64,000 bases of DNA, taken from contig NZ_JAPFQM010000001.1 of assembly GCF_026241205.1 (NCBI RefSeq), positions 124,001 to 188,000 of the forward strand, given 5' to 3'. A program made the translations under genes and the position numbers. Position 1 is the first letter of the stretch. Every line of letters starts with the position of its first letter. Under the pieces are notes generated by a model, which was not told the origin of the DNA, did not search any database, and was given only the letters and a program-made list of their open reading frames with translations. The stretch comes from Thermomicrobium sp. 4228-Ro (lineage in GTDB: Bacteria > Chloroflexota > Chloroflexia > Thermomicrobiales > Thermomicrobiaceae). Of the stretch, positions 1 through 64,000 are shown in pieces.

Positions 1-1
1 G

Positions 2-220
2 CGCGTTCTTCGTGAGCGCTATCGTCGGAAGCTCCTGGGACGTATGGACGTGGTCATGCCGGAACGTGCGATCCTCGACATGGCAGGGCGGCTCGATCGC
101 CTGGCGAGCAGGCTGCACTGGTCGAGTCGGTGCGAGAGGAGCTGGGGGCTACTCCATGACGGCCCAGCGGTCGCGTTGGACGATCCCACGCACTGGAAAA
201 CCCAGTCTACAGGTGAATGA
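2..220 (+). CDS. 3' end of an unidentified gene (partial)
   Basis: An open frame enters from the left edge and runs 72 codons to a TGA at 218-220. Its start lies outside the window. The visible peptide begins with a very basic stretch (RERYRRKLLGR) followed by an amphipathic helix-like segment (PERAILDMAGRLDRLASRL); I recognise no domain. It overlaps the tail of the convergent DUF503 gene by 14 bases, similar to other convergent ends in this window. A competing frame starting at a GTG at 12 would run to 314, deep into the DUF503 gene, and is less likely. Whether this is a real gene cannot be settled without the upstream sequence. Confidence 0.3.
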   Translation, partial: RVLRERYRRKLLGRMDVVMPERAILDMAGRLDRLASRLHWSSRCERSWGLLHDGPAVALDDPTHWKTQSTGE

Positions 221-497
221 CTTCAGTTCGGTAATCCAAGAGATATCCCTCGACAAGATGTTCCTCGATGTACTGGAGGACGCGGCGCAACATCTCGTCA
301 GCGTGTTGCGGTGATGTCGAGACACAGGCGACACCGAGCTCGGCGAACTGCCACTGCGCGTGCCCATCGACCTCCGCGATGGCGACGTTGAATCGATGCT
401 TCACCTGGTCGATGACCGATTTGACGACCTTGCGCTTTTCCTTCAAAGAATGTGCACTGGGAATCTCGATCGCGATGCGTGTTACACCGATGACCAT
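207..497 (-). CDS. DUF503 (YlxP-like) small protein
   Basis: A 96-residue protein with the DUF503 signature: a hydrophobic first strand (MVIGVTRIAIEIP), then the conserved SLKEKRKVVKS loop and helix, and the region around FNVAIAEVDGHAQWQFAELG. YlxP-family proteins usually sit near infB/rbfA and have been linked loosely to ribosome assembly, but their function is not established. Here the gene lies 27 bases downstream of an FAD oxidoreductase and probably shares its transcript. I chose the ATG at 497 because the protein then begins exactly at the first strand; an in-frame ATG at 515 would add six residues. Confidence 0.85.
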   Translation of the reverse strand: MVIGVTRIAIEIPSAHSLKEKRKVVKSVIDQVKHRFNVAIAEVDGHAQWQFAELGVACVSTSPQHADEMLRRVLQYIEEHLVEGYLLDYRTEVIHL

Positions 498-524
498 TGT
501 ATCCGTACCCCGCATGCAGTCGTG

Positions 525-1670
525 TCAGATGACGTTCTGTTCGCGAACCAATCGTCCGCGGTGGAAGCGTGAGGGGGCGAACGCGTTGATGTCGACCGAG
601 CGAGCCTGTCCGTCGAGCAAGAGTTCGGCCATACAGCGACCGACTGCTGGTCCATGCATGAAGCCATGGCCGCTGAAACCGGCGGCGACTGCGAGACCAG
701 CGATGTCCTCCACCCACCCGATCAAGGGATTGTGATCCGGAGTGACCTCGTAGAAGCCGGCCCAGCCACGACGAATCCGTGCCTGTTCGAAGACAGGTGC
801 ACGACGGCAGAGCGCTTCGATCGTCACCTCCATCCACTCCGGGTCAACCGTCTTGTTGAAGCCTGGCGGCTCGTCCGGATTCGCCATGCCGAAGAGAACA
901 CCGTCTCCCTCGGGATGGAAATACAGCGAGGTCTCGAACTCGATCGTCATCGGAACAGTTTTGGGGACCAGGTCGAAGCGATCGGTTACGAAGCTCATCC
1001 GCCGAACAGGTTGCACTGGCAACTCCACGCCCGCCAGCTTGCCGACGATACCAGTGTACGGGCCGGTGCAGAGCACGACTGTGCTACAAGCGATCGGACC
1101 GCCCGGTGTGTGCACAGCGCGTATTCGGCCATCGACGATATCGAACCCGATTGCAGGGCGCTGCTCGTGAAAGATGACCCCCCGCTCTCGCGCGGCCCTG
1201 GCGAAGCCCATTGTTGCCGAGTAAGGGTCACACCAGCCGTCTCGTGGGCAATAGGTACCGCCGAGGAGGTCATCGGTGCGAATGACCGGCTGAAGCCGAG
1301 CGATTTCGTCGGTATCGACCCAACGGGCAGGAACCCCGAGCGACTGCTGGAGAGCGAGCGAGCTACGGAAGCTCTCCACATCGTCGGGGCGCGACAGTAG
1401 GAACAAGTACCCGTACTGGTGCAAGCCGATGTCGACACCAAAGAGATCCGAGAAATGTTCCCAGTACTCGAAGCTGAGGAGCGAGAGGCGAATGTTGGTT
1501 TCGGTCGAAAATTGCAGGCGGATTCCGCCGGCTGCATCGGCCGTCGCGCCGCGACCGATTTCGTCCTTCTCCAGGACGACGATCGTTCCGGCACGGTGTT
1601 CGGCCAGGTGATAGGCGAGGCTGCAGCCGATAATGCCTGCACCGATGATGACGAAGTCGGCAGTTTCCAC
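525..1670 (-). CDS. FAD-dependent oxidoreductase, DAO / sarcosine oxidase beta-like
   Basis: A 381-residue flavoprotein of the D-amino-acid oxidase (DAO) superfamily. The N-terminus carries the dinucleotide-binding fold (VIIGAGIIGCSLAYHL, residues 7-22) ending in the acidic residue that contacts the ribose (VVLEKDE). The C-terminus has the family's flavin-contact region (AGFSGHGFMHGPAVG). The family oxidises secondary or primary amines such as sarcosine, N-methyl amino acids or D-amino acids, giving an imine and reduced FAD; the true substrate cannot be read from the sequence. The start is a GTG 9 bases after GGGGAG. It is probably transcribed with the DUF503 gene and diverges from the CBS-domain gene across about 130 bases. 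A second DAO-type protein lies in the ABC operon at 10382. Confidence 0.88.
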   Translation of the reverse strand: METADFVIIGAGIIGCSLAYHLAEHRAGTIVVLEKDEIGRGATADAAGGIRLQFSTETNIRLSLLSFEYWEHFSDLFGVDIGLHQYGYLFLLSRPDDVESFRSSLALQQSLGVPARWVDTDEIARLQPVIRTDDLLGGTYCPRDGWCDPYSATMGFARAARERGVIFHEQRPAIGFDIVDGRIRAVHTPGGPIACSTVVLCTGPYTGIVGKLAGVELPVQPVRRMSFVTDRFDLVPKTVPMTIEFETSLYFHPEGDGVLFGMANPDEPPGFNKTVDPEWMEVTIEALCRRAPVFEQARIRRGWAGFYEVTPDHNPLIGWVEDIAGLAVAAGFSGHGFMHGPAVGRCMAELLLDGQARSVDINAFAPSRFHRGRLVREQNVI

Positions 1671-1799
1671 GGTCTTTCTCCCCGCGTCGACTGTGCTCTG
1701 CTCGGAGTATACGGCGAGTTCGACCGCTCTAGAGGGGGACGGATCGTGTTAGGATGCCTATGCTCGATACAGATCCTGGGTGGGAAGTGGGGGCATGCG

Positions 1800-2285
1800 A
1801 TGACTGACTCGATCGACACCGTCCTGGCGCACGAAATCATGACGCGAGACGTCATCACTGTCCAGCCGAGTACACCGGTCGATGAGATCGCGCGTTTACT
1901 CGTGCAGCACCGGATTACCGGCGTTCCAGTCGTCGATGACGAAGGGCGGGTTCTGGGCATCGTTTCGGAGTTCGACCTGATCGCGAAGCGTGGACGCGTC
2001 GCAGCCGACGTGATGAGCACGGACGTGATCGCGGTCAGCGAAGATGCACCGGCTGAGACGATCGCTGACCTCATCGTGCAGCGACGCGTGCGACGCGTTC
2101 CGGTTCTCCGGAACGGTCGCCTCGTGGGTATCGTCACGCGGGCTGATCTCGTGCGGTTGTTCGCGATGACGCGTTGGACCTGTGTCCAGTGCGGCTATTT
2201 CGAGCGCGGTTTCCATCGGCCAGAGGTCTGCGAAGGGTGCGGGAGTCGCGAGTTCACGCTGCAGCGTGAACCGCCGGGAATGTGA
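1800..2285 (+). CDS. Tandem CBS-domain protein with C-terminal zinc ribbon
   Basis: A 161-residue protein. Residues about 8-60 and 66-122 are two CBS motifs (HEIMTRDVITVQPSTPVDEI, ITGVPVVDDEGRVLGIVSEFDL; ADVMSTDVIAVSEDAPAETI, VRRVPVLRNGRLVGIVTRADL), which together form one Bateman module that usually binds adenine nucleotides. The last 40 residues hold a CxxC-x11-CxxC rubredoxin-like metal ribbon (CVQCGY, CEGCGS). The ATG at 1800 follows GTGGGGG. The LhgO-like gene begins three bases after the stop, so the two are probably co-transcribed. A role as a nucleotide or redox sensor is possible but is inference. Confidence 0.85.
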   Translation: MTDSIDTVLAHEIMTRDVITVQPSTPVDEIARLLVQHRITGVPVVDDEGRVLGIVSEFDLIAKRGRVAADVMSTDVIAVSEDAPAETIADLIVQRRVRRVPVLRNGRLVGIVTRADLVRLFAMTRWTCVQCGYFERGFHRPEVCEGCGSREFTLQREPPGM

Positions 2286-2288
2286 GCG

Positions 2289-3497
2289 GTGACCGTGATG
2301 TACGACGTGATCGTGATCGGAGCGGGTATCGTCGGGTTGGCCACGGCGCGCGAAATACTTCAGCGTCGGCCTCGTCTTCGTCTGGCAGTTCTGGAGAAGG
2401 AATCGCGCGTTGCCGCGCATCAGTCCGGACACAACAGCGGAGTGATTCACTCGGGGCTGTACTACCGGCCGGGGTCACTGAAGGCACGTGCGTGCGTTGC
2501 CGGTGCTGCGAAGCTCATACGGTACTGCGAAGAACGCGGCATCCCGTATCGACTGATCGGTAAGCTGGTCGTGGCGACGACGCCGGATGAAGTGCCGCGG
2601 CTGCTGGAACTGTACGATCGCGGTCAGCGGAACGGTGTGCAAGGGTTGCAACTCCTCTCCGCGGAGGAAATCCGCGAACGGGAACCGGCCGTCACTGGTG
2701 TACGGGCTCTATGGTCGCCGCGGACTGGTATCGTGGATTTCGCCCGCGTCGCTGAGTCGTTTGCAGAGGATGTCCGGCTAGCCGGTGGCGAGATCCACTT
2801 CTGTCGGACTGTACTCGGTTTCCAGCGGCGGAACGGACGGATCCGTGTCGAGACGACCGGAGGCGATTACGAAGCCCGTTTCGTCGTCGTGTGCGCGGGC
2901 CTGTATAGCGACCGGTTGGCTCGCTCGAGTGGTGGGCGTGCCGATCCGGCGATCGTTCCCTTCCGGGGCGATTACTACGTCTTGCGACCGGAGCGACAGT
3001 GTCTCGTCAAAACGAACGTCTATCCGGTGCCCGATCCACGTTTTCCGTTTCTCGGTGTGCATTTCACACCGCGGATGGATGGGTCAGTGTGGCTGGGGCC
3101 CAACGCGGTTCTCGCTTTTGCCCGCGAGGGATACCGGAAGACGGATGTGAACTGGCGTGATCTACTGGAGACCTTCCGCTATCCAGGCTTCCGGCGCCTT
3201 GCTCGGCGATACTGGCGTGTCGGACTGCAGGAGCTATGGCGCGACTTCAGCAAGCGGGCATTCCTGCGCGATCTCCGGCGTTTCGTACCCGAGCTGGACG
3301 AGGACGATCTGGTTCCCGGGCCAGCTGGGGTACGGGCTCAAGCGCTGTCGCTCGATGGGCAGCTGATCGACGACTTCGTGCTCGATCGGCAGCCAGGAAT
3401 CGTGCACGTTCGCAATGCACCCTCACCGGCGGCGACGTCGAGTCTCGAGATCGCGCGGCTGATCGTCGATGACGTCGAGCACGAACTGCCGAGTTGA
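2289..3497 (+). CDS. lhgO: L-2-hydroxyglutarate oxidase-like FAD protein (LhgO)
   Basis: A 402-residue DAO-superfamily flavoprotein. The FAD-binding start (YDVIVIGAGIVGLATAREIL) and the motif HQSGHNSGVIHSGLYYRPGS are typical of LhgO/YgaF, which oxidises L-2-hydroxyglutarate to 2-oxoglutarate and feeds electrons to the quinone pool. The C-terminal region (GPAGVRAQALS, FVLDRQPGIVHVRNAPSPAATSSLEIA) also matches the family, and the length is normal. It follows the CBS gene by three bases. The start is either the GTG at 2289 or the ATG at 2298, where the conserved region begins. Related L-2-hydroxyacid oxidases cannot be excluded. Confidence 0.88.
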   Translation: MTVMYDVIVIGAGIVGLATAREILQRRPRLRLAVLEKESRVAAHQSGHNSGVIHSGLYYRPGSLKARACVAGAAKLIRYCEERGIPYRLIGKLVVATTPDEVPRLLELYDRGQRNGVQGLQLLSAEEIREREPAVTGVRALWSPRTGIVDFARVAESFAEDVRLAGGEIHFCRTVLGFQRRNGRIRVETTGGDYEARFVVVCAGLYSDRLARSSGGRADPAIVPFRGDYYVLRPERQCLVKTNVYPVPDPRFPFLGVHFTPRMDGSVWLGPNAVLAFAREGYRKTDVNWRDLLETFRYPGFRRLARRYWRVGLQELWRDFSKRAFLRDLRRFVPELDEDDLVPGPAGVRAQALSLDGQLIDDFVLDRQPGIVHVRNAPSPAATSSLEIARLIVDDVEHELPS

Positions 3498-3515
3498 GGC
3501 GTGAGGGGGACAGGT

Positions 3516-4772
3516 TCAGCCCTGGTGCGTCGCATGTTGTGCTGCCGGATGATCGCTGAGCGCGGATGCGGTGTAGATGACGGCAAGAGTACAGAAGAGG
3601 ACGTAGCTCGCGAAGACGGGGCCGTAACCGTACTCGACGATCGTGTAGCCAGCGAGCAAGCTCGCGCAGGCAAAACCGACGTTCCAGGCTGCGCTCCGGA
3701 AGCCGAAAGCGTGACCGCGCTGGGTGTCCGGTAACAGCTCGGCGATGAGTGTCGAGTCGAGCGGCCAGGCCATCGAGATGGAGATTGACCGGACAAGGAA
3801 GGCCAGGACAGCGAGTGAGGAGGTTTGCCAGAGGACAAGGAGGGCAAAGAGCGGGATCGGTGCCAGGCGGATGATGGTGACTGCTCGGAGAGGGCCGATG
3901 CGGCGCGCCACTGCTGGACCCCACAGGCCACAGAACGCGCCGAGGAGACTCGCCCCGGCGTAGACGAGACCGATGACGCGCGTCGGCAAGCCGAGGTTGG
4001 CGAGGAAAACGTTGAAGAACGGGAGAACGGCCCCGTTGCCTAGACTCAGCAAAGCGCCGGCGAGCACGAACGCCATCAAGTATTTCCTGATCCTACGGAG
4101 ATCGTTCGGATCCACGCGCTGGGTGTCCCGCTGGGTGGCGGTTCGTTGCTGGTGAGTCTTCGCCTCCCGCATGGCGAACATCGGCGGAAGGGAGAGCGCG
4201 CAAAGCACGATGCTGGCGAGGAGAGCGCTGCGATAGGCCAACGTGCTGGGTGAGGCCAGACCGAAGAGACGGTGCACGAGGTAGGGAATCCAGCCTCCGA
4301 CAAAACTCCCGATGGTTGCTGAGACCGATGTGAGTGAAAGGGCGATCGCCGCAACCGTGTCGCGCCTGCGTGGCGGTGCGTAGGCGATGACGAACGGCAT
4401 GAGCGGGACGAAAAGGAAGGTCGTGGCGAGGCCTTGGAGCATGACGGTCGCCAGGACCGTTGCTGGAGATTCAGCGAAGGCAACGGCGAGCGACGTGAGA
4501 AGATAGAGTGCCGTTCCGTAGGTGAGGCACCACCAGGACCCGTAGCGCTGGAGGAGTCGCCCGAGGCCGAGAGCCGAAAGGGCGAGAGAGCCAGTCGAGA
4601 CGGCATTGACGATGCCGATCCAATCCTCTTGATAACCCAACTGAGTGAGATACAGGTTATACAGAAGAGAGAAGGCGCCAAGCGATATGTTTGAAAAGAG
4701 TGTATAAAGAAAGAATAGGTATATCTCTCTTGATGCTGAGCTCACGCTTTCCTTGGCTGGTGTCTCGTTCAT
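3516..4772 (-). CDS. Major facilitator superfamily transporter
   Basis: A 418-residue integral membrane protein with about 12 hydrophobic segments in two six-helix halves separated by a charged central loop (MREAKTHQQRTATQRDTQRVD). The loop after helix 2 (LGRLLQRYGSWW) fits the MFS A-motif position, and the second half contains the equivalent region (LWGPAVARRIGPLRA). The substrate is unknown. The ATG at 4772 was chosen because it follows an AAGGAT and lies just ahead of the first helix; longer in-frame starts add a basic unstructured extension. It diverges from the trehalose-phosphatase gene across 85 bases, and ends 18 bases from the convergent LhgO gene. Confidence 0.85.
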   Translation of the reverse strand: MNETPAKESVSSASREIYLFFLYTLFSNISLGAFSLLYNLYLTQLGYQEDWIGIVNAVSTGSLALSALGLGRLLQRYGSWWCLTYGTALYLLTSLAVAFAESPATVLATVMLQGLATTFLFVPLMPFVIAYAPPRRRDTVAAIALSLTSVSATIGSFVGGWIPYLVHRLFGLASPSTLAYRSALLASIVLCALSLPPMFAMREAKTHQQRTATQRDTQRVDPNDLRRIRKYLMAFVLAGALLSLGNGAVLPFFNVFLANLGLPTRVIGLVYAGASLLGAFCGLWGPAVARRIGPLRAVTIIRLAPIPLFALLVLWQTSSLAVLAFLVRSISISMAWPLDSTLIAELLPDTQRGHAFGFRSAAWNVGFACASLLAGYTIVEYGYGPVFASYVLFCTLAVIYTASALSDHPAAQHATHQG

Positions 4773-4857
4773 TGACTTGCGGATCCTTCGCATCCCTTTC
4801 CGGGCGCGCCAGTATACGATGGCGGGAAAAACGTGGACAACTGGAGGAAACGCTTCT

Positions 4858-5658
4858 ATGACGCAACGTTGGCGCCGGGACGAGTTGGCCGCACGTGCCC
4901 TCGACTTGCTCACCAGCGAACGAGCTGGATTCGTCAGCGACTTCGACGGGACATTGAGTCCGATCGTTCCGCGGCCCGATCAGGCACAGCCGCTGCCAGC
5001 AGTCGTCGAAGCGCTCGGGGTCTTCGTCCGGCGCCTCAGGCTCGTGGCGATCGTGACGGGACGGCAGGCACAGGACGTGGCGGAACGCCTACCGGTGCCC
5101 GGAATCGTCATCGTCGGGAACCACGGAGTGGAGTGGCTCGAAAACGGATCGCGTCACATCGCACCGCAGGCGGAGCTGTGGATTCCTCGGATATCCGCTG
5201 CTGCGCACGTCCTGCGGAACGCTCTGCCGGAACTGCTCGTCGAGGAGAAACTGATCACCCTCACCGTCCACACTCGGGAGGTCCAATCGGATGACGTGCG
5301 TCGTCAAGCCCGAGCCATCGTCGAGCAGGTGGCACGAGAGCATGGCCTGGTCGTGAAACCGGGAAAGGAGGTGTGGGAACTCCGTCCCCCGATCCCGCTC
5401 GACAAGGGGACAGCGGTCGCAACACTCGTCGAGGCATACCGGCTCGAGACGGTCGTCTTCGGAGGCGACGACGTGACCGATCTCGACGCGATGCGACGCC
5501 TGCGTACGATGCGGGAGGAGGGGCGTATCCGGTCCCTCCTCATCGGCGTGTGGAGCAACGAGGCACCGGCAGAACTCGCCAGGGAGTCTGACGTGCTCGT
5601 CGAGGACGTCCAGGCGTTCGGGGAATTGCTTGTCGAAATCGCACACCGACTCGGCTGA
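4858..5658 (+). CDS. otsB: Trehalose-6-phosphate phosphatase
   Basis: A 266-residue HAD-superfamily phosphatase. The nucleophile motif is SDFDGTLSPI (D28 and D30), the second motif is near VAIVTGRQAQDVAERL, and the metal-binding motif is VFGGDDVTDLDAM near the C-terminus. This set is typical of OtsB, which removes phosphate from trehalose 6-phosphate to give trehalose, a stress protectant and compatible solute. A strong Shine-Dalgarno (GGAGGAAA) sits 7 bases before the ATG. No trehalose-6-phosphate synthase (otsA) is in the window. The downstream neighbour is convergent, 7 bases away. Confidence 0.92.
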   Translation: MTQRWRRDELAARALDLLTSERAGFVSDFDGTLSPIVPRPDQAQPLPAVVEALGVFVRRLRLVAIVTGRQAQDVAERLPVPGIVIVGNHGVEWLENGSRHIAPQAELWIPRISAAAHVLRNALPELLVEEKLITLTVHTREVQSDDVRRQARAIVEQVAREHGLVVKPGKEVWELRPPIPLDKGTAVATLVEAYRLETVVFGGDDVTDLDAMRRLRTMREEGRIRSLLIGVWSNEAPAELARESDVLVEDVQAFGELLVEIAHRLG

Positions 5659-5665
5659 AATCGCC

Positions 5666-7111
5666 TCAGGAGTTGTCGAGCGGCCAGATCGGACGAGGAA
5701 CCCTCCGGTAATCGAAGAACGCGAGGTCGGTACTCGTGATACCTGGCGTGAGGGCAGGAATGATCCTGCCGAAGCGCTGGACTTCTGCATTCAGATAGAT
5801 GTCGAGCGCAGACTTGACGATGAGGTACGGAGCGTTCTGCAGCTCGCATCCGAGTGCGCGCGGTAAGCGCAGGTCGGCGAAGGGGACAGGGCGAGTCGTG
5901 ACGATGACGTCCACGCGAGCCTCGTGTCTTCCCTCGAGTTCCAGCCACGCGCTCGGACCGACGCCGATCGGGAGGCCGGGGTAACGTGGTGACTCGATCG
6001 AGAGCGACTCTGGTACGAGCCCTCGGACTCTTCCATGAACTGGGATGGGATATCCGTGACGATGATCACGCTTCCCACCGAGTTCGAGCTCGATTGCCCT
6101 GCCGACTCCTGCTGAGAGAGCGCTGCCGACGGCTTCGGGATCGACGATACCGACGAGGAGCGCTCCGTGTGCGCCGAGATCGAGTGCTGCCCAAAGGGCG
6201 GCGGTGCCTTCGCCCGGCGCTCCCGCTTCGGGAGCGTCTCCGGTATCGAGAATCAGGATCGGTCGTCGAGAGTCGCCCATCGCCGCGTGGAGAGCCTCCT
6301 CGATGGTGAGACTCGGCTGAGGAATGTCTCGCAGAAGTTCGAGAAACGTGTCCGCCAGATCGGTGAGTGGCATTCCCGTGTCACCGAGAGCACGGTTCGA
6401 TACGACGACGAGACGGGCGCCAGCGAACTCGACATCGGCATAGGGGAATCCAGCGAAAAGGGTGGCACACAGCACGGCCGGTTCTGCTTCCAGGAGCGCG
6501 AGCATGTCCGGCAACCGATCCAGGGGGGCACAGTCGGTTCGCTGTGTCACCAGCGGGAGCAAGCTGGGAACGCGAAGCTGCTGAGCGACCGGTTCGACCT
6601 CGCCTGCATGCCAGTCGTGGAGGAGAGCGAACAGCTGACGCACGCGTGTCGGTCGGTCGCGAGCTGGCCAGGTGTGCGGACCCGAGATGAGTGGGACGAA
6701 CCCGAGCAGCTCTTCGGGAAACTGGGCCGTATGGTCGAAGTAGGCGCTCAGGATGAGGTGCGGATACCGGGTACGGCAGAAACGAGCCAGGGCGACTTCG
6801 CCTGACGAACCGTCGGTGAGTGCGGTTCCCGAAGACACGAGAAGCAAGGCGTCGAGAGGCCAGGCAGCCTCGATTGCACGGTCGAGCGTTTCTAGCACGG
6901 TATCGAATGTCGAACGAGGGAGCGGTCCGCCCGCTGCCGGCGAGAGAGTCAGCAGAGGGATCACTTCGAGGTTCGAGGCGCTGATCGCAGCGGAATCGAT
7001 ACCGAACAGCGTCCGGGGATCGAACGTGTCGGCTGGGAGCAGGGATACGGTGCCGGAAGTTGCAGCGAACGTATTCGTCCGGTAATCGAACACCACGATT
7101 CCGATGCGCAT
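5666..7111 (-). CDS. M81 (MlrC-like) family protein with altered metal site
   Basis: A 481-residue protein with the M81/DUF1485 architecture: a start of MRIGIVVFDYRTNTFA, corresponding to the family's usual xHETNTFxP entry, and a C-terminal region containing LTPGITSTD. MlrC is the microcystinase-type zinc peptidase of this family. The positions where M81 members usually show LDLHAN and YPHxD read YFDHTAQ (124-130) and GPHTWP (144-149) here, so the two histidines are kept but the aspartates appear displaced or lost. The initial HE is YR. Enzyme activity is therefore doubtful. The start follows GGAGGGG; an ATG one codon upstream is the alternative. Confidence 0.75.
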   Translation of the reverse strand: MRIGIVVFDYRTNTFAATSGTVSLLPADTFDPRTLFGIDSAAISASNLEVIPLLTLSPAAGGPLPRSTFDTVLETLDRAIEAAWPLDALLLVSSGTALTDGSSGEVALARFCRTRYPHLILSAYFDHTAQFPEELLGFVPLISGPHTWPARDRPTRVRQLFALLHDWHAGEVEPVAQQLRVPSLLPLVTQRTDCAPLDRLPDMLALLEAEPAVLCATLFAGFPYADVEFAGARLVVVSNRALGDTGMPLTDLADTFLELLRDIPQPSLTIEEALHAAMGDSRRPILILDTGDAPEAGAPGEGTAALWAALDLGAHGALLVGIVDPEAVGSALSAGVGRAIELELGGKRDHRHGYPIPVHGRVRGLVPESLSIESPRYPGLPIGVGPSAWLELEGRHEARVDVIVTTRPVPFADLRLPRALGCELQNAPYLIVKSALDIYLNAEVQRFGRIIPALTPGITSTDLAFFDYRRVPRPIWPLDNS

Positions 7112-7233
7112 CATGCACCCCTCCGTGAGACAGCGCTGAAACGTGCGTCGTTCCGGTCGTCCCGATCGGCTATGATAGAGCACGTTGTCGAGGAACGGTG
7201 CAGAGGGACTGGGATCACCGAAAGGTGAGAGAG

Positions 7234-9027
7234 ATGGCTGATCGTTTCCGGGGCCTGGAGGAATCGCGCAGCAGCGGAACCGTCTGCCCGAAGTGTGGCG
7301 TGGAACTCACGCTCGATGAGTCATATCAGCGATACCGGGTCTGCGGGCACTGCGGCTATCACTTCACGATCTCGGCAGATGAACGGATTCGCCTGCTGGT
7401 AGATCCAGGAAGTTTCGAGGAGTTCAATCGCCATTTGGTCTCGGTCGATCCGCTCTTGTTTTCCGATCGTCTACCGTACCGCAAACGGATCCTGCAGGCG
7501 CGTGAGGAGACAGGGTTGCGAGAAGCTGTCGTCACGGGGATCGGCCGGGTCCGTGGCCACGAAGTGGTGTTGGCTGTGCTCGATTTCCGGTTTCTCGGCG
7601 GCAGCATGGGATCCGTGGTAGGGGAGAAGATCACGCTCGCGTTCGAGCGTGCGGTCGAGCGTCGCTTGCCGATCGTGACGGTCTCGGCATCCGGGGGAGC
7701 TCGGATGCAGGAGGGCGTGTTGAGCCTCGTGCAGATGGCGAAGACGACGGCAGCAGCCAAGCGTGCGCACGATTCGAACGTGCCGTTCATCTCAGTGTTG
7801 ACGCACCCGACGACCGGTGGCATCTATGCGTCGTTCGCCAACCAGGGTGACATCATTCTGGCAGAGCCAGGGGCGCTGATCGGTTTTGCCGGCCCGCGCG
7901 TGGTGAAGGAGACGGCTGGACGTGAGCCGTTACGATCGCACTCTGCCGAGTTCCTTTTCGAGCACGGGTTCGTCGATCAGGTTGTCGATCGGCGGCGACT
8001 CCGTGATACCATCGGGCTCATTCTTCGCCTGGTCAAGGCAGAGGGTGAGGTTGTGCCTCGCAGCGTGATCCGTCGGTCGGTGTCGGAGGATGCGGTACCG
8101 CTGCGAGCGTGGGACCTCGTGCAGCTCGCTCGTCATCCGGAGCGACCGACAACGCTGGACCTGATTCGGCGGATCAGTCCGCAGTTCGTCGAACTACACG
8201 GTGACCGTCTCTATGGAGATGACCCGGCCATCGTCGCTGGTCTCGGGGAAATCGCTGGACAGGGTGTCGTGATCATCGGACACGAACGGGGGCATGGTGA
8301 TCCGAGCAGGCGGAATGGGCAGGCGTTGCCGGAGGGATACCGGAAGGCGATGCGGCTGATGGAATTGGCGGCGCGCCTGCGGCTGCCTGTCGTGACGCTG
8401 ATCGATACGCCAGGAGTCTATCTGGGGGAGGGGGCAGAAGAGCGAGGGATCGCATCGGCGTTGAGCCAGTGTCTCGCGATGATGAGCGTGCTTCCGGTAC
8501 CGACGGTGGCGCTGATCATCGGGGAGGGGGGAAGCGGTGGAGCGATCGCGCTGGCGGTAGCCGATCGCGTACTGATGTTGGAGAATGCGATCTACAGCGT
8601 GATTTCGCCGGAAGGGGCGGCAGCGATTCTGTACCGGGATGCGTCACGGGCGCCGGAGGTCGCCGAGTCGCTGAAAATCACGGCCCGGGATCTGCTGCGT
8701 CTGGAGGTGATCGACGGGATCGTACCGGAGCCGGAGGGTGGAGCGCATCGGGACCCGGACTATGCGGCGGTACTGGTGCTGGACGCGATCGTCGAAGCGC
8801 TCGCCGACTTGCGCGACATATCCCCCGAACGACTCGTGAAGGAGCGGTACCGCAAGTTCCGCCGCCTCGGCCAAACCAACACGTACATCCGCGAGCTCGT
8901 TGCCCAAGAAGTGACCGAGCTCAGCAGTCTAATCGGCCGGACACTCGGCAGCCTGCGGGAACGCTTACCGTTCGGCCGCGAGGAAGACGAAACGGAAGAA
9001 CGGCCCGTCACCGTCACCGACCGGTGA
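7234..9027 (+). CDS. accDA: Acetyl-CoA carboxylase carboxyltransferase, fused beta (AccD) and alpha (AccA)
   Basis: A 597-residue single chain. Residues 1-270 are AccD: a four-cysteine zinc ribbon (CPKCG at about 18, CGHCG at about 37) and the crotonase-like core with SASGGARMQEG and TTGGIYASFA. Residues about 300-580 are AccA: the helical lead-in (TLDLIRRISPQFVELHGDR), VTLIDTPGVYLG, and GEGGSGGAIALAVADRVLM. The two subunits are normally separate proteins; together they transfer carboxyl from carboxybiotin to acetyl-CoA to make malonyl-CoA, the first step of fatty-acid synthesis. accB and accC are not in the window. I prefer the ATG at 7234 (AGGTGA six bases ahead); a GTG at 7198 would add 12 residues. 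A TATGAT at 7171-7176 is a possible -10. Confidence 0.93.
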   Translation: MADRFRGLEESRSSGTVCPKCGVELTLDESYQRYRVCGHCGYHFTISADERIRLLVDPGSFEEFNRHLVSVDPLLFSDRLPYRKRILQAREETGLREAVVTGIGRVRGHEVVLAVLDFRFLGGSMGSVVGEKITLAFERAVERRLPIVTVSASGGARMQEGVLSLVQMAKTTAAAKRAHDSNVPFISVLTHPTTGGIYASFANQGDIILAEPGALIGFAGPRVVKETAGREPLRSHSAEFLFEHGFVDQVVDRRRLRDTIGLILRLVKAEGEVVPRSVIRRSVSEDAVPLRAWDLVQLARHPERPTTLDLIRRISPQFVELHGDRLYGDDPAIVAGLGEIAGQGVVIIGHERGHGDPSRRNGQALPEGYRKAMRLMELAARLRLPVVTLIDTPGVYLGEGAEERGIASALSQCLAMMSVLPVPTVALIIGEGGSGGAIALAVADRVLMLENAIYSVISPEGAAAILYRDASRAPEVAESLKITARDLLRLEVIDGIVPEPEGGAHRDPDYAAVLVLDAIVEALADLRDISPERLVKERYRKFRRLGQTNTYIRELVAQEVTELSSLIGRTLGSLRERLPFGREEDETEERPVTVTDR

Positions 9028-9092
9028 CGACCGACGTGCAGCACAGGAAGAGAGCAGCCCAGCACCCCAGTGGAGAGACATATCCGTCCATA

Positions 9093-9122
9093 TTGACGTT
9101 GCATGCGCCCCGTGGTTACGAT
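9093..9122 (+). promoter_or_regulatory. Candidate sigma-70-type promoter for the ABC transport operon
   Basis: TTGACG at 9093-9098 and TACGAT at 9117-9122 are separated by 18 bases. They lie in the 223-base gap before the operon's first gene, giving a leader of about 120 bases. The match is reasonable, but no transcript data support it. I see nothing else definite in this gap. Confidence 0.4.
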
Positions 9123-9250
9123 TCCATCGAGCGGCCAACCGGGGTCGCATCCCACACATCTCCAGGCCGGGTCATGCGCTACTTGCTGACACATACAGTG
9201 TTTTCGGCCGCTCGATTCGCATCGGCGAGACATCTCGGGACGGTGACCAG

Positions 9251-10372
9251 ATGGTGACTGTGAAATCCTCGCTGACGATCCAGTCGGGACAGCAGGGCCT
9301 GGGTGCCCGACTCCAATTGATCGAACTCACGAAAGTGTACGGGGATGTGGTGGCTGCCGATCGAGTAACACTCGATATCGCACCAGGAGAGTTCGTCACC
9401 CTCCTCGGGCCCTCCGGGTCCGGCAAGACGACCACGCTCATGATGGTGGCCGGCTTCGTCATCCCGACCTCCGGCCAGATCCTCGTCAACGGCGAGGATA
9501 TCGCTTTCAAGCCCCCGCACAAGCGAAACATCGGCATGGTGTTCCAGAACTACGCGCTGTTTCCGCACATGACCGTCGCCGAGAACATCGCTTTTCCACT
9601 GAAGATGCGAAAATGGTCGCGCCAGGATATCGAACGTGCCGTGAAGGAGGCGCTCCAGCTCGTGCGGCTACCTGGATTCGAGGAGCGGTACCCCCGACAA
9701 CTTTCCGGTGGACAGCAACAGCGCGTCGCGCTCGCGCGGGCATTGGTCTTCCGACCGCCGGTCTTGCTGATGGACGAGCCACTCGGTGCTCTCGACAAAA
9801 AGCTGCGTGAAGAGATGCAGCTCGAGATCAAGCACATACAGGAATCGCTCAACATCACGACGATCTACGTGACACACGACCAGGAGGAAGCGCTGACGAT
9901 GTCGGATCGTATCGCCGTGATGCGCGACGGGCGGATCGAGCAAGTCGGCACACCACGGGAACTGTACGAACAGCCGGTGAGTGATTTCGTGGCGAATTTC
10001 ATCGGCGAATCGAACCTGCTCACTGGACGGCTAGAGCGACACGATCGTCGCTCGTACCTCGTGACGGAGGATGGCTGGCGGATCGCTGTACCGGCTCCGG
10101 ACGATATCGGACCGGGGGAGCCGATCACCGTCGCTCTTCGCCCCGAGCGGATCGTGATCGCTGAGGAGCGAGGCGACAATCGCGTCGAGGGAGTAATCGA
10201 AGAGGTCATCTACGTGGGCGAGGCGACCAAGTTTCGCGTACGCATCGGGAACGATCGGTACCTGACAGTGAAGCAACCCAGCCGACTGGAGACGATGCGC
10301 TGGCAGCGGGGCGATCGCGTTATCCTGAGCTGGCGCCCAGAGGACGCGGTCATCGTGCGAGCCCAGCGATAG
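9251..10372 (+). CDS. potA: ABC transporter ATP-binding protein, PotA family
   Basis: A 373-residue ATPase of the spermidine/putrescine-type (CUT/POPT) class. Walker A is GPSGSGKT (residues 53-60), the signature is LSGGQQQRVALARAL, Walker B is LLMDEPLGALD, and the H-loop is TIYVTHDQEEAL. The last 110 residues form a TOBE-type regulatory domain (ESNLLTGRLERHDRR, ALRPERIVI). It would power import of the ligand captured by the binding protein at 13311 through the two permeases. It heads the operon; the FAD oxidase gene starts nine bases after its stop. The ligand is not shown by the ATPase itself. Confidence 0.92.
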   Translation: MVTVKSSLTIQSGQQGLGARLQLIELTKVYGDVVAADRVTLDIAPGEFVTLLGPSGSGKTTTLMMVAGFVIPTSGQILVNGEDIAFKPPHKRNIGMVFQNYALFPHMTVAENIAFPLKMRKWSRQDIERAVKEALQLVRLPGFEERYPRQLSGGQQQRVALARALVFRPPVLLMDEPLGALDKKLREEMQLEIKHIQESLNITTIYVTHDQEEALTMSDRIAVMRDGRIEQVGTPRELYEQPVSDFVANFIGESNLLTGRLERHDRRSYLVTEDGWRIAVPAPDDIGPGEPITVALRPERIVIAEERGDNRVEGVIEEVIYVGEATKFRVRIGNDRYLTVKQPSRLETMRWQRGDRVILSWRPEDAVIVRAQR

Positions 10373-10381
10373 GAAGGCGGC

Positions 10382-11614
10382 ATGAGCACTGCTCTCCCGA
10401 ACCAGGCGAACGTCGTCATCATCGGTACCGGTGCCTTCGGCCTGTCGGTGGCTGCACAGCTCGCACGAGCCGGGGTGACGGACGTTCTGGTACTGGATCG
10501 TTTCGCTTGTAGTTCGCAGACGTCTTCTCGGGCAGCTGGCCTCTTCAAGCTCGTACAGGCAGACGAGCTGCGAACACACCTGGCCCGGTTGTCGACTGAG
10601 ATCGTCCGCTCGTTCCACCGCGAGATGGGCGTACGCATACCGTACGTGCATTCAGGAAGCCTCCTCATCGCCCGGAGCGATCGTCATGCGGACGTGATCC
10701 AACGGGAGATCGCTGCCGCGCGCGCGTGGGGTGTAGAAGTCGAGCTGCTCTCGCCTACCGAGGCGAGCCGGTTGGCACCGTATCTCGCTGCGCAGCCAGT
10801 GCGTCTCGCTGCCTACGTTCCTGGTGACATCTATATCGAGGAGCCAGCGAGCCTTCTCGCGAGTTACCGCATCGCCGCCGAGCGTTTCGGGGCCCGGATT
10901 GTCGAGCAGGTACCGGTGACTGGTGTCGTCGTCGAGACTGGAGCCGTGCGTGCAGTCGAGACGCCACACGGCCGCATCCGAACGGAGATTGTTGTCGACG
11001 CCGCGGGTGCGTGGGTTCGTTCGGTAGCCAAACTCGCTGGGAGCGACCTCGCCGTGATGCCGGTGCGACACCAGCTGGCCATCACGGAAGCCATGCCGGG
11101 TACGAAGCCGGAACAACCGATCGTGCGGATCATCGACGCTGCAGTCTACGTGCGCCCCTGTCGTGGTGGCCTGATGTGGGGCGGTTTCGAGGCGAACCCA
11201 CTCCCCCTCGACCCAGCAACCCACGGAGAAACGTTCTCGATCGATAGGCTACCGCTCGATTTCGGAGTCCTGCAACGCTTGGCCGAGGCGGTGCGGGACG
11301 TTGTCCCGGTATTGCACGATGCGCCGATCCAAGAGCATCGCGGTGGGCTCTTCACGATGACACCAGACGGGCGCTTCCTGGTGGGACCGGTACCTGGTGT
11401 GACAGGATTCTGGGTACTGAGCGGTTGCAACGGCAGCGGATTCTCCTTCTCCCCTGCACTCGGTTGGATTCTGGCGGAGTGGATCGTTGCAGGAACGCCA
11501 CCACTCGACGTGAGCCTCCTCGAACCGGCTCGCTTCGCGAGTCCATACGACGATGCGACACTGCGTCAAACAGCGATCTACCAGTACACGCACTATTACG
11601 AGCCGGTCGAATGA
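10382..11614 (+). CDS. FAD-dependent amine oxidase-like protein (DAO family)
   Basis: A 410-residue DAO-superfamily flavoprotein. The FAD-binding fold is VVIIGTGAFGLSVAAQLARAG (from about residue 11) with VLVLDRF ending the second strand. The C-terminal flavin region reads MTPDGRFLVGPVPG and GCNGSGFSFSPALGWILAEW. The overall pattern is closest to sarcosine oxidase/dehydrogenase and glycine oxidase-type enzymes, which oxidise the C-N bond of secondary amines. Placement between the ATPase and the hydrolase and binding-protein genes of one ABC operon suggests it degrades the imported compound. GGAAGG precedes the ATG. The specific substrate is unknown. Confidence 0.87.
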   Translation: MSTALPNQANVVIIGTGAFGLSVAAQLARAGVTDVLVLDRFACSSQTSSRAAGLFKLVQADELRTHLARLSTEIVRSFHREMGVRIPYVHSGSLLIARSDRHADVIQREIAAARAWGVEVELLSPTEASRLAPYLAAQPVRLAAYVPGDIYIEEPASLLASYRIAAERFGARIVEQVPVTGVVVETGAVRAVETPHGRIRTEIVVDAAGAWVRSVAKLAGSDLAVMPVRHQLAITEAMPGTKPEQPIVRIIDAAVYVRPCRGGLMWGGFEANPLPLDPATHGETFSIDRLPLDFGVLQRLAEAVRDVVPVLHDAPIQEHRGGLFTMTPDGRFLVGPVPGVTGFWVLSGCNGSGFSFSPALGWILAEWIVAGTPPLDVSLLEPARFASPYDDATLRQTAIYQYTHYYEPVE

Positions 11615-11632
11615 GGGAGAGGCAGGCGAACC

Positions 11633-13243
11633 ATGGCTGCACCCATGCATGAGGCCAAACGGACAGCATTTCGCTGGATCGAGGAGAATGCTCATTGGCT
11701 TTCTGAATTCGACCTCGAAATCTGGCGGTATGCCGAGCCAGCCTGGCGCGAATACAAATCGGCCCGCGCGTACGTGGAACTCCTGCGGAAGCACGGTTTC
11801 CATGTCGAAGAGGGGTCAGGCGGGATGCCCACCGCGTTCGTCGCAACATGGGGAGAAGGGCGTCCAGTGTTGGGCGCGTATGCCGAATACGATGCCGTGC
11901 CGGGGAACTCGCAAGAGCCGGTTCCCTATCGGAAGCCGCGGGAGGGACTGCATCCGTGGGCAGCCGGTCACACCGACCCGCACTCGATGCTGGGAGTGGC
12001 TGCATTGACCGGAATCCTGGCGGCCCGCTATGCCATGGAGCGCCATAGACTCCAGGGAACGTTACGGTTCTTCGGTGAGCCAGCCGAGAAGGTGTGTGGT
12101 TCCAAACCGGTCCATGCCGCCAAAGGCTATTATGACGGATTCGACGCGTTCATCGCTTACCATCCGGCGTACTACCCGAAGGGAACCAACACGGTCGCCT
12201 GGGAGACGCACTGCGGCTCGTACTGGAGCTGTGTCTTTACATTCGAGTGCGTCGAACCGGAAAAGTGGATTGATCGGAGCCTCTTTCCTGATGTCGGTGG
12301 TGCTCATGCTGCCGCGCGTTGCCCGGGAGCGATCGATGCGCTGTGCCTGATGTATACGATGACGAAGTACACGAAAGAAGCGATGTTTCCTCATACCGGT
12401 TCGTGGACCCTCAACGAGTTCGTGCTGGTAGCTGGCGACGCGACAGCCGATAATCTGCCGCCACGCTTCGCACAGATCCAGTATGCCTGGCGTTCTCCGA
12501 CTCTCGGTATCCAGGAGCAAATCTATCGTGTCCTGGCCAATAACGCGAAGCGTGCAGCCGAGGCGACCGGCTGCCGGGTGTCGGTGCGGTGGGTGACCAA
12601 GACGCGGGTCGGGCTTCCGAACCTGACGCTGGCACGGGCAACCTTCGAGAATCTCGAACTGGTAGGTCCTCCGCGGTATAGCGAGGAAGCGCGCGATTTC
12701 GCCCGGGAAATTCAACGGAACCTCGAGATCCAGCCGATGGACGATCCGTTCATCGACGACGTCGAGCGGATCGTGCCACCGGAAGAATACGAGGCGAAAA
12801 TCCGCTCCGCACTCCCAGAGTGGCAGCGAAACTTTACCTCGGACGACTACGTCGAATATACCTGGCATGCGCCGACAGTTCGCCTGTTCACTGCACGACC
12901 ACGTCTTCGGCCACCGCGTCCCGATTACGCATACCCGGCCTGGGCCGACAACGCGTTGGGCGGTAGACCAGAGATCGTCGATCCGGGAATGTTCGTGGCT
13001 GGCAAGGTCATCGCGGCGACTTTGCTCGATCTCGTGCTGTACCCGGAGTTGTTGGAACAGGCCTGGAGCGAATTTCGGGAGCGAACTGGCGGTGGTATTG
13101 GCGGCGACCGATGGGTCGCGCCGCTCCTGCCAGCGGAGTTTGCGCCTCCGATCGATCTGCGCTGGCCGGAGTACGTCACGACAGTTCGCGGAGAAGAATG
13201 GTGGATTCCGACGCCGAATGAGCAGGCGTACACGGAGCTCTAA
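11633..13243 (+). CDS. M20D-type amidohydrolase (AbgB-like), divergent
   Basis: A 536-residue protein related to AbgB and other M20D amidohydrolases, which cleave N-acyl amino acids. Visible family features are GAYAEYDAVPG (residues 81-91), AGHTDPHSMLGVAAL (111-125), LRFFGEPAEK (144-153) and FIAYHPAYY (173-181). By eye, the usual GHxCGH ligand motif is GHTDPH, the EE pair is AEK, and the late ligand histidine is not obvious, so the metal site looks altered. The protein is about 50 residues longer than AbgB. GAGGGAGAGG precedes the ATG. Its operon position suggests it cleaves an imported amide before or after the FAD enzyme acts; this is inference. Confidence 0.75.
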   Translation: MAAPMHEAKRTAFRWIEENAHWLSEFDLEIWRYAEPAWREYKSARAYVELLRKHGFHVEEGSGGMPTAFVATWGEGRPVLGAYAEYDAVPGNSQEPVPYRKPREGLHPWAAGHTDPHSMLGVAALTGILAARYAMERHRLQGTLRFFGEPAEKVCGSKPVHAAKGYYDGFDAFIAYHPAYYPKGTNTVAWETHCGSYWSCVFTFECVEPEKWIDRSLFPDVGGAHAAARCPGAIDALCLMYTMTKYTKEAMFPHTGSWTLNEFVLVAGDATADNLPPRFAQIQYAWRSPTLGIQEQIYRVLANNAKRAAEATGCRVSVRWVTKTRVGLPNLTLARATFENLELVGPPRYSEEARDFAREIQRNLEIQPMDDPFIDDVERIVPPEEYEAKIRSALPEWQRNFTSDDYVEYTWHAPTVRLFTARPRLRPPRPDYAYPAWADNALGGRPEIVDPGMFVAGKVIAATLLDLVLYPELLEQAWSEFRERTGGGIGGDRWVAPLLPAEFAPPIDLRWPEYVTTVRGEEWWIPTPNEQAYTEL

Positions 13244-13310
13244 CACCTTGTGGCAGAGTTCGGTTGTGAGCTTGCGTGAGGATGGAGTCACGAGCAAGGA
13301 GGGAGTAGCG

Positions 13311-14537
13311 ATGGCAACCCAGTGGGATCGACTGTTGCGAGAACTCGAGCGGTCCGGGCGCGTGGACCGTCGTCGGTTCCTGCGACTCCTTACTGTTACC
13401 GGGCTTTCGATGGCCGGAGCCGGTGCATTTGCTGCATGTCGTGGCGGCGGAACGACACCGACGAGTGCTCCCGCCGGCACGACGCCAGCAGTGACGCCGA
13501 CGGAGAGGCCCAGTGAAGGTCTGGCGTCGGTACCCGGGTATGACAACCCCAATAAGTGGAAAGGGAAGACGCTCGTCTTCGCTGGCTTCGGTGGGGCGAT
13601 GCAGGACGCGCAGCGGAAGGCGGTTCTGGAGCCGTTCGCACGCCTCACCGGCGCGACGATCGTCGAGGATACGACCGACATCGGCAAGCTGAAGGCGATG
13701 GTCGATGCTGGATCGGTCGAGTGGACAGTCGCACAACAGGGAACCTTCGAGAGCCGTGTACTGGGCAAGCAGGGATACTTGGAGCCAATCGACTACTCGA
13801 TCGTCGAGAAAGCGAACTTCTTCGAGGACGTTGCTGGAGAGTTCGATGTGGCGGTGATCTACTGGTCGCTCATCCTCGCGTACCGGACGGACAAGTTCGG
13901 AAACAATCCACCGCAGGGGTGGGCAGACTTCTGGAATGTCGAGAAGTTTCCTGGACCGCGCGCGATGGACAAGGTTGACGGTCCGGTCGGGAACTTGGAG
14001 TTCGCGTTGCTCGCAGACGGCGTCCCGAAGGATCAGGTCTACCAGGTGCTCCGCACGGCGGAGGGAGTCGAACGAGCCTTCCGCAAACTCGACGAAATCA
14101 AACCGCATGTGACGGTCTGGTGGGAAGCGGGTGCGCAACCGGCGCAGTTACTGACGGACGGCGAGGTCGACCTGGCACAGGCCTGGAACGGGCGGATCGA
14201 CGCTGCCCAACGCCAGGGTGCACCGATCGCGATCCAGTGGAACGAAGGACTGCTGAGGACCGACTCCTTCATTGTCCCGAAAGGGGTGAAAGAAAAAGAA
14301 TTGGCGATGGATTTCATCAACTTCGCAACGCGCCCGGAAGTCCAGGCTGAGCTCTCGAAGTACATTCCATACAGCCCGACTAACGCCAAAGCCTTCGATC
14401 TCCTACCAGAGGATCTCAAGGCCCGGTTGCCAAGTGCACCAGCTCAGAAGGAGAAGCAGCTCTTGGCCGACGCATCGTTCTGGCTCGAGAATCTCGATCG
14501 CCTGACGGAGCAGTTCAACAACTGGCTGACTCGGTGA
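13311..14537 (+). CDS. ABC transporter substrate-binding lipoprotein, PotD-like, Tat-type signal
   Basis: A 408-residue extracellular solute-binding protein of the spermidine/putrescine (PotD/SBP type 8) class. The N-terminus has a twin-arginine motif (DRRRFLRLL, residues 19-27), a hydrophobic stretch and a lipobox ending at C43 (AFAAC), then a Gly/Thr/Pro linker. This suggests export through Tat and lipid anchoring outside the membrane. The mature part contains FAGFGGAMQDAQRKA and WWEAGAQPAQLLTDGEVDLA, typical of the class. AAGGAGGGAG precedes the ATG. The ligand could be a polyamine, opine or amino-acid derivative; the neighbouring hydrolase and amine oxidase favour an N-substituted amino compound. 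Confidence 0.9.
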   Translation: MATQWDRLLRELERSGRVDRRRFLRLLTVTGLSMAGAGAFAACRGGGTTPTSAPAGTTPAVTPTERPSEGLASVPGYDNPNKWKGKTLVFAGFGGAMQDAQRKAVLEPFARLTGATIVEDTTDIGKLKAMVDAGSVEWTVAQQGTFESRVLGKQGYLEPIDYSIVEKANFFEDVAGEFDVAVIYWSLILAYRTDKFGNNPPQGWADFWNVEKFPGPRAMDKVDGPVGNLEFALLADGVPKDQVYQVLRTAEGVERAFRKLDEIKPHVTVWWEAGAQPAQLLTDGEVDLAQAWNGRIDAAQRQGAPIAIQWNEGLLRTDSFIVPKGVKEKELAMDFINFATRPEVQAELSKYIPYSPTNAKAFDLLPEDLKARLPSAPAQKEKQLLADASFWLENLDRLTEQFNNWLTR

Positions 14538-14545
14538 GCACCGCG

Positions 14546-14571
14546 CTGGGGGCGGCACGAGCCGCCCCCAG
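14546..14571 (+). terminator. Intra-operon GC hairpin between binding protein and permease genes
   Basis: A perfect 11-bp stem (CTGGGGGCGGC with its complement) and an ACGA loop start 9 bases after the binding-protein stop. There is no T-tract, so it is more likely an attenuator or an mRNA 3'-end stabiliser than a full terminator, a common way to make more binding protein than permease. Confidence 0.7.
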
Positions 14572-14643
14572 TCGATACGATTGGGTCGAGTGCAGGGTAG
14601 AGTTCGCTGTTCCGACACATGGGACTGATGAAGGACCAGGGCA

Positions 14644-15546
14644 ATGACAACCGGCGATCTGCTCGCTGATGCAACCCCACAGCGAAGCGTGGTGAGTCGG
14701 CAGCTCGAGATGCGCCGACAACTCGGATACCTCCTTCTTCTTTTGCCGGCATTCGCGCTTCTCGTTCTCCTGTTCGTCTACCCGATCGCTCGCCTTCTCG
14801 TGACGTCTCTGTATGCTGACGGGCAACTGACCCTCGAACACTACCGTCGTATCGTCGAGGTCGATCTGTATCTCCGTGTTTTGCGTACGACCTTCGTGAT
14901 CGCCCTCCAGGTCACAATCATTTGTCTCGTGTTGGGATATCCACTGGCGTATTTTCTGGCGACTTTGCGACCGCGAACCGCGCGCTTGCTGATGATCCTC
15001 GTGCTTATTCCCTTCTGGACCAGTATCCTCGTGCGCACCTATGCCTGGATGGTTCTGTTGCAACGTCAGGGAGTCTTCAACCGGTGGCTCCTCGAATTGG
15101 GATTGATCGATGAGCCCCTGCGGATGATGTACAACCGAATTGGTGTACTGGTCGGCATGTCACATGTCTTGCTCCCGTTCATGGTGCTGCCGACCTATGC
15201 CGTCATGCACGGTATCGACCGCACGTTGTTGCGGGCCGCAGCGAATCTCGGTGCTTCGCCAACGCAAGCCTTCTTGCGCGTTTTTCTTCCGCTGAGCCTG
15301 CCCGGCGTGGCGGCGGGCAGTTTACTGGTTTTCATCCTCGCACTCGGCTTCTTCATCACGCCCGCCCTGATGGGCGGTCGAACAGACATGATGATCGCGC
15401 AGTTGATCGAGACGCAGATTCGCACCGAACTCAACTTTCCCTTCGCCGCTGCCTTGGCAGCTGTCTTGCTCGTGATCACGTTATTGATTTTCGCGATTTA
15501 CAACCGCTTGCTTGGCATCGATAAGATGTTCGGGGGCGGCTACTGA
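14644..15546 (+). CDS. potB: ABC transporter permease, PotB-like
   Basis: A 300-residue inner-membrane protein with about six hydrophobic helices. The EAA-type loop that docks on the ATPase lies near [24 protein letters not shown]. This is the first of the two permeases of a PotBC-type pair. It starts about 100 bases after the binding-protein gene, beyond the hairpin, and its TGA shares one base with the ATG of the next permease, so their translation is coupled. The substrate follows from the binding protein and remains unknown. Confidence 0.88.
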
Positions 15547-16406
15547 TGGGACGTGAGGCACAGGCACTCGAACTCACGATGGCGGCGATCGAGCGTCGAC
15601 CGCGCCGGCGAGCTGTGTCGTGGTCCCGCATTCTGCTCGGCCTGTTCAGTGCAGCTGTCTTGATCTATCTCGTCGCACCAGTCCTGATCGTCATCCCCAT
15701 GTCGTTCAGTGCAGCCAAGTACTTGTCTTTTCCACCGCCCGGCCTGTCGCTACAGTGGTACGAGAACTTCTTCGCACGGTCCGACTGGACATCGGCGACC
15801 ATACAGAGCATTCGCGTGGCACTCACGGTTATGGTGCTGTCCACGGTCCTCGGTGTGGCCGCTTCGCTCGCACTGGTGCGTGGATCCTTCCCGGGAAAGG
15901 AGTTCGTGAACCTGATCATCGTGTCTCCACTCGTGGTACCGACGATTATCGTGGCGATCGCAATCTATGGTTTGTATGTGCGCTTGCACCTGGTGCAGAC
16001 GTTCTGGGGACTCGTGCTGGCACACACGGTTCTGGCCATTCCGTATGTCATCGTGAATGTCACGGCGACGTTGCGCGGGTTCGATATCCGCCTCGAACAT
16101 GCGGCACAGAGCTTGGGTGCCAACGGCTGGCAGACCTTCCGGTACGTGACCTTGCCGCTGATCAGCCCGGGCATTTTCGCGGGGGCGGTGTTCGCCTTCA
16201 TTGCGTCGTTCGACGAGCTGATCCTGGCCCTGTTCATCGCCGGAGCGCGCGGGCGAACCCTTCCGATGCGGATGTTCGAAGGCCTTCGCATGGAAATCGA
16301 TCCGACCATCGCCGCAGTGTCCTCGATGCTGATCACGTTCTCCGTCCTCGTACTCGCTTCGGCTGAACTCGTTCGGCGACGAGGCCGCAGTGAGCCTTCG
16401 GGGTGA
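15546..16406 (+). CDS. potC: ABC transporter permease, PotC-like
   Basis: A 286-residue inner-membrane protein with about six helices and the ATPase-docking loop AAQSLGANGWQTFRYVTLPLISPG. It pairs with the preceding permease; the start codon overlaps that gene's stop by one base (TGATG). The N-terminal 25 residues are basic and cytoplasmic before the first helix. The AI-2E transporter gene starts six bases after its stop and may be read from the same transcript. Confidence 0.88.
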   Translation: MGREAQALELTMAAIERRPRRRAVSWSRILLGLFSAAVLIYLVAPVLIVIPMSFSAAKYLSFPPPGLSLQWYENFFARSDWTSATIQSIRVALTVMVLSTVLGVAASLALVRGSFPGKEFVNLIIVSPLVVPTIIVAIAIYGLYVRLHLVQTFWGLVLAHTVLAIPYVIVNVTATLRGFDIRLEHAAQSLGANGWQTFRYVTLPLISPGIFAGAVFAFIASFDELILALFIAGARGRTLPMRMFEGLRMEIDPTIAAVSSMLITFSVLVLASAELVRRRGRSEPSG

Positions 16407-16412
16407 ACCGCG

Positions 16413-17579
16413 ATGCCGCAGATCATCGTCAGTTGGGGAACCAGCGGCCCATCGCGGGAACGGATCTGGCTACGCCGCGGACTAACCCTCTTGACTGTGG
16501 CCGCAGTCTTCTGGGTTTTTTGGTCTGTGCGCGGTGCTCTGCTGCCCTTCATCGTGGGAGCGATCCTCGCCTATCTTCTCACCCCGCTCGTCAACCTGTT
16601 CGAGCACCTGTTACCCTCCCGACGACGATTCCCGGGACCGACGAGGACGCTCGCTATTCTCCTCACCTACGCTGTCGCGCTCGTCACCTTGGCCGGCATC
16701 TCGTTCTTGTTCGTTCCGCCGCTGGTACGGCAAACGAACGAGTTCATCCAGTCGGCACCCGAGTACTGGAGTGCGATCAACGAACAGGTCAATGACTGGT
16801 TGGCTCAGTACCAAGCCAATGTTCCACCGAGCGTCCGGGCACAAAGCGAAGGGGCACTCGGGTACCTCTGGTCGATGGCGCTGCAGGCGTTTCAGCGAGC
16901 GATGCGCCTGACGTTCGGGGCAGTTGGAGCAGCGATCGGCTTCTTCTCAGCTGTCGTTCTCGTTCCCTTCTGGATGTACTACGTGCTCAAGGACAGTCGG
17001 CGTGCTGTCCAGTGGTTTTACGGCTTGTGGCCTGAGGGGTGGCGACCTGACGTCCAAGCAGTCGTACAGATCGTCGACCGCACGTTGGCGGCGTACATTC
17101 GAGGGCAGCTGTTCTTAGGGCTCATCATCGGTGTCGCGGTCGGCGTGGCGATGTGGGTGATCGGAATCACCCAGCCGATTGTCCTCGGACTCATCGCCGG
17201 TGTCCTGGAACTCGTTCCGATCCTCGGTCCGATACTGACCTTCATCGTGATCGCACTGGTCGCACTGGCGACCGATCCCAACAAGCTGGTCTGGGTCGGC
17301 CTCGCCTTCATCGTGATTCAGCAACTCGAGAACAACCTTCTCGTGCCGCGAGTGCACGGGTACGTCGTCGAGATGAATCCCGCTGTGGTCATGGTGCTCG
17401 TTGTCACCGGCGGCGCACTGTGGGGTGTGCCCGGAATGATCGTCGCGGTGCCCCTCGCAGCGGTAGCGCGAGATGTCTTCCGGTACTTCTATCGGCGTTG
17501 GAGCAATTCGGTATCTGTTCCGTCGGTGCTTTCGACGGTCGAGGTCGCAGACGAATCGTCGACGTCCAGCGATCCTTGA
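16413..17579 (+). CDS. AI-2E family transporter (UPF0118 membrane protein)
   Basis: A 388-residue polytopic membrane protein of the AI-2E/UPF0118 family. It has two N-terminal helices (LTLLTVAAVFWVFWSVRGALLPF), a soluble middle segment, and the conserved C-terminal block of helices (GVAVGVAMWVIGITQPIVLG, GVLELVPILGPILTFI, VGLAFIVIQQLENNLLVPRV). Members have been described as AI-2 exporters or Na+/H+ antiporters, so the name does not fix the function. Its last 91 bases lie within the antisense lysS gene, a tail-to-tail overlap. Confidence 0.9.
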   Translation: MPQIIVSWGTSGPSRERIWLRRGLTLLTVAAVFWVFWSVRGALLPFIVGAILAYLLTPLVNLFEHLLPSRRRFPGPTRTLAILLTYAVALVTLAGISFLFVPPLVRQTNEFIQSAPEYWSAINEQVNDWLAQYQANVPPSVRAQSEGALGYLWSMALQAFQRAMRLTFGAVGAAIGFFSAVVLVPFWMYYVLKDSRRAVQWFYGLWPEGWRPDVQAVVQIVDRTLAAYIRGQLFLGLIIGVAVGVAMWVIGITQPIVLGLIAGVLELVPILGPILTFIVIALVALATDPNKLVWVGLAFIVIQQLENNLLVPRVHGYVVEMNPAVVMVLVVTGGALWGVPGMIVAVPLAAVARDVFRYFYRRWSNSVSVPSVLSTVEVADESSTSSDP

Positions 17580-19117
17580 ACGCCCGGTACCAGATCCAAA
17601 TACGGGCGCAAATCCTCGGTAAGTCCGAGCGGCTCAGGCTTCGAGCGCAGCTGAGGAAAGAGAATGACTTCGCGAATAGTCTGTCGATTCGTCAAAAGCA
17701 TCACGAGGCGGTCGATACCGAGGCCGAACCCGCCGGTGGGTGGCATCCCGTACATCAAGGCATTGATGAAATCCTCGTCGATCGGCATCGCCTCCTCGTC
17801 ACCTCGTGCCCGATCCCGTGCCTGCTCGAGGAAGCGGAAGAGTTGATCGAGGGGGTCGTTCAATTCCGAATAGGCATTGGCGAGTTCCAAACCACCGACG
17901 AAGAGCTGGAAACGCTCGACCAGTCGCGGATCGTCTGGCTTCCGCTTCGCGAGTGGCGAGAGTGCGACAGGATAGTCATACAGGAAGGTCGGTTGGATCA
18001 GGTTCGGGCGAACGAACGTCCTGAGGAGCTCGTCGAGGATGCGCGGCCAAACAGTATCCGGTCGGACATCGGCTCCAAGTTCCATCGCGCGAGCGTAGAG
18101 CGAGGGCTGGTCGGTAATCTGAAAGAAATCGATCCCCGTGTAGCGCAGAATCGCGTCACGGAGCGAAAGACGAGTCCACGGTGGGGTCAGATCGATGGTC
18201 TGCGTGCCCCATGGAATCTGTAGCGTTCCAAGGGCTTCCTGGGCTGCATAGACGATCAGCTCCTCGCACATCTGCATGATGTCGCGGTAATCAGCGTAGG
18301 CGACATAGAACTCCAGCATCGTGAATTCCGGATTGTGTCGCGCGTCGATTCCTTCGTTGCGGAAATCCTTGCAAATCTCGTAGACCCGATCGTAGCCACC
18401 TACGATCAAGCGCTTGAGGTAGAGCTCATCCGAGATGCGGAGATAGTAAGTCTGATCGAGCGCATGATAGTAGGTCGTAAAGGGACGTGCAGCCGCGCCA
18501 CCATAGACGGGCTGCAGAGTCGGTGTCTCGACTTCGAGGAAGCCGCGCTCGTCCAGATATCGACGGATGGCGCGAATCACCTGAGCGCGAGTGACAAAGA
18601 CCTGGCGGGTTTCCGGATTCGTCATGAGATCGACGTACCGTTGCCGGTATCGTGTCTCGACATCGGTGAGTCCGTGCCATTTATCAGGGGGCGGGTTGAT
18701 CGCCTTGGCGAGCAGGCGGAGGGCTGTCACCTGCAACGAGACTTCGCCGGTTCGAGTGCGGAACAGGTGGCCGTCGGCCTCCACGAAATCGTTCAGATCG
18801 ACATAGCGCTTGAACCAAGCCAACTGTTCATCGCCGACGATCTCGCGCCGGAGATAGAGTTGTATCGTTCCCGCACCGTCGCGGATATGGCTGAAGACCG
18901 TACGTCCCATGTCGCGAATGGAAACCACCCGGCCCGCTAGGGTAACGCATTCCGGATCCGGCTCCCCGGCCAACTCCGACTCGACCGAGAGGAAACGTTG
19001 CACCGCTTCGTGAGTCGTCATCGAACGGCCTGAATGCGGTGGATACGGGTCGATTCCACGTAGTCGAAGCTCACGGAGCTTCTCGAGTCTCGCACGCTGT
19101 TGATCGTTGAGCGTCAT
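17489..19117 (-). CDS. lysS: Lysyl-tRNA synthetase, class II
   Basis: A 542-residue class II synthetase that charges tRNA-Lys. The N-terminal OB fold spans residues about 60-160 (VTLAGRVVSIRDMGRTVFSH). Motif 2 is near FRNEGIDARHNPEFTMLEF and motif 3 is GGFGLGIDRLVMLLT. Normal LysS proteins end soon after the ILFPQLR segment; this one continues for about 50 polar residues (ending TDTELLQRR), and most of that tail is encoded antisense to the AI-2E gene. The ATG at 19117 follows GGGGAGGA. greA lies upstream on the same strand, with a perfect palindrome between them. Confidence 0.96.
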   Translation of the reverse strand: MTLNDQQRARLEKLRELRLRGIDPYPPHSGRSMTTHEAVQRFLSVESELAGEPDPECVTLAGRVVSIRDMGRTVFSHIRDGAGTIQLYLRREIVGDEQLAWFKRYVDLNDFVEADGHLFRTRTGEVSLQVTALRLLAKAINPPPDKWHGLTDVETRYRQRYVDLMTNPETRQVFVTRAQVIRAIRRYLDERGFLEVETPTLQPVYGGAAARPFTTYYHALDQTYYLRISDELYLKRLIVGGYDRVYEICKDFRNEGIDARHNPEFTMLEFYVAYADYRDIMQMCEELIVYAAQEALGTLQIPWGTQTIDLTPPWTRLSLRDAILRYTGIDFFQITDQPSLYARAMELGADVRPDTVWPRILDELLRTFVRPNLIQPTFLYDYPVALSPLAKRKPDDPRLVERFQLFVGGLELANAYSELNDPLDQLFRFLEQARDRARGDEEAMPIDEDFINALMYGMPPTGGFGLGIDRLVMLLTNRQTIREVILFPQLRSKPEPLGLTEDLRPYLDLVPGVQGSLDVDDSSATSTVESTDGTDTELLQRR

Positions 19118-19160
19118 GCGTCCTCCCCGGACCGATCGAGAACGCGCATCACGAAGACGA

Positions 19161-19184
19161 GGGCGCCGCGCTAGCGCGGCGCCC
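19161..19184 (-). terminator. Perfect 24-bp palindrome between greA and lysS
   Basis: A self-complementary sequence built from GGGCGCCGCG, CTAG and the complement forms a hairpin on either strand. It lies 21 bases after the greA stop and 43 before the lysS start. No T-run follows on the minus strand (TCGTCTTCG), so it is probably an attenuator or processing site rather than a strict terminator. Confidence 0.65.
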
Positions 19185-19205
19185 TCCATTGTTACACGAA
19201 AGGGA

Positions 19206-19676
19206 CTACTCGATCCGTTGAATGGTGAGGCGCATCTCTCCTCCGGGCGCCTGAACGGTCACCGTCGTACCCACACGCTTCCCGAGGAGAGCGGCCCCAA
19301 CGGGCGATTCGATGGAAATTCGGCCTTGTGCTGCGTTCGCCTCTTCGGGACTGACGATGACCCAGGTTTCGGTGACACCGTCCTCATCGATGACGGTAAC
19401 GCGAGAGCCGAGGCGCACTTCGTCACGCTTGCCAGTCTCGACGACCGTCTGAGCACGTCGCAAGATGTGTTCGATTTCTCGAATGCGTGCTTCAGTCAAG
19501 ACGAGTTCTTCCTTTGCGTCCTCGTACTCGCTGTTATCGGAGATGTCTCCTTCGTTGCTCAGTTGCTGCAGTCGCTCCCGCAGAGCCGGCAGCTTCACGG
19601 TGCGCAGCTGTTCCAGCTCTTGCTCCAAGGCAGCCCTTCCTTCAGCAGTCAAAACGATCGGGCGCTCTCGCACCAT
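19206..19676 (-). CDS. greA: Transcription elongation factor GreA
   Basis: A 156-residue protein. Its N-terminal coiled coil (residues 10-75) carries the acidic tip DNSEYEDAKEE, which enters the RNA polymerase secondary channel and triggers cleavage of backtracked transcripts. The C-terminal FKBP-like domain includes SRVTVIDEDGVTETWVIV and ISIESPVGAALLGKRVGT. The length is standard. The ATG at 19676 sits six bases after GAGGTGA; a GTG three codons upstream is possible but lacks a good ribosome site. Confidence 0.96.
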   Translation of the reverse strand: MVRERPIVLTAEGRAALEQELEQLRTVKLPALRERLQQLSNEGDISDNSEYEDAKEELVLTEARIREIEHILRRAQTVVETGKRDEVRLGSRVTVIDEDGVTETWVIVSPEEANAAQGRISIESPVGAALLGKRVGTTVTVQAPGGEMRLTIQRIE

Positions 19677-19866
19677 GTCGGTCACCTCGTTCTTCGCTGC
19701 CGAACCGTCCGAAGATTCTCTCGCACAGAGACGCCGGCCAGGCGTCGATCCTTGGCCTTCTCGATCGCTCGAGTGATTCGCGGGTCAAACGGACACCTAC
19801 ACGTAACACAAGAGTGGCGGCGGAGTCATCCCGCGCCACCTCCGCGACTTTCCGCAATCGAGCCGG

Positions 19867-19940
19867 TGGGTGAGAAGGGACTCGAACCCCTGACCTCGCG
19901 GATGTGAACCGCGCGCTCTAACCGGCTGAGCTACTCACCC
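19867..19940 (-). tRNA. tRNA-Val (anticodon CAC)
   Basis: A 74-nt cloverleaf: acceptor GGGTGAG/CTCACCC, D-arm stem GCTC/GAGC, anticodon stem CGCGG/CCGCG around loop TTCACAT (CAC reads GUG), T-loop TTCGAGT. The CCA end is not encoded. A promoter lies just upstream. Confidence 0.96.
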
Positions 19941-19951
19941 TCACCGGCCAG

Positions 19952-19981
19952 AGTATAGCAAAGGCCCTGAGTCATCGGCAA
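19952..19981 (-). promoter_or_regulatory. Promoter of tRNA-Val(CAC)
   Basis: On the minus strand, TTGCCG (19976-19981) and TATACT (19952-19957) are separated by 18 bases and end 11 bases before the tRNA. The same TATACT/TACACT style with 18-base spacing precedes the other tRNA genes of the window. Confidence 0.65.
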
Positions 19982-19986
19982 GCACG

Positions 19987-20367
19987 TCATTCGATGACGG
20001 CGATACAGTCGACCTCGACGAGCGCTCCGGCGGGCAAGCGTGCAGCTTGTACGGTCGTCCGTGCTGGTGGGTGTTCCCCGAAGTAGCGCGCATAGACTCG
20101 ATTGAAGGCAGGAAAGTCGTCCAAATTGGCGAGGAAACACGTGGTGCGAACGACGCGTTCGAGCGAGGTGCCTGCTGCTTCGAGTACGGCTTTCAGGTTC
20201 TCGAGGACACGCTCCGTCTGTTGTTCGATACCACCGGAGACGAGTTGCCCCGTTTCCGGGTCGAGTGGGATCTGTCCGGAGGTAAAGACCAGATTGCCGA
20301 TGCGGATCGCCTGCGCGTACGGGCCGATTGGCTGAGGAGCATTCTCTGTTCGAACTTCCTCCCGCAT
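19987..20367 (-). CDS. RidA family (YjgF/UK114) enamine/imine deaminase
   Basis: A 126-residue RidA-type protein. Family features are APQPIGPYAQAIRIGNLVFTSGQIPLDPETG in outline (from residue 10), VLENLKAVLEAAGTSLERVVRTTCFL, the conserved arginine in HPPARTTVQAA, and VEVDCIAV at the C-terminus. RidA proteins form trimers and hydrolyse reactive enamines and imines released by PLP enzymes; amine oxidation by the FAD enzymes in this region could also generate imines. The ATG at 20367 lies eight bases after GGGGAG. The gene diverges from the VanW gene across 234 bases. Confidence 0.93.
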   Translation of the reverse strand: MREEVRTENAPQPIGPYAQAIRIGNLVFTSGQIPLDPETGQLVSGGIEQQTERVLENLKAVLEAAGTSLERVVRTTCFLANLDDFPAFNRVYARYFGEHPPARTTVQAARLPAGALVEVDCIAVIE

Positions 20368-20549
20368 ACGCCTCGCTCCCCATTCGAGAACCATCCAGTA
20401 ACCGTCGGCACCGTACCACTTTGGCATGGCCTCTCGCAAGTGCTGGGCTCGTTTGTCGAACTGTAACGGAGCAAGGCGGGATCCCTGCGCATCGATCGCG
20501 GTGCGCGAGCATCCGGAGATCGACGCTGTCCGCCGTCGGTAGCCTGCTC

Positions 20550-20558
20550 TGGTACACT
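20550..20558 (+). promoter_or_regulatory. Candidate extended -10 promoter for the VanW operon
   Basis: TGGTACACT fits the extended -10 form (TG, one base, then a TATAAT-like hexamer). It lies about 44 bases ahead of the GTG start. I see no convincing -35. The rest of the 234-base gap to ridA shows nothing definite. Confidence 0.35.
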
Positions 20559-20601
20559 CATCAGCGGTTCGGTGTCCGGACACTGCGGGGTTGGGGGACC
20601 T

Positions 20602-22926
20602 GTGAGCATCGCCGAATCCGTTCGCCAAGTAGTTGGTAGCCGATTTTCGCCCCTTCCGATCCAGCGAGTCGCGACGTTGGTTGCTGTCGGCTTCGCAGCG
20701 TTGGTGCTCGTTCTCGCTGCCTCGCTCCTGGCGTATGGTGTCACACAAGGGAATCGGATTTATCCAGGTGTTCGAATTGGATCGGTCGACGTCGGAGGAC
20801 TGGATACAGCCGAGGCCGAGTCGCGGGTCCGTGCGCGTCTGACCCAGTTCGCGGAACAGTCGCTGACGCTGCGGTTCGAAGGCCACGAAGCACGGCTCCG
20901 TGTCGGGGATCTCGACCCGGTCTGGGATATCGAGGCGGCAGTGACCGATGCCCAGCGGGTGGGGCGAAGCGGTAGCCTGTGGCGAGATTCGGGAACCTGG
21001 TTACGGGCGCGGCTTTTCGGCGAACGGGTAGCGATTCCAGTGACTTTCGATGCCAGCCCGGTTGAAAAGGCGCTCACAGAAATAGCGACACTCGCAGCTA
21101 CGCCGCCGGTCGAACCCCGGTTCGATGTCGATGAGAATGGTGCGGTGCGGGTAGTGCCAGGGCGGTCTGGCCTCGGCATTGACCTCGGAGTGGCCCTGGC
21201 GGAAGTCGAACGGCGTCTCATGCTCGCCGAAAGCGGGACCATCGATCTCGCTCCGGTAACCCTGCAACCGAACATCCGGGATGACGAGCTGGAAGCCCTC
21301 GTCCCACAGGTCGAGGAACTCGTGGGCGAGCCGATCACATTGTCGCTCGATGGTGAGCCGCGCTGGATGATCGAGCCCCGGGATCTCCTCTCCTTGCTCA
21401 TCGTGCAGCGAACAGCTGACGGCTACTCGGTCCGGCTCGACCGCGGCAAGCTCGAAGCGTACCTTGGGCGGATCGCTGACTTCGTCGTTACCCCCTCGCG
21501 CGACGCGACCGTACAGTGGGACGGATTGCACTTCGTCGTTATTCCGGCTCAACCAGGTGCGGTACTGGATGTCGAGGGAACTGTCGCGGAACTCTTGGAA
21601 CGCGTCGCCCGTCACCAGCGCACCGTGCCCGTACGCGCTCGGCGGGCAGACCCGCTCGTCACCACGCCGATGGCTCAAGCGGCGAAGACAGCGGCAGAAC
21701 AGCTGGTGAATCGTGGGATCCTCGTACGGTGGCCGGGTGGCGAGCGATGGCTCAAAGGAGATGATCTCGCCGCACTCCTGGCGTTCGAGCCGCAGCGAGT
21801 CGGCGAGCAGGTTACCGGCCTGCGCGTGACTCTCGATCCAGAGAGGGCAGGAGCCTTCTTGAGGGATCTCGAGTCGGAGGTGCGGCAGGAACCGCGTGAT
21901 GCCGTGCTCCGCTACTCTGGTGGACAGGTCCGAGTCGTCGCAGCGGAACAGGTTGGGCAGGAACTCGACCTCGAGGCCTCGCTGGAGGCGCTCCAACGAG
22001 CGGTCGAAGCCGGAACGCGTGAAGTCCCGCTCGCCGTACGCGAGGTCAAGCCGAAAATCACGAGTGCAATGGCTGCGGAGATCGTGATCCGTGAACGTAT
22101 CTCGTCGGGTGCGACCTACTACGGTGACTCTGCACCGAACCGTCGCCATAACGTCGAGTTGGCGGTCGAACGGGTCGATGGTGCACTGGTCCCACCAGGT
22201 GAGGTCTTTTCGTTCAACCAGACCGTGGGACCGATCAATCTGGAGAATGGCTATAAGGTCGGTTATGGCATCGTGACCACGAACGGCCGCGTACAGACGG
22301 TTCCGTCCGTCGGTGGAGGTGTCTGCCAGGTCTCGACGACACTGTTCCACGCGGCGTTTTGGGGTGGATTCCCGATCGTCGAACGGAACTGGCACCTCTA
22401 TTGGATCCCTCTCTACGGGCAGCCGCCGAGTGGACTCATCGGACTCGACGCCACGGTGGATACGGATTTTGGACTGGACTTCAGGTTTCGGAATGCGACG
22501 AACGATTGGATCGCAATCGTGGCCTGGGCCGATGGTTCTTGGGTCCACTTTGAAATCTGGGGCACGAAGCCGAACTGGCGTGTCGAGGTGGATGACCCCG
22601 TGGTTACAGATGTGGTCAAGGCTGATCCGACGCCGGTCTTCCGGGAATCACCAGACCTGGCCCCGGGCGAGCAAGTCATCGTCGAGCGGGCACGAGACGG
22701 TTTTACGGTCACGATTCGACGACGAGTCTACGAGGGTGATCGGCTGATCGACGATTTGACGCTCCGCAGCACCTATCTGCCCTCCCAGAACGTCACGTTG
22801 GTCGGTCCGCAACCGTCTCCCAGACCGACAGCTTCACCGACTCCCGAGCCGATGGTGGGGACACCTGCAGCTGAAGAATCGAATGCTCCGGAAGCGGAAC
22901 CGACGGCCACGCCGACACAAGAATGA
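20602..22926 (+). CDS. VanW-domain cell-wall protein (YoaR-like)
   Basis: A 774-residue membrane-anchored extracellular protein. A single transmembrane helix spans residues about 23-46. It is followed by two or more PG-binding type 4 repeats (for example NRIYPGVRIGSVDVGGLDTA), then a VanW domain at about 505-660 with the hallmark VPSVGGGVCQVSTTLF, a short G5-like strand region (VIVERARDGFTVTIRRRVYE) and a Pro/Thr-rich tail. VanW proteins are associated with peptidoglycan, but their chemistry is unproven. The GTG at 20602 follows GGGGG; an upstream ATG at 20572 is possible. The next gene begins 26 bases after the stop. Confidence 0.88.
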   Translation: MSIAESVRQVVGSRFSPLPIQRVATLVAVGFAALVLVLAASLLAYGVTQGNRIYPGVRIGSVDVGGLDTAEAESRVRARLTQFAEQSLTLRFEGHEARLRVGDLDPVWDIEAAVTDAQRVGRSGSLWRDSGTWLRARLFGERVAIPVTFDASPVEKALTEIATLAATPPVEPRFDVDENGAVRVVPGRSGLGIDLGVALAEVERRLMLAESGTIDLAPVTLQPNIRDDELEALVPQVEELVGEPITLSLDGEPRWMIEPRDLLSLLIVQRTADGYSVRLDRGKLEAYLGRIADFVVTPSRDATVQWDGLHFVVIPAQPGAVLDVEGTVAELLERVARHQRTVPVRARRADPLVTTPMAQAAKTAAEQLVNRGILVRWPGGERWLKGDDLAALLAFEPQRVGEQVTGLRVTLDPERAGAFLRDLESEVRQEPRDAVLRYSGGQVRVVAAEQVGQELDLEASLEALQRAVEAGTREVPLAVREVKPKITSAMAAEIVIRERISSGATYYGDSAPNRRHNVELAVERVDGALVPPGEVFSFNQTVGPINLENGYKVGYGIVTTNGRVQTVPSVGGGVCQVSTTLFHAAFWGGFPIVERNWHLYWIPLYGQPPSGLIGLDATVDTDFGLDFRFRNATNDWIAIVAWADGSWVHFEIWGTKPNWRVEVDDPVVTDVVKADPTPVFRESPDLAPGEQVIVERARDGFTVTIRRRVYEGDRLIDDLTLRSTYLPSQNVTLVGPQPSPRPTASPTPEPMVGTPAAEESNAPEAEPTATPTQE

Positions 22927-22952
22927 GCGGCGCCGAAGAGGGAGGGAGCCGG

Positions 22953-24125
22953 ATGCATGCTCGCTACGCACGATTCGCGGGACTGGTGGTTGGTCTCTCA
23001 CTCGGCCAATGGGTCGGGCGTCGCGTACGCGACCACGTCGCGCGCTCGGAAGCGCCACCGCTCATCGACTGGGCGCGAGCACGTGAACTCGCGATCAATC
23101 TCTCTGGAGGTATCCGGCTCGGTGCGGAAGAGCGCGACCGAGCACGCGCAGAGTACCGGCAGCTAGCCGAGGAACTGGTCCCTTCCATTGCACGATTCAT
23201 CGACGCTCCGGTTCCGACAGGAGTCTCCCGGCTCTTCGTGTTCGACCGCATCGATTGGATCGATGCGAATCTGGAGAACTTCGCCGAGATCCTGCGTCCG
23301 CTCGAAGGCATCGTGCACCTTCCCGAGCAACCACTTGCGCGTATCGGGGCTCTTGTCTGGGCACACCTCGGCCGATCGGCAGCAACGGCTGAAGTCGGGA
23401 TGGCTCTCGGGTTTCTCTCTCGTCGCGTGCTGGGTCAGTACGACATTGCCGTACTGGGGCGCGAACCGGTCACGACCGGGAAGCTCTACTTCGTAGAACC
23501 GAATGTCCGTTGGGTTATTCGAGCCTGGAATCTTCCAGAGGACGATTTCCGACGATGGCTCGTGCTCCACGAGGTAACGCACGCCTTCGAGTTCGAAACC
23601 TTTCCCTGGCTCGGTGATCACATCAACAGCCTGATCCGACAGTGGGTCGAGTCGCTTCGACGGGACGCCAATCTTGGTCGCCGCATCTTGGAAGCTGTTC
23701 GAGCGGCTGCTCGCGCGGAACGCCAGGCTGACCTCGCGTGGATCGAGTTGTTCATGTCGGCGGAACAGCGGCACATCTTCCGCTCGCTCCAAGCGGTCAT
23801 GGCGATCGTCGAGGGTTACAGTAACTACGTCATGCGGGAGGTCGGACGCGAGCTACTCCGGGCCTACGAGGTGATCGAGCGGCGTTTCGAGGAACGGGAG
23901 CGGATGCGTACCCCGGCGGAACAACTGATTCTTCGCTTGACAGGACTCGATATCAAGTTGGAGCAGTATCGCCGCGGTGAGGCGTTTTGCCGAGCCGTCG
24001 TGGAACGGTATGGTCCGGCAAGCCTGCGCCTACTCTGGGTATCCCCGGAGACGTTGCCACGCTACGAAGAACTCGATAACGTCGAGACGTGGTACCAGCG
24101 GGTTGCTGCCAGCGGAGCACGGTGA
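22953..24125 (+). CDS. DUF2342 zinc-dependent metalloprotease-like protein
   Basis: A 390-residue protein of the DUF2342 family, often called a putative hydrolase or F420-biosynthesis-associated protein. The zinc motif is HEVTH (206-210) within LVLHEVTHAFEFETFPWL, and a probable third ligand is E287 in VEGYSNYVMREV. The N-terminus has a short hydrophobic stretch (FAGLVVGLSLGQWVG). No substrate is known. The ATG at 22953 follows a strong GAGGGAGGGAG; an ATG at 22923 overlapping the VanW stop would add ten residues. The following NurA gene overlaps its stop by one base. Confidence 0.85.
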   Translation: MHARYARFAGLVVGLSLGQWVGRRVRDHVARSEAPPLIDWARARELAINLSGGIRLGAEERDRARAEYRQLAEELVPSIARFIDAPVPTGVSRLFVFDRIDWIDANLENFAEILRPLEGIVHLPEQPLARIGALVWAHLGRSAATAEVGMALGFLSRRVLGQYDIAVLGREPVTTGKLYFVEPNVRWVIRAWNLPEDDFRRWLVLHEVTHAFEFETFPWLGDHINSLIRQWVESLRRDANLGRRILEAVRAAARAERQADLAWIELFMSAEQRHIFRSLQAVMAIVEGYSNYVMREVGRELLRAYEVIERRFEERERMRTPAEQLILRLTGLDIKLEQYRRGEAFCRAVVERYGPASLRLLWVSPETLPRYEELDNVETWYQRVAASGAR

Positions 24126-25318
24126 TGACGCTCGATCTCCTCAAGGTGATCGATGCACTTCGGCAAGCCGTAGTGGAATCGTCGGTACAGACCCGCCATC
24201 GAGAACCCGAACTGCTCGACCTGCTCGCAACGTTCGATGACGACGAGGTGCTCCAGCGGATCGAACGCGCCAAGACTTCCTGGCTACTCGGCATCGCGCT
24301 CGACCGATATTTCGTCAAATACCCGGCTCCGGCAATCCCAGCTGATGGATATTCGTGCATCGCGACCGATGGGTCGATCGTTGCGAGTGATCGGCACGGT
24401 CCGCTCGCCTATGCGGTCGTCAACATCGGCTTTTGTATTTTGCAGTACGGGCAAACACCGGAAGCGCACCTCGGAGCCGAGCCGACAGTCCTCTGGCGCG
24501 AGGAAGATTTGTGGATCGCCGACGGAGCGCGACGGATTCCGGTTAGCGGTACTGTGCTCGGCCTCCGTCGTGCAGTGATGGAACTCCGGGCAGGACTGAG
24601 CTGGATCGACCGTGTCACCGCACCGTCGGTCGTGTTGCTCGATGGAACACTGATTCCGTGGGGACTCGAAGGCCAAGCGACGACAGTGGTGCAATGGGTT
24701 ATGAGGGAGTTCGCGCCAGCACTGGCAGCGTACCGCATGCGGCGAGTACCAGTCGCGGGGATCATCAGCTACCCGGGTTCCCGCGATATCGTCAATGTCC
24801 TGCGGGTGGCCGCCTGCGACTATCCGGTTCACGGGCGTGTTGTCGATTGTGACGACTGTCTGCTGCGCGTTCAACGCGGAGAGCGCCAACAGGCCTGTCT
24901 CGTCGTGCCCAATGTGACGGATCGGTGGCTCTTCGGGGAGTTCCAAACGACGCGGCTGGCGCCGGGTGAACGGACCGGTTGTTTCCGTAGCCGATCGACC
25001 ATTTTGCAGCAACTTCCGGAAGACGACCAGATCGTGTTTTTCTACGTGCAGACAGGCGCAGAGATTGCACGCGTCGAGTTGCCTTTCTGGATCGCTCGTG
25101 ACAGCTCGCTTCTCGATCTCGTTCACGCAGTGGTCTGGGATCAATGCCAGCGGGCACGCGGTTACCCGTTAGCATTGCAGGAGGCGCATGAGCAGGCAGT
25201 CATTCACTGGCAGGAGCGTGCCCAGCTCGAGACGTTGATCCAGCAACTCTACGCAGCCTATGGGCTGATCATGGAACGGTCGGCGAAGGAGCGCAGCAAG
25301 CGTGTGCGCTTCGCATGA
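24125..25318 (+). CDS. nurA: NurA-domain nuclease
   Basis: A 397-residue protein with a NurA domain. The RNase H-like active-site strand is CIATDGSIVASDRHG (D82), and a second acidic position is SVVLLDGTLIPWGLEG (D173). NurA is a 5'-3' nuclease that normally works with the HerA hexameric ATPase in DNA end resection, best known in archaea and also found in some thermophilic bacteria. The ATG overlaps the DUF2342 stop (TGATG). The next gene encodes a HAS-barrel protein like the N-terminus of HerA, but no HerA ATPase follows. Confidence 0.88.
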   Translation: MTLDLLKVIDALRQAVVESSVQTRHREPELLDLLATFDDDEVLQRIERAKTSWLLGIALDRYFVKYPAPAIPADGYSCIATDGSIVASDRHGPLAYAVVNIGFCILQYGQTPEAHLGAEPTVLWREEDLWIADGARRIPVSGTVLGLRRAVMELRAGLSWIDRVTAPSVVLLDGTLIPWGLEGQATTVVQWVMREFAPALAAYRMRRVPVAGIISYPGSRDIVNVLRVAACDYPVHGRVVDCDDCLLRVQRGERQQACLVVPNVTDRWLFGEFQTTRLAPGERTGCFRSRSTILQQLPEDDQIVFFYVQTGAEIARVELPFWIARDSSLLDLVHAVVWDQCQRARGYPLALQEAHEQAVIHWQERAQLETLIQQLYAAYGLIMERSAKERSKRVRFA

Positions 25319-25934
25319 ACGGGCACGGATCGGCGAGGTCGTCGAAACCTCGACGGTCCGTTTTGTCGTCGAATGCGACGAGCTGGATCGCGTACCAGAA
25401 CTCGGTTCCTTCGTCCGTGTGGCGGGATCGGGAATCGAGACGGTCTATGGTATCGTCGCCTACGCCGAGACAGGAGCAGTCGATCCGGGACGTCGTGTCG
25501 TACGGCGCGGCTCCCCAGCGTTGCAAGATCGAGCGTTGTACGAAGCGAATCCGGAGCTTCGCTTCGTGCTCCGGTCGCTCTTCATTGCGGTCGCCGTCGC
25601 GTTCGAGCAGTCGCAAGAACTCGTGTTCCTCGTCCCACCGTATCCCCCACCACTCCACTACAGTGTCGAGGTGGTCGAGAACTCGACCGTGCTGCGCCTT
25701 ACGGAGCGGCTCGCCTACTTGCCGCTGCTCGATCGCTTCCAGGGTCCGGTTCCAACTGAGCAACTGCTGGCCGCACACCTGCGGTACGTGTACCGAACCA
25801 GAGGGAACGATCACGGCTGGCTGGAATCGGCAGCGCGAGAACTCGCGCGTCTCCTCAAGCGGGACTACGACCGGCTTTACAGCGTGTTGACAGCATTGGA
25901 GGGAGCACTGCGCACCGAGGAATCACTTCAGTGA
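25302..25934 (+). CDS. HAS-barrel protein, HerA N-terminal-like, without ATPase domain
   Basis: A 210-residue protein. The first 90 residues resemble the HAS barrel found at the N-terminus of HerA ATPases (ARIGEVVETSTVRFVVE, SFVRVAGSGIETVYGIVAYAE). The remainder (LFIAVAVAFEQSQELVFLVPPYPPP; a helical tail with ARLLKRDYDRLYSVL) has no Walker A or other P-loop motif. Starting at a GTG with AAGGAG ahead, it overlaps nurA by 17 bases, which argues for a functional pair. It may tether NurA to a HerA encoded elsewhere. Its stop overlaps the purH stop by seven bases. Confidence 0.7.
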   Translation: MCASHERARIGEVVETSTVRFVVECDELDRVPELGSFVRVAGSGIETVYGIVAYAETGAVDPGRRVVRRGSPALQDRALYEANPELRFVLRSLFIAVAVAFEQSQELVFLVPPYPPPLHYSVEVVENSTVLRLTERLAYLPLLDRFQGPVPTEQLLAAHLRYVYRTRGNDHGWLESAARELARLLKRDYDRLYSVLTALEGALRTEESLQ

Positions 25935-27442
25935 CGGAAGTGTCGTTCCCCGGTGAACACCATCGCGATACCAGCACGCTCCGCTGCAGCGATGACTTCG
26001 CTGTCTCTTTTCGAACCACCGGGCTGCACGATAGCCGTGATGCCTGCCGCAGCTGCAACTTCCACCCCATCCGGAAACGGGAAAAACGCATCGCTCGCGA
26101 GGACCGCGCCCCTCGCTCGGTCTCCAGCACGCCAGAGTGCGAGGCGCACGGCATCGACGCGATTAGGCTGGCCGCCACCGATCCCGACAGTCTGCTGGTC
26201 ACGGGCGATGACTACCCCATTGGAGAGAACGAAGGGAACGACGGTCCAGGCGAAGACCAAGTCCTCCCACTCGCGTTCACTGGGCTCGCGCGTGGTAACT
26301 CGACGCCAGCTTTGGGGTGCCCGACTCGGAATGTCCGGCGTCTGAACGAGAGCGACATCAGCTGTCGTTCGCCAGATGACGGGTGGTTCACACCAGGGTG
26401 GTGCGAGGACGATACGCAACGCTTTGCGTCGACGGAGCAGCGCTTCTGCTGTCGGCTCGATCGATGGCGCGATAATGATATCGAAGAGGTGCTGCGCGAG
26501 GGCTCGGGAGACCGGCTCGTCGAGATGACGGTTCAACGCGACGATGCCACCGAACGCCGAGACCGGATCCGCGTCGAACGCACGGGCAACTGCATCAGCG
26601 ATCGTCTCGCCGATTGCGGCACCACACGGAGCAGCATGTTTCACGATAACAGCTGCTGGCTGCTCGAAACGCCACACGAGTTGCCAGGCTGCAGCAGCAT
26701 CCTGAACGTTGTTGTACGATAACTCGACTTCCCCGATCGTCCGCCAGGAGCCGATTTGAGCGGGATAGCCGCGAATCCGATAGAGCGCAGCGACCTGGTG
26801 CGGATTCTCTCCATAGCGAAGCGTGCGCAGTTTCTCGAGCGGGAGGGGAAGCAGGTCGGGAAACTGGTCATGACGCAAGTAGGCAGCGATCTGCGCGTCG
26901 TAGACTGCGACGTGAGCGAATGCTTTCGCGGCCAATTCCCGACGGAACTCCAGAGGGACCACGGCTGGGCCACCGGCCGCGAGGACGGCCGCGACGCGGC
27001 CGTAGTCGTTCGGATCGACGATCGGGAGAACCCACCGGTAGTTCTTGGCTGCGGCACGCAGCAGAGTCGGCCCACCGATATCGATCAATTCGAGTGCTTC
27101 CGCTTCCGGGGTGTCAGCGTGAACGACACGATCGAACGGATACAGGTTCACGACGACGAGATCGATCGGCTGGTAGCCGAAACGTGCGAGTTGTTCCATA
27201 TGGCTCGGTTCATCGCGCCGGGCAAGAATCGCAGCGTGAACCGCCGGATGCAATGTCTTGACTCGTCCTTCGAGCAGTTCGGGAAAACCGGTGAAGTCGG
27301 CAACTTCCAGTACTGGCAAACCGTGTTCTCGCAGGAGACGCGCTGTACCACCGGTCGAAACGAGTTCGCACCCGAATTCGAGTAGCTGGCGTGCGAACTC
27401 GACGACTCCCGACTTGTCCGAGACCGAGAGGAGTGCCCTCAT
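25928..27442 (-). CDS. purH: Bifunctional AICAR transformylase / IMP cyclohydrolase
   Basis: A 504-residue PurH, catalysing the last two steps of purine synthesis: formylation of AICAR by 10-formyl-THF and ring closure to IMP. The N-terminal cyclohydrolase part shows ALLSVSDKSGVVEFARQL and ELVSTGGTARLLREHG, and the formylase part includes RYGENPHQVAALYR, IVKHAAPCGAA and VSAFGGIVALNRHLD. C-terminal landmarks include SDAFFPFPDGVEVAAAAGI and VFTGERHFRH. The ATG follows GAGGAGG, which itself overlaps the stop of the upstream HD gene. It is the last gene of a leftward run. Confidence 0.96.
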   Translation of the reverse strand: MRALLSVSDKSGVVEFARQLLEFGCELVSTGGTARLLREHGLPVLEVADFTGFPELLEGRVKTLHPAVHAAILARRDEPSHMEQLARFGYQPIDLVVVNLYPFDRVVHADTPEAEALELIDIGGPTLLRAAAKNYRWVLPIVDPNDYGRVAAVLAAGGPAVVPLEFRRELAAKAFAHVAVYDAQIAAYLRHDQFPDLLPLPLEKLRTLRYGENPHQVAALYRIRGYPAQIGSWRTIGEVELSYNNVQDAAAAWQLVWRFEQPAAVIVKHAAPCGAAIGETIADAVARAFDADPVSAFGGIVALNRHLDEPVSRALAQHLFDIIIAPSIEPTAEALLRRRKALRIVLAPPWCEPPVIWRTTADVALVQTPDIPSRAPQSWRRVTTREPSEREWEDLVFAWTVVPFVLSNGVVIARDQQTVGIGGGQPNRVDAVRLALWRAGDRARGAVLASDAFFPFPDGVEVAAAAGITAIVQPGGSKRDSEVIAAAERAGIAMVFTGERHFRH

Positions 27443-27443
27443 C

Positions 27444-28064
27444 TTACCTCCTCACATGTTCTCTGGCGTGCTCATCGACTTCCGGGAGCACCAGAACATC
27501 CTTGCCGAAGACCGCCCGGAACAAGCCTGCACGTGCCTGCGCTTTTTCCACCTCGAGTGTGGGATAGGTCTTCGAACGCGCGTGAATGGTGATGTAACCG
27601 TTATTGAACTCGACACTGACGTCTTCCACGAACTGTTGATGACTAGCATCGAGCCCTTCGGCGATCCGGAGAATCGCTGCGAGTTGTTCGACAAGTCGAC
27701 GCAAGGCATACGGCAGTCGTTGGAACTGGGGATGGCGCGGTGAGGGTTCCGCCGCTCGATGGTACCGAGCGATGTTCGCGATGGCGAGTTGCTCCGTGCG
27801 GTCGAATCCCTTCAGGGGAACAGCCATGATACGGTCAAAACTATACCGGTGGTGCTCGGCCAGCGATCGGAACTGGCCAGCATCGTGCCAGAGGGCTGCT
27901 GCGGCGAGGTAGTCGCGTCCCTCAGGCGGCAGACCGAAGCGATCACGCAGCTGATCGAAGAGCCGCAGCGCGAGGAAAGCGACGTGCTCGCTATGCTCCG
28001 GGTCCGGCGTTTCGATCGTACCGGCAGCTCGCGCTCGTTCGAGGGACGGATCGGATCGCAGCAC
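27444..28064 (-). CDS. HD-domain protein resembling the C-terminal domain of Ppx/GppA
   Basis: A 206-residue stand-alone HD-type phosphohydrolase-like protein. Putative metal residues lie in the opening HSEHVAFLALRLFDQL, in the HD pair of LAAAALWHDAGQF, and in a following HH (LAEHHRYSFDRIM) and H (IARYHRAAEPSPRH). The later helices (LVEQLAAILRIAEGLDASH) match the C-terminal part of exopolyphosphatase/guanosine pentaphosphatase, without the N-terminal actin-like domain. The substrate is unknown; a nucleotide is plausible given purH one base away. The GTG start follows GGGAGG. Confidence 0.8.
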   Translation of the reverse strand: MLRSDPSLERARAAGTIETPDPEHSEHVAFLALRLFDQLRDRFGLPPEGRDYLAAAALWHDAGQFRSLAEHHRYSFDRIMAVPLKGFDRTEQLAIANIARYHRAAEPSPRHPQFQRLPYALRRLVEQLAAILRIAEGLDASHQQFVEDVSVEFNNGYITIHARSKTYPTLEVEKAQARAGLFRAVFGKDVLVLPEVDEHAREHVRR

Positions 28065-28112
28065 TGCCCAACCTCCCGTGCTGGGGGAAGTATGCCCGAA
28101 GTCAGGGCGGGT

Positions 28113-28688
28113 TCAGAGACGATCGACGACCAGGCGGATGATCGTCCGGAGGGTCTCGATCACTCCGACGGAGCGGACAGCGACAGCAGGAAACCGGGGT
28201 GCCCGCATGGGATTGACATAGCGGTCCAAGACGGGAACCGGCAGCGCGGTTGGCAGGTCCATCTTGTTGTATTGAAGGACAAGCGGAAAATCCGTGAACC
28301 GCTTCCCTTGTTTCGCGAGATTCTGAATCAACTCGCGCAGACTTTGCAGGTTGTCAGCGAGTCGCTCTCTTTGTGCGTCGGCGACGAAGACGACTCCATC
28401 AGCGCCGCTGAGAACAGCAACGCGCGTCTGCCGGTAGAGCGTTTGCCCAGGCACGGTGTACAGCTGGAGCCGAAGGCGATACCCATGGATCGTTCCGATA
28501 TCCACGGGGAGGAAATCAAAAAACAGCGTTCGTTCCGCTTCCGTATCGATGGAAACCAGTTCGCTTCGGACGTGCGGTGGAAGCGACCGATGGATCACCT
28601 GAAGGTTCGTCGTCTTTCCAGAAAGACCAGGTCCATAGTACACAATTTTCGCGTGAATCTCGCGTGCTGCGACATCGATCAGCGCCAT
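28113..28688 (-). CDS. MglA-like small Ras-type GTPase
   Basis: A 191-residue GTPase. The P-loop is GPGLSGKTT (19-27), the switch II region is TVPGQTLYRQTR in place of the usual DxxG, as in bacterial MglA proteins, and the base-recognition motif is QYNKMDLP. MglA sets cell polarity in myxobacteria together with the roadblock protein MglB, its GTPase-activating partner. A roadblock-domain gene lies two genes upstream in the same run, with purM between. The role here is unknown. The ATG start is set by family alignment; the ribosome site is weak. Confidence 0.9.
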   Translation of the reverse strand: MALIDVAAREIHAKIVYYGPGLSGKTTNLQVIHRSLPPHVRSELVSIDTEAERTLFFDFLPVDIGTIHGYRLRLQLYTVPGQTLYRQTRVAVLSGADGVVFVADAQRERLADNLQSLRELIQNLAKQGKRFTDFPLVLQYNKMDLPTALPVPVLDRYVNPMRAPRFPAVAVRSVGVIETLRTIIRLVVDRL

Positions 28689-28739
28689 GGTCTTCGATCA
28701 CCGGGATCCTTCCGTTCGGTCAGGCCATCAGCGAACCAG

Positions 28740-29807
28740 TTACGCGACGAGGACAGTATCGTCCTGCTCCCCATAGCGCAGAACCACGCGCGGTCCATCT
28801 GCTGCGAGGACCCTTCCGAGAATCCAGCCCTCGCCGAGTCGGGATCGAAGGTCTGCGATAAAGGCCGCTTCGCCGATCACGACGAAGCCGACCCCCATAT
28901 TGAAGACGCGGAACATTTCCGCCGTGTCGATCTGCCCACGGCGTTGAATTTCGCCGAAGATTTCCGGGATTTCCCACGTCCGCGAGTCGATCTCGACTCG
29001 GCAACCAGAGGGAACGATGCGTGCGATATTCTCGACGAGGCCTCCGCCCGTAATATGGGCCATGCCGTGGAGCCCCTCGTTCCCGAGCGACTCGCGCAGA
29101 AGTGGCACGTAGCATCGGTGCGGCTGAAGCAGCAGCTCACCGAGTGGTCGGTCAGCCCAGGGCGGTATTTCCTCGAGAATCGACCGATCTCGTTCCGGAT
29201 TGCCGGTCATTCCCAGACTCGCGCGCGCCAGAGAGTACCCATTGGTGTGCAGCCCGTTGCTCGGAAGCCCGAGCACCACGTCCCCCGGGACGATACGGGA
29301 ACCGTCGACGATCCGGTCGACGGGGACGACGCCGACCATACAGCCAGCCAGATCGTACGCACCAGGGGTGTAGATGCCCGGTAGCTGTGCGGTTTCTCCA
29401 CCGATCAACGCGCAGCCCAGATCCCGACATGCCCGCGTCATGCCACGGACGAGTTCCTCGAGAACGCGGTCGTCGAGCCGGGCAGTCGCGAAGTAGTCGA
29501 GAAAGAACAGCGGAAAAGCACCGCATGCGAGCAGGTCGTTCGCACTGTGGTGGACGAGATCGATGCCGATACCTTCGTGAACCCCCCACACGTTCGCTAC
29601 CAGGATCTTTGTCCCCACACTGTCGATCGTCGCAACGAGTGCGAGCTGTCCGTCGCTTCCCGGTGCAGCGAAGACGCCACCGAATAATCCCAGGGGGCGC
29701 AGCACGTCGCGGGTAAATGTCTCCTCGACCGCCCGTGCGATGCGCGCCTTGACCGCTTCTGCGCGGGTCAAATCCACGCCAGTCCGAGCGTACGACAGCG
29801 ATTCCAC
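28740..29807 (-). CDS. purM: Phosphoribosylformylglycinamidine cyclo-ligase
   Basis: A 355-residue PurM, the ATP-dependent AIR synthetase of purine synthesis. Family motifs include SYARTGVDLTRAEAVK at the start, ATIDSVGTKILVA, HHSANDLLACGAFPLFFLDY, CALIGGETAQLPGIY and HITGGGLVENIARIV. The GTG at 29807 (after GAGGAAC) gives the family's usual length; earlier in-frame starts would run into the roadblock gene, which ends 13 bases upstream. Its neighbours are a small-GTPase pair rather than other purine genes until purH, two genes on. Confidence 0.95.
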   Translation of the reverse strand: MESLSYARTGVDLTRAEAVKARIARAVEETFTRDVLRPLGLFGGVFAAPGSDGQLALVATIDSVGTKILVANVWGVHEGIGIDLVHHSANDLLACGAFPLFFLDYFATARLDDRVLEELVRGMTRACRDLGCALIGGETAQLPGIYTPGAYDLAGCMVGVVPVDRIVDGSRIVPGDVVLGLPSNGLHTNGYSLARASLGMTGNPERDRSILEEIPPWADRPLGELLLQPHRCYVPLLRESLGNEGLHGMAHITGGGLVENIARIVPSGCRVEIDSRTWEIPEIFGEIQRRGQIDTAEMFRVFNMGVGFVVIGEAAFIADLRSRLGEGWILGRVLAADGPRVVLRYGEQDDTVLVA

Positions 29808-29820
29808 GAATCGTTCCTCG

Positions 29821-30189
29821 TCACAGTGCTCCCGAGCGTGCCAGCTGTTCGAGCTGTGGGCCGATACGACGCAGGGCAAGCCGCAAGCGTCCCAGATTCC
29901 CGCTGCCCTGTGCGACCAGGACGAGTGCCGTGTCCTGATCCAGGGGCGCGATCAAGAGCAAGTGACGGTCGAACTCGACGATCGCTTGACGCGGGGAACT
30001 ACCGAGTTCCTGCCCGAGTGCTTCCAGCATGAGCAAGCCGCTCACCGCGTTGGCGGCGATCGCCTCGCTGTCCAGTTCCGTGCCAGGTGCCGAAGCTGCT
30101 TCGACGAGGAGACCGTCGGTGGTCACCACCAGCGCGGCCTCGAGACCGTAGTCTTTCTGCAACCGCTGTACCAGTTCGCTCATCGTCAC
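29821..30189 (-). CDS. Roadblock/LC7 domain protein (MglB-like)
   Basis: A 122-residue protein with the roadblock/LC7 fold: an opening helix (SELVQRLQKDYG), the strand pair AALVVTTDGLLVEAA, a central helix (EAIAANAVSGLLMLEALGQEL), and strands AIVEFDRHLLLIAPLDQDTALVLVA in outline. MglB-type proteins dimerise and stimulate MglA-type GTPases; an MglA-like gene follows after purM. The GTG at 30189 is eight bases after GAGGAG; an ATG two codons in is the alternative. Confidence 0.85.
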   Translation of the reverse strand: MTMSELVQRLQKDYGLEAALVVTTDGLLVEAASAPGTELDSEAIAANAVSGLLMLEALGQELGSSPRQAIVEFDRHLLLIAPLDQDTALVLVAQGSGNLGRLRLALRRIGPQLEQLARSGAL

Positions 30190-30284
30190 GGGAACTGCTC
30201 CTCGCGCTGCACCGTTCGTCTGGTCCTATTATCGACCCTTTTCTGACAAAGCGCGACAGGAATTTCGTCCTGAGCGAGTATTCT

Positions 30285-31604
30285 TCAGCGATCGGCGGAC
30301 TCAGCAAGCAGATAGCGCTCCACCCGTGGCAGCAGGGAGGACGGAATACGCGCCTGGACGACGATGCCCTCTGACTGGTAACGCTGTTCTTCGATCGTGC
30401 CTCGCTCTTCGATGAGGGAGAGGATCGCTCGTTCTCGATACGGAACGAGAAGCTGCACGGCGACCGGTTTCGTAACCGCCCGCAGCGCCTCGGCAATGCG
30501 CTGGCGCAACTGCGGAAGGCCCTGACCTGTTCGTGCAGACACGAGGACCGCATTGGGCGGCAGACCGAGTTCGCCGGCGAGCCTGTCAGGAGCCAGGTCC
30601 GAGCCGAGCACGTCGATCTTGTTCAAGACGGTGATCGTCGGAAACTGCTCGGCACCCAACTCGCGCAGAACGCGGCGGACGGTTGCTGCTTGCTCGGCGG
30701 CTTTCGGGTGCGTGATATCCACGACATGCAACAGCAGGGTTGCATCGAGGATCTCCTCGAGCGTGGCGCGAAATGCTGCGACCAGTGACGTCGGCAACTT
30801 GTGGATGAAACCGACTGTGTCGGTGAGCAGAGCGACCTGTCCATCCGGTAGCTCTAGGCGCCGGGTTGTCGGATCGAGCGTCGCGAACAACTTGTCCTCG
30901 GCGAGGACGGAGGCGCCGGTCAAGGCGTTCAAGAGTGTCGACTTTCCGGCATTGGTGTACCCGACGAGCGAGACGACCGGCAGGCGCTGCTGACGGCGTC
31001 GCTGCCGGTATCGCTCGCGATGGCGGCGGACATCTTCCAGTTGCCGCCGGATCCAGGCGATCCGCTCACGCGCCCGGCGCCGATCGATTTCGAGCTGCGT
31101 TTCCCCTGGCCCGCGAAGGCCGACGCCACCGACTGCTTGTCGAGAGAGGTGGGTCCACATGCGGGTCAAGCGTGGTAGGCGGTACTCGAGTTGAGCCAGC
31201 TCGACCTGCAGCCGCCCTTCGCGCGTCTGCGCCCGACGCGCGAAGATGTCTAAGATCAACGCGGTTCGGTCCAGTACCTTGACCTGGAGAGCCTCCTCCA
31301 GGTGACGGAGTTGTGAAGGGCTGAGTTCGTCATCAGCCAGCAACACGGAAAATCCGAGACGTTCGCGAAGTGCGGATATTTCAGCAAGCTTCCCTGGTCC
31401 GACATAGTGTCGCGGATGCGGGTGTGGTAGATGCTGAACGATGGATCCGACAACCTGCAGACCGGCAGTCGCTGCGAGTTGGGCCAACTCAGTGAGAGAC
31501 GATTGGGGATCCCACCCGTCATGCCGCCAGTGTACGCAGACGAGCAGGGCGCGTTCGGTTTCAGTTGGCTGGATGAAGAGATTCGTCGCCTTCCTCCGAC
31601 TCAC
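30285..31604 (-). CDS. hflX: GTPase HflX
   Basis: A GTPase of about 439 residues that binds the 50S subunit and rescues or splits stalled ribosomes. The N-terminal HflX domain includes PRHYVGPGKLAEI and LSPSQLRHLEEAL. The linker carries GVGLRGPGETQLEIDRR, and the G domain has GYTNAGKSTLLNALTG (G1), DTVGFI (G3) and LNKIDVL (G4). The start is uncertain: no ATG lies near the conserved N-terminus, so I use the GTG at 31604. Longer versions would run into the upstream tRNA-Gln and are rejected. Confidence 0.92.
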   Translation of the reverse strand: MSRRKATNLFIQPTETERALLVCVHWRHDGWDPQSSLTELAQLAATAGLQVVGSIVQHLPHPHPRHYVGPGKLAEISALRERLGFSVLLADDELSPSQLRHLEEALQVKVLDRTALILDIFARRAQTREGRLQVELAQLEYRLPRLTRMWTHLSRQAVGGVGLRGPGETQLEIDRRRARERIAWIRRQLEDVRRHRERYRQRRRQQRLPVVSLVGYTNAGKSTLLNALTGASVLAEDKLFATLDPTTRRLELPDGQVALLTDTVGFIHKLPTSLVAAFRATLEEILDATLLLHVVDITHPKAAEQAATVRRVLRELGAEQFPTITVLNKIDVLGSDLAPDRLAGELGLPPNAVLVSARTGQGLPQLRQRIAEALRAVTKPVAVQLLVPYRERAILSLIEERGTIEEQRYQSEGIVVQARIPSSLLPRVERYLLAESADR

Positions 31605-31704
31605 GGTACGCCACTGGCTCACACAGTGCGTGGGCTGACCGCCCCAGCACAAGTGTACGCACAAAAGACGAAAAGCCACCGCCGACTGCGGCGGCAGCTT
31701 CAGG

Positions 31705-31775
31705 CTGGGGAGTAGGGATTCGAACCCCAACTAGCTGATCCAGAGTCAGCCGTCCTACCGTTAGACGACTCCCCA
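31705..31775 (-). tRNA. tRNA-Gln (anticodon CUG)
   Basis: A 71-nt cloverleaf: acceptor TGGGGAG/CTCCCCA, anticodon stem GCTGA/TCAGC around loop CTCTGGA (CUG reads CAG), T-loop TTCGAAT. CCA is not encoded. It lies about 100 bases ahead of hflX on the same strand. Confidence 0.96.
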
Positions 31776-31788
31776 ACGACCGCGATAA

Positions 31789-31818
31789 AGTGTAGTCGTC
31801 GTAGTCGATCGTTGTCAA
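31789..31818 (-). promoter_or_regulatory. Promoter of tRNA-Gln
   Basis: On the minus strand, TTGACA (31813-31818) and TACACT (31789-31794) are 18 bases apart. The -10 ends 13 bases before the tRNA. This is a strong sigma-70-type match and may also serve hflX. Confidence 0.75.
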
Positions 31819-31887
31819 GGGTTGCATCGGTTCCCCCATCTCGGTTAGCGTTGGGGCAGTGGAGGCTCTAGGATGGGAGGTGTCGTG

Positions 31888-32808
31888 ATGGGCGTTGGCT
31901 ACGATCGACCGCTGTACATCCTCGCGTTCGACCATCGGAGCTCGTTCGAGGAGATGGCCAGCAAGGCCCGTGTGCCGGAAAGCGAGCGGGACGAGAAAAT
32001 CCGGCAGGCGAAGCAGGTGATCTTCGCTGGCTTCGAGCTCGCGGTCGAGCGAGGTGCACCACGCGACGCAGCCGGTATTCTCGTGGACGAGCAATACGGG
32101 GCGGACGTCGCGCGGGTGGCTCGACAACGCGGGTATATCCTCGCGATGCCGGTCGAGAAGAGTGGCCAGAAGGTCTTCGACTTCGAGTACGGTGACCAGT
32201 TCGGCGACCACATCCTGGCGTTCGATCCCACCTTCTCCAAGGCACTCGTGCGCTACAACCCCGAAGATCCTGCCGATACCAAGCAGATCCAGCTCGAGCG
32301 TCTCAAGCGACTGCACGATTGGCTGCGTGAGCGGGATCGGAAGTTCCTCCTCGAGTTGCTCGTGCCAGCCACCAAGGCACAGCTCGAGCGGGTCGGAGGC
32401 GATAGTGAGCGCTACGACCGTGACGTGCGGCCGGACCTGACACTCCAAGCGATCGACGAATTCTATGCTGCCGGCGTGGTACCGGACGTTTGGAAGATCG
32501 AGGGCTTGGATCGTCGCGAGGACTGCGAGCGTATGGCCGCCAAGGTGCGCAGTGGTGGTCGTGACCACGTCAGCTGCGTTGTTTTGGGACGGGGAGCCGA
32601 TCCTGCTCGCGTCGATCACTGGCTCCGCATGGGCGCGGGAGTCCCGGGCTATATTGGTTTCGCAATCGGTCGCACGCTCTGGTGGGAGGGTGTACAGGGC
32701 TTCTTGAACGGAACGCTCTCCCGAGACGAGGCTGCTGACAAGATCGCAGCCAACTATTTGCGAGCGATCGACCTGTTCGTGGAGGCCTCCCGCGCAGCTG
32801 TGGCCTGA
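31888..32808 (+). CDS. DUF2090 / IolJ-like class I aldolase family protein
   Basis: A 306-residue TIM-barrel-type protein of the DUF2090 family, which also forms the C-terminal half of some 5-dehydro-2-deoxygluconokinases. Features include YILAFDHRSSFEEM, GILVDEQYGADVA, AMPVEKSGQKVFDFEYG, FLLELLVPAT and DVWKIEGLD. Some relatives act as aldolases in myo-inositol breakdown, but no iol genes are nearby, so the reaction is unknown. The ATG at 31888 lies seven bases after GGGAGG, which argues against the earlier ATG at 31873. A strong hairpin follows the gene. Confidence 0.8.
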   Translation: MGVGYDRPLYILAFDHRSSFEEMASKARVPESERDEKIRQAKQVIFAGFELAVERGAPRDAAGILVDEQYGADVARVARQRGYILAMPVEKSGQKVFDFEYGDQFGDHILAFDPTFSKALVRYNPEDPADTKQIQLERLKRLHDWLRERDRKFLLELLVPATKAQLERVGGDSERYDRDVRPDLTLQAIDEFYAAGVVPDVWKIEGLDRREDCERMAAKVRSGGRDHVSCVVLGRGADPARVDHWLRMGAGVPGYIGFAIGRTLWWEGVQGFLNGTLSRDEAADKIAANYLRAIDLFVEASRAAVA

Positions 32809-32822
32809 TGCAGCGTGGCCGC

Positions 32823-32854
32823 GACCCCCAGCGGGGTTTGTCCCGCTGGGGGTC
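32823..32854 (+). terminator. Hairpin after the DUF2090 gene
   Basis: A perfect 13-bp stem (GACCCCCAGCGGG and complement) around a GTTTGT loop begins 15 bases after the stop. There is no T-tract directly after it, but no + strand gene follows until 33412, so it probably ends the transcript. Confidence 0.7.
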
Positions 32855-32871
32855 ACTGTCTCGACAGGACG

Positions 32872-32896
32872 AAAAACCGGCTCCGCGTGGAGCCGG
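32872..32896 (-). terminator. Rho-independent terminator of the Leu-Val-Phe tRNA cluster
   Basis: Read on the minus strand, the 8-bp stem CCGGCTCC/GGAGCCGG with an ACGC loop is followed by TTTTT. It lies about 20 bases beyond the last tRNA (Phe) and is the clearest intrinsic terminator of the window. Confidence 0.85.
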
Positions 32897-32916
32897 CCAT
32901 TGTCCGTTTCTCTTCG

Positions 32917-32992
32917 TGGTGCCGAGGGGCGGGATCGAACCGCCGACACCGTGATTTTCAGTCACGTGCTCTACCAACTGAGCTACCTCGGC
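32917..32992 (-). tRNA. tRNA-Phe (anticodon GAA)
   Basis: A 76-nt cloverleaf including an encoded CCA: acceptor GCCGAGG/CCTCGGC, anticodon stem CGTGA/TCACG around loop CTGAAAA (GAA), T-loop TTCGATC. It is the last gene of the three-tRNA cluster. Confidence 0.97.
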
Positions 32993-33014
32993 TTACGCTG
33001 CCTCGCGGCATTCG

Positions 33015-33087
33015 TGGGCGATAGAGGACTCGAACCTCTGACTTCCACGGTGTAAACGTGGCGCTCTACCAGCTGAGCTAATCGCCC
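33015..33087 (-). tRNA. tRNA-Val (anticodon UAC)
   Basis: A 73-nt cloverleaf: acceptor GGGCGAT/ATCGCCC, anticodon stem CCACG/CGTGG around loop TTTACAC (UAC), T-loop TTCGAGT. CCA is not encoded, unlike its two cluster neighbours. Confidence 0.96.
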
Positions 33088-33093
33088 GCGAAG

Positions 33094-33180
33094 TGGTGCC
33101 GAGGAAGGGATTTGAACCCCCACGCCCTTTCGGGCACTACCCCCTCAAGGTAGCGCGTCTGCCTATTCCGCCACCTCGGC
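33094..33180 (-). tRNA. tRNA-Leu (anticodon GAG)
   Basis: An 87-nt class II tRNA with a long variable arm (GCCC...GGGC). Acceptor GCCGAGG/CCTCGGC, anticodon stem CTACC/GGTAG around loop TTGAGGG (GAG), T-loop TTCAAAT, CCA encoded. It is first in the cluster; its acceptor stem is identical to that of the Phe tRNA. Confidence 0.96.
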
Positions 33181-33209
33181 ACGTCCCTGCCGCCTCGGCA
33201 GCACTACAG

Positions 33210-33239
33210 AGTATAGGCAGGAGCGGCAGGCGCTGTCAA
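33210..33239 (-). promoter_or_regulatory. Promoter of the tRNA Leu-Val-Phe cluster
   Basis: On the minus strand a consensus TTGACA (33234-33239) and TATACT (33210-33215) are 18 bases apart, about 30 bases ahead of tRNA-Leu. Confidence 0.8.
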
Positions 33240-33350
33240 GGGATGGCGCCTCCCAGCCGGGGCGTGTTCGTCGGTTGCAACGGAGGAGAGCGCGATCGAC
33301 TGCGAATTCCCAACTCGACCGAGGAAGGGATCAGTCTCCAGCGCGCGTCT

Positions 33351-33393
33351 CTTGACACTGTCCAAAAAGGTGTGTACATTGGACCGTGTCAAG
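33351..33393 (+). promoter_or_regulatory. fur/perR promoter enclosed by a 15-bp inverted repeat (probable operator)
   Basis: The promoter is TTGACA (33352-33357), 17 bases, TACATT (33375-33380). Two 15-base arms, CTTGACACTGTCCAA (33351-33365) and TTGGACCGTGTCAAG (33379-33393), are reverse complements except at one position. One arm covers the -35, the other the end of the -10 and the expected start of transcription. This geometry fits an operator for repression, most simply autoregulation by the downstream Fur-family protein. Confidence 0.75.
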
Positions 33394-33411
33394 GGAAGGG
33401 CACGGCTCGCA

Positions 33412-33909
33412 GTGACCGAATTCCTCTCGCCCGAACGACGCGCCGAACTGGCGTCTCGCCTGCGCCGGGCAGGGTTGCGGGTGACCAATCCGCGTCTCCT
33501 CATCCTGGACACGCTGGAGCGAAGCGGTGGGCACCGATCCGTCGATGAGCTGCTGCACCACCTGGAAACTCGCGGCATTCACCTCCCTCGGGCGACGGTT
33601 TACAACGTGCTCCACTCGCTCGTGGCCGCTGGACTGGTCATGGTCGCCGACGTTGGGCCGGGACGGATGCTGCTGGAGACGCTCCGGCAGTGGCATCACC
33701 ACTTCGTCTGTCGCGAGTGTGGTGCAGTGATCGATGTGCCCTGTGTCGTCGGAAGCAAGCCCTGCCTCGAGCCCGACCTTCCAGGGGCCGAGGTGGATGA
33801 AGCGCAAGTGATCTGGCGTGGCCGCTGTCCCCGGTGTGTCGCCGCATCGCGAGCCGAAGGAGACGCCGATGCACGGTCAGCTGTCGGCTCCTCGTGGTCC
33901 ACCGACTGA
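33412..33909 (+). CDS. Fur-family metalloregulator (PerR/Fur type)
   Basis: A 165-residue Fur-superfamily repressor. The winged helix occupies residues about 5-85 (RRAGLRVTNPRLLILDTLE, LPRATVYNVLHSLVAAGLV). The metal-binding part has WHHHFVCRECGAVIDV and a late CPRC, the two halves of a structural Cys4 zinc site. The next gene is a manganese catalase, so a peroxide-sensing PerR role is likely, but Fur, Zur or Mur cannot be excluded. The GTG at 33412 is chosen because a TTG further upstream is part of the -35 element itself, so translation must begin after the promoter. Confidence 0.88.
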   Translation: MTEFLSPERRAELASRLRRAGLRVTNPRLLILDTLERSGGHRSVDELLHHLETRGIHLPRATVYNVLHSLVAAGLVMVADVGPGRMLLETLRQWHHHFVCRECGAVIDVPCVVGSKPCLEPDLPGAEVDEAQVIWRGRCPRCVAASRAEGDADARSAVGSSWSTD

Positions 33910-33913
33910 CCGT

Positions 33914-33954
33914 TTGGACGACAGGGACTGACGGGATCTACTGACAGTGCTGTC
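33914..33954 (+). promoter_or_regulatory. Candidate catalase promoter with operator-like palindrome
   Basis: TTGGAC (33914-33919) and TCTACT (33937-33942) are 17 bases apart. Directly after the -10 lies GACAGTGCTGTC (33943-33954), GACAG and CTGTC around TG, near the expected transcription start. Its GACA...TGTC halves resemble those of the operator before the Fur-family gene, so both genes may be controlled together. Confidence 0.5.
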
Positions 33955-33982
33955 GTCGGATCGTTCCGAGGGAGGGAGCGCG

Positions 33983-34870
33983 ATGTATCTTCGAATCGAT
34001 CGTCTGCAAATCGAGTTGCCGCAGCCGAAGGAGCCTGACCCGAATGCTGCCGCCGCTGTTCAGGAGCTGCTCGGCGGACGCTTCGGTGAGATGTCGACCT
34101 TGATGAACTACACATACCAGTCGTTCAACTTCCGCGGTCGCGACAAGCTTCGTCCGTACTACGACCTCATCGCGAACATCGCGACCGAGGAGCTCGGCCA
34201 TATCGAGTTGGTCGCCGCTACGGTCAACTTGATGCTGACCGGCACGACGAAGCCAGCAGCACCCGATGCCGCACCGCTCGCCCCTGCCGTCAACTTGCGC
34301 AATACGCATCACTTTATCGCAACCGCGCAGACGGCGTTCGTCGGAAACTCGATGGGTGCGTTCTGGCATGGCGACTACGTCTTCTCCAGCGGCAACCTGA
34401 TCCTGGATCTTCTCCACAACTTCTTCTTGGAGTGTGGCGCGCGACTACATAAGATTCGTGTCTACGAGATGACGACGAACCCGGTCGCACGCGAGATGAT
34501 CGGGTATCTCTTGGTCCGTGGCGGCGTCCATGCGACGGCCTACGCGAAGGCGCTCGAGACGCTCACCGGCGTGCAGGTAACCAAGTTGTTGCCGATTCCC
34601 AATATCGAGAACAGCAAGTTCCCCGAGGCGCGCAAGTACGAGGAAATGGGCGTCCATCGGCGGCTCTACCGGTTCAGTCCGGAGGACTACAAGGAAATCG
34701 CGAAGATCTGGCGCGGACCGTCTCCGGCTGGCGATGGAGACCTCGAGGTCGTCGACGGTCCACCAGCTGGTGGGCCAGTGCCGGATCTCCCGGAGGTGCC
34801 GGAGGAGTTCGCTCCAGGGCTGGCGCCCGAGGAAATCGCCGAGCTCGCCAAGAAGCTCGCTGCGAGCTGA
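33983..34870 (+). CDS. Manganese catalase
   Basis: A 295-residue non-haem catalase that disproportionates hydrogen peroxide at a di-manganese centre. Ferritin-like helices carry the ligand set: E in RFGEMSTLMNYTYQSF, E and H in NIATEELGHIELVAA, E in FFLECGARLHKIRVYEM, and H in GGVHATAYAKALE. The C-terminal tail is acidic and proline-rich, as in other members. The ATG follows GAGGGAGGGAGCGCG. It lies 73 bases after the Fur-family gene and probably has its own promoter. A palindrome terminates the transcript. Confidence 0.95.
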   Translation: MYLRIDRLQIELPQPKEPDPNAAAAVQELLGGRFGEMSTLMNYTYQSFNFRGRDKLRPYYDLIANIATEELGHIELVAATVNLMLTGTTKPAAPDAAPLAPAVNLRNTHHFIATAQTAFVGNSMGAFWHGDYVFSSGNLILDLLHNFFLECGARLHKIRVYEMTTNPVAREMIGYLLVRGGVHATAYAKALETLTGVQVTKLLPIPNIENSKFPEARKYEEMGVHRRLYRFSPEDYKEIAKIWRGPSPAGDGDLEVVDGPPAGGPVPDLPEVPEEFAPGLAPEEIAELAKKLAAS

Positions 34871-34901
34871 ACGCCGCATACTCCTCGCTGCTCACCACGG
34901 G

Positions 34902-34929
34902 TCGGGGGCCGGTTGCAACCGGCCCCCGA
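34902..34929. terminator. Perfect 28-bp palindrome between catalase and aspS (bidirectional terminator)
   Basis: The self-complementary sequence begins TCGGGGGCCGGTTG and lies between the convergent stops at 34870 and 34972. On the plus strand a TTTT follows six bases later. It can end both transcripts. Confidence 0.8.
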
Positions 34930-34971
34930 CAATCGTTTTCCCGAGTCCTTCAAGAGCAGAGCGCCCGACAG

Positions 34972-36804
34972 TCATGCGCCGGTCGTTGACGATTCTTCGG
35001 TGTCGACGATGCAGAGATGGAGCTCGCGAAGCTGCCGCTCGTCGATCGGTGACGGCGCGCCGAGCATAAGGTCCTGAGCACGCTGGTTCTTCGGGAAGGC
35101 GATCACTTCACGCAGCGACGACTCACCAGCCAGGATCATCACCGTGCGGTCGAGACCAGGGGCCATTCCGCCGTGCGGCGGTGCGCCGTACTCGAACGCC
35201 CGCAGAAGATGGCCGAAGCGGCGCTCGATCTCCGCGTCGTCGTAGCCCATGATGGAGAAGATCTTGTTCTGGACCTCACGCTGGTGGATCCGGATACTCC
35301 CGGTACCGAGTTCGTAACCGTCGGCCACGAGATCGTATGCTTTGGCGCGTACCCGGCTCGGGTCGCTGTCCAGGAGCGGAATGTCCTCGTCCCGTGGACT
35401 TGTGAACGGATGATGCATCGCTTCCCAGCGCTGTTCGTCTTCGTTCCATTCGAAGAGGGGTGGATCGATCACCCAGCAGAAGGCATGGACCGACTCGTCG
35501 ATGAGTTTCCGGTCACGGGCGACCTGATTTCGTAGCCGACCGAGAACGTTCGCGGCGACTGACTCGGCATCGGCGACGAGCAAGAGTAAGTCACCAGGAT
35601 TGGCCCGGAACCGCTCCGCGAGCGTCGCGAGTTCGTGTTCGCTCAGGAATTTCGCGACTGGCGAGCGCGCGGTGAGGCGTCCTTCATCTTGCTGGAGTGC
35701 CAGCCACACCAGGCCTTTGGCACCGAACGAGCGTGCCAGTTCGGTCAGCTGATCGAGCTGTGAACGCGTTGCGTCGGCGAACCCCGGCACGGCGAAGCCA
35801 CGGATCACACCGCCCGCAGCGAGAGCATTCTTGAACACACCGAATTCAGTCGCCGTGAAGACATCGGAAACGTCCTGGATCTCGAGGCCGAAACGCAGAT
35901 CCGGCTTGTCGCTCCCGTAGCGGAGCATCGCTTCAGCGTAGGTCAGTCGTGGAAAAGGCTTTTCCTTCAACGGTTTCGAAGCGAACTGCTCGAACATCTC
36001 TGTGTACAAACCCTCGACCAGGTCGATCACATCCTCGACATCGACGAAGGACATCTCGAGGTCGATCTGCGTGAATTCCGGTTGGCGGTCGGCTCGCAAG
36101 TCCTCGTCGCGCATGCAACGAGCGATTTGGTAGTAGCGATCGAAGCCCGCGACCATGAGGAGCTGCTTGAGTTGCTGCGGCGATTGGGGCAGCGCATAGA
36201 AGTGGCCTGGGAAGATTCGGCTCGGTACGACGTAGTCACGTGCTCCTTCGGGAGTACTCTTGATAAGCATCGGCGTCTCGATCTCGACGAAGTCACGCTC
36301 CTCCAGATACTGCCGTACGAAGCGAACGACACGATGGCGGAGGAGCAAGTTCCGTTGCAGGCGTGCACGGCGAAGGTCGAGATAGCGGTACTCCAGACGG
36401 AGCGACTCATCCACGTCGGTCTCTTCGGCGATCGGGAAGGGTGGTGTTTTCGAAGGATTCAGAATCTCGATGCGGTCAGCGACGACTTCGATTTCGCCAG
36501 TCGGTAAGGCAGGGTTCACCGTACCTTCCGGTCGGGCGACGACCTGGCCGGTGACAGCCAGCACGTACTCTGCGCGCACCCGCTCGGCCGTTGCGTGCGC
36601 ATCTGGTGAGTGCGCCGGATTGGCGACTACCTGGGTGATGCCGTACCGATCACGCAAATCGAGGAAGATCAGTCCACCATGATCCCGACGACGATGCACC
36701 CATCCCTTCAAGGTGACAGTACGACCGACGTGCTCGCGACGCAGTTCCCCGCAGGTGGTATGCCGACGGAGTCCTGCTCGTGCTGAGATCGTTGTGTCGC
36801 TCAC
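34972..36804 (-). CDS. aspS: Aspartyl-tRNA synthetase (bacterial type)
   Basis: A 610-residue class IIb synthetase. The N-terminal OB fold reads VTLKGWVHRRRDHGGLIFLDLRD in outline. The catalytic core includes FVEIETPMLIKSTPEGARDYVVPS, the motif 2 region RYYQIARCMRDEDLRADRQPEFTQIDLE, and motif 3 GMAPGLDRTVMILAG. An inserted GAD domain sits in the middle (FAVPGFADATRSQLDQL), the mark of bacterial AspRS. The GTG start follows AAAGGAG. It is the last gene of the murJ-lepA-mazG-aspS run. Whether it also charges tRNA-Asn cannot be judged here. Confidence 0.96.
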   Translation of the reverse strand: MSDTTISARAGLRRHTTCGELRREHVGRTVTLKGWVHRRRDHGGLIFLDLRDRYGITQVVANPAHSPDAHATAERVRAEYVLAVTGQVVARPEGTVNPALPTGEIEVVADRIEILNPSKTPPFPIAEETDVDESLRLEYRYLDLRRARLQRNLLLRHRVVRFVRQYLEERDFVEIETPMLIKSTPEGARDYVVPSRIFPGHFYALPQSPQQLKQLLMVAGFDRYYQIARCMRDEDLRADRQPEFTQIDLEMSFVDVEDVIDLVEGLYTEMFEQFASKPLKEKPFPRLTYAEAMLRYGSDKPDLRFGLEIQDVSDVFTATEFGVFKNALAAGGVIRGFAVPGFADATRSQLDQLTELARSFGAKGLVWLALQQDEGRLTARSPVAKFLSEHELATLAERFRANPGDLLLLVADAESVAANVLGRLRNQVARDRKLIDESVHAFCWVIDPPLFEWNEDEQRWEAMHHPFTSPRDEDIPLLDSDPSRVRAKAYDLVADGYELGTGSIRIHQREVQNKIFSIMGYDDAEIERRFGHLLRAFEYGAPPHGGMAPGLDRTVMILAGESSLREVIAFPKNQRAQDLMLGAPSPIDERQLRELHLCIVDTEESSTTGA

Positions 36805-36827
36805 GACGAGCTCCTTTCTCGGACTTT

Positions 36828-38189
36828 TCAGGAATCCTGCAACTGGTCGATGACCTCGCGTTCAAGGGCGAAGCTCCAGGATCGCACGGCTGCTTCGCTG
36901 TCAACACCGGATCGGACCGCCTCGATGACGAGCGAGACGATACGAGCGCCGAGCACACGAGCCGGATCGGAGTCCACCAGGGCGAGTGCCCGTTGCAGTT
37001 CCGCGAGTCGCTCTGGTTGGATACGATGTAATCGCTCGAGCAATTTTTGTGTTCGTGCCAGTGCAGGGAGTGAAGCCGGTACCAGACGCTCCCGCCGCCC
37101 CTGCTCGGCACGCTCCGCTGCCTTGATCGCTTCCCAGCGAGCCAGAACTGAACTTGCCGATTCAGCACGTTCCTGACCGAACACATGGGGATGACGACGC
37201 ACGAGTTTCTCGATAACGGTACCCACGATTTCCTCGTAGACGAAGGCACCACGCTCTTCGGCGATTTGTGCGTGCATCAGAACCTGGAGGAGCACATCGC
37301 CCAATTCCTCGCGCAAGGCGTCGTCGTCCTCCGCCTCGATCGCCTCGATGGTTTCGTACGTTTCCTCCAGGAGATGCGAGACAAGTGTCCGATGCGTCTG
37401 CTCCCGATCCCACGGACAGCCATTCGGCGCTCGCAAGCGTGCGACCACTCGCTGCAACGCCTCGGTCACCGGTGCATCCAAGGGGTCGAGCGCCGGGATG
37501 AACACGGTCGTCGTTGCGTCGAAGTCGTAGTGATCCAGCTCGTAGAGCATCGCATGCAGCGCGTGTGCATGGGAACTTCCCGCAGCTCGGATCAACCGGA
37601 TCGGCGTCTCCGCGGGATACAGCCGTTGCAAAACCAGCTTGACGTGCGATGCGATGTAGCGGTCATACACCTGACCGAGGAGGGCAGGCCGGAGAGGAGA
37701 CAAGGGCCAGTAGCCGGCAGCGAACGGCGCAGCTTCAGCACAACTGACGAGTTCGAGCGCATCCACGATCTGCAGATTGCTCGCCAGCGCGTCGATGCCG
37801 AGCAGGGGGAGTGCCGCATCGATGAAGCTCAAACCCGGAATGACCGTGTAGCTGATTCCATGCGACGGCGCATCGACCAGAAGGCGCCGCACGGTCGCTT
37901 CACCGACCAGTGGATGGCCGGGAACAGCGTAGACGAGCGGCGTCTCTTTCGCGCGCTGCAGGACACGCGCCACGATCGCGTCATAGGCCTGCTCGAACGT
38001 GGCCGCTGACTCGTAGAGGTCGTCACACGATTCCCACTGTGTCGCTTCCGGGAACGAGTGAACGACCGGATGCTGGCGTGTCCGGAGCAAAACCGGTCGC
38101 TCACGGAGCAACGCGAGAGCAGCACGGGTCAGGTACTCCGGAGCTCCCGGGCCCAAGCCGATAATGGCTAGCTGCGCAGTCTCCGCCAT
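36828..38189 (-). CDS. mazG: MazG NTP pyrophosphohydrolase fused to a tetrapyrrole-methylase domain
   Basis: A 453-residue two-domain protein. Residues 1-220 form an SAM-dependent tetrapyrrole methylase-like domain (AIIGLGPGAPEYLTRAAL, VYAVPGHPLVGE). Residues about 235-440 are MazG, with LRAPNGCPWDREQTHRTL, the metal-binding HLLEETYETIEAI and ALREELGDVLLQVLMHA. MazG hydrolyses nucleoside triphosphates to monophosphates and can lower ppGpp. The fusion matches YabN of Firmicutes and is known. The ATG lies five bases from the lepA stop. It ends 23 bases before aspS. Confidence 0.93.
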   Translation of the reverse strand: MAETAQLAIIGLGPGAPEYLTRAALALLRERPVLLRTRQHPVVHSFPEATQWESCDDLYESAATFEQAYDAIVARVLQRAKETPLVYAVPGHPLVGEATVRRLLVDAPSHGISYTVIPGLSFIDAALPLLGIDALASNLQIVDALELVSCAEAAPFAAGYWPLSPLRPALLGQVYDRYIASHVKLVLQRLYPAETPIRLIRAAGSSHAHALHAMLYELDHYDFDATTTVFIPALDPLDAPVTEALQRVVARLRAPNGCPWDREQTHRTLVSHLLEETYETIEAIEAEDDDALREELGDVLLQVLMHAQIAEERGAFVYEEIVGTVIEKLVRRHPHVFGQERAESASSVLARWEAIKAAERAEQGRRERLVPASLPALARTQKLLERLHRIQPERLAELQRALALVDSDPARVLGARIVSLVIEAVRSGVDSEAAVRSWSFALEREVIDQLQDS

Positions 38190-38193
38190 CGGC

Positions 38194-40020
38194 TCACCGC
38201 TGCGCCTGGCTCGAGGCCTCGCCACCGAGACTGAGGACAGCGAGGAACGCCTCCTGAGGGATTTCCACGCTGCCGATCCGCTTCATGCGGGCCTTGCCTT
38301 CCTTTTGCTTTTCGAGCAGCTTCCGCTTGCGCGTCACGTCGCCACCGTAGCATTTGGCGAGAACGTTCTTGCGGATGGCCCGGATCGTCTCCCGGGCAAT
38401 GACGCGACTGCCGATCGCTGCCTGGATCGGGACGTCGAAGAGCTGTCGCGGGATCAATGTCCGAAGCTTCTCGACGAGTTCCCGTCCACGCGCATAGGCT
38501 TGATCACGATGGCAGATCAACGAAAGTGCATCGACCCGGCGTCCATGCACGAGAATGTCGAGCCTCACCAGGTCGCCCGGGCGATAGCCGATCAGTTGAT
38601 AGTCCAGTGACGCATAGCCTTGCGAGCGCGATTTCAGTTGGTCGTAAAAATCGACGATCAGTTCTGCCAGCGGAACCTCGACCGTGAGGCGCACACGATC
38701 CTCGCCGAAGTACTCCATTTCGATGAGTTGCCCACGCCGGCTCGTCACCAGATCCATGAGGTTCCCGATATACCGAGTCGGAGTAAGAATCGTCGCGCGG
38801 GCCCACGGTTCCCGGATCTCTTCGATCTCACCGGCGGGCGGCATCTCAGCCGGTGAATCGATCAAAACCGTGCTACCGTCGCGCTTGACTACCTCGTACT
38901 GAACGCTCGGCGCGGTTGCCAGTAATTCGAGCTGATATTCCCGCTCCAAGCGCTCTTGAATGATCTCCATGTGCAGGAGCCCCAGAAATCCGCAGCGGAA
39001 GCCAAAACCGAGCGCTTCCGACGATTCGGGCTCGAAGACGAGTGCTGCGTCGTTGAGTCGGAGCTTCTCGAGCGCATCGCGGAGTTCCTGGTAATCGTCG
39101 CTATTGACCGGATAGAAGCTGGCAAAGACCATCGGTTTGACCGGACGATAACCAGGCAGCGGAACAGCTGCCGGGCGTTGTGCATGCGTGAGCGTGTCGC
39201 CGACCTGGCAATCGCGAACGACCTTGAGTCCGGTCGCAACGTAGCCGACCTCGCCAGCTGTGAGCTCTTCGACGGGGGTCATCAACGGGCGAAACTGGCC
39301 GAGCTCGAGGACTTCTCCCACCGTTTGGCTCGCCATCATGCGGATCGGATCGCCGACCCGCAGCGTGCCGTCGACCACACGCACGTAGGCGACCACACCC
39401 TTGTACGGATCGTAGTGCGAGTCGAAAATGAGCGCCCGGAGCGGTGCCTCGGGCGAGCCGCTCGGTGGCGGAACTCGCTGGACGATCGCCTCGAGGATGT
39501 CTTCGATGCCGATCCCTTCTTTGGCTGAGGCGAAGATGACTTCCTCCGGAAGAAGCCCGAACTGCTCCATGAGGTCTTGTGCCACCTGTTCGGGCATCGC
39601 GTTGGGAAGATCGATCTTGTTGACGACACCGATGATCGTCAGGCCGAGGTCGATCGCGAGCATACCATGCGCGAGCGTCTGTGCTTCGATCCCTTGCGTC
39701 GCGTCGACGACGAGGAGCGCACCTTCGCAGGCGGCGAGGCTGCGAGAAACTTCAGCCGAGAAGTCGACGTGCCCAGGGGTATCGATCAGATTGAGGATAT
39801 ACAGCTCACCATCGCGGGCTCGATACTGCATGCGAACAGCCCGCGCTTTGATCGTGATGCCCTTTTCCCGCTCGAGATCCATCGAATCGAGAACTTGCTC
39901 GACCATCTCGCGATCGCTGATGGTCTGCGTGACCTCGAGCAGGCGGTCTGCCAGCGTCGACTTGCCGTGATCGACGTGCGCGATAATGCTGAAGTTCCGG
40001 ATTCGCGTCTGGTCGACCAT
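38194..40020 (-). CDS. lepA: Elongation factor 4 (LepA)
   Basis: A 608-residue translational GTPase. G1 is [17 protein letters not shown]3 is [11 protein letters not shown], and G4 is [10 protein letters not shown]. The C-terminal LepA-specific domain includes [20 protein letters not shown] and [20 protein letters not shown]. LepA binds ribosomes and has been linked to back-translocation and initiation or assembly. The ATG follows AGGGG. It sits 31 bases after murJ and 4 before mazG. Confidence 0.97.
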
Positions 40021-40051
40021 ACCCCTGCACGTACCCCACGAAAGAGCGACA

Positions 40052-41665
40052 TCACCGTCCAAGTATAGCCTCGATGAGGTTTTGCGCTGGCTGCGGTAAG
40101 CTGTGCAGGAAGCGCCTCGCGAGGGCAACGAGGTCAGGCTGGCGGCAGGCGAGCCCCAGAAGCAGATAACTCGCTCCGAGCGCGCCCAGCGTGTAGCTGA
40201 AGACGAGCAACTGCGCGAACGATCGTCCCAGTGCAGGGTCAGTGACGCGATCGAGGAGCGGTGCGAACCACCAGGCAGCGAGCGTGGTCACCGCCAGAGC
40301 CGGTAACGCTCGAGCGAGGCGGACGACAACGAGTCGGTACTGAATCGAAAGATGCTTCCGGAGAAGCAGAACCAGGATCAGCATTTCAAGCGTCGTCGCG
40401 AGCGCGAGACTGAAAGCGAGACCACGATGCCCCAGCGGCTGGGCGAGCAGGGTGCCGAGAATCAGGTTCGCCCCGACCGCACCCACAGCAGCGATGACGG
40501 GTGAACGGCCGTCCTTGAACGCGTAGGAGAGTCGCGTCAGGAGCTCGACCACGGTGTAGGCGATCAATCCTGGCGCGAACCAGCGGAGCCCGGCCGCGAC
40601 GAGTGTCGTCGACGTCGCGGTGAAGGCACCGAACTCGAAGAGCGTCTGGACGATACTCCGAGCGAAAAAGAGAAAGACGGCGATCAAGGGCAGTGTCGCG
40701 AGCAAAGCGAGGGAAAGAGAGCGCGTGAACGTCTCCTGGAGGCGGTCGAGTGCACCGGCACTGCGATAGTGAGCCAGAGTCGGAAAGAGGACGGTGGCAA
40801 GACTCAGGGCAATGACGCCGTGCGGAAGGAGAAAAATCTGGTAGGCGTACTGCAGCGCAGCGATCGATTGGTGCCCGACCCGCGAGGCGAGGTTGGTCAG
40901 AATCAACAGATTGATTTGCATTGCTGCTTGGGCCAGGAGCCTGGGTCCGAGAAGCGCTCCGACATCCTGTAAGCCAGGAACTCTGCGGTGGAGCGAAAAG
41001 AAGAATCGCCAACCAGAGCGGTACAAGGAAACGAGCTGCACGGCTGCATAGGCAGCCGCACCGAGAACGACACCGTAGGCGAGGCCGAAGATACCAGCCT
41101 TCGGCGCGAGCAGAAGGGCGCCAGTGATGATCCCAGCGTTGTAGAGCAACGGCGCCACGGCCGGTTCCGTGAAGCGGGAGTCCGCCTCGAGCATCGCCTT
41201 CGCTGCGGCACCGATCCCGAGAAACAGCGGTGAGAGGATCAGCACCCGAGTCAGATTCGCGGCAAGGTCTTGCGCGGCCGGCGACAACCCCGGTGCGACG
41301 AGCTGGCGAATGAGCAGGTCAGCCGTGAGAAGCGTGACAAGACCTGTGAGGACAAAAGCCGATAACGTGAAACTGATCAAGACATTCGCGAGCTTCCAGG
41401 CAGCTTCACGTCCACGCTTCGCGAGAAGTTCAGTATAAACCGGGATAAACGCTGAGCCGAATGCGCCGCTCATCACGACGAGAAAGAGCAAGTCAGGGAT
41501 ACGGAAAGCCGCGACGTAGGCATCGTAGTCCGAAGACGTCCCAAAACGTGCAGCGATCACGATCTCTCGAAGCAAACCGAACAAGCGGCTGACGACGAAG
41601 AGCGCCGCGACGATAACGGTCGCTCTCGCAAGTCGTGGCGATGTCCGCTGTTCGCTCGTGACCAC
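40052..41665 (-). CDS. murJ: Lipid II flippase MurJ (MviN family)
   Basis: A 537-residue membrane protein with about 14 helices, of the MOP/MviN family. The opening region ([28 protein letters not shown] in outline) and [20 protein letters not shown] are diagnostic. MurJ flips the peptidoglycan precursor lipid II across the membrane. The GTG at 41665 follows GAGGAAC. It heads the leftward murJ-lepA-mazG-aspS run and diverges from rpsT. Confidence 0.93.
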
Positions 41666-41764
41666 GTCGGTTCCTCGTCTCGCCGACTGGAAATGGTACT
41701 CGAGACGACTGTCCTGGCTGGCCGAGGACGCCTGCTCGCACCGCCACGCGCTGGCCGGCACTCG

Positions 41765-41773
41765 TGTTAGACT
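41765..41773 (+). promoter_or_regulatory. Candidate extended -10 promoter for rpsT
   Basis: TGTTAGACT matches the extended -10 pattern and leaves a leader of about 45 bases before rpsT. There is no clear -35. The form is like TGGTACACT before the VanW gene and TGGTATACT before the zincin gene. Confidence 0.4.
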
Positions 41774-41825
41774 CAGATGACAGTGAAGCGTGTGGGTGTT
41801 GTCGTATTCGAGGGGGTAGGAAGCT

Positions 41826-42128
41826 TTGCCGAATACGAAGTCTGCTGCTAAAGCACTGCGTCGTTCCGAGCGGCGGCGAATCCGGAACCGCTACTGGCGC
41901 TCGACCGCTCGGACGCTCATCAAGAAGGCGCGGAAACTGATCGAGGCGGGTGACCTCGAGGCGGCTGCGAAAGCAGTCGGTGATGCGATTTCCGTCCTGG
42001 ATCGGGCTGCAGCCAAGGGAGTCATCCACAAGAACAACGCGGCCCGGCGGAAGTCCCGCCTCATGAAGCGTTTCAATGCCCTGCTCAAGGCTCGCCTCGC
42101 GCAACAGGCCGAACAGCAGGGGGCCTGA
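41826..42128 (+). CDS. rpsT: 30S ribosomal protein S20
   Basis: A 100-residue, strongly basic S20, binding 16S rRNA in the small subunit. The family opening PNTKSAAKALRRSERRRIRN and the helix IHKNNAARRKSRLMKRFNAL are clear. The start is a TTG: there is no ATG or GTG in place, and GGGGGTAGGAAGC precedes it at a good distance. S20 genes with weak start codons are known elsewhere and allow translational control. It is convergent with holA, 23 bases away. Confidence 0.95.
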   Translation: MPNTKSAAKALRRSERRRIRNRYWRSTARTLIKKARKLIEAGDLEAAAKAVGDAISVLDRAAAKGVIHKNNAARRKSRLMKRFNALLKARLAQQAEQQGA

Positions 42129-42151
42129 GGCCCCTCGCTTCCGTGCTGCAT

Positions 42152-43171
42152 TCAGCGTGGTCGAGGCTGCGTTCGGCGGTCTGGCGGTGCCAGTGCCGCC
42201 GCGAGCGCAGCCTCGATGTCGCTGAGTGTGCCCCGCTTGAGTCCGGCGTCGACGGCACGGAGCACGAGAAGGAGTTCGCGGACTCGCCCGAGTCCCCCTT
42301 GAGGAGCTTGACGCCGCGCCTGATGGATGCGTCCGGCGGGCACGCCGGTTGCCGCAGCGACGACATCCGGCGGAAGATGTGGTGTCAGCAAGGCTGCCAA
42401 CTGCGCTTCCAGGTGACTCGCGAGTTGTCCCAAGAGGATTTCCGGCGCGCTTCCCGTTGCCTCCGCACGCGCCAGTTCCCGAAGAACCGCATCGTAACGG
42501 TCGCGTCGAACGGCATCGACCAATTCCCAGCCGAGCGGCGCTTCCGCTGGGTTTACCAGCTCGTGAATGACGGCGCGCGTGATGACCTTTTCGGGGAAGA
42601 CCGCCGTCGCGAGCTTGGCGAGTTCCGCGTCGAGGCGAGCGAGATCGATAGGCTCCTCGGTGTCCGCGGTTCGGGACTTCGATCCGCTCGGAGCTCGTTC
42701 CGCCACGCCGAGCATGGCAAGGAGTTCACGAGCTGCATCGAGCTCGATTGCCACACCGTACCGCTCAGCGCGATCCTGCACCCATCGGAGGAGATCGTGG
42801 CCACGCGGCGTCGTGCACTCGACCACTGCGAGGTTCTCGCCGAAGCTCATCCGCAATTGCGCGAGTGCGGTCTCCGGGAGGAGTTCCTCGAGGCACACCA
42901 GGTGGGTGGAAGCTGGGAGTTCAGCGAGCCGAGAGAGGAGCGAACGATCGATTCGGCCACTCGTGCAGTTCGCCCCGAGTAGATGCTCGGCTACGATCAC
43001 CCGGTTCGCTCCGAAGAATCCCGGTGTGCACGCTGCCGAGAGAATGGCTTCGACAGTCGTTCCGGCTGGGAAGCGACTGGTCGAGAGCCCGCTGGGATCC
43101 TCCTGGGCGATGAGTTGCTGCACGCGCTCTCGCTTCAACAGGTCACTCGTGCCGTGCAGGACCGTGAGCAT
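42152..43171 (-). CDS. holA: DNA polymerase III delta subunit
   Basis: A 339-residue clamp-loader subunit. The first domain opens with MLTVLHGTSDLLKRERVQQL. A central segment reads FFGANRVIVAEHL and LVCLEELLPETALAQLR, followed by VITRAVIHELVNPAEAPLGWELVDAV and a helical C-terminal collar (ASHLEAQLAALL). Delta opens the beta sliding clamp. The ATG at 43171 follows GAGGGAAGGA. The gene diverges from an M23 peptidase across 67 bases. Confidence 0.88.
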   Translation of the reverse strand: MLTVLHGTSDLLKRERVQQLIAQEDPSGLSTSRFPAGTTVEAILSAACTPGFFGANRVIVAEHLLGANCTSGRIDRSLLSRLAELPASTHLVCLEELLPETALAQLRMSFGENLAVVECTTPRGHDLLRWVQDRAERYGVAIELDAARELLAMLGVAERAPSGSKSRTADTEEPIDLARLDAELAKLATAVFPEKVITRAVIHELVNPAEAPLGWELVDAVRRDRYDAVLRELARAEATGSAPEILLGQLASHLEAQLAALLTPHLPPDVVAAATGVPAGRIHQARRQAPQGGLGRVRELLLVLRAVDAGLKRGTLSDIEAALAAALAPPDRRTQPRPR

Positions 43172-43238
43172 GCAGGCATCCTTCCCTCGCTCGGTGTCGA
43201 GTGTATCGTTTTCCAGTGGGTACCGCAGGGGACAGACT

Positions 43239-43937
43239 ATGCGACCCTTTCGTTTCTTGGTCACGGTGGCCGGTGTCCTGTTCGTTGGACAGTTTGTGGC
43301 GATGTCGGTGAGCGCCGGACCTCCATTCGGCCTGCCATTCGCAGAACCGCCAGGCGTGTCGACGTGGTTCGTGAGCCAATGGTACGGGAACACCGTCGCA
43401 GCCTACCGTAATCGATCGACACTTTACGCCGCTGGACAAGGCATGCACTTCGGTATCGATTTCGCAGCGCGGTGCGGTACCGTCGTACGAGCGATCGGCG
43501 ATGGTGTAGTGGTTGCAGTCGACGGGCCATACGGTGCCGCGCCGCACAACGTCGTGATCGACCATGGCAATGGCTATCGCTCCCTGTACGGTCATCTCAG
43601 AGACCGCTCACCGCTCCGTGTCGGCCAGAAAGTCCGACGCGGTGACCCGGTCGGGCTGGTGGGCGATCCGGCGAGTCTCCACTGCGATCGGGCGCCGCAT
43701 CTGCACCTGGAGATCCGTGATTCGAGGATGCGACGCGCCTACAACCCAGTGTCGCTGATCGACGCAGACTGGCCACGACTCACCCTCGGGCTCGGCCTCG
43801 CTGGCCAGCAGTTCGTGTTCGCCTACGAGGATCCAGTGCGCTGGCGCACACCGTGGGATCAACCCGACATTGTGTTCGGCGGGAAACCCCTGAATGACTG
43901 GCATTCGACCTGGCCACCATACGAGGGAAGCAAGTAG
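43239..43937 (+). CDS. Secreted M23 (LytM-type) metallopeptidase
   Basis: A 232-residue exported protein. The signal peptide is residues about 1-27 (FLVTVAGVLFVGQFVAMSVSAG). The M23 zinc site is complete: H70 and D74 (GMHFGIDFA), with H154 and H156 (APHLHLEIR). GYRSLYGHL is the usual linking strand. The protein probably cuts peptidoglycan cross-links or activates a hydrolase. No LysM or coiled-coil region is present. The lipoprotein gene starts one base after the stop, so they are co-translated. Confidence 0.92.
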   Translation: MRPFRFLVTVAGVLFVGQFVAMSVSAGPPFGLPFAEPPGVSTWFVSQWYGNTVAAYRNRSTLYAAGQGMHFGIDFAARCGTVVRAIGDGVVVAVDGPYGAAPHNVVIDHGNGYRSLYGHLRDRSPLRVGQKVRRGDPVGLVGDPASLHCDRAPHLHLEIRDSRMRRAYNPVSLIDADWPRLTLGLGLAGQQFVFAYEDPVRWRTPWDQPDIVFGGKPLNDWHSTWPPYEGSK

Positions 43938-43938
43938 G

Positions 43939-45090
43939 GTGCGGAGATACCTCCTGCTCGGACTGACGATCCTGACCGTTCTCGCAGGCTGCGCGCCTTT
44001 TCAGTCGAGACGCCCACCAGTCGAACCTGGCCCTGCACCGACTGCCGGGTCCCCTCCACCGCCGACGTTGCGCGCGGTCGCGTCGCCGATGGAAACCCCA
44101 TCGCGAGTATCTGGCCAGCTCGTGACAGCGACAGCGCCGGAATCGTCTTCGACCATCACTACCCCCACCGCCTCACCACGCCGATCGGACTCGTTCATCG
44201 CAGCCTCGTGTTGTGGCCTCCTCTCGTGGGCCGCTCCGGACTGGTTGTTCGTGTACGACCGCTCTCCTCAGGAGGGTACCTGGCTCGTCAATGTCGTGTC
44301 CGGCGAGCGGCGCAGGCTCGGCTCCTGGTACGGTGCTGCCGGCAGCGGTCGCGCCGCTCTGCTCGATCCCGATCGGGGAGTAACGACCTTGCTCGATTGG
44401 TCCGGCCGCGTCCTCGATGAATTCCCGACAGGGCGAACAGTGGTGACGCTGTCACCGGACGGACGGTATCTCGCCTGGCTGGAGAGCAGAAGTGAGCGTT
44501 TGCCCAGTTCCTTCGTCGCCCCCGTCAGCACGGTCATCGTCTTCGATACGATAGCTCGACACAGCTATCGGCTGGGAGAGCTACGGGTCGCCGGCTTGGT
44601 GTGGGCGGGGGCAGGTGACCGCTTACTCGTGCTCGGCGAGTCGCCGGATGGCAGTGTAGCTGGCGTGTGGCTCGCAGAGGCGCCGTGGAACGATGCCCAC
44701 CCCGTTCTCACCGGTCGCTTCTTCGTCGATCTTCGTGTCGTACCGGATAGCAGCGCGTTCTTCATCACGCGCGTTCTTTCTGGGAGCGTGGAAGACGATG
44801 GGGTCTGGCTCGTCGATCCGGCTACGGGCGACCGTCGACGAGTCCCGATCGAGCCGGCGTATCGCCCTACTTCTGCAGCTGTATGGGTTCTCGACGCTGA
44901 GAGTGGAAGCCCAAGACTCCGCGCGTATCAGCTCGATACGTTTCAGCCATGCGCATCCGCACTCCTGACTGAACCGGTGCTCGCCGAGACCTGGGAAGTG
45001 GCACCGGACGGCCGCTGGATCGCGTATTGGGGTGCGCTGAGTCAGCACGTGCGAGTCGAGGCGCTGCCGGCGTGCCGGGTCGATTCCTAA
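43939..45090 (+). CDS. Lipoprotein with TolB/WD40-like beta-propeller repeats
   Basis: A 383-residue lipoprotein. The signal peptide and lipobox are RRYLLLGLTILTVLAGC, with the lipidated cysteine at residue 18. A Pro/Thr/Ser linker follows (residues 25-85). The rest shows propeller-type strands such as VTLSPDGRYLAWLES, VWLVDPATGDRRRVP and WEVAPDGRWIAYWG, like TolB/WD40 PD40 repeats. No enzyme signature is seen. The GTG start is coupled to the M23 gene. It may help the peptidase act at the wall, but that is inference. Its stop overlaps the convergent flippase gene by 4 bases. Confidence 0.8.
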   Translation: MRRYLLLGLTILTVLAGCAPFQSRRPPVEPGPAPTAGSPPPPTLRAVASPMETPSRVSGQLVTATAPESSSTITTPTASPRRSDSFIAASCCGLLSWAAPDWLFVYDRSPQEGTWLVNVVSGERRRLGSWYGAAGSGRAALLDPDRGVTTLLDWSGRVLDEFPTGRTVVTLSPDGRYLAWLESRSERLPSSFVAPVSTVIVFDTIARHSYRLGELRVAGLVWAGAGDRLLVLGESPDGSVAGVWLAEAPWNDAHPVLTGRFFVDLRVVPDSSAFFITRVLSGSVEDDGVWLVDPATGDRRRVPIEPAYRPTSAAVWVLDAESGSPRLRAYQLDTFQPCASALLTEPVLAETWEVAPDGRWIAYWGALSQHVRVEALPACRVDS

Positions 45091-46724
45091 ACGCGGGAGC
45101 GCGAGAGGCGTAAACGCGGAAGGAGAGGCCGGAGTAGCGTGAGCTCCTGGGAACGAACAACGCCGAAGGCGAAGAGTGCGATGCCGTAGGTGACGAGGGC
45201 TAAGGGAAACAACAATACCCATGAGATGTTCCGGACCAGCACTCCGACCAGACAGCCAGTCGCCGCTGCCAGGAGAGGCCGCCACAGCAGCACGCTCCAA
45301 TCGACCACACCGAGATGACGCGTAACGCTGCGACGCAGCAGTACCAGGAGCACGATCTCGGTGAGGATCGTCGTGACGGCTGCTGCGCGGTAGCCGAACA
45401 GAGGAATCGCAACGAGGTTCGCGCTGATATTGAAGACGGTCGCGGCGATATAGGCCGGAGCGATGTCACGTTGTCGATCCACTGCGATGATGGCGTATTG
45501 CGTTATGCCATTGAGGTAGTGCAGCGGCGCGAACCAGATCAAAAGACGCAGCGTGTCAGCAGCGTCTGGGAGAAAGGTGCTGCCACCGAGAATCCGAATG
45601 AGAAGCGGTGCAGTCAAGAGGGTAAAAATCACGATCGCCCAGCCGATGATGACCAGAAACTTCGCACCCAGCTCATAGGAGCGACGGAGATCGTCACCGG
45701 TTTGTCGCGCGAGCACTGGAAAGACCGCTAGAACGAAGTAGGAGGGGATCAACGGCAACAAGTTCGGCAACTTGTAGGCCGCGTCGTAAATGCCCAACGC
45801 CCGCGTTCCCCCGAACGCTTGGATAATGAACGTGTCGATACGGAAAAAGACAGTGATCAACAAGCCATTGAGGAGCAGTGGCCAGGCTGCTCGCGCGAGT
45901 TGCTTGGCCTGGAACGGGGTAAGGCTCCAGGCGATACGCACGCGCTGTCGGTGGAGCGCGAGGTGCATCGCCGCGGCGTTACAGGTCGCTGCGATGACGG
46001 CAGCAGTCGCGATGCCAGGCACGCCCCAGCCTGCATCGAGAGCCAGGAGACCGATCGCGAAGCGAATCAAGTTCGTGAAGACCGTCAGTACGGCCGGCAA
46101 GTGGAGTCGCTCGTATCCCGTGAACACGGAATTGATCGCTTCAGCGTAACTCGCGGGGAGCAAGGAAGCGGTCAGCAGTATGGTCGCGACGATGCTGGCT
46201 CGCGAGAGATCGAGCAACGTTGAGCCGATTGTCAGATAGACTACCAGTAGCGGAGACACCACCACGAGCACGGCATAGCGAAACAGCGTCGTCGCGCCGA
46301 TCAGCTGTCCAGCTGACGAGGGGTCCCTCGCGACTTCACGGGCAGCCAGGATACTGAGGCCGAAATCGGTGACCGTCTTCAAGTACAGCCACGTGACGGT
46401 CGCGATCGCGTACTGACCGTTGCCCTCGACACCGAGCATGCGGAGCGCGAAGGCAGCGAAGACCAGATCGACAACACGATTGAGGAGCTGCGCGGCGATC
46501 GGTGTCGCGGAGTTCGCCAGGATGCGGCGAGCCTGGTTCACGGTAAAGCGGTCGATCAGCGTCGTCCCGCTCGCTGCCAGGCTAAAGAGACCGCCGAGAC
46601 CGAGAAGGAGAAGGCTCACGAGCACGATGCGGATCGGTTCGTTCGCGCTTTCGCCAGTGAGACCGAGCATGAGCACTCCAGCCTCTTCCGGACGTCCCGG
46701 TAGTCTGATCAGAGCGATGCTCAC
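45087..46724 (-). CDS. Polysaccharide flippase (Wzx/MOP family)
   Basis: A 545-residue membrane protein with 12-14 helices, of the polysaccharide-exporter branch of the MOP superfamily. Typical parts are LNRVVDLVFAAFALRMLGVEGNGQYA in outline, FFRIDTFIIQAFGGTRALGIYDAAYKL in outline, and FSLAASG at the first helix end. It should flip lipid-linked sugar repeat units outward. The GTG start overlaps the glycosyltransferase stop (GTGA). It is the last gene of the seven-gene polysaccharide operon. Confidence 0.88.
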   Translation of the reverse strand: MSIALIRLPGRPEEAGVLMLGLTGESANEPIRIVLVSLLLLGLGGLFSLAASGTTLIDRFTVNQARRILANSATPIAAQLLNRVVDLVFAAFALRMLGVEGNGQYAIATVTWLYLKTVTDFGLSILAAREVARDPSSAGQLIGATTLFRYAVLVVVSPLLVVYLTIGSTLLDLSRASIVATILLTASLLPASYAEAINSVFTGYERLHLPAVLTVFTNLIRFAIGLLALDAGWGVPGIATAAVIAATCNAAAMHLALHRQRVRIAWSLTPFQAKQLARAAWPLLLNGLLITVFFRIDTFIIQAFGGTRALGIYDAAYKLPNLLPLIPSYFVLAVFPVLARQTGDDLRRSYELGAKFLVIIGWAIVIFTLLTAPLLIRILGGSTFLPDAADTLRLLIWFAPLHYLNGITQYAIIAVDRQRDIAPAYIAATVFNISANLVAIPLFGYRAAAVTTILTEIVLLVLLRRSVTRHLGVVDWSVLLWRPLLAAATGCLVGVLVRNISWVLLFPLALVTYGIALFAFGVVRSQELTLLRPLLPRLRLSRSRV

Positions 46725-47839
46725 GGTTCGTACGCAGCGAGTCGGTAGACCTCGAGATGCTGTTCGGCCGACTTCGTCCAGCTGAACTGAGCGGCACGCT
46801 CACGGGCAGCGTGGCGTAGCCGCTGGGCCAGCTCTTCATTGGAAAGGACGTTCCATAATGCGTCGGCCAGTGGGTCCGGCGCGTCGACTGGAACATAAAG
46901 AGCAGCGGTAGCGGCGACCTCACGATGGACAGTCAAATCTGTTGCGACGGCCGGAACGCCGCAGGCGAGCGCTTCGAGAAGCGGTAAATTGAAGCCCTCG
47001 TAATAGGAGGCAGTGACGAAGGCGCGTGCACCACTGTAGATTGCGGCTAACAGGTCGTCGTCGATTCTCCGGAGCCAGACGACCCAGTCGCGGCGTACTG
47101 CTTGGAGAATCGCTTCCTCGAGCCGCTCGGAAAGCCACCCCGAAGAACCGACGATCACGAGTTGAAGGTCGGGCCTTTCGCGCAGGAGTCGTTCGACAGC
47201 ACGAAGCAGGATCGGATAGCCCTTACGGGGTTCCACGGTTCCCACCGCGACGATGTACGGATCGCGGATACCCAGACTCGCCAGGAGCGGAGTACCCTGC
47301 GCGCGTTCGACGGGACGAAAGGTCGCGCCCACACCGTGGTAAATCACATGGACACGTGCCGGATCGACGCGGTAGAGGCGGATGAGGTCGGTTCGTACCG
47401 CTTCACTCACGGTAACGATGCGGCGAGCCGATGCCAGCGTCCTGGGAACGGTTGCTGCTAGAAACTGGACTAAGCGAGGATGTCCGAGTTCCGGCACGAT
47501 CAGATAGCTGAGATCATGGATCGTGACAACTCCCGGGGAGCGAGTCGGCGGTAGGAGGAAATCGATCCCGTGCACCACATCGACGTGTCCGACGAACATC
47601 TCGAGGAAAAGCGGAAGCCGCACACGATGCCACAGCCGAGTGAGCCAGACCGGAGAAAGGGGAAGACGACGAAGCGTCGCGCCAGCAGGCGGACAACCGA
47701 CCGGGTGCGAGACGCGGCCGTAGAAGAGCACAAGATCCTTGCCGAGGAAGGATACGAGCGCCGAGACCAATTCCCGAGCATAGCGACCGATCCCGGCCGG
47801 TTGGGAAACTCCCGGAGAAAAATCGAGAGCAACACGCAT
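46721..47839 (-). CDS. Glycosyltransferase family 4
   Basis: A 372-residue GT-B glycosyltransferase. The N-terminal domain contains GIGRYARELVSAL. The C-terminal domain contains VGTVEPRKGYPILLRAVERLL and the nucleotide-sugar site in SYYEGFNLPLLEALACGVPAVATD, whose two glutamates are the GT4 EX7E motif. It transfers a sugar, probably mannose- or glucose-type, to the growing lipid-linked glycan; donor and acceptor are not evident. It overlaps the flippase gene by 4 bases. Confidence 0.92.
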   Translation of the reverse strand: MRVALDFSPGVSQPAGIGRYARELVSALVSFLGKDLVLFYGRVSHPVGCPPAGATLRRLPLSPVWLTRLWHRVRLPLFLEMFVGHVDVVHGIDFLLPPTRSPGVVTIHDLSYLIVPELGHPRLVQFLAATVPRTLASARRIVTVSEAVRTDLIRLYRVDPARVHVIYHGVGATFRPVERAQGTPLLASLGIRDPYIVAVGTVEPRKGYPILLRAVERLLRERPDLQLVIVGSSGWLSERLEEAILQAVRRDWVVWLRRIDDDLLAAIYSGARAFVTASYYEGFNLPLLEALACGVPAVATDLTVHREVAATAALYVPVDAPDPLADALWNVLSNEELAQRLRHAARERAAQFSWTKSAEQHLEVYRLAAYEP

Positions 47840-47843
47840 CGTC

Positions 47844-48824
47844 TCAGCTCCCGCGTAAGCGCTCGACTATCCAGGGAAGACCAGCGACGATGAACACGCT
47901 CCAGTACGCGACGAGGCGATCGAGCAAGGCGAGCGCCACAGCCTGCTCGGCGCGAACGCCGAAGAGGATGAGCGTGCCGGCGATACCGATCTCGACAGCA
48001 CCGATGCCTGCCGGCGTCAGCGGTACGGTCGTCAAGAGAGCGGCGAGGAGTGCGATGAGGAAACTCATCGCGACGGAGAGTGCGAGCCCGAGTGCTCTCG
48101 CCTCCGCATAGACCCGCATGCCTTCCAGAAACCAGAGCGGTACGGTGAGGGCGGTGACTCCAACGAACGCTCGCCCACGGAGTTGCAGTCCGGCAGCGAA
48201 ACGGATGAGCGGAGCGCGGAGAACGGGAGGGAGCACTCTGACCAGCCGATCCGAGTGCCGGAACGAGGTGAGGATCGCGGCGAGTGCAATGCCCATACCA
48301 GCCGCGACGAGCTGGAGCGGCAGCAGTTGAGCGTTCGTTGCCACGCCGACGACCCAGGCTGCGAGCGGTAGGAGCAAAGCGAGCACGACGAGATCAGCGG
48401 ACCGTTCGATGAGGACCGTACCGAACACCGTGGCGACGGGAAGTTCCGATCGGCGCTGAGCGAGGTAGCTGCGATAGAGCTCGCCGAGCTTGGCCGGCAG
48501 CGCACAGTTGACGAGCCAACCATACAGACAGAAGCGCGTGAGCGTGAGCGTAGACGGGATCGTGCTCGAGTCGCCGTGCTGTTCGAGAAGCACACGCCAA
48601 CGGAGCCCGCGGAGAGGAAACGAACCGTAGTAGGCGACGAGTGCCAAAACGACAAATCCGGGTGAACTCCCGACCAGCAGCTCAGCAACGTCACCCCACG
48701 CCAGTTGACTCCGCCACCAGGCTACGGCCGCGAAGACCACGACAACGATGACGCCGATGGTCCCTCGCAGAAGAGACCGACGCCAGTCCACACTGATCGT
48801 CTTCGTGGTTTCCGATACAGTCAC
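47844..48824 (-). CDS. UPF0104 / lysylphosphatidylglycerol synthase-type membrane protein
   Basis: A 326-residue protein with about eight helices and the LPG-synthase transmembrane (UPF0104) pattern: PLRGLRWRVLLEQHG after helix 2, the loop ALPAKLGELYRSYL, and LTPAGIGAVEIGIAGTL near the C-terminus. In a polysaccharide operon such proteins may move or shield lipids or lipid-linked sugars; the function is unproven. I use the GTG at 48824, six bases after AGGAA; a GTG two codons upstream directly abuts that site. It follows the O-antigen-ligase-like gene by 18 bases. Confidence 0.82.
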   Translation of the reverse strand: MTVSETTKTISVDWRRSLLRGTIGVIVVVVFAAVAWWRSQLAWGDVAELLVGSSPGFVVLALVAYYGSFPLRGLRWRVLLEQHGDSSTIPSTLTLTRFCLYGWLVNCALPAKLGELYRSYLAQRRSELPVATVFGTVLIERSADLVVLALLLPLAAWVVGVATNAQLLPLQLVAAGMGIALAAILTSFRHSDRLVRVLPPVLRAPLIRFAAGLQLRGRAFVGVTALTVPLWFLEGMRVYAEARALGLALSVAMSFLIALLAALLTTVPLTPAGIGAVEIGIAGTLILFGVRAEQAVALALLDRLVAYWSVFIVAGLPWIVERLRGS

Positions 48825-48842
48825 AGTCACTTCCTGTTTCGA

Positions 48843-50369
48843 TTACCTGACCGCCTTCGTTCGGTTGGCATCGTGATCCCAGCCGCAGCGCGCTCGCCAG
48901 ACAAATCCCCACAGTGCCAGCAGCTGAATACTCAAGTGGAGTTCGTGGAGATTCTCGACCAGATTGTGCACAGCGACGGCAGCCGTCGCGGCTAGAGCAC
49001 CCAGTGCCACCGCACGGTCGAAACCGAACGCTCGTCGCCGTACGACTGTCAGCATTGTCCACACAGCAGAAGCGAGCAGCGCCGAATAGACGAGAAAGCC
49101 GGGAAGTCCGAGCTCAGCCAAAACGTGCAGATAATAGTTGTGCGCATGACCGCGAGCGACAGGAAAGACCGGGTGCAGTGAGTAATCGGGAAACAGAACG
49201 CTGAAGTTTCCTGCACCGACACCGGTAAGCGGATGATCCAGAAACATGTTCCAGGCAGCTTGCCAGTGCACCATCCGTTCGACAACGGCCCAATTGTTCG
49301 CTGTCAGCTGCACGTCACGGACGTCGAACGGTCGCGCCTGCGTCACCAGCTGGACTGCCCGCTCACGAACCGGCTCCGGCAGCTGTTGCCAGCCACCGGT
49401 GAGAAGAACGATCGCCCCGATGACGACAACAGCCACCCCGACGCGGCGGACGGTCGCGGGGGCAAAAAGAAGCAACGCCGCCAATCCCCCCAGTGTCCCG
49501 ACCCACGCTCCTCGAGAAAAGCTCAACAAGATCCCCGCCAAACTCGCCAGAACTCCGGTCGCCAGCACGATCAGTAGTAGACCGTGCAGGATGAGCCGAC
49601 GTCGGGTACCGGCCGCAGCGACGAACCCGCGCCAGCGGACGCGACGATACCTGCGAAGGAACGTCGCACACGCTCGTACGTTCCACAACGCGAGCGGCAG
49701 CAGCCAGAGCCCGACCATTTCCAGGTACCCACCGTACGGGTTCGGTTGCCCGAAGGTCCCGTACGCACGATAGATTCCAGCTGCCACGGCAAAACTCGGG
49801 GGAGCCAGGCCCAGCGCACTCTGTACCGTTCCGAAGGCCACTTCGCCGACTGCTGCGATCGCGAGCCCTGCCGCCAGCAGCAGGACACTCCTCCGCGAAA
49901 CCATCAGATGAATCACTGCGAGAAAAGCGACGAGCGCACCACCCCAGCGATAGATCGTCGCGACGCCGAAAAGGACGTTGCTAGCGACCGACAACGAAAG
50001 CACTTGTACCAATAGGAAGATCGTCAGCATTCGTGCGGTGAGCGGAAAGTGCACACGTGCACGTCGGCTCAGCAGGACGAGCGGAAGGAGGAATCCGGTT
50101 CCTGCTAATGCAAGTTGCGTCGCTGTCAATCCGATCGTTCCGACTGGGATACGGACGACATCTTGCGCAGGAACGGACAAGACGAGCCCGAGTGGAGCCA
50201 GCACGGGAACCGCGAGCGTCGCGAGTCCGGCGAACGCAGCCACGACCAGTCCGACTCCGATCGGTGCCGGAACCCAGACCACGATCAGCGCGAGCACGAC
50301 GCCAGCAGCAATGGCAGCTGCTGACACGTTCTGGGGTGCTACCCTCGTGAACGGCGAAACCTCATGCAT
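48843..50369 (-). CDS. O-antigen ligase-like (Wzy/WaaL family) membrane protein, copy 1
   Basis: A 508-residue protein with about 12 helices. The Wzy_C/WaaL region includes SFSRGAWVGTLGGL and, in the large outer loop, DHPLTGVGAGNFSVLFPDYS and ARGHAHNYYLHVLAELGLPG, whose histidine-rich HAHN motif is typical. The family joins or polymerises glycans on a lipid carrier. The start overlaps the preceding epimerase gene by 8 bases. A second member lies two genes upstream. Confidence 0.88.
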   Translation of the reverse strand: MHEVSPFTRVAPQNVSAAAIAAGVVLALIVVWVPAPIGVGLVVAAFAGLATLAVPVLAPLGLVLSVPAQDVVRIPVGTIGLTATQLALAGTGFLLPLVLLSRRARVHFPLTARMLTIFLLVQVLSLSVASNVLFGVATIYRWGGALVAFLAVIHLMVSRRSVLLLAAGLAIAAVGEVAFGTVQSALGLAPPSFAVAAGIYRAYGTFGQPNPYGGYLEMVGLWLLPLALWNVRACATFLRRYRRVRWRGFVAAAGTRRRLILHGLLLIVLATGVLASLAGILLSFSRGAWVGTLGGLAALLLFAPATVRRVGVAVVVIGAIVLLTGGWQQLPEPVRERAVQLVTQARPFDVRDVQLTANNWAVVERMVHWQAAWNMFLDHPLTGVGAGNFSVLFPDYSLHPVFPVARGHAHNYYLHVLAELGLPGFLVYSALLASAVWTMLTVVRRRAFGFDRAVALGALAATAAVAVHNLVENLHELHLSIQLLALWGFVWRARCGWDHDANRTKAVR

Positions 50370-51315
50370 CGCGCACCGTCGTGCTGGAGAGTATGCGCCG
50401 GAAGTATCGGATCGTCTCTGTCATGCCTTCTTCCAGTGACACGACCGGTTCCCAGCCGAGTAGTTCGCGCGCCCGGCGAATGTCTGGGCAACGCCGCGTC
50501 GGATCGTCCGGGCGAGGAGGGCGGTAAATGAGCGGAGCCTTCGAACCGGTCAACCGAAGGATCAACTGCGCGAGCTCGAGGATCGTCCGTTCGTCCGGAT
50601 TCCCCAGGTTCACGATCGACCCGGCCAACCCATCTCGTTCCATCAACAAGCGCAAACCGCGCACCATGTCGGACACATAGCACAGCGCGCGGGTCTGCAT
50701 TCCATCCCCGTAGATCTCCAGTGGTTCACCGGTCAAGGCTCGCACGATAAAGTTCGGTACGACACGCCCATCGTCCGGATCCATGCGTGGACCGTAGGTG
50801 TTGAAGATGCGCGCGATCCGCGCATCGACCCCGTACTCCCGAACGAACTCCATCGTCAGTGCTTCGCCGAACCGCTTCCCCTCGTCATAGCAACTGCGCG
50901 GTCCGACGGGATTGACATTCCCGTAATAGTCTTCCGATTGCGGATGGACGAGCGGATCACCGTACACTTCGGACGTCGAGGCGAAGACGAAGCGCGCACC
51001 GGATGCTCGTGCACACTCGAGCAAGCGCAGCGTCCCGATCGAGTTGACGAGCAATGTTTCGATAGGATGCCGGCGATAGCCGACCGGGCTCGCCGGGCTG
51101 GCTAGATGAAAGATGGCGTCAGCCGGGAGCAGTTCGATCGTCGCCACGTCCTGCTCGAGAAACCGGAAACGCGGGTGACCGAGAAGATGGACGATATTGT
51201 CCCTGCGACCGGTCAGCAGGTTATCGACGACGATGACCTCGAAACCGTCGGCGAGCAAATCCTCAGCGAGGTGCGAACCGATGAAGCCTGCACCACCTGA
51301 CACCACAACGCGCAC
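50362..51315 (-). CDS. NAD-dependent sugar epimerase/decarboxylase, UDP-xylose synthase-like
   Basis: A 317-residue extended SDR enzyme. It has the NAD site SGGAGFIGSHLAEDLL, the catalytic serine region FASTSEVYGDP, and YDEGKRFGE with the catalytic Tyr and Lys. The phrase GPRSCYDEGKR is characteristic of UDP-glucuronate decarboxylases, which make UDP-xylose from UDP-glucuronate. dTDP-glucose dehydratase-like functions are less likely. The GTG at 51315 is five bases after GGAGG; one two codons upstream is too close. Confidence 0.88.
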   Translation of the reverse strand: MRVVVSGGAGFIGSHLAEDLLADGFEVIVVDNLLTGRRDNIVHLLGHPRFRFLEQDVATIELLPADAIFHLASPASPVGYRRHPIETLLVNSIGTLRLLECARASGARFVFASTSEVYGDPLVHPQSEDYYGNVNPVGPRSCYDEGKRFGEALTMEFVREYGVDARIARIFNTYGPRMDPDDGRVVPNFIVRALTGEPLEIYGDGMQTRALCYVSDMVRGLRLLMERDGLAGSIVNLGNPDERTILELAQLILRLTGSKAPLIYRPPRPDDPTRRCPDIRRARELLGWEPVVSLEEGMTETIRYFRRILSSTTVRDA

Positions 51316-51317
51316 AG

Positions 51318-52709
51318 TCACCTCCTGCTTACGTCCGCCACGCTCGGAACCACGCGCGGCAGGTCAAGTATGACAGCGACAAGCCAGAACGAAAGCGCGA
51401 GATCGAGCGTGAAGTATCCGCGATCGACCAGCCCGTGCAGCACAGCGACGAGCAATCCGAAGCTCGCCGAAACCGTTATCGGGCCCGCCTCGACCCGAAG
51501 GCGTCGCACCAGGAGCCAGAGCGCGCACCCCACGAGTATCAGTCCAGCGACTCCCAACCGCACCCAGGCATCGAGGAAAAGATTGTGCGGGTGACTCGTG
51601 AATCGCTCCGGCCAGGCTACCGGCTCCACATAACGTGGTACATACTGGTACAGGTACTGATCGAGTCCCACGCCAGTCACTGGGTAGTCGGCCAGCATGA
51701 CGGCAGTGCTCCGCCAAATGGCCAGTCGCAACGCCTCGCTCCCGGTACTGAGATCGGCCCGCAGGCGGTCAGGAAAGAGGAGGTAGCCGACCGCGAGCGC
51801 GACAGTCGCCAGCGCTGCCGACACGAATCCCACGCGCCGGTATCCAGCCACGACTGCCGCGACGACGCTCGCAATCGCCAGAGCAAGGAACGCGCCACGT
51901 GAGAACGTCAGCAGCGTGGTCAAACCGATCACGGCCGCGGCGACTGCCCACAATGCGCGTGGACGTCCGCGTACGAACAACGCGAGCGCGAGTGCCACGA
52001 TCGCTGCCCGTTCGAGCGCGAGCGCTGCGGCATTCGGGTGCGGGTAGAACCCCTCGAGACGGCGCACACCGTCCACAGCGAGTCCACCACCAGCCAGCCA
52101 CTCGACAAAACAGATAACACTCGCCACGGTCGTGGCTCCGATCCAGGCAGCGAGAAAACGGAGTCGGTCATCACCTCTCCGGCAGACCCAGAGGACCGCC
52201 GCATACCACATCACCGGTTCGAGGATGACCCAGCGCCACTCCCGGACGCTCTCGCGCCAGCGGTCGGGAGCCGCGATCACACCGAGCGACGCGGTACCGA
52301 CGGCGAGAAGACCGATACCCAACGATGCGAAGGAGGCCGTTCGGGCGATCTCCCGAGCCTGGGCGACCTGCTGCAGCCAGTGCCGACGCCAGGCGAGGGA
52401 CAGTCCCTCGCGGATCACTGTCCCGACTACAGCGATGCAGACGGCGAGTTCCGACACAGCAAATCGGGCAGAGCCGACGGTCACCTGCAGCGGTGTGAAC
52501 GGTATCGCCATCGGGACGAGGAGCAGCACCGACGAGGGAAACAGGATCGCAAGCAGCACGAGTAGGCCGAGCACCAGCAAGGTCAATTCGATCGGGTGAC
52601 GCGGCAAGAGCGCGACGAGCAACAGCACAGCGAGAATAGTCGCTGCGTTCGCAGCGCACTGGCTCTCGGTACGGCAGCCTCGCACCCGATCGAGCGCACC
52701 CCGGATCAC
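51318..52709 (-). CDS. O-antigen ligase-like (Wzy/WaaL family) membrane protein, copy 2
   Basis: A 463-residue protein with about 12 helices. Features are LEGFYPHPNAAALALERAAI, LTFSRGAFLALAIASVVA, DYPVTGVGLDQYLYQYVP and FTSHPHNLFLDAWVRLGVAG, the last two in the outer loop that carries the catalytic site in this family. It differs clearly from copy 1, so the two probably do different jobs, such as polymerase and ligase. The GTG overlaps the upstream stop (GTGA). Confidence 0.87.
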   Translation of the reverse strand: MIRGALDRVRGCRTESQCAANAATILAVLLLVALLPRHPIELTLLVLGLLVLLAILFPSSVLLLVPMAIPFTPLQVTVGSARFAVSELAVCIAVVGTVIREGLSLAWRRHWLQQVAQAREIARTASFASLGIGLLAVGTASLGVIAAPDRWRESVREWRWVILEPVMWYAAVLWVCRRGDDRLRFLAAWIGATTVASVICFVEWLAGGGLAVDGVRRLEGFYPHPNAAALALERAAIVALALALFVRGRPRALWAVAAAVIGLTTLLTFSRGAFLALAIASVVAAVVAGYRRVGFVSAALATVALAVGYLLFPDRLRADLSTGSEALRLAIWRSTAVMLADYPVTGVGLDQYLYQYVPRYVEPVAWPERFTSHPHNLFLDAWVRLGVAGLILVGCALWLLVRRLRVEAGPITVSASFGLLVAVLHGLVDRGYFTLDLALSFWLVAVILDLPRVVPSVADVSRR

Positions 52710-53395
52710 GGGAGAGTACTCCCAAGGGTCCAGCCGAGAGCGTGAGCGAGGGCTCGCCACCAGCGAACCAACGCTGAGACGAGCGCGAGCAACCCCACGA
52801 CGACCGGCCCAACCCATGCCCACCAGATACCTGGTTCACCTCCGACAACGATCGTACTCACCGCCAGTTCCGTCGCACCGATATTGCGTATTTCCACCGT
52901 GTGGACTCCCGGCTCGAGATCCTCAGCAACAGGAACTGTTACAACACGCGTCACCGAGCGCTCGAAATCCAACGTGACTTCCATGTCATGAGCCGACGAG
53001 ATGTCCGCGGCATCGTGCCTGATGCGTACCCGAACTGGACCAGCGTCGGGGCCGACGCGCACCGTGAGTGCGAGCGACGTCCCGACAAAACGGAAGCGCA
53101 GCCGGTCATCGAGGCTGCGCGTCGCCAGGAAACGGTTGTCGCCAACCGTTTGTACTACCCAGTCACCGCTCGTTTCGACGCGCTCATCTGGTACGGACAC
53201 CGTACCGGGTCGAATGACCGCTGCACTCGTATCCACATACACCGCGCTTTCGGTAGTCATGACTCGAGGCAGTACACTTAACCACCACACGAGTGCTGCC
53301 AGCAGTAGGACGACGCGGGCAGTCGCTTCCCACAGCGAGGGCCGTTCTCCACGCTGCCGCACCTCGTACTCAGCGGTGCTATCCTGCAACTGCAT
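52706..53395 (-). CDS. Unknown protein: beta-rich extracytoplasmic domain between two membrane helices
   Basis: A 229-residue protein I do not recognise. Helix 1 is VVLLLAALVWWLSVLP (residues about 28-43) and helix 2 is IWWAWVGPVVVGLLALVSAL (about 189-208). Between them lies about 145 residues of strand-rich sequence (DNRFLATRSLDDRLRFRFVG, VRVRIRHDAAD, LEPGVHTVEIRNIG) resembling jelly-roll carbohydrate-binding or galactose-binding folds, such as those attached to glycosidases. It opens the polysaccharide operon and overlaps the next gene by 4 bases, so a role in glycan binding or chain-length control is possible but unproven. Confidence 0.65.
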   Translation of the reverse strand: MQLQDSTAEYEVRQRGERPSLWEATARVVLLLAALVWWLSVLPRVMTTESAVYVDTSAAVIRPGTVSVPDERVETSGDWVVQTVGDNRFLATRSLDDRLRFRFVGTSLALTVRVGPDAGPVRVRIRHDAADISSAHDMEVTLDFERSVTRVVTVPVAEDLEPGVHTVEIRNIGATELAVSTIVVGGEPGIWWAWVGPVVVGLLALVSALVRWWRALAHALGWTLGSTLP

Positions 53396-53460
53396 ACGGT
53401 GGGCTACCTCCCGCCGTAGTGTAGCGTTTACGTCCGTGCTCGATCGAAGGGGAGTGACGG

Positions 53461-54336
53461 ATGGAGGCTCAGCTCGGCGTCTTGGGTGGTAGCGGACTCT
53501 ACCGAATGGCCGACCTTGAAGACGTCGAAGAGGTACGCATCACGACACCGTTCGGTGAACCGAGCGATACGATCACGATCGGTACCCTGCAAGGGCTACG
53601 CATCGCGTTCCTACCCCGGCATGGCCGAGCGCACCAGCATAGTCCCAGCCGCGTTCCTGCTCGCGCGAACTTTTGGGCGCTGAAGGCACTCGGCGTCCGC
53701 TGGGTGGTCTCGGTGAGCGCTGTCGGAAGTCTGCGTGAGGAAGTGCGCCCGCTCGACTTCGTCATACCGGATCAAGTGGTCGATCGCACGGTTCGACGGC
53801 CCCGTTCCTTCTTCGACGAGGAGGGCCCAGTCGTCCACGTCCCGCTCGACGAACCATTTTGCCCGGAACTCCGCGCTGCGCTGGTGCAGGCCGCGATCGC
53901 AGCCGGCCCACGGGTCCACGAGCGGGGCACTTATCTCTGCATCGAGGGTCCGCAATTCTCCACCAAGGCAGAGTCGCACCTCTACCGCTCCTGGGAAATG
54001 GATATCATCGGCATGACGGCCATGCCGGAGGTGCGGTTGGCGAGAGAAGCGGAACTCTGCTTCGCGATCCTCGCGCTCGTCACCGATTACGACGTGTGGC
54101 ACACCGCCGAAGAACCGGTGAGCGTCTCTGTCGTACTCGAGCGACTCCACCAGAACGTCGAGGCCGCACAACGCACGTTGCGTGAGCTCATTCCCCGATT
54201 GGAGCAGCTCCCGGGAACCTGTGCGTGCTCGTCTGCCTTGCAAAACGCCATCGTGACCAGGCCAGAAGCGGTCCCGCGTGACGTTCGCGAGCGGTACGCC
54301 TTGCTTCTGGGCAAGTATCTACCAGTTGAATCATGA
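53461..54336 (+). CDS. mtnP: S-methyl-5'-thioadenosine phosphorylase
   Basis: A 291-residue MTAP/PNP-family enzyme. Key parts are LGVLGGSGLYRM, FLPRHGRAHQHSPSRVPARA, VSVSAVGSLREEV, YLCIEGPQFSTKAES and DIIGMTAMPEVRLAREAELC. It splits methylthioadenosine with phosphate, recycling adenine and the methylthioribose unit left by polyamine or SAM metabolism. GAAGGGGAG lies before the ATG. The ftsW/rodA gene overlaps its stop by 4 bases, an unusual pairing with cell-wall genes. Confidence 0.93.
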   Translation: MEAQLGVLGGSGLYRMADLEDVEEVRITTPFGEPSDTITIGTLQGLRIAFLPRHGRAHQHSPSRVPARANFWALKALGVRWVVSVSAVGSLREEVRPLDFVIPDQVVDRTVRRPRSFFDEEGPVVHVPLDEPFCPELRAALVQAAIAAGPRVHERGTYLCIEGPQFSTKAESHLYRSWEMDIIGMTAMPEVRLAREAELCFAILALVTDYDVWHTAEEPVSVSVVLERLHQNVEAAQRTLRELIPRLEQLPGTCACSSALQNAIVTRPEAVPRDVRERYALLLGKYLPVES

Positions 54337-55634
54337 GTAGACTGCTGCGACCGCGGTGGCTCGAACTCCAGTTGCTCGTCGTTCCGGCAGCTGCATCGCT
54401 GGTCGGTTTGTTGACGATCTATCTCGCCCGGAACGGGCGTACGAGCTGGTCATGGGCAGATCTCACTGTCAGTTTGCTCTTCATCGGAGTAGTGTTTCTG
54501 ACGCACTTCTGGCTGACCCTTCTGAGAGTACGCTCCGATGAACTCCTGCTGCCGATCGTCGTGATGCTCAGCTGCCTCGGACTGCTGTTGAGTCAGCGGC
54601 TCGGACCGGCGATTCCACACGGTGGAGTCTGGGCCTCGTTGAGTCAACGTCAGCTCGTGTACCTTCTGGTGGCCTTCCTCGCCCTCGGGACGACCGTCGG
54701 ACTCGTGCGCCGATTCGAGGTCTTGAGACGGCTCCGCTACACGTGGGCCGTGACCGCTATCGCTTTGACGATCTTCACGATGCTCTTCGGTACCGATCTC
54801 GGATCCGGAGCCCGCTTGTGGATCGATCTGGGGCCGGTGACCGTTCAGCCCGGCGAAGTCGTCAAGGTCCTCCTCGTCCTGTTCTTGGCAGGGTATCTCG
54901 ACGACCACCGGGAACTGATCGCGAGCAGCTACCGGGTCGGTCCGTTCCGCTTGCCGCCCTTACCGTACCTGATTCCGCTCGTGGTCATGTGGGGGCTTTC
55001 CGTTCTGGTCGTCGTACTGCAGAACGATTTGGGAAATGCGCTGCTTCTGTTCGGTATTTTCCTGGTCATGCTGTATGTCGTCTCCGGGCGATCGCTCTAC
55101 GTCATCGCAGGTTCTCTCGCTTTTGCTGTGGCGGTCGCCATTGCCTTGCGCCTCTTTCCCCGGGTCGAGCAACGCGTGAGCATCTGGTTGAACCCCTGGT
55201 CAGATCCGACCGGCATCGGATTGCAGCCCGTACAGGCCGACCTCGCATTCGCGCATGGCCATCTGCTCGGCGCGGGTTGGGGTTTCGGGTATCCGCAAGC
55301 GATTCCGGTCGTAGCAACCGACTACGCCTTCGCAGCGATCGGGGAGGAGCTCGGTAGTCTCGGTAGCGTAGCAGTGATTGCCCTCTATCTTCTCCTCGTC
55401 ATGCGAGGCTTGTTCATCGCTGTCCGGATCCGCAATAGCTACGTCCGCTTGCTGAGCGTTGGCCTCGTCACCGTCCTCGGCTTACAAGCACTCATCATCC
55501 TGGCCGGTAATGTTCGACTCTTGCCACTCACCGGCATCACGCTGCCGTTCATCAGTGCGGGCGGGAGCTCGCTCATCACCAACTTCGTCATCATCGGCCT
55601 CTTGCTTCGCGCAAGTGAATTCGCACGGGATTGA
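54333..55634 (+). CDS. FtsW/RodA/SpoVE family peptidoglycan glycosyltransferase
   Basis: A 433-residue SEDS protein with about 10-12 helices. Characteristic segments are GSGARLWIDLGPVTVQPGEVVKV in outline, QNDLGNALLLFGIF, and TDYAFAAIGEELGSLG with the loop to LPLTGITLPFISAGGSSLI in outline. SEDS proteins polymerise lipid II with a partner class B PBP, encoded by the next gene three bases on. Division (FtsW) versus elongation (RodA) cannot be separated by motif alone. Confidence 0.93.
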   Translation: MSRLLRPRWLELQLLVVPAAASLVGLLTIYLARNGRTSWSWADLTVSLLFIGVVFLTHFWLTLLRVRSDELLLPIVVMLSCLGLLLSQRLGPAIPHGGVWASLSQRQLVYLLVAFLALGTTVGLVRRFEVLRRLRYTWAVTAIALTIFTMLFGTDLGSGARLWIDLGPVTVQPGEVVKVLLVLFLAGYLDDHRELIASSYRVGPFRLPPLPYLIPLVVMWGLSVLVVVLQNDLGNALLLFGIFLVMLYVVSGRSLYVIAGSLAFAVAVAIALRLFPRVEQRVSIWLNPWSDPTGIGLQPVQADLAFAHGHLLGAGWGFGYPQAIPVVATDYAFAAIGEELGSLGSVAVIALYLLLVMRGLFIAVRIRNSYVRLLSVGLVTVLGLQALIILAGNVRLLPLTGITLPFISAGGSSLITNFVIIGLLLRASEFARD

Positions 55635-55637
55635 ACT

Positions 55638-57281
55638 GTGATGTGGACGATTCTTCGGCCTGCCACCTTCATTGCAACGCTCCTGCTCATCGCCTACGGG
55701 GTAGCCATCACAGAGGACCGTGCCGATCCGCGCTGGCTCCTCGTTCTCAGCGTGATCGCTGTCCTGTGGTACGTCGCGCTCCGAACGCAGTTCAGTGCGC
55801 GGCTCGCGCGGAACGCTGCTCCGCTGATCCATGTCGCCCTGGTGCTATGCATCGGTTTTGGACTCGTGACAGTGCAGGTACTGCGAGCACAACTCCTCGA
55901 CCGAGACCGCATTCTGGCTCGAGCAGGGAATCCAGCCAGTGGTGTCGTCGATATCCGCCGATACGTGAGCGACCGACGCACAGAACGGGGACGCATTCTT
56001 TTCCGTGACGGCACGGTCATCGCACGCGATATCGTCCGTTCCGATGGAACGCGTGCACGCATCTACGAGGGAGTCGGCGCCTATCTGGCCGGATACTACT
56101 CGCCAGCGCTGTTCGGTGCTTCCGGCATCGAAGCTCGTTACGATGACACCCTGTCTGGCCATGCCGCGCTGACCTGGCAAACCTGGTTGGACGGCGTACT
56201 CCACCGGAACCAGCGTGGCAACGACGTCATTTTGAGCGTCGATCCGCGGCTTCAGGAACTCGGGCAGTCTCTCCTCGGTGACCGTTCAGGCGGCGCCGTC
56301 CTGTTGGACGCGAATTCGGGTGCTGTCCTCGCACTCGTCACTTCTCCCGGGTACGATCCCAATCGCCTGAGCGTTCCGCTCGGTGCATCGAAGGAGGAGG
56401 TCGAAGGCGCGCGCAGCTACTTCGACGCCTTGCAAGCCGACGGACGCGGTCCGCTGGTGCTGCGTCCGATTCAAGGACTCTATGTCCCAGGGTCGACGTT
56501 CAAGACCGTGACCGCCGCGGCTGCGTTCGAGTTCGGGATGGCCCGGCCTGATACGGTTTACCGCGACGATGGTGCACTGGCGATCGACTCACGCATCATC
56601 ATCGAACAGAACCGGCCAGATCCCAATCGGGTCAGCTACACCCTTCAGGAAGGCTATGGCTACTCCCTCAATGTGGTCTTCGCCCAAGTGGGCCTTCAGG
56701 TCGGCGCACAGCGCCTCGAGCAAATGGCCCGTGCGCTGGGATTCGGGGAAGCGATTCCGTTCGATTTGCCGGTCGTGCCGAGCCAGCTCGCTCGCTCCCC
56801 GGACTTTCTAACGAGCCAGGCCGGCATCGCGGAAACGGCCTTCGGGCAAGGCCAGTTGCTGGTCACGCCGATGCAGATGGCGCTCGTTGCCGCCGCAGTC
56901 GTCCGGGACGGTACGATTCCGCAGCCATATCTCGTGGAGGAAATCCGCCGTCCGGACGGTACGACTGTGCGGCGCCATCAGCCGGTGACATGGCGACGGG
57001 CGTTCAGCGACAGTACGGCGCAGGCCTTGCGGGACGTCATGGTCTGGTCAGTGGAGCACGGATACGCGAGTGGCGCACGCATCGAGGGTGCTGTCGTCGG
57101 CGGCAAAACCGGTACGGCCGAAGTTGGCAGCGGCGCTCCGCATGCGTGGTTCCTCGGGTTCGCCGAACGCGGTGACAAACGGATCGTAGTGGCAGTCGTC
57201 GTCGAGCACGGCGGCTCCGGCGCGCAGGTGGCCCTTCCGATCGGTCGCGCGTTGCTCGATGCGGCCCTCACGGGAGGATGA
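55638..57281 (+). CDS. Class B penicillin-binding protein (PbpA/FtsI-like transpeptidase)
   Basis: A 547-residue transpeptidase. Two N-terminal hydrophobic helices and a third (IHVALVLCIGFGLVTVQVL) precede an extracytoplasmic part. The active-site motifs are SxxK in PGSTFKTVTA, SxN in YSLNVVFA and KTG in GGKTGTAEVG. It cross-links peptides of new peptidoglycan and is the expected partner of the preceding SEDS protein. The region before the catalytic domain is shorter than in FtsI, closer to actinobacterial PbpA. There are no PASTA repeats. The start is GTG at 55638 or the adjacent ATG. Confidence 0.92.
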   Translation: MMWTILRPATFIATLLLIAYGVAITEDRADPRWLLVLSVIAVLWYVALRTQFSARLARNAAPLIHVALVLCIGFGLVTVQVLRAQLLDRDRILARAGNPASGVVDIRRYVSDRRTERGRILFRDGTVIARDIVRSDGTRARIYEGVGAYLAGYYSPALFGASGIEARYDDTLSGHAALTWQTWLDGVLHRNQRGNDVILSVDPRLQELGQSLLGDRSGGAVLLDANSGAVLALVTSPGYDPNRLSVPLGASKEEVEGARSYFDALQADGRGPLVLRPIQGLYVPGSTFKTVTAAAAFEFGMARPDTVYRDDGALAIDSRIIIEQNRPDPNRVSYTLQEGYGYSLNVVFAQVGLQVGAQRLEQMARALGFGEAIPFDLPVVPSQLARSPDFLTSQAGIAETAFGQGQLLVTPMQMALVAAAVVRDGTIPQPYLVEEIRRPDGTTVRRHQPVTWRRAFSDSTAQALRDVMVWSVEHGYASGARIEGAVVGGKTGTAEVGSGAPHAWFLGFAERGDKRIVVAVVVEHGGSGAQVALPIGRALLDAALTGG

Positions 57282-57303
57282 GCGGCCCAGCGGCTGCCAT
57301 TTT

Positions 57304-57312
57304 TGGTATACT
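57304..57312 (+). promoter_or_regulatory. Candidate extended -10 promoter before the zincin gene
   Basis: TGGTATACT is a very good extended -10 (TG, one base, TATACT). It is 27 bases before the GTG start of the small zincin and could drive the zincin-membrane protein-gyrB set. No good -35 is seen. Confidence 0.5.
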
Positions 57313-57339
57313 TGTTCGGGTTAATCGACAGGGGGTAGC

Positions 57340-57717
57340 GTGCCGGTTCTGGTGACGCGGCAGACATTCGAGCGTCTGGTCGCGGAAGTTCTCGAGACCC
57401 TACCGGAACCGTTTCGGCGAGCGCTCGACAATGTCACGATCGTGATCGAACGGGAACCAGGCATTCGCCATCGCCGACTGGTTGGGACGCGTGGTCGTAC
57501 CCTTTTCGGGCTCTACGAAGGCGTACCTCTCCCGGCGCGGACGAGTGCCTACAACATGGTCACACCGGATGTCATCACGCTATTTCAAGGGCCGCTCTGT
57601 CGAGCAGCACGGAACAGGGCAGAGCTCGCTCGCCTGGTACGCGAGACTGTTCTGCACGAGATCGCGCACTATTTCGGCATCAGCGACGAGCGACTCCAGG
57701 AGATGGGGCGCTACTGA
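57340..57717 (+). CDS. Small zincin-like metallopeptidase (DUF1025 family)
   Basis: A 125-residue protein. It has the zinc motif HEIAHYFGISDERL near the C-terminus (HExxH, with the last ligand likely in the following loop) and the family opening FERLVAEVLETLPEPFRRAL and NVTIVIEREP. These minimal zincins are widespread, but their substrate is unknown. The GTG start follows AGGGGG. It lies in the ftsW-gyrB stretch, and the next gene starts 14 bases on. Confidence 0.88.
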   Translation: MPVLVTRQTFERLVAEVLETLPEPFRRALDNVTIVIEREPGIRHRRLVGTRGRTLFGLYEGVPLPARTSAYNMVTPDVITLFQGPLCRAARNRAELARLVRETVLHEIAHYFGISDERLQEMGRY

Positions 57718-57731
57718 ACGGCGGGAGAAGA

Positions 57732-60631
<2,900 letters not shown>

Positions 60632-60649
60632 CAGGGGTGAACGCCCGAA

Positions 60650-60675
60650 AGCCGAGGCGGATTCCCGCCTCGGCT
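60650..60675. terminator. Bidirectional hairpin terminator between gyrB and HU
   Basis: A perfect 11-bp stem (AGCCGAGGCGG and complement) with an ATTC loop lies 18 bases after the gyrB stop and 31 before the end of the convergent HU gene. There is no T-run on either side. Confidence 0.75.
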
Positions 60676-60706
60676 CCACCCGAGCATAGTCTGCCCTGGG
60701 AGGGTT

Positions 60707-60985
60707 CTAACGACCAGCGACAGCCCGCTTGAGCTGCGTGCCAGGCCGGAAGCTGGGGCTCTTGCGCGCTGGAATCTCGATCGGCTCATTGGTGCGGGGA
60801 TTGCGTCCCCGACGGCGCGCACGCTCGCTGACGCGGAACGTTCCGAAGCCAGCGATGCTCACTTCCTCACCTTTGGCGAGCGCCTCTTGGATCGTCTGGA
60901 AGACGGCATTCACGATCGGCGCAACCTGGCTCTGCCGAGCATTCGTCCGGTCCGCTACCGCCTTGATGAGATCGCTTTTCCGCAT
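60707..60985 (-). CDS. HU-family DNA-binding protein
   Basis: A 92-residue nucleoid protein. The family opening is MRKSDLIKAVADRTN. EEVSIAGFGTFRVSERARRRGRNPRTNEPIEIPA in outline includes the conserved GFGTF and the RNPRT arm with the DNA-intercalating proline. HU bends and compacts DNA and acts as a dimer. The ATG follows AAGGGGG. It has its own promoter about 55 bases upstream. Confidence 0.95.
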   Translation of the reverse strand: MRKSDLIKAVADRTNARQSQVAPIVNAVFQTIQEALAKGEEVSIAGFGTFRVSERARRRGRNPRTNEPIEIPARKSPSFRPGTQLKRAVAGR

Positions 60986-61041
60986 GGCTCAACCCCCTTG
61001 TCGACCTTCCCAATCCCTGATCCCTACCAGAGATCACCGTC

Positions 61042-61069
61042 ACTATAGCACGAGCTGCGAATTTTGCAA
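61042..61069 (-). promoter_or_regulatory. Promoter of the HU gene
   Basis: On the minus strand, TTGCAA (61064-61069) and TATAGT (61042-61047) are 16 bases apart. They lie between the rRNA methyltransferase stop and the HU start, giving a leader of about 50 bases. Confidence 0.6.
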
Positions 61070-61080
61070 GAGGGGTGAGG

Positions 61081-61899
61081 CTACTCTCGGGTAGTGGCTT
61101 GTCGGGAAGCGTTGCGCCGTTGTCGCGCAGCCTCGAACAGAATGATCGATCCGGCAACCGCTGCGTTCAACGACTCCAGGCCGCCGCGCAAGGGAATGGC
61201 GACACGGTGGGTCGCGACGCGCTCAACTATTTCGCTCGTCCCATGTGCCTCGCTGCCGATGGCCAAGAGCGAGGGAGCAGTCCAGTCGACATCGTCGTAG
61301 GAGAGGCGAGCGCGTGGATCGGCGACGACCCATTGGACGACGGAACGGCCGACTTCGTGCAAACCGTCCGGTGTGAGCTCCTGAATCGGTAGACGGAAGT
61401 GCGCCCCAGCAGCAGCCCGTACGACTTTCGGGTTGTACGGATCGACCGTTCCGGGCATGAGCAGTACCGCGTGCGCACCTGCTCCGAGCGCTGAACGCAG
61501 TAGCGTCCCCAAGTTCCCAGGATCCTGCAGGCGATCGAGAAGCAACAGCAATGCGTGTTCTCGCTCGGGGAGACGAAACGGTAGTCGCGGCATCGGAAAG
61601 ACGGCCAGCACCGCTTGTGGAGTCACCGTTTCCGCAATGTACTCGAGCACTTCCTCACTGATCGGCACGAGGCGAACACCCAGTTCCTGTACGCGTTCCA
61701 CGATGCGCGCCTCGAGCGGCCCACAACGGGATGGAGCGTAATACAGCATCTGTGGTCGAGCCCCAGCGCTCAGTGCATCCGCGATGAGACGCGGTCCCTC
61801 TACGACAAACGCCCGCTCTCGCTCGCGCACTCGGCGCTCTCGCAGAGAACGGGCGAACTGAACGAGCGGATGCCTTCGACTCGTGATGACAGCACTCAC
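61081..61899 (-). CDS. SpoU/TrmH-family RNA 2'-O-ribose methyltransferase
   Basis: A 272-residue SPOUT methyltransferase. An N-terminal RNA-binding substrate domain ([19 protein letters not shown]) precedes three SAM-binding motifs: [24 protein letters not shown], and [18 protein letters not shown]. This is the RlmB/TsnR-like pattern, methylating a ribose in 23S rRNA or tRNA; the target base is unknown. The GTG start overlaps the rplT stop (GTGA), so it is translationally coupled to the ribosomal operon. Confidence 0.92.
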
Positions 61900-62249
61900 A
61901 GGGCCTGGCGTGCCACCTCGACGAGGCGACCGAACGCGGCCGGATCATGAACGGCGATGTCAGCGAGCATCTTGCGGTCGATTTCGACGCCAGCTCGCTT
62001 CAAGCCATGAATGAAATCGCGATAGGGTAAGCCGTGTTGCCGAGCAGCGGCGTTGATCCGCATGATCCAGAGGCGTCGGAACTCGCGTTTCCTCGCTCGG
62101 CGATCTCGGTACTGGTAGCGCAAGGCCTTGAGAACCGCTTCGTTCGCATGCCGATAGAGCTTACTGCGCCCGAGCTGATACCCCTTGGCGAGCTCCAGAA
62201 TCTTCTTGTGACGTCGATGTTTGGTGACCCCACGCTTGACACGAACCAT
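61896..62249 (-). CDS. rplT: 50S ribosomal protein L20
   Basis: A 117-residue L20, an early 23S rRNA-binding assembly protein. Clear family segments are [40 protein letters not shown] and [20 protein letters not shown]. In many bacteria L20 represses translation of its own operon by binding the mRNA; the leader was not analysed for such a site beyond visible hairpins. It follows rpmI by 24 bases. Confidence 0.98.
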
Positions 62250-62273
62250 CGTACTTCCTCATCCCCCCGCTGG

Positions 62274-62474
62274 TCACCAGGCATACGGCAACAGCGGCCG
62301 AATGCGGTGCACATCCGATGGATGGACCGGAACCATCTTGTCGAAAGAACGCCGGACCCGCGGTGCCTTCTTCAGGCGGTTATGGTTCCGGGCATTGCGC
62401 ATGCGTAGCACTTTGCCGGAGCCAGTAATCTTGAAGCGCTTGGCCGCCGCCTTCTTCGTCTTCACCTTCGGCAT
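62274..62474 (-). CDS. rpmI: 50S ribosomal protein L35
   Basis: A 66-residue L35. The family opening MPKVKTKKAAAKRFKITGSG and the basic end (RVRRSFDKMVPVHPSDVHRI) are complete. It sits between infC (one base upstream) and rplT, the usual order of this operon. Confidence 0.97.
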   Translation of the reverse strand: MPKVKTKKAAAKRFKITGSGKVLRMRNARNHNRLKKAPRVRRSFDKMVPVHPSDVHRIRPLLPYAW

Positions 62475-62475
62475 G

Positions 62476-63030
62476 TCATCGCTCCTGTTCTGCTTCAGTA
62501 GGCCGTGTCAGATCACTCCGCCCGGGAGCCAGCACCATCACCAGTGTTCGCCCCTCGAGATGCGGTGCCTGTTCGACGATCGCTTTCGATCCGAGCGAAT
62601 CGAGCACGCGCTGAAGCACTCGCTCGCCGAGTTCCTGGTACACGATCTCCCGGCCACGGAACAACACCGACACTTTCACTTTCGCCCCATCAGCGAGAAA
62701 TTGCTGCATTTGCCGCACCTTCGTCTCGAGGTCGTGCGTGTCGATCCGTGGTCGCAGGCGGATCTCCTTGACTTCGATCGTCTTCTGGCGCTTGCGCGAC
62801 TCCCGCTCGCGACGGCTCTCTTCATACCGGTACTTGCCATAATCCATAATTCGGCAGACCGGTGGGTGGGCGTTCGGCTGAACTTCGACAAGGTCGAGGC
62901 CCCGCTCGCGGGCGAGTCGTAACGCCTCTTCGGTCCGGAAAATTCCGAGATTCTTGCCGGTCTCGTCGATCACGCGGACTTCCGGTACCCGGATCCGCTC
63001 GTTCACGCGCAACGGTCGTGTGGTACTGAT
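62476..63030 (-). CDS. infC: Translation initiation factor IF-3, predicted ATC start
   Basis: IF-3 of 184 residues, which keeps the 30S subunit free and checks start-codon pairing. The N-domain starts RPLRVNERIRVPEVRVIDE and includes NAHPPVCRIMDYGKYRYE; the C-domain includes KEIRLRPRIDTHDLETKVR and LFRGREIVYQELGERVL. No ATG exists near the N-terminus. A perfect AGGAGG (63037-63042) is six bases ahead of an ATC at 63030. An AUU/AUC start is known for infC and allows IF-3 to repress itself. A GTG eight codons downstream (63006) would remove the conserved beginning and has no suitable ribosome site. Confidence 0.9.
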   Translation of the reverse strand: MSTTRPLRVNERIRVPEVRVIDETGKNLGIFRTEEALRLARERGLDLVEVQPNAHPPVCRIMDYGKYRYEESRRERESRKRQKTIEVKEIRLRPRIDTHDLETKVRQMQQFLADGAKVKVSVLFRGREIVYQELGERVLQRVLDSLGSKAIVEQAPHLEGRTLVMVLAPGRSDLTRPTEAEQER

Positions 63031-63072
63031 CGTGACCCTCCTCGTTTCGAGGTCAGAGCCATACTTCCCCGT

Positions 63073-63091
63073 CGCCACGGTCGCCGTGGCG
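63073..63091 (-). promoter_or_regulatory. Hairpin at the 5' end of the infC leader
   Basis: CGCCACGG and CCGTGGCG pair across a three-base loop. The stem starts at the expected first transcribed base, seven bases after the -10. It may stabilise the mRNA or take part in control of the operon. Confidence 0.5.
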
Positions 63092-63097
63092 CTCTCG

Positions 63098-63126
63098 ATA
63101 GTAGCACGCACCGTCGAACAGGTCAA
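63098..63126 (-). promoter_or_regulatory. Promoter of the infC-rpmI-rplT operon
   Basis: On the minus strand, TTGACC (63121-63126) and TACTAT (63098-63103) are 17 bases apart. The -35 overlaps the 3' end of the upstream DUF2298 gene. The leader to the ATC start is about 60 bases. Confidence 0.7.
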
Positions 63127-64000
63127 CGAACCGAGAGTCTCTCCGGAGCTGCATAGACCGTCACGACTCCACGCTGGAAGACTGGAGCCCAACCGAACTG
63201 TTCCAGGACAGCGGCCAGGCGCTCGGGTGCAGTGTTCTCCAACAGCCGACACGCAGGCCCGAGACCATTCCGCTCCAACAAGCCGATATAGACATACCCC
63301 ACTCGGTACTGAGTGAGCACCTCTGTGACTGTCGCCGGGGTGGGATTCTCGAAGACGGCTCGTACTACTCGTTGTCGTTGCTCCAGCTCCTGGAGGGCGC
63401 GGGTGTCGCCCCGCCGCCACTGGAACTCGTGACCATCCCAGCCGATGACGGTCGGACGGCCAGTGGCCATCGATACCCGATCGTGTGGAAGATCGTCGAC
63501 CGATCCGTACGAACACCCTGGAGCTTCGAGAATCACGGTATCGGACGGCGTCCGTGCCCGCAACCATTCGATGGCTGCGTATTCGTCCGGGTGGCTCGTC
63601 GCCAGGTAGGACAAACCGTCGAGTCCCTTACGGTGGGTGAAACCGTCCGTCCACTTCCAGGCGGAGAGCGGCACGTAGAGCATGCCGAGAGCGAGTGCAA
63701 CCAGTGTCCCGGTGATGAGGACTCGAGGCGGTCGACCTCCAGTCGGCACGCCGACGAACGCCACCGGCAGCGCCAGCGCCTGATAGCACCAGGCATCGAA
63801 AGACACTTTGAAGACCGTGTTCATGCGGTCACCGAAAACATCGCGGAGAAAGAAGAACTCGATTCCCAGGAGCGCGAGCCACGCCGCTCCGAGTAATCCG
63901 AACGCGAGACGCATTCCTGGCTGGAGACACCGATCGCTGTGCAGGACCAGCCCGACCGCACCGAGAAGCAGGCCGAACAGAAACAGGGCAGGGGTCCGAC
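63123..64000 (-). CDS. DUF2298 (Chlor_Arch_YYY) membrane protein, 3' part
   Basis: The frame is open to the right edge, so about 292 C-terminal residues are seen and the start is missing. A helix (TPALFLFGLLLGAVGLVL) is followed by the family signature EFFFLRDVFGDRMNTVFKVS, further helices, and a soluble C-terminal region (GLSYLATSHPDEYAAIEWLR; PTVIGWDGHEFQWRRGD). DUF2298 proteins are large, multi-helix proteins of Chloroflexota and archaea that resemble GT-C glycosyltransferases or YYY transporters; their function is unknown. Confidence 0.88.
   Translation of the reverse strand, partial: RTPALFLFGLLLGAVGLVLHSDRCLQPGMRLAFGLLGAAWLALLGIEFFFLRDVFGDRMNTVFKVSFDAWCYQALALPVAFVGVPTGGRPPRVLITGTLVALALGMLYVPLSAWKWTDGFTHRKGLDGLSYLATSHPDEYAAIEWLRARTPSDTVILEAPGCSYGSVDDLPHDRVSMATGRPTVIGWDGHEFQWRRGDTRALQELEQRQRVVRAVFENPTPATVTEVLTQYRVGYVYIGLLERNGLGPACRLLENTAPERLAAVLEQFGWAPVFQRGVVTVYAAPERLSVR

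Follow-up and report, generated by a model that had tools for sequence, protein, structure and literature searches.

The gene for a Fur-family regulator in Thermomicrobium sp. 4228-Ro is preceded by an inverted repeat that frames its promoter, which raises the question of what binds there and what signal it obeys. The window analysed here is a stretch of 64,000 nucleotides (contig NZ_JAPFQM010000001.1, positions 124,001 to 188,000). An earlier note on this DNA had described arms complementary at 14 of 15 positions and separated by 13 bases, and this is exactly what the window holds at 33351-33393, where CTTGACACTGTCCAA and TTGGACCGTGTCAAG face each other across a 13-bp spacer. One arm had been placed on the -35 and the other across the last part of the -10 and the expected transcription start; the coordinates of TTGACA and TACATT, which together make a predicted near-consensus promoter, agree with this (Table 1). 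Since the start site lies inside arm 2, arm 1 would not be transcribed, so an RNA hairpin is rejected and the repeat is best read, as in that note, as a DNA signal. Another candidate, in which arm 2 would be the -35 of a promoter running in the opposite direction, was also rejected: by eye, no TANNNT-type -10 lies at 17-18 bp in any orthologue. Upstream of the promoter are three tRNA genes on the opposite strand. The fur gene itself likely starts at the GTG at 33412, behind GGGAAGGG, rather than at the TTG at 33352 given in the list of open reading frames.

The fur gene is followed by a gene for a manganese catalase. The gap between the two is 73 bp here, 31 bp in the related genome G003, 204 bp in G013, and 18 bp in both G002 and G006. 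Co-transcription of the pair is supported by the gap being only 18 bp in these two relatives. A separate box before the Mn catalase gene was sought by eye in the 73-bp gap, and none resembling the consensus described below was found.

Table 1. Features of the fur promoter region in the window, followed by predicted boxes at distant loci of the same Fur subfamily
Feature	Sequence	Position	Strand	Basis or remark
Box 1 (left arm), predicted Fur-type 7-1-7 site	CTTGACACTGTCCAA	33351-33365	+	Centre 33358; over the -35
Box 2 (right arm), predicted site	TTGGACCGTGTCAAG	33379-33393	+	Centre 33386; starts on the last two -10 bases and covers the expected transcription start
Predicted -35	TTGACA	33352-33357	+	From sequence; invariant in 6/6 aligned upstream regions
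Predicted -10	TACATT	33375-33380	+	17 bp from the -35; TA..TT invariant in 6/6 aligned upstream regions
Likely ribosome-binding site	GGGAAGGG	33393-33400	+	From sequence
Fur-family regulator related to actinobacterial FurA		33412-33909	+	PF01475, tree, ligands, two CxxC, AlphaFold2 model
Manganese catalase		33983-34870	+	PF05067, 1.1e-86; downstream, in the same predicted operon
L102, before fur	TATATTAGATGTTGTCCAA			On -10
L105, before fur	TATATTGGATATTGTCCAA			On -10
L107, before heme catalase	TATATTAGACAGTGTCTAA			On -10
L103, before heme catalase	TATGCTAGACACCGTCTAA			On -10
L106, before Dps-fur pair	TATACTGGACACCGTCCAA			On Dps -10
L110, before Dps-fur pair	TATAATCTGGACACAGTCCAG			On Dps -10
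L126, Streptantibioticus cattleyicolor, before fur	TAGTTTAGACATTGTCCAA			On -10; a ferritin-like/VIT protein gene follows
L101, before Dps-fur	TTTGACTCTGTCACA + CATGACAATGTCACG			Pair over -35/-10

Conservation of the repeat

The repeat taken alone is only mildly significant, because a repeat of equal quality (arms of at least 14/15, spacer of 3-40 bp) occurs in 12 of 100 dinucleotide-shuffled versions of the window, which hold on average 0.28 such repeats against the three observed. Two other inverted repeats were seen in the window. One, at 32821-32856, is GC-rich with a 6-bp loop, follows a DUF2090 aldolase-like gene and, by eye, is probably a transcription terminator; the other, at 42161-42216 (arms 14/15, spacer 26 bp), lies where a minus-strand ORF of 413 codons ends.

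What makes the repeat real, on the evidence of aligned sequences, is its conservation in orthologues, which were found at 67-75% identity in five further genomes, four from Thermomicrobium and one from another genus. Three of the other Thermomicrobium genomes have perfect arms, and the repeat is also present in the other genus. In G001, G002 and G006, box 1 is identical to that of the window and the arms are complementary at 15/15 positions across a 14-bp spacer, so the centres of the boxes are 29 bp apart in sister species as compared with 28 bp here. In G013 the left arm is the variant TTTGACAATGTCCAG and the right arm is TTGGACAATGTCAAA, with the layout unchanged. The invariant columns of the upstream alignment fall mostly in the arms and the promoter hexamers, and the flanks fail to align.

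The earlier note had made the conservation of both arms in related Thermomicrobia the touchstone of its reading. It holds for both arms in the four genomes just named, and for arm 2 in every orthologue, but arm 1 has been lost in two cases. In G003, only the -35 TTGACA of arm 1 is kept, and arm 2 is a single perfect 6-1-6 dyad, TGGACA-G-TGTCCA (TGGACAGTGTCCA). In G004, arm 1 has gone and arm 2 remains beside a fur gene broken by several stops and frameshifts. This pseudogene occupies about 1360-1930 of the G004 locus L010, and the Mn catalase downstream of it is still recognisable (E 2.6e-53), if more weakly than in the relatives.

The box and its distribution

Each arm is, as judged by its sequence, a complete predicted Fur-type 7-1-7 box with the consensus TTRGACA-N-TGTCYAA, because G003 has one arm only and full boxes stand singly in distant relatives. 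The earlier note's operator is thereby retained, with its clade-specific sequence and predicted autoregulatory role supported by the comparison, but a reading of the 43 bp as a single operator made of two half-sites is not. The dyads within the boxes of the window are degenerate, with a self-complementarity of only 5/7 and 4/7 as against 14/15 between the arms; a full or nearly full 15-bp dyad with a 1-bp centre is found at the promoter in G003 (6-1-6), L104, L107 and L126. The outer half of arm 2 in Thermomicrobium is TGTCAAG, which mirrors the -35 half of arm 1 at a place where no -35 is needed, a symmetry that might reflect cooperative binding; in several distant relatives the corresponding half reads TGTCTAA or TGTCCAA in full.

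The same kind of box is found beside distant members of the subfamily, in Chloroflexota and in one Streptomyces relative, where it starts on the end of a -10 (Table 1) and where the neighbouring genes encode Dps, heme catalase, ferritin-like/VIT proteins and two-component proteins. The consensus was relaxed to R and Y with the Ktedonobacteria-like loci already in view, hence a stricter box derived from Thermomicrobia only, TTGGACANTGTCCAA, was also tested. At 13 distant loci of the subfamily, it gave 6 matches with two mismatches (0.07 in shuffles) and 14 with three (1.3 in shuffles); at 23 loci of other Fur genes, it gave a single match at either setting (0.03 and 1.1 in shuffles, respectively). 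Four loci (L100, L108, L111 and L112) are without a good match. The predicted box drifts within the subfamily, since L108 and L111 carry instead a drifted core, TCGGACTGAGTCCGA, downstream of the -10.

Pairs of boxes 27-28 bp apart lie over the -35 and -10 before response-regulator or PAS-protein genes in L102, L104 and L105 and before Dps-fur in L101, and the comparison suggests that the Fur subfamily may control a two-component system in Ktedonobacteria-like genomes. In L102 and L105 the pair lies roughly 150-240 bp upstream of fur on its divergent side, and in L104, from a Ktedonobacteria-like genome, a pair at 2385-2427 covers the promoter to response-regulator or PAS/GAF-protein genes. 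In four Chloroflexota loci (L101, L106, L108 and L110), the subfamily gene is directly downstream of a Dps-like gene, which in L101 and L108 has a ferritin domain according to Pfam.

The genome-wide scans were pattern searches. In seven genomes, the exact core TKGACANTGTCMA occurs only at the operator, apart from one site (G000:C1:197834) that was rejected as a regulon site as it is inside the ORF of an MBL-fold hydrolase. Five genomes each have a single copy of the promoter-anchored form TANNYTRGACMNTGTC, in every case at the fur promoter, and for this reason the predicted switch looks dedicated to one operon. A wider regulon was sought in G000 with TTGGACANTGTCMAR at up to two mismatches, but was rejected, the 12+12 matches being roughly level with the 13+8 obtained with the reversed control. 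In ten distant genomes, the promoter-anchored pattern gave eleven matches, eight of them on the fur contig and beside fur.

The regulator and its probable signal

The protein has the characters of the Fur superfamily: a PF01475 FUR domain (1.9e-18; 67.2 bits against a curated cut-off of 23.1), a winged helix and two CxxC motifs, C100/C103 and C139/C142, which are invariant in the alignment. In the 30 aligned proteins, H41, H95 and H97 are invariant, and E89 and D108 nearly so. In an alignment with B. subtilis PerR, these five residues correspond to His37, His91, His93, Asp85 and Asp104. Four of the five residues of the PerR regulatory site are thus identical, and Glu (E89) replaces Asp85, as in PerR3. 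Such a Glu/Asp ligand set is found in PerR3 of B. licheniformis, a protein that H2O2 oxidises (PMC4866751). All 30 FurA-type proteins also have an additional C-terminal C-x6-C pair, C111 and C118 (PCxxGxxPCL). An AlphaFold2 model built with 6 rows had a poor C-terminal part; the model used here was built with 30 rows (pLDDT 89.8), and it matches PerR and Fur structures, the best PDB match being PerR 2fe3.

In a maximum-likelihood tree, the protein belongs to a joint clade with katG-linked actinobacterial FurA (support 100/96), within which the Chloroflexota proteins and that of S. cattleyicolor form their own subclade (99/91); the katG-linked group itself has a support of 83/55, which is weak. 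Three actinobacterial FurA proteins of the clade are annotated directly upstream of katG. The grouping is therefore that of a FurA/CatR-type branch, but the pairing is not, the partner being Mn catalase rather than KatG; elsewhere in the subfamily, the partners are heme catalase, Dps and VIT.

The repeat is very probably a pair of predicted binding sites for the Fur protein encoded downstream, which would thereby repress the fur/Mn-catalase operon. A dimer loaded with metal, presumably Fe or Mn, would sit on each 7-1-7 box, that on box 1 covering the -35 and that on box 2 covering the last -10 bases and the start site. The promoter, with a dimer on either side, would be occluded and the operon silent. 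Were the metal lost, most likely because peroxide oxidises the ligand histidines as in PerR, the promoter would become accessible and both catalase and fresh repressor could be made. That a metal-dependent repression is relieved by peroxide is likely because the ligands are of the PerR type and conserved (His, Glu, His, His, Asp). In M. avium paratuberculosis, however, the deletion of furA left katG unchanged (PMC4319475), and control of the linked enzyme can therefore not be assumed.

Another possibility is that the same protein, acting at the same operator, senses a metal such as iron or manganese instead of peroxide. Fur-family proteins are activated by metal, one of the relatives adjoins a ferritin-like/VIT protein gene, and E89 stands where classical PerR has Asp. 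However, the residue at the PerR Asp104 position is Asp (D108) and not Glu, and an Asp here has been proposed to determine whether peroxide gains access (PMC4866751). Moreover, the partners are mostly peroxide defences, namely Mn catalase, heme catalase and Dps, and this makes a metal sensor the less likely reading.

A question of a different kind is posed by the mirror symmetry of the arms, which would not be required of two independent boxes and which speaks against them. Could the 43 bp be one operator for one larger assembly, whether a tetramer or a bridged pair of dimers, for which this symmetry is decisive? In three genomes, the arms are indeed 15/15 mirror images although each is just 5/7 palindromic, and the spacing of 27-29 bp recurs across several lineages. 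Yet the only arm retained in G003 is a perfect palindrome, distant relatives often have a single box, and one pair in L104 is 41 bp apart; the spacing also varies by 1-2 bp and tracks the -35/-10 geometry. One large complex is consequently improbable, and twin boxes are retained here.

Two further Fur-family proteins are encoded in the genome, and either of these paralogues or an unrelated factor might in principle bind the boxes in place of the neighbouring Fur protein. This is very doubtful given that the promoter-anchored box is unique to the fur promoter, that the box follows the Fur subfamily across phyla with no enrichment beside other Fur genes, and that it decays where fur is broken. 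Finally, a chance repeat arising from a strong promoter and its surroundings, to which the 12% of shuffled windows and the share of TTGACA in arm 1 might point, has practically no probability left: it is already refuted by the conserved arms, the same boxes recur in distant loci, and the second copy of TTGACA is on the opposite strand and is not a -35.

Relation to known operators

Mycobacterial FurA, encoded ahead of an enzyme that degrades peroxide, regulates its own gene through a box that overlies the -35 (PMC2630230), and the arrangement found here is, to this extent, a known one. In both cases, a Fur-family gene is followed by the gene for such an enzyme, and a 7-1-7 or 8-1-8 box is laid over a TTGAC -35 (PMC4319475; PMC4218801). 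The left arm, taken as TCTTGACACTGTCCAAA, agrees at 14 of 17 positions with the mycobacterial motif T[CT]TTGACT[CG][AG]TTCCA[GA]A (PMC4319475), represented by the box TYTTGACTSRTTCCARA over the -35, but the core differs, being GACT-N-ATTC in mycobacteria and GACA-N-TGTC here. There are three other differences from the mycobacterial furA-katG system: a second box lies on the -10 and start site, Mn catalase takes the place of KatG, and the protein is in its own subclade. The FurA-katG pairs of Streptomyces and Rhodococcus share the well-supported clade, whereas the box cores are others in the loci examined, a comparison confined to FurA.

The PerR boxes of Bacillus have a 7-1-7 layout and are AT-rich (TTATAATNATTATAA). 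The earlier note was thus right that the sequence here differs from the AT-rich Fur and PerR boxes, but the layout is kept, and arm 1 is close to the mycobacterial box. Bacillus PerR is also alike in fold and, in the case of PerR3 of B. licheniformis, in its ligand set (PMC4866751); the differences are the GC-containing core of the box and the two extra invariant Cys near the C-terminus. A search of the open-access literature, which is to say outside subscription journals and regulon databases, found no paper that gives this box sequence or treats a PerR regulon in Chloroflexi. Against the mycobacterial FurA and Bacillus PerR boxes, what is new is the GACA-N-TGTC core, the second predicted box on the -10 and start site, the partnership with Mn catalase and the delimitation of the subfamily.

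The balance of these comparisons tilts towards a hitherto undescribed Fur subfamily, with a patchy occurrence in Chloroflexota and in one or more actinomycetes, with its own box placed exactly on the -10 and start site and often with a second on the -35 at 27-29 bp, which together would form a two-dimer promoter clamp. Through this box the subfamily would control a limited group of nearby genes for peroxide and iron defence (Mn catalase, heme catalase, Dps and VIT), to which Ktedonobacteria-like genomes would add two-component genes.

The locus offers a testable pair of operator and sensor for a Fur subfamily that had no described box in the literature searched. The predicted switch is compact, thermophilic and probably has a single target, which makes it handy for footprinting, and targets in other genomes may be predicted from sequence alone. 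It may also provide a route to asking how the DNA specificity of the Fur family moves from the ATTC-type core of FurA to GACA/TGTC.
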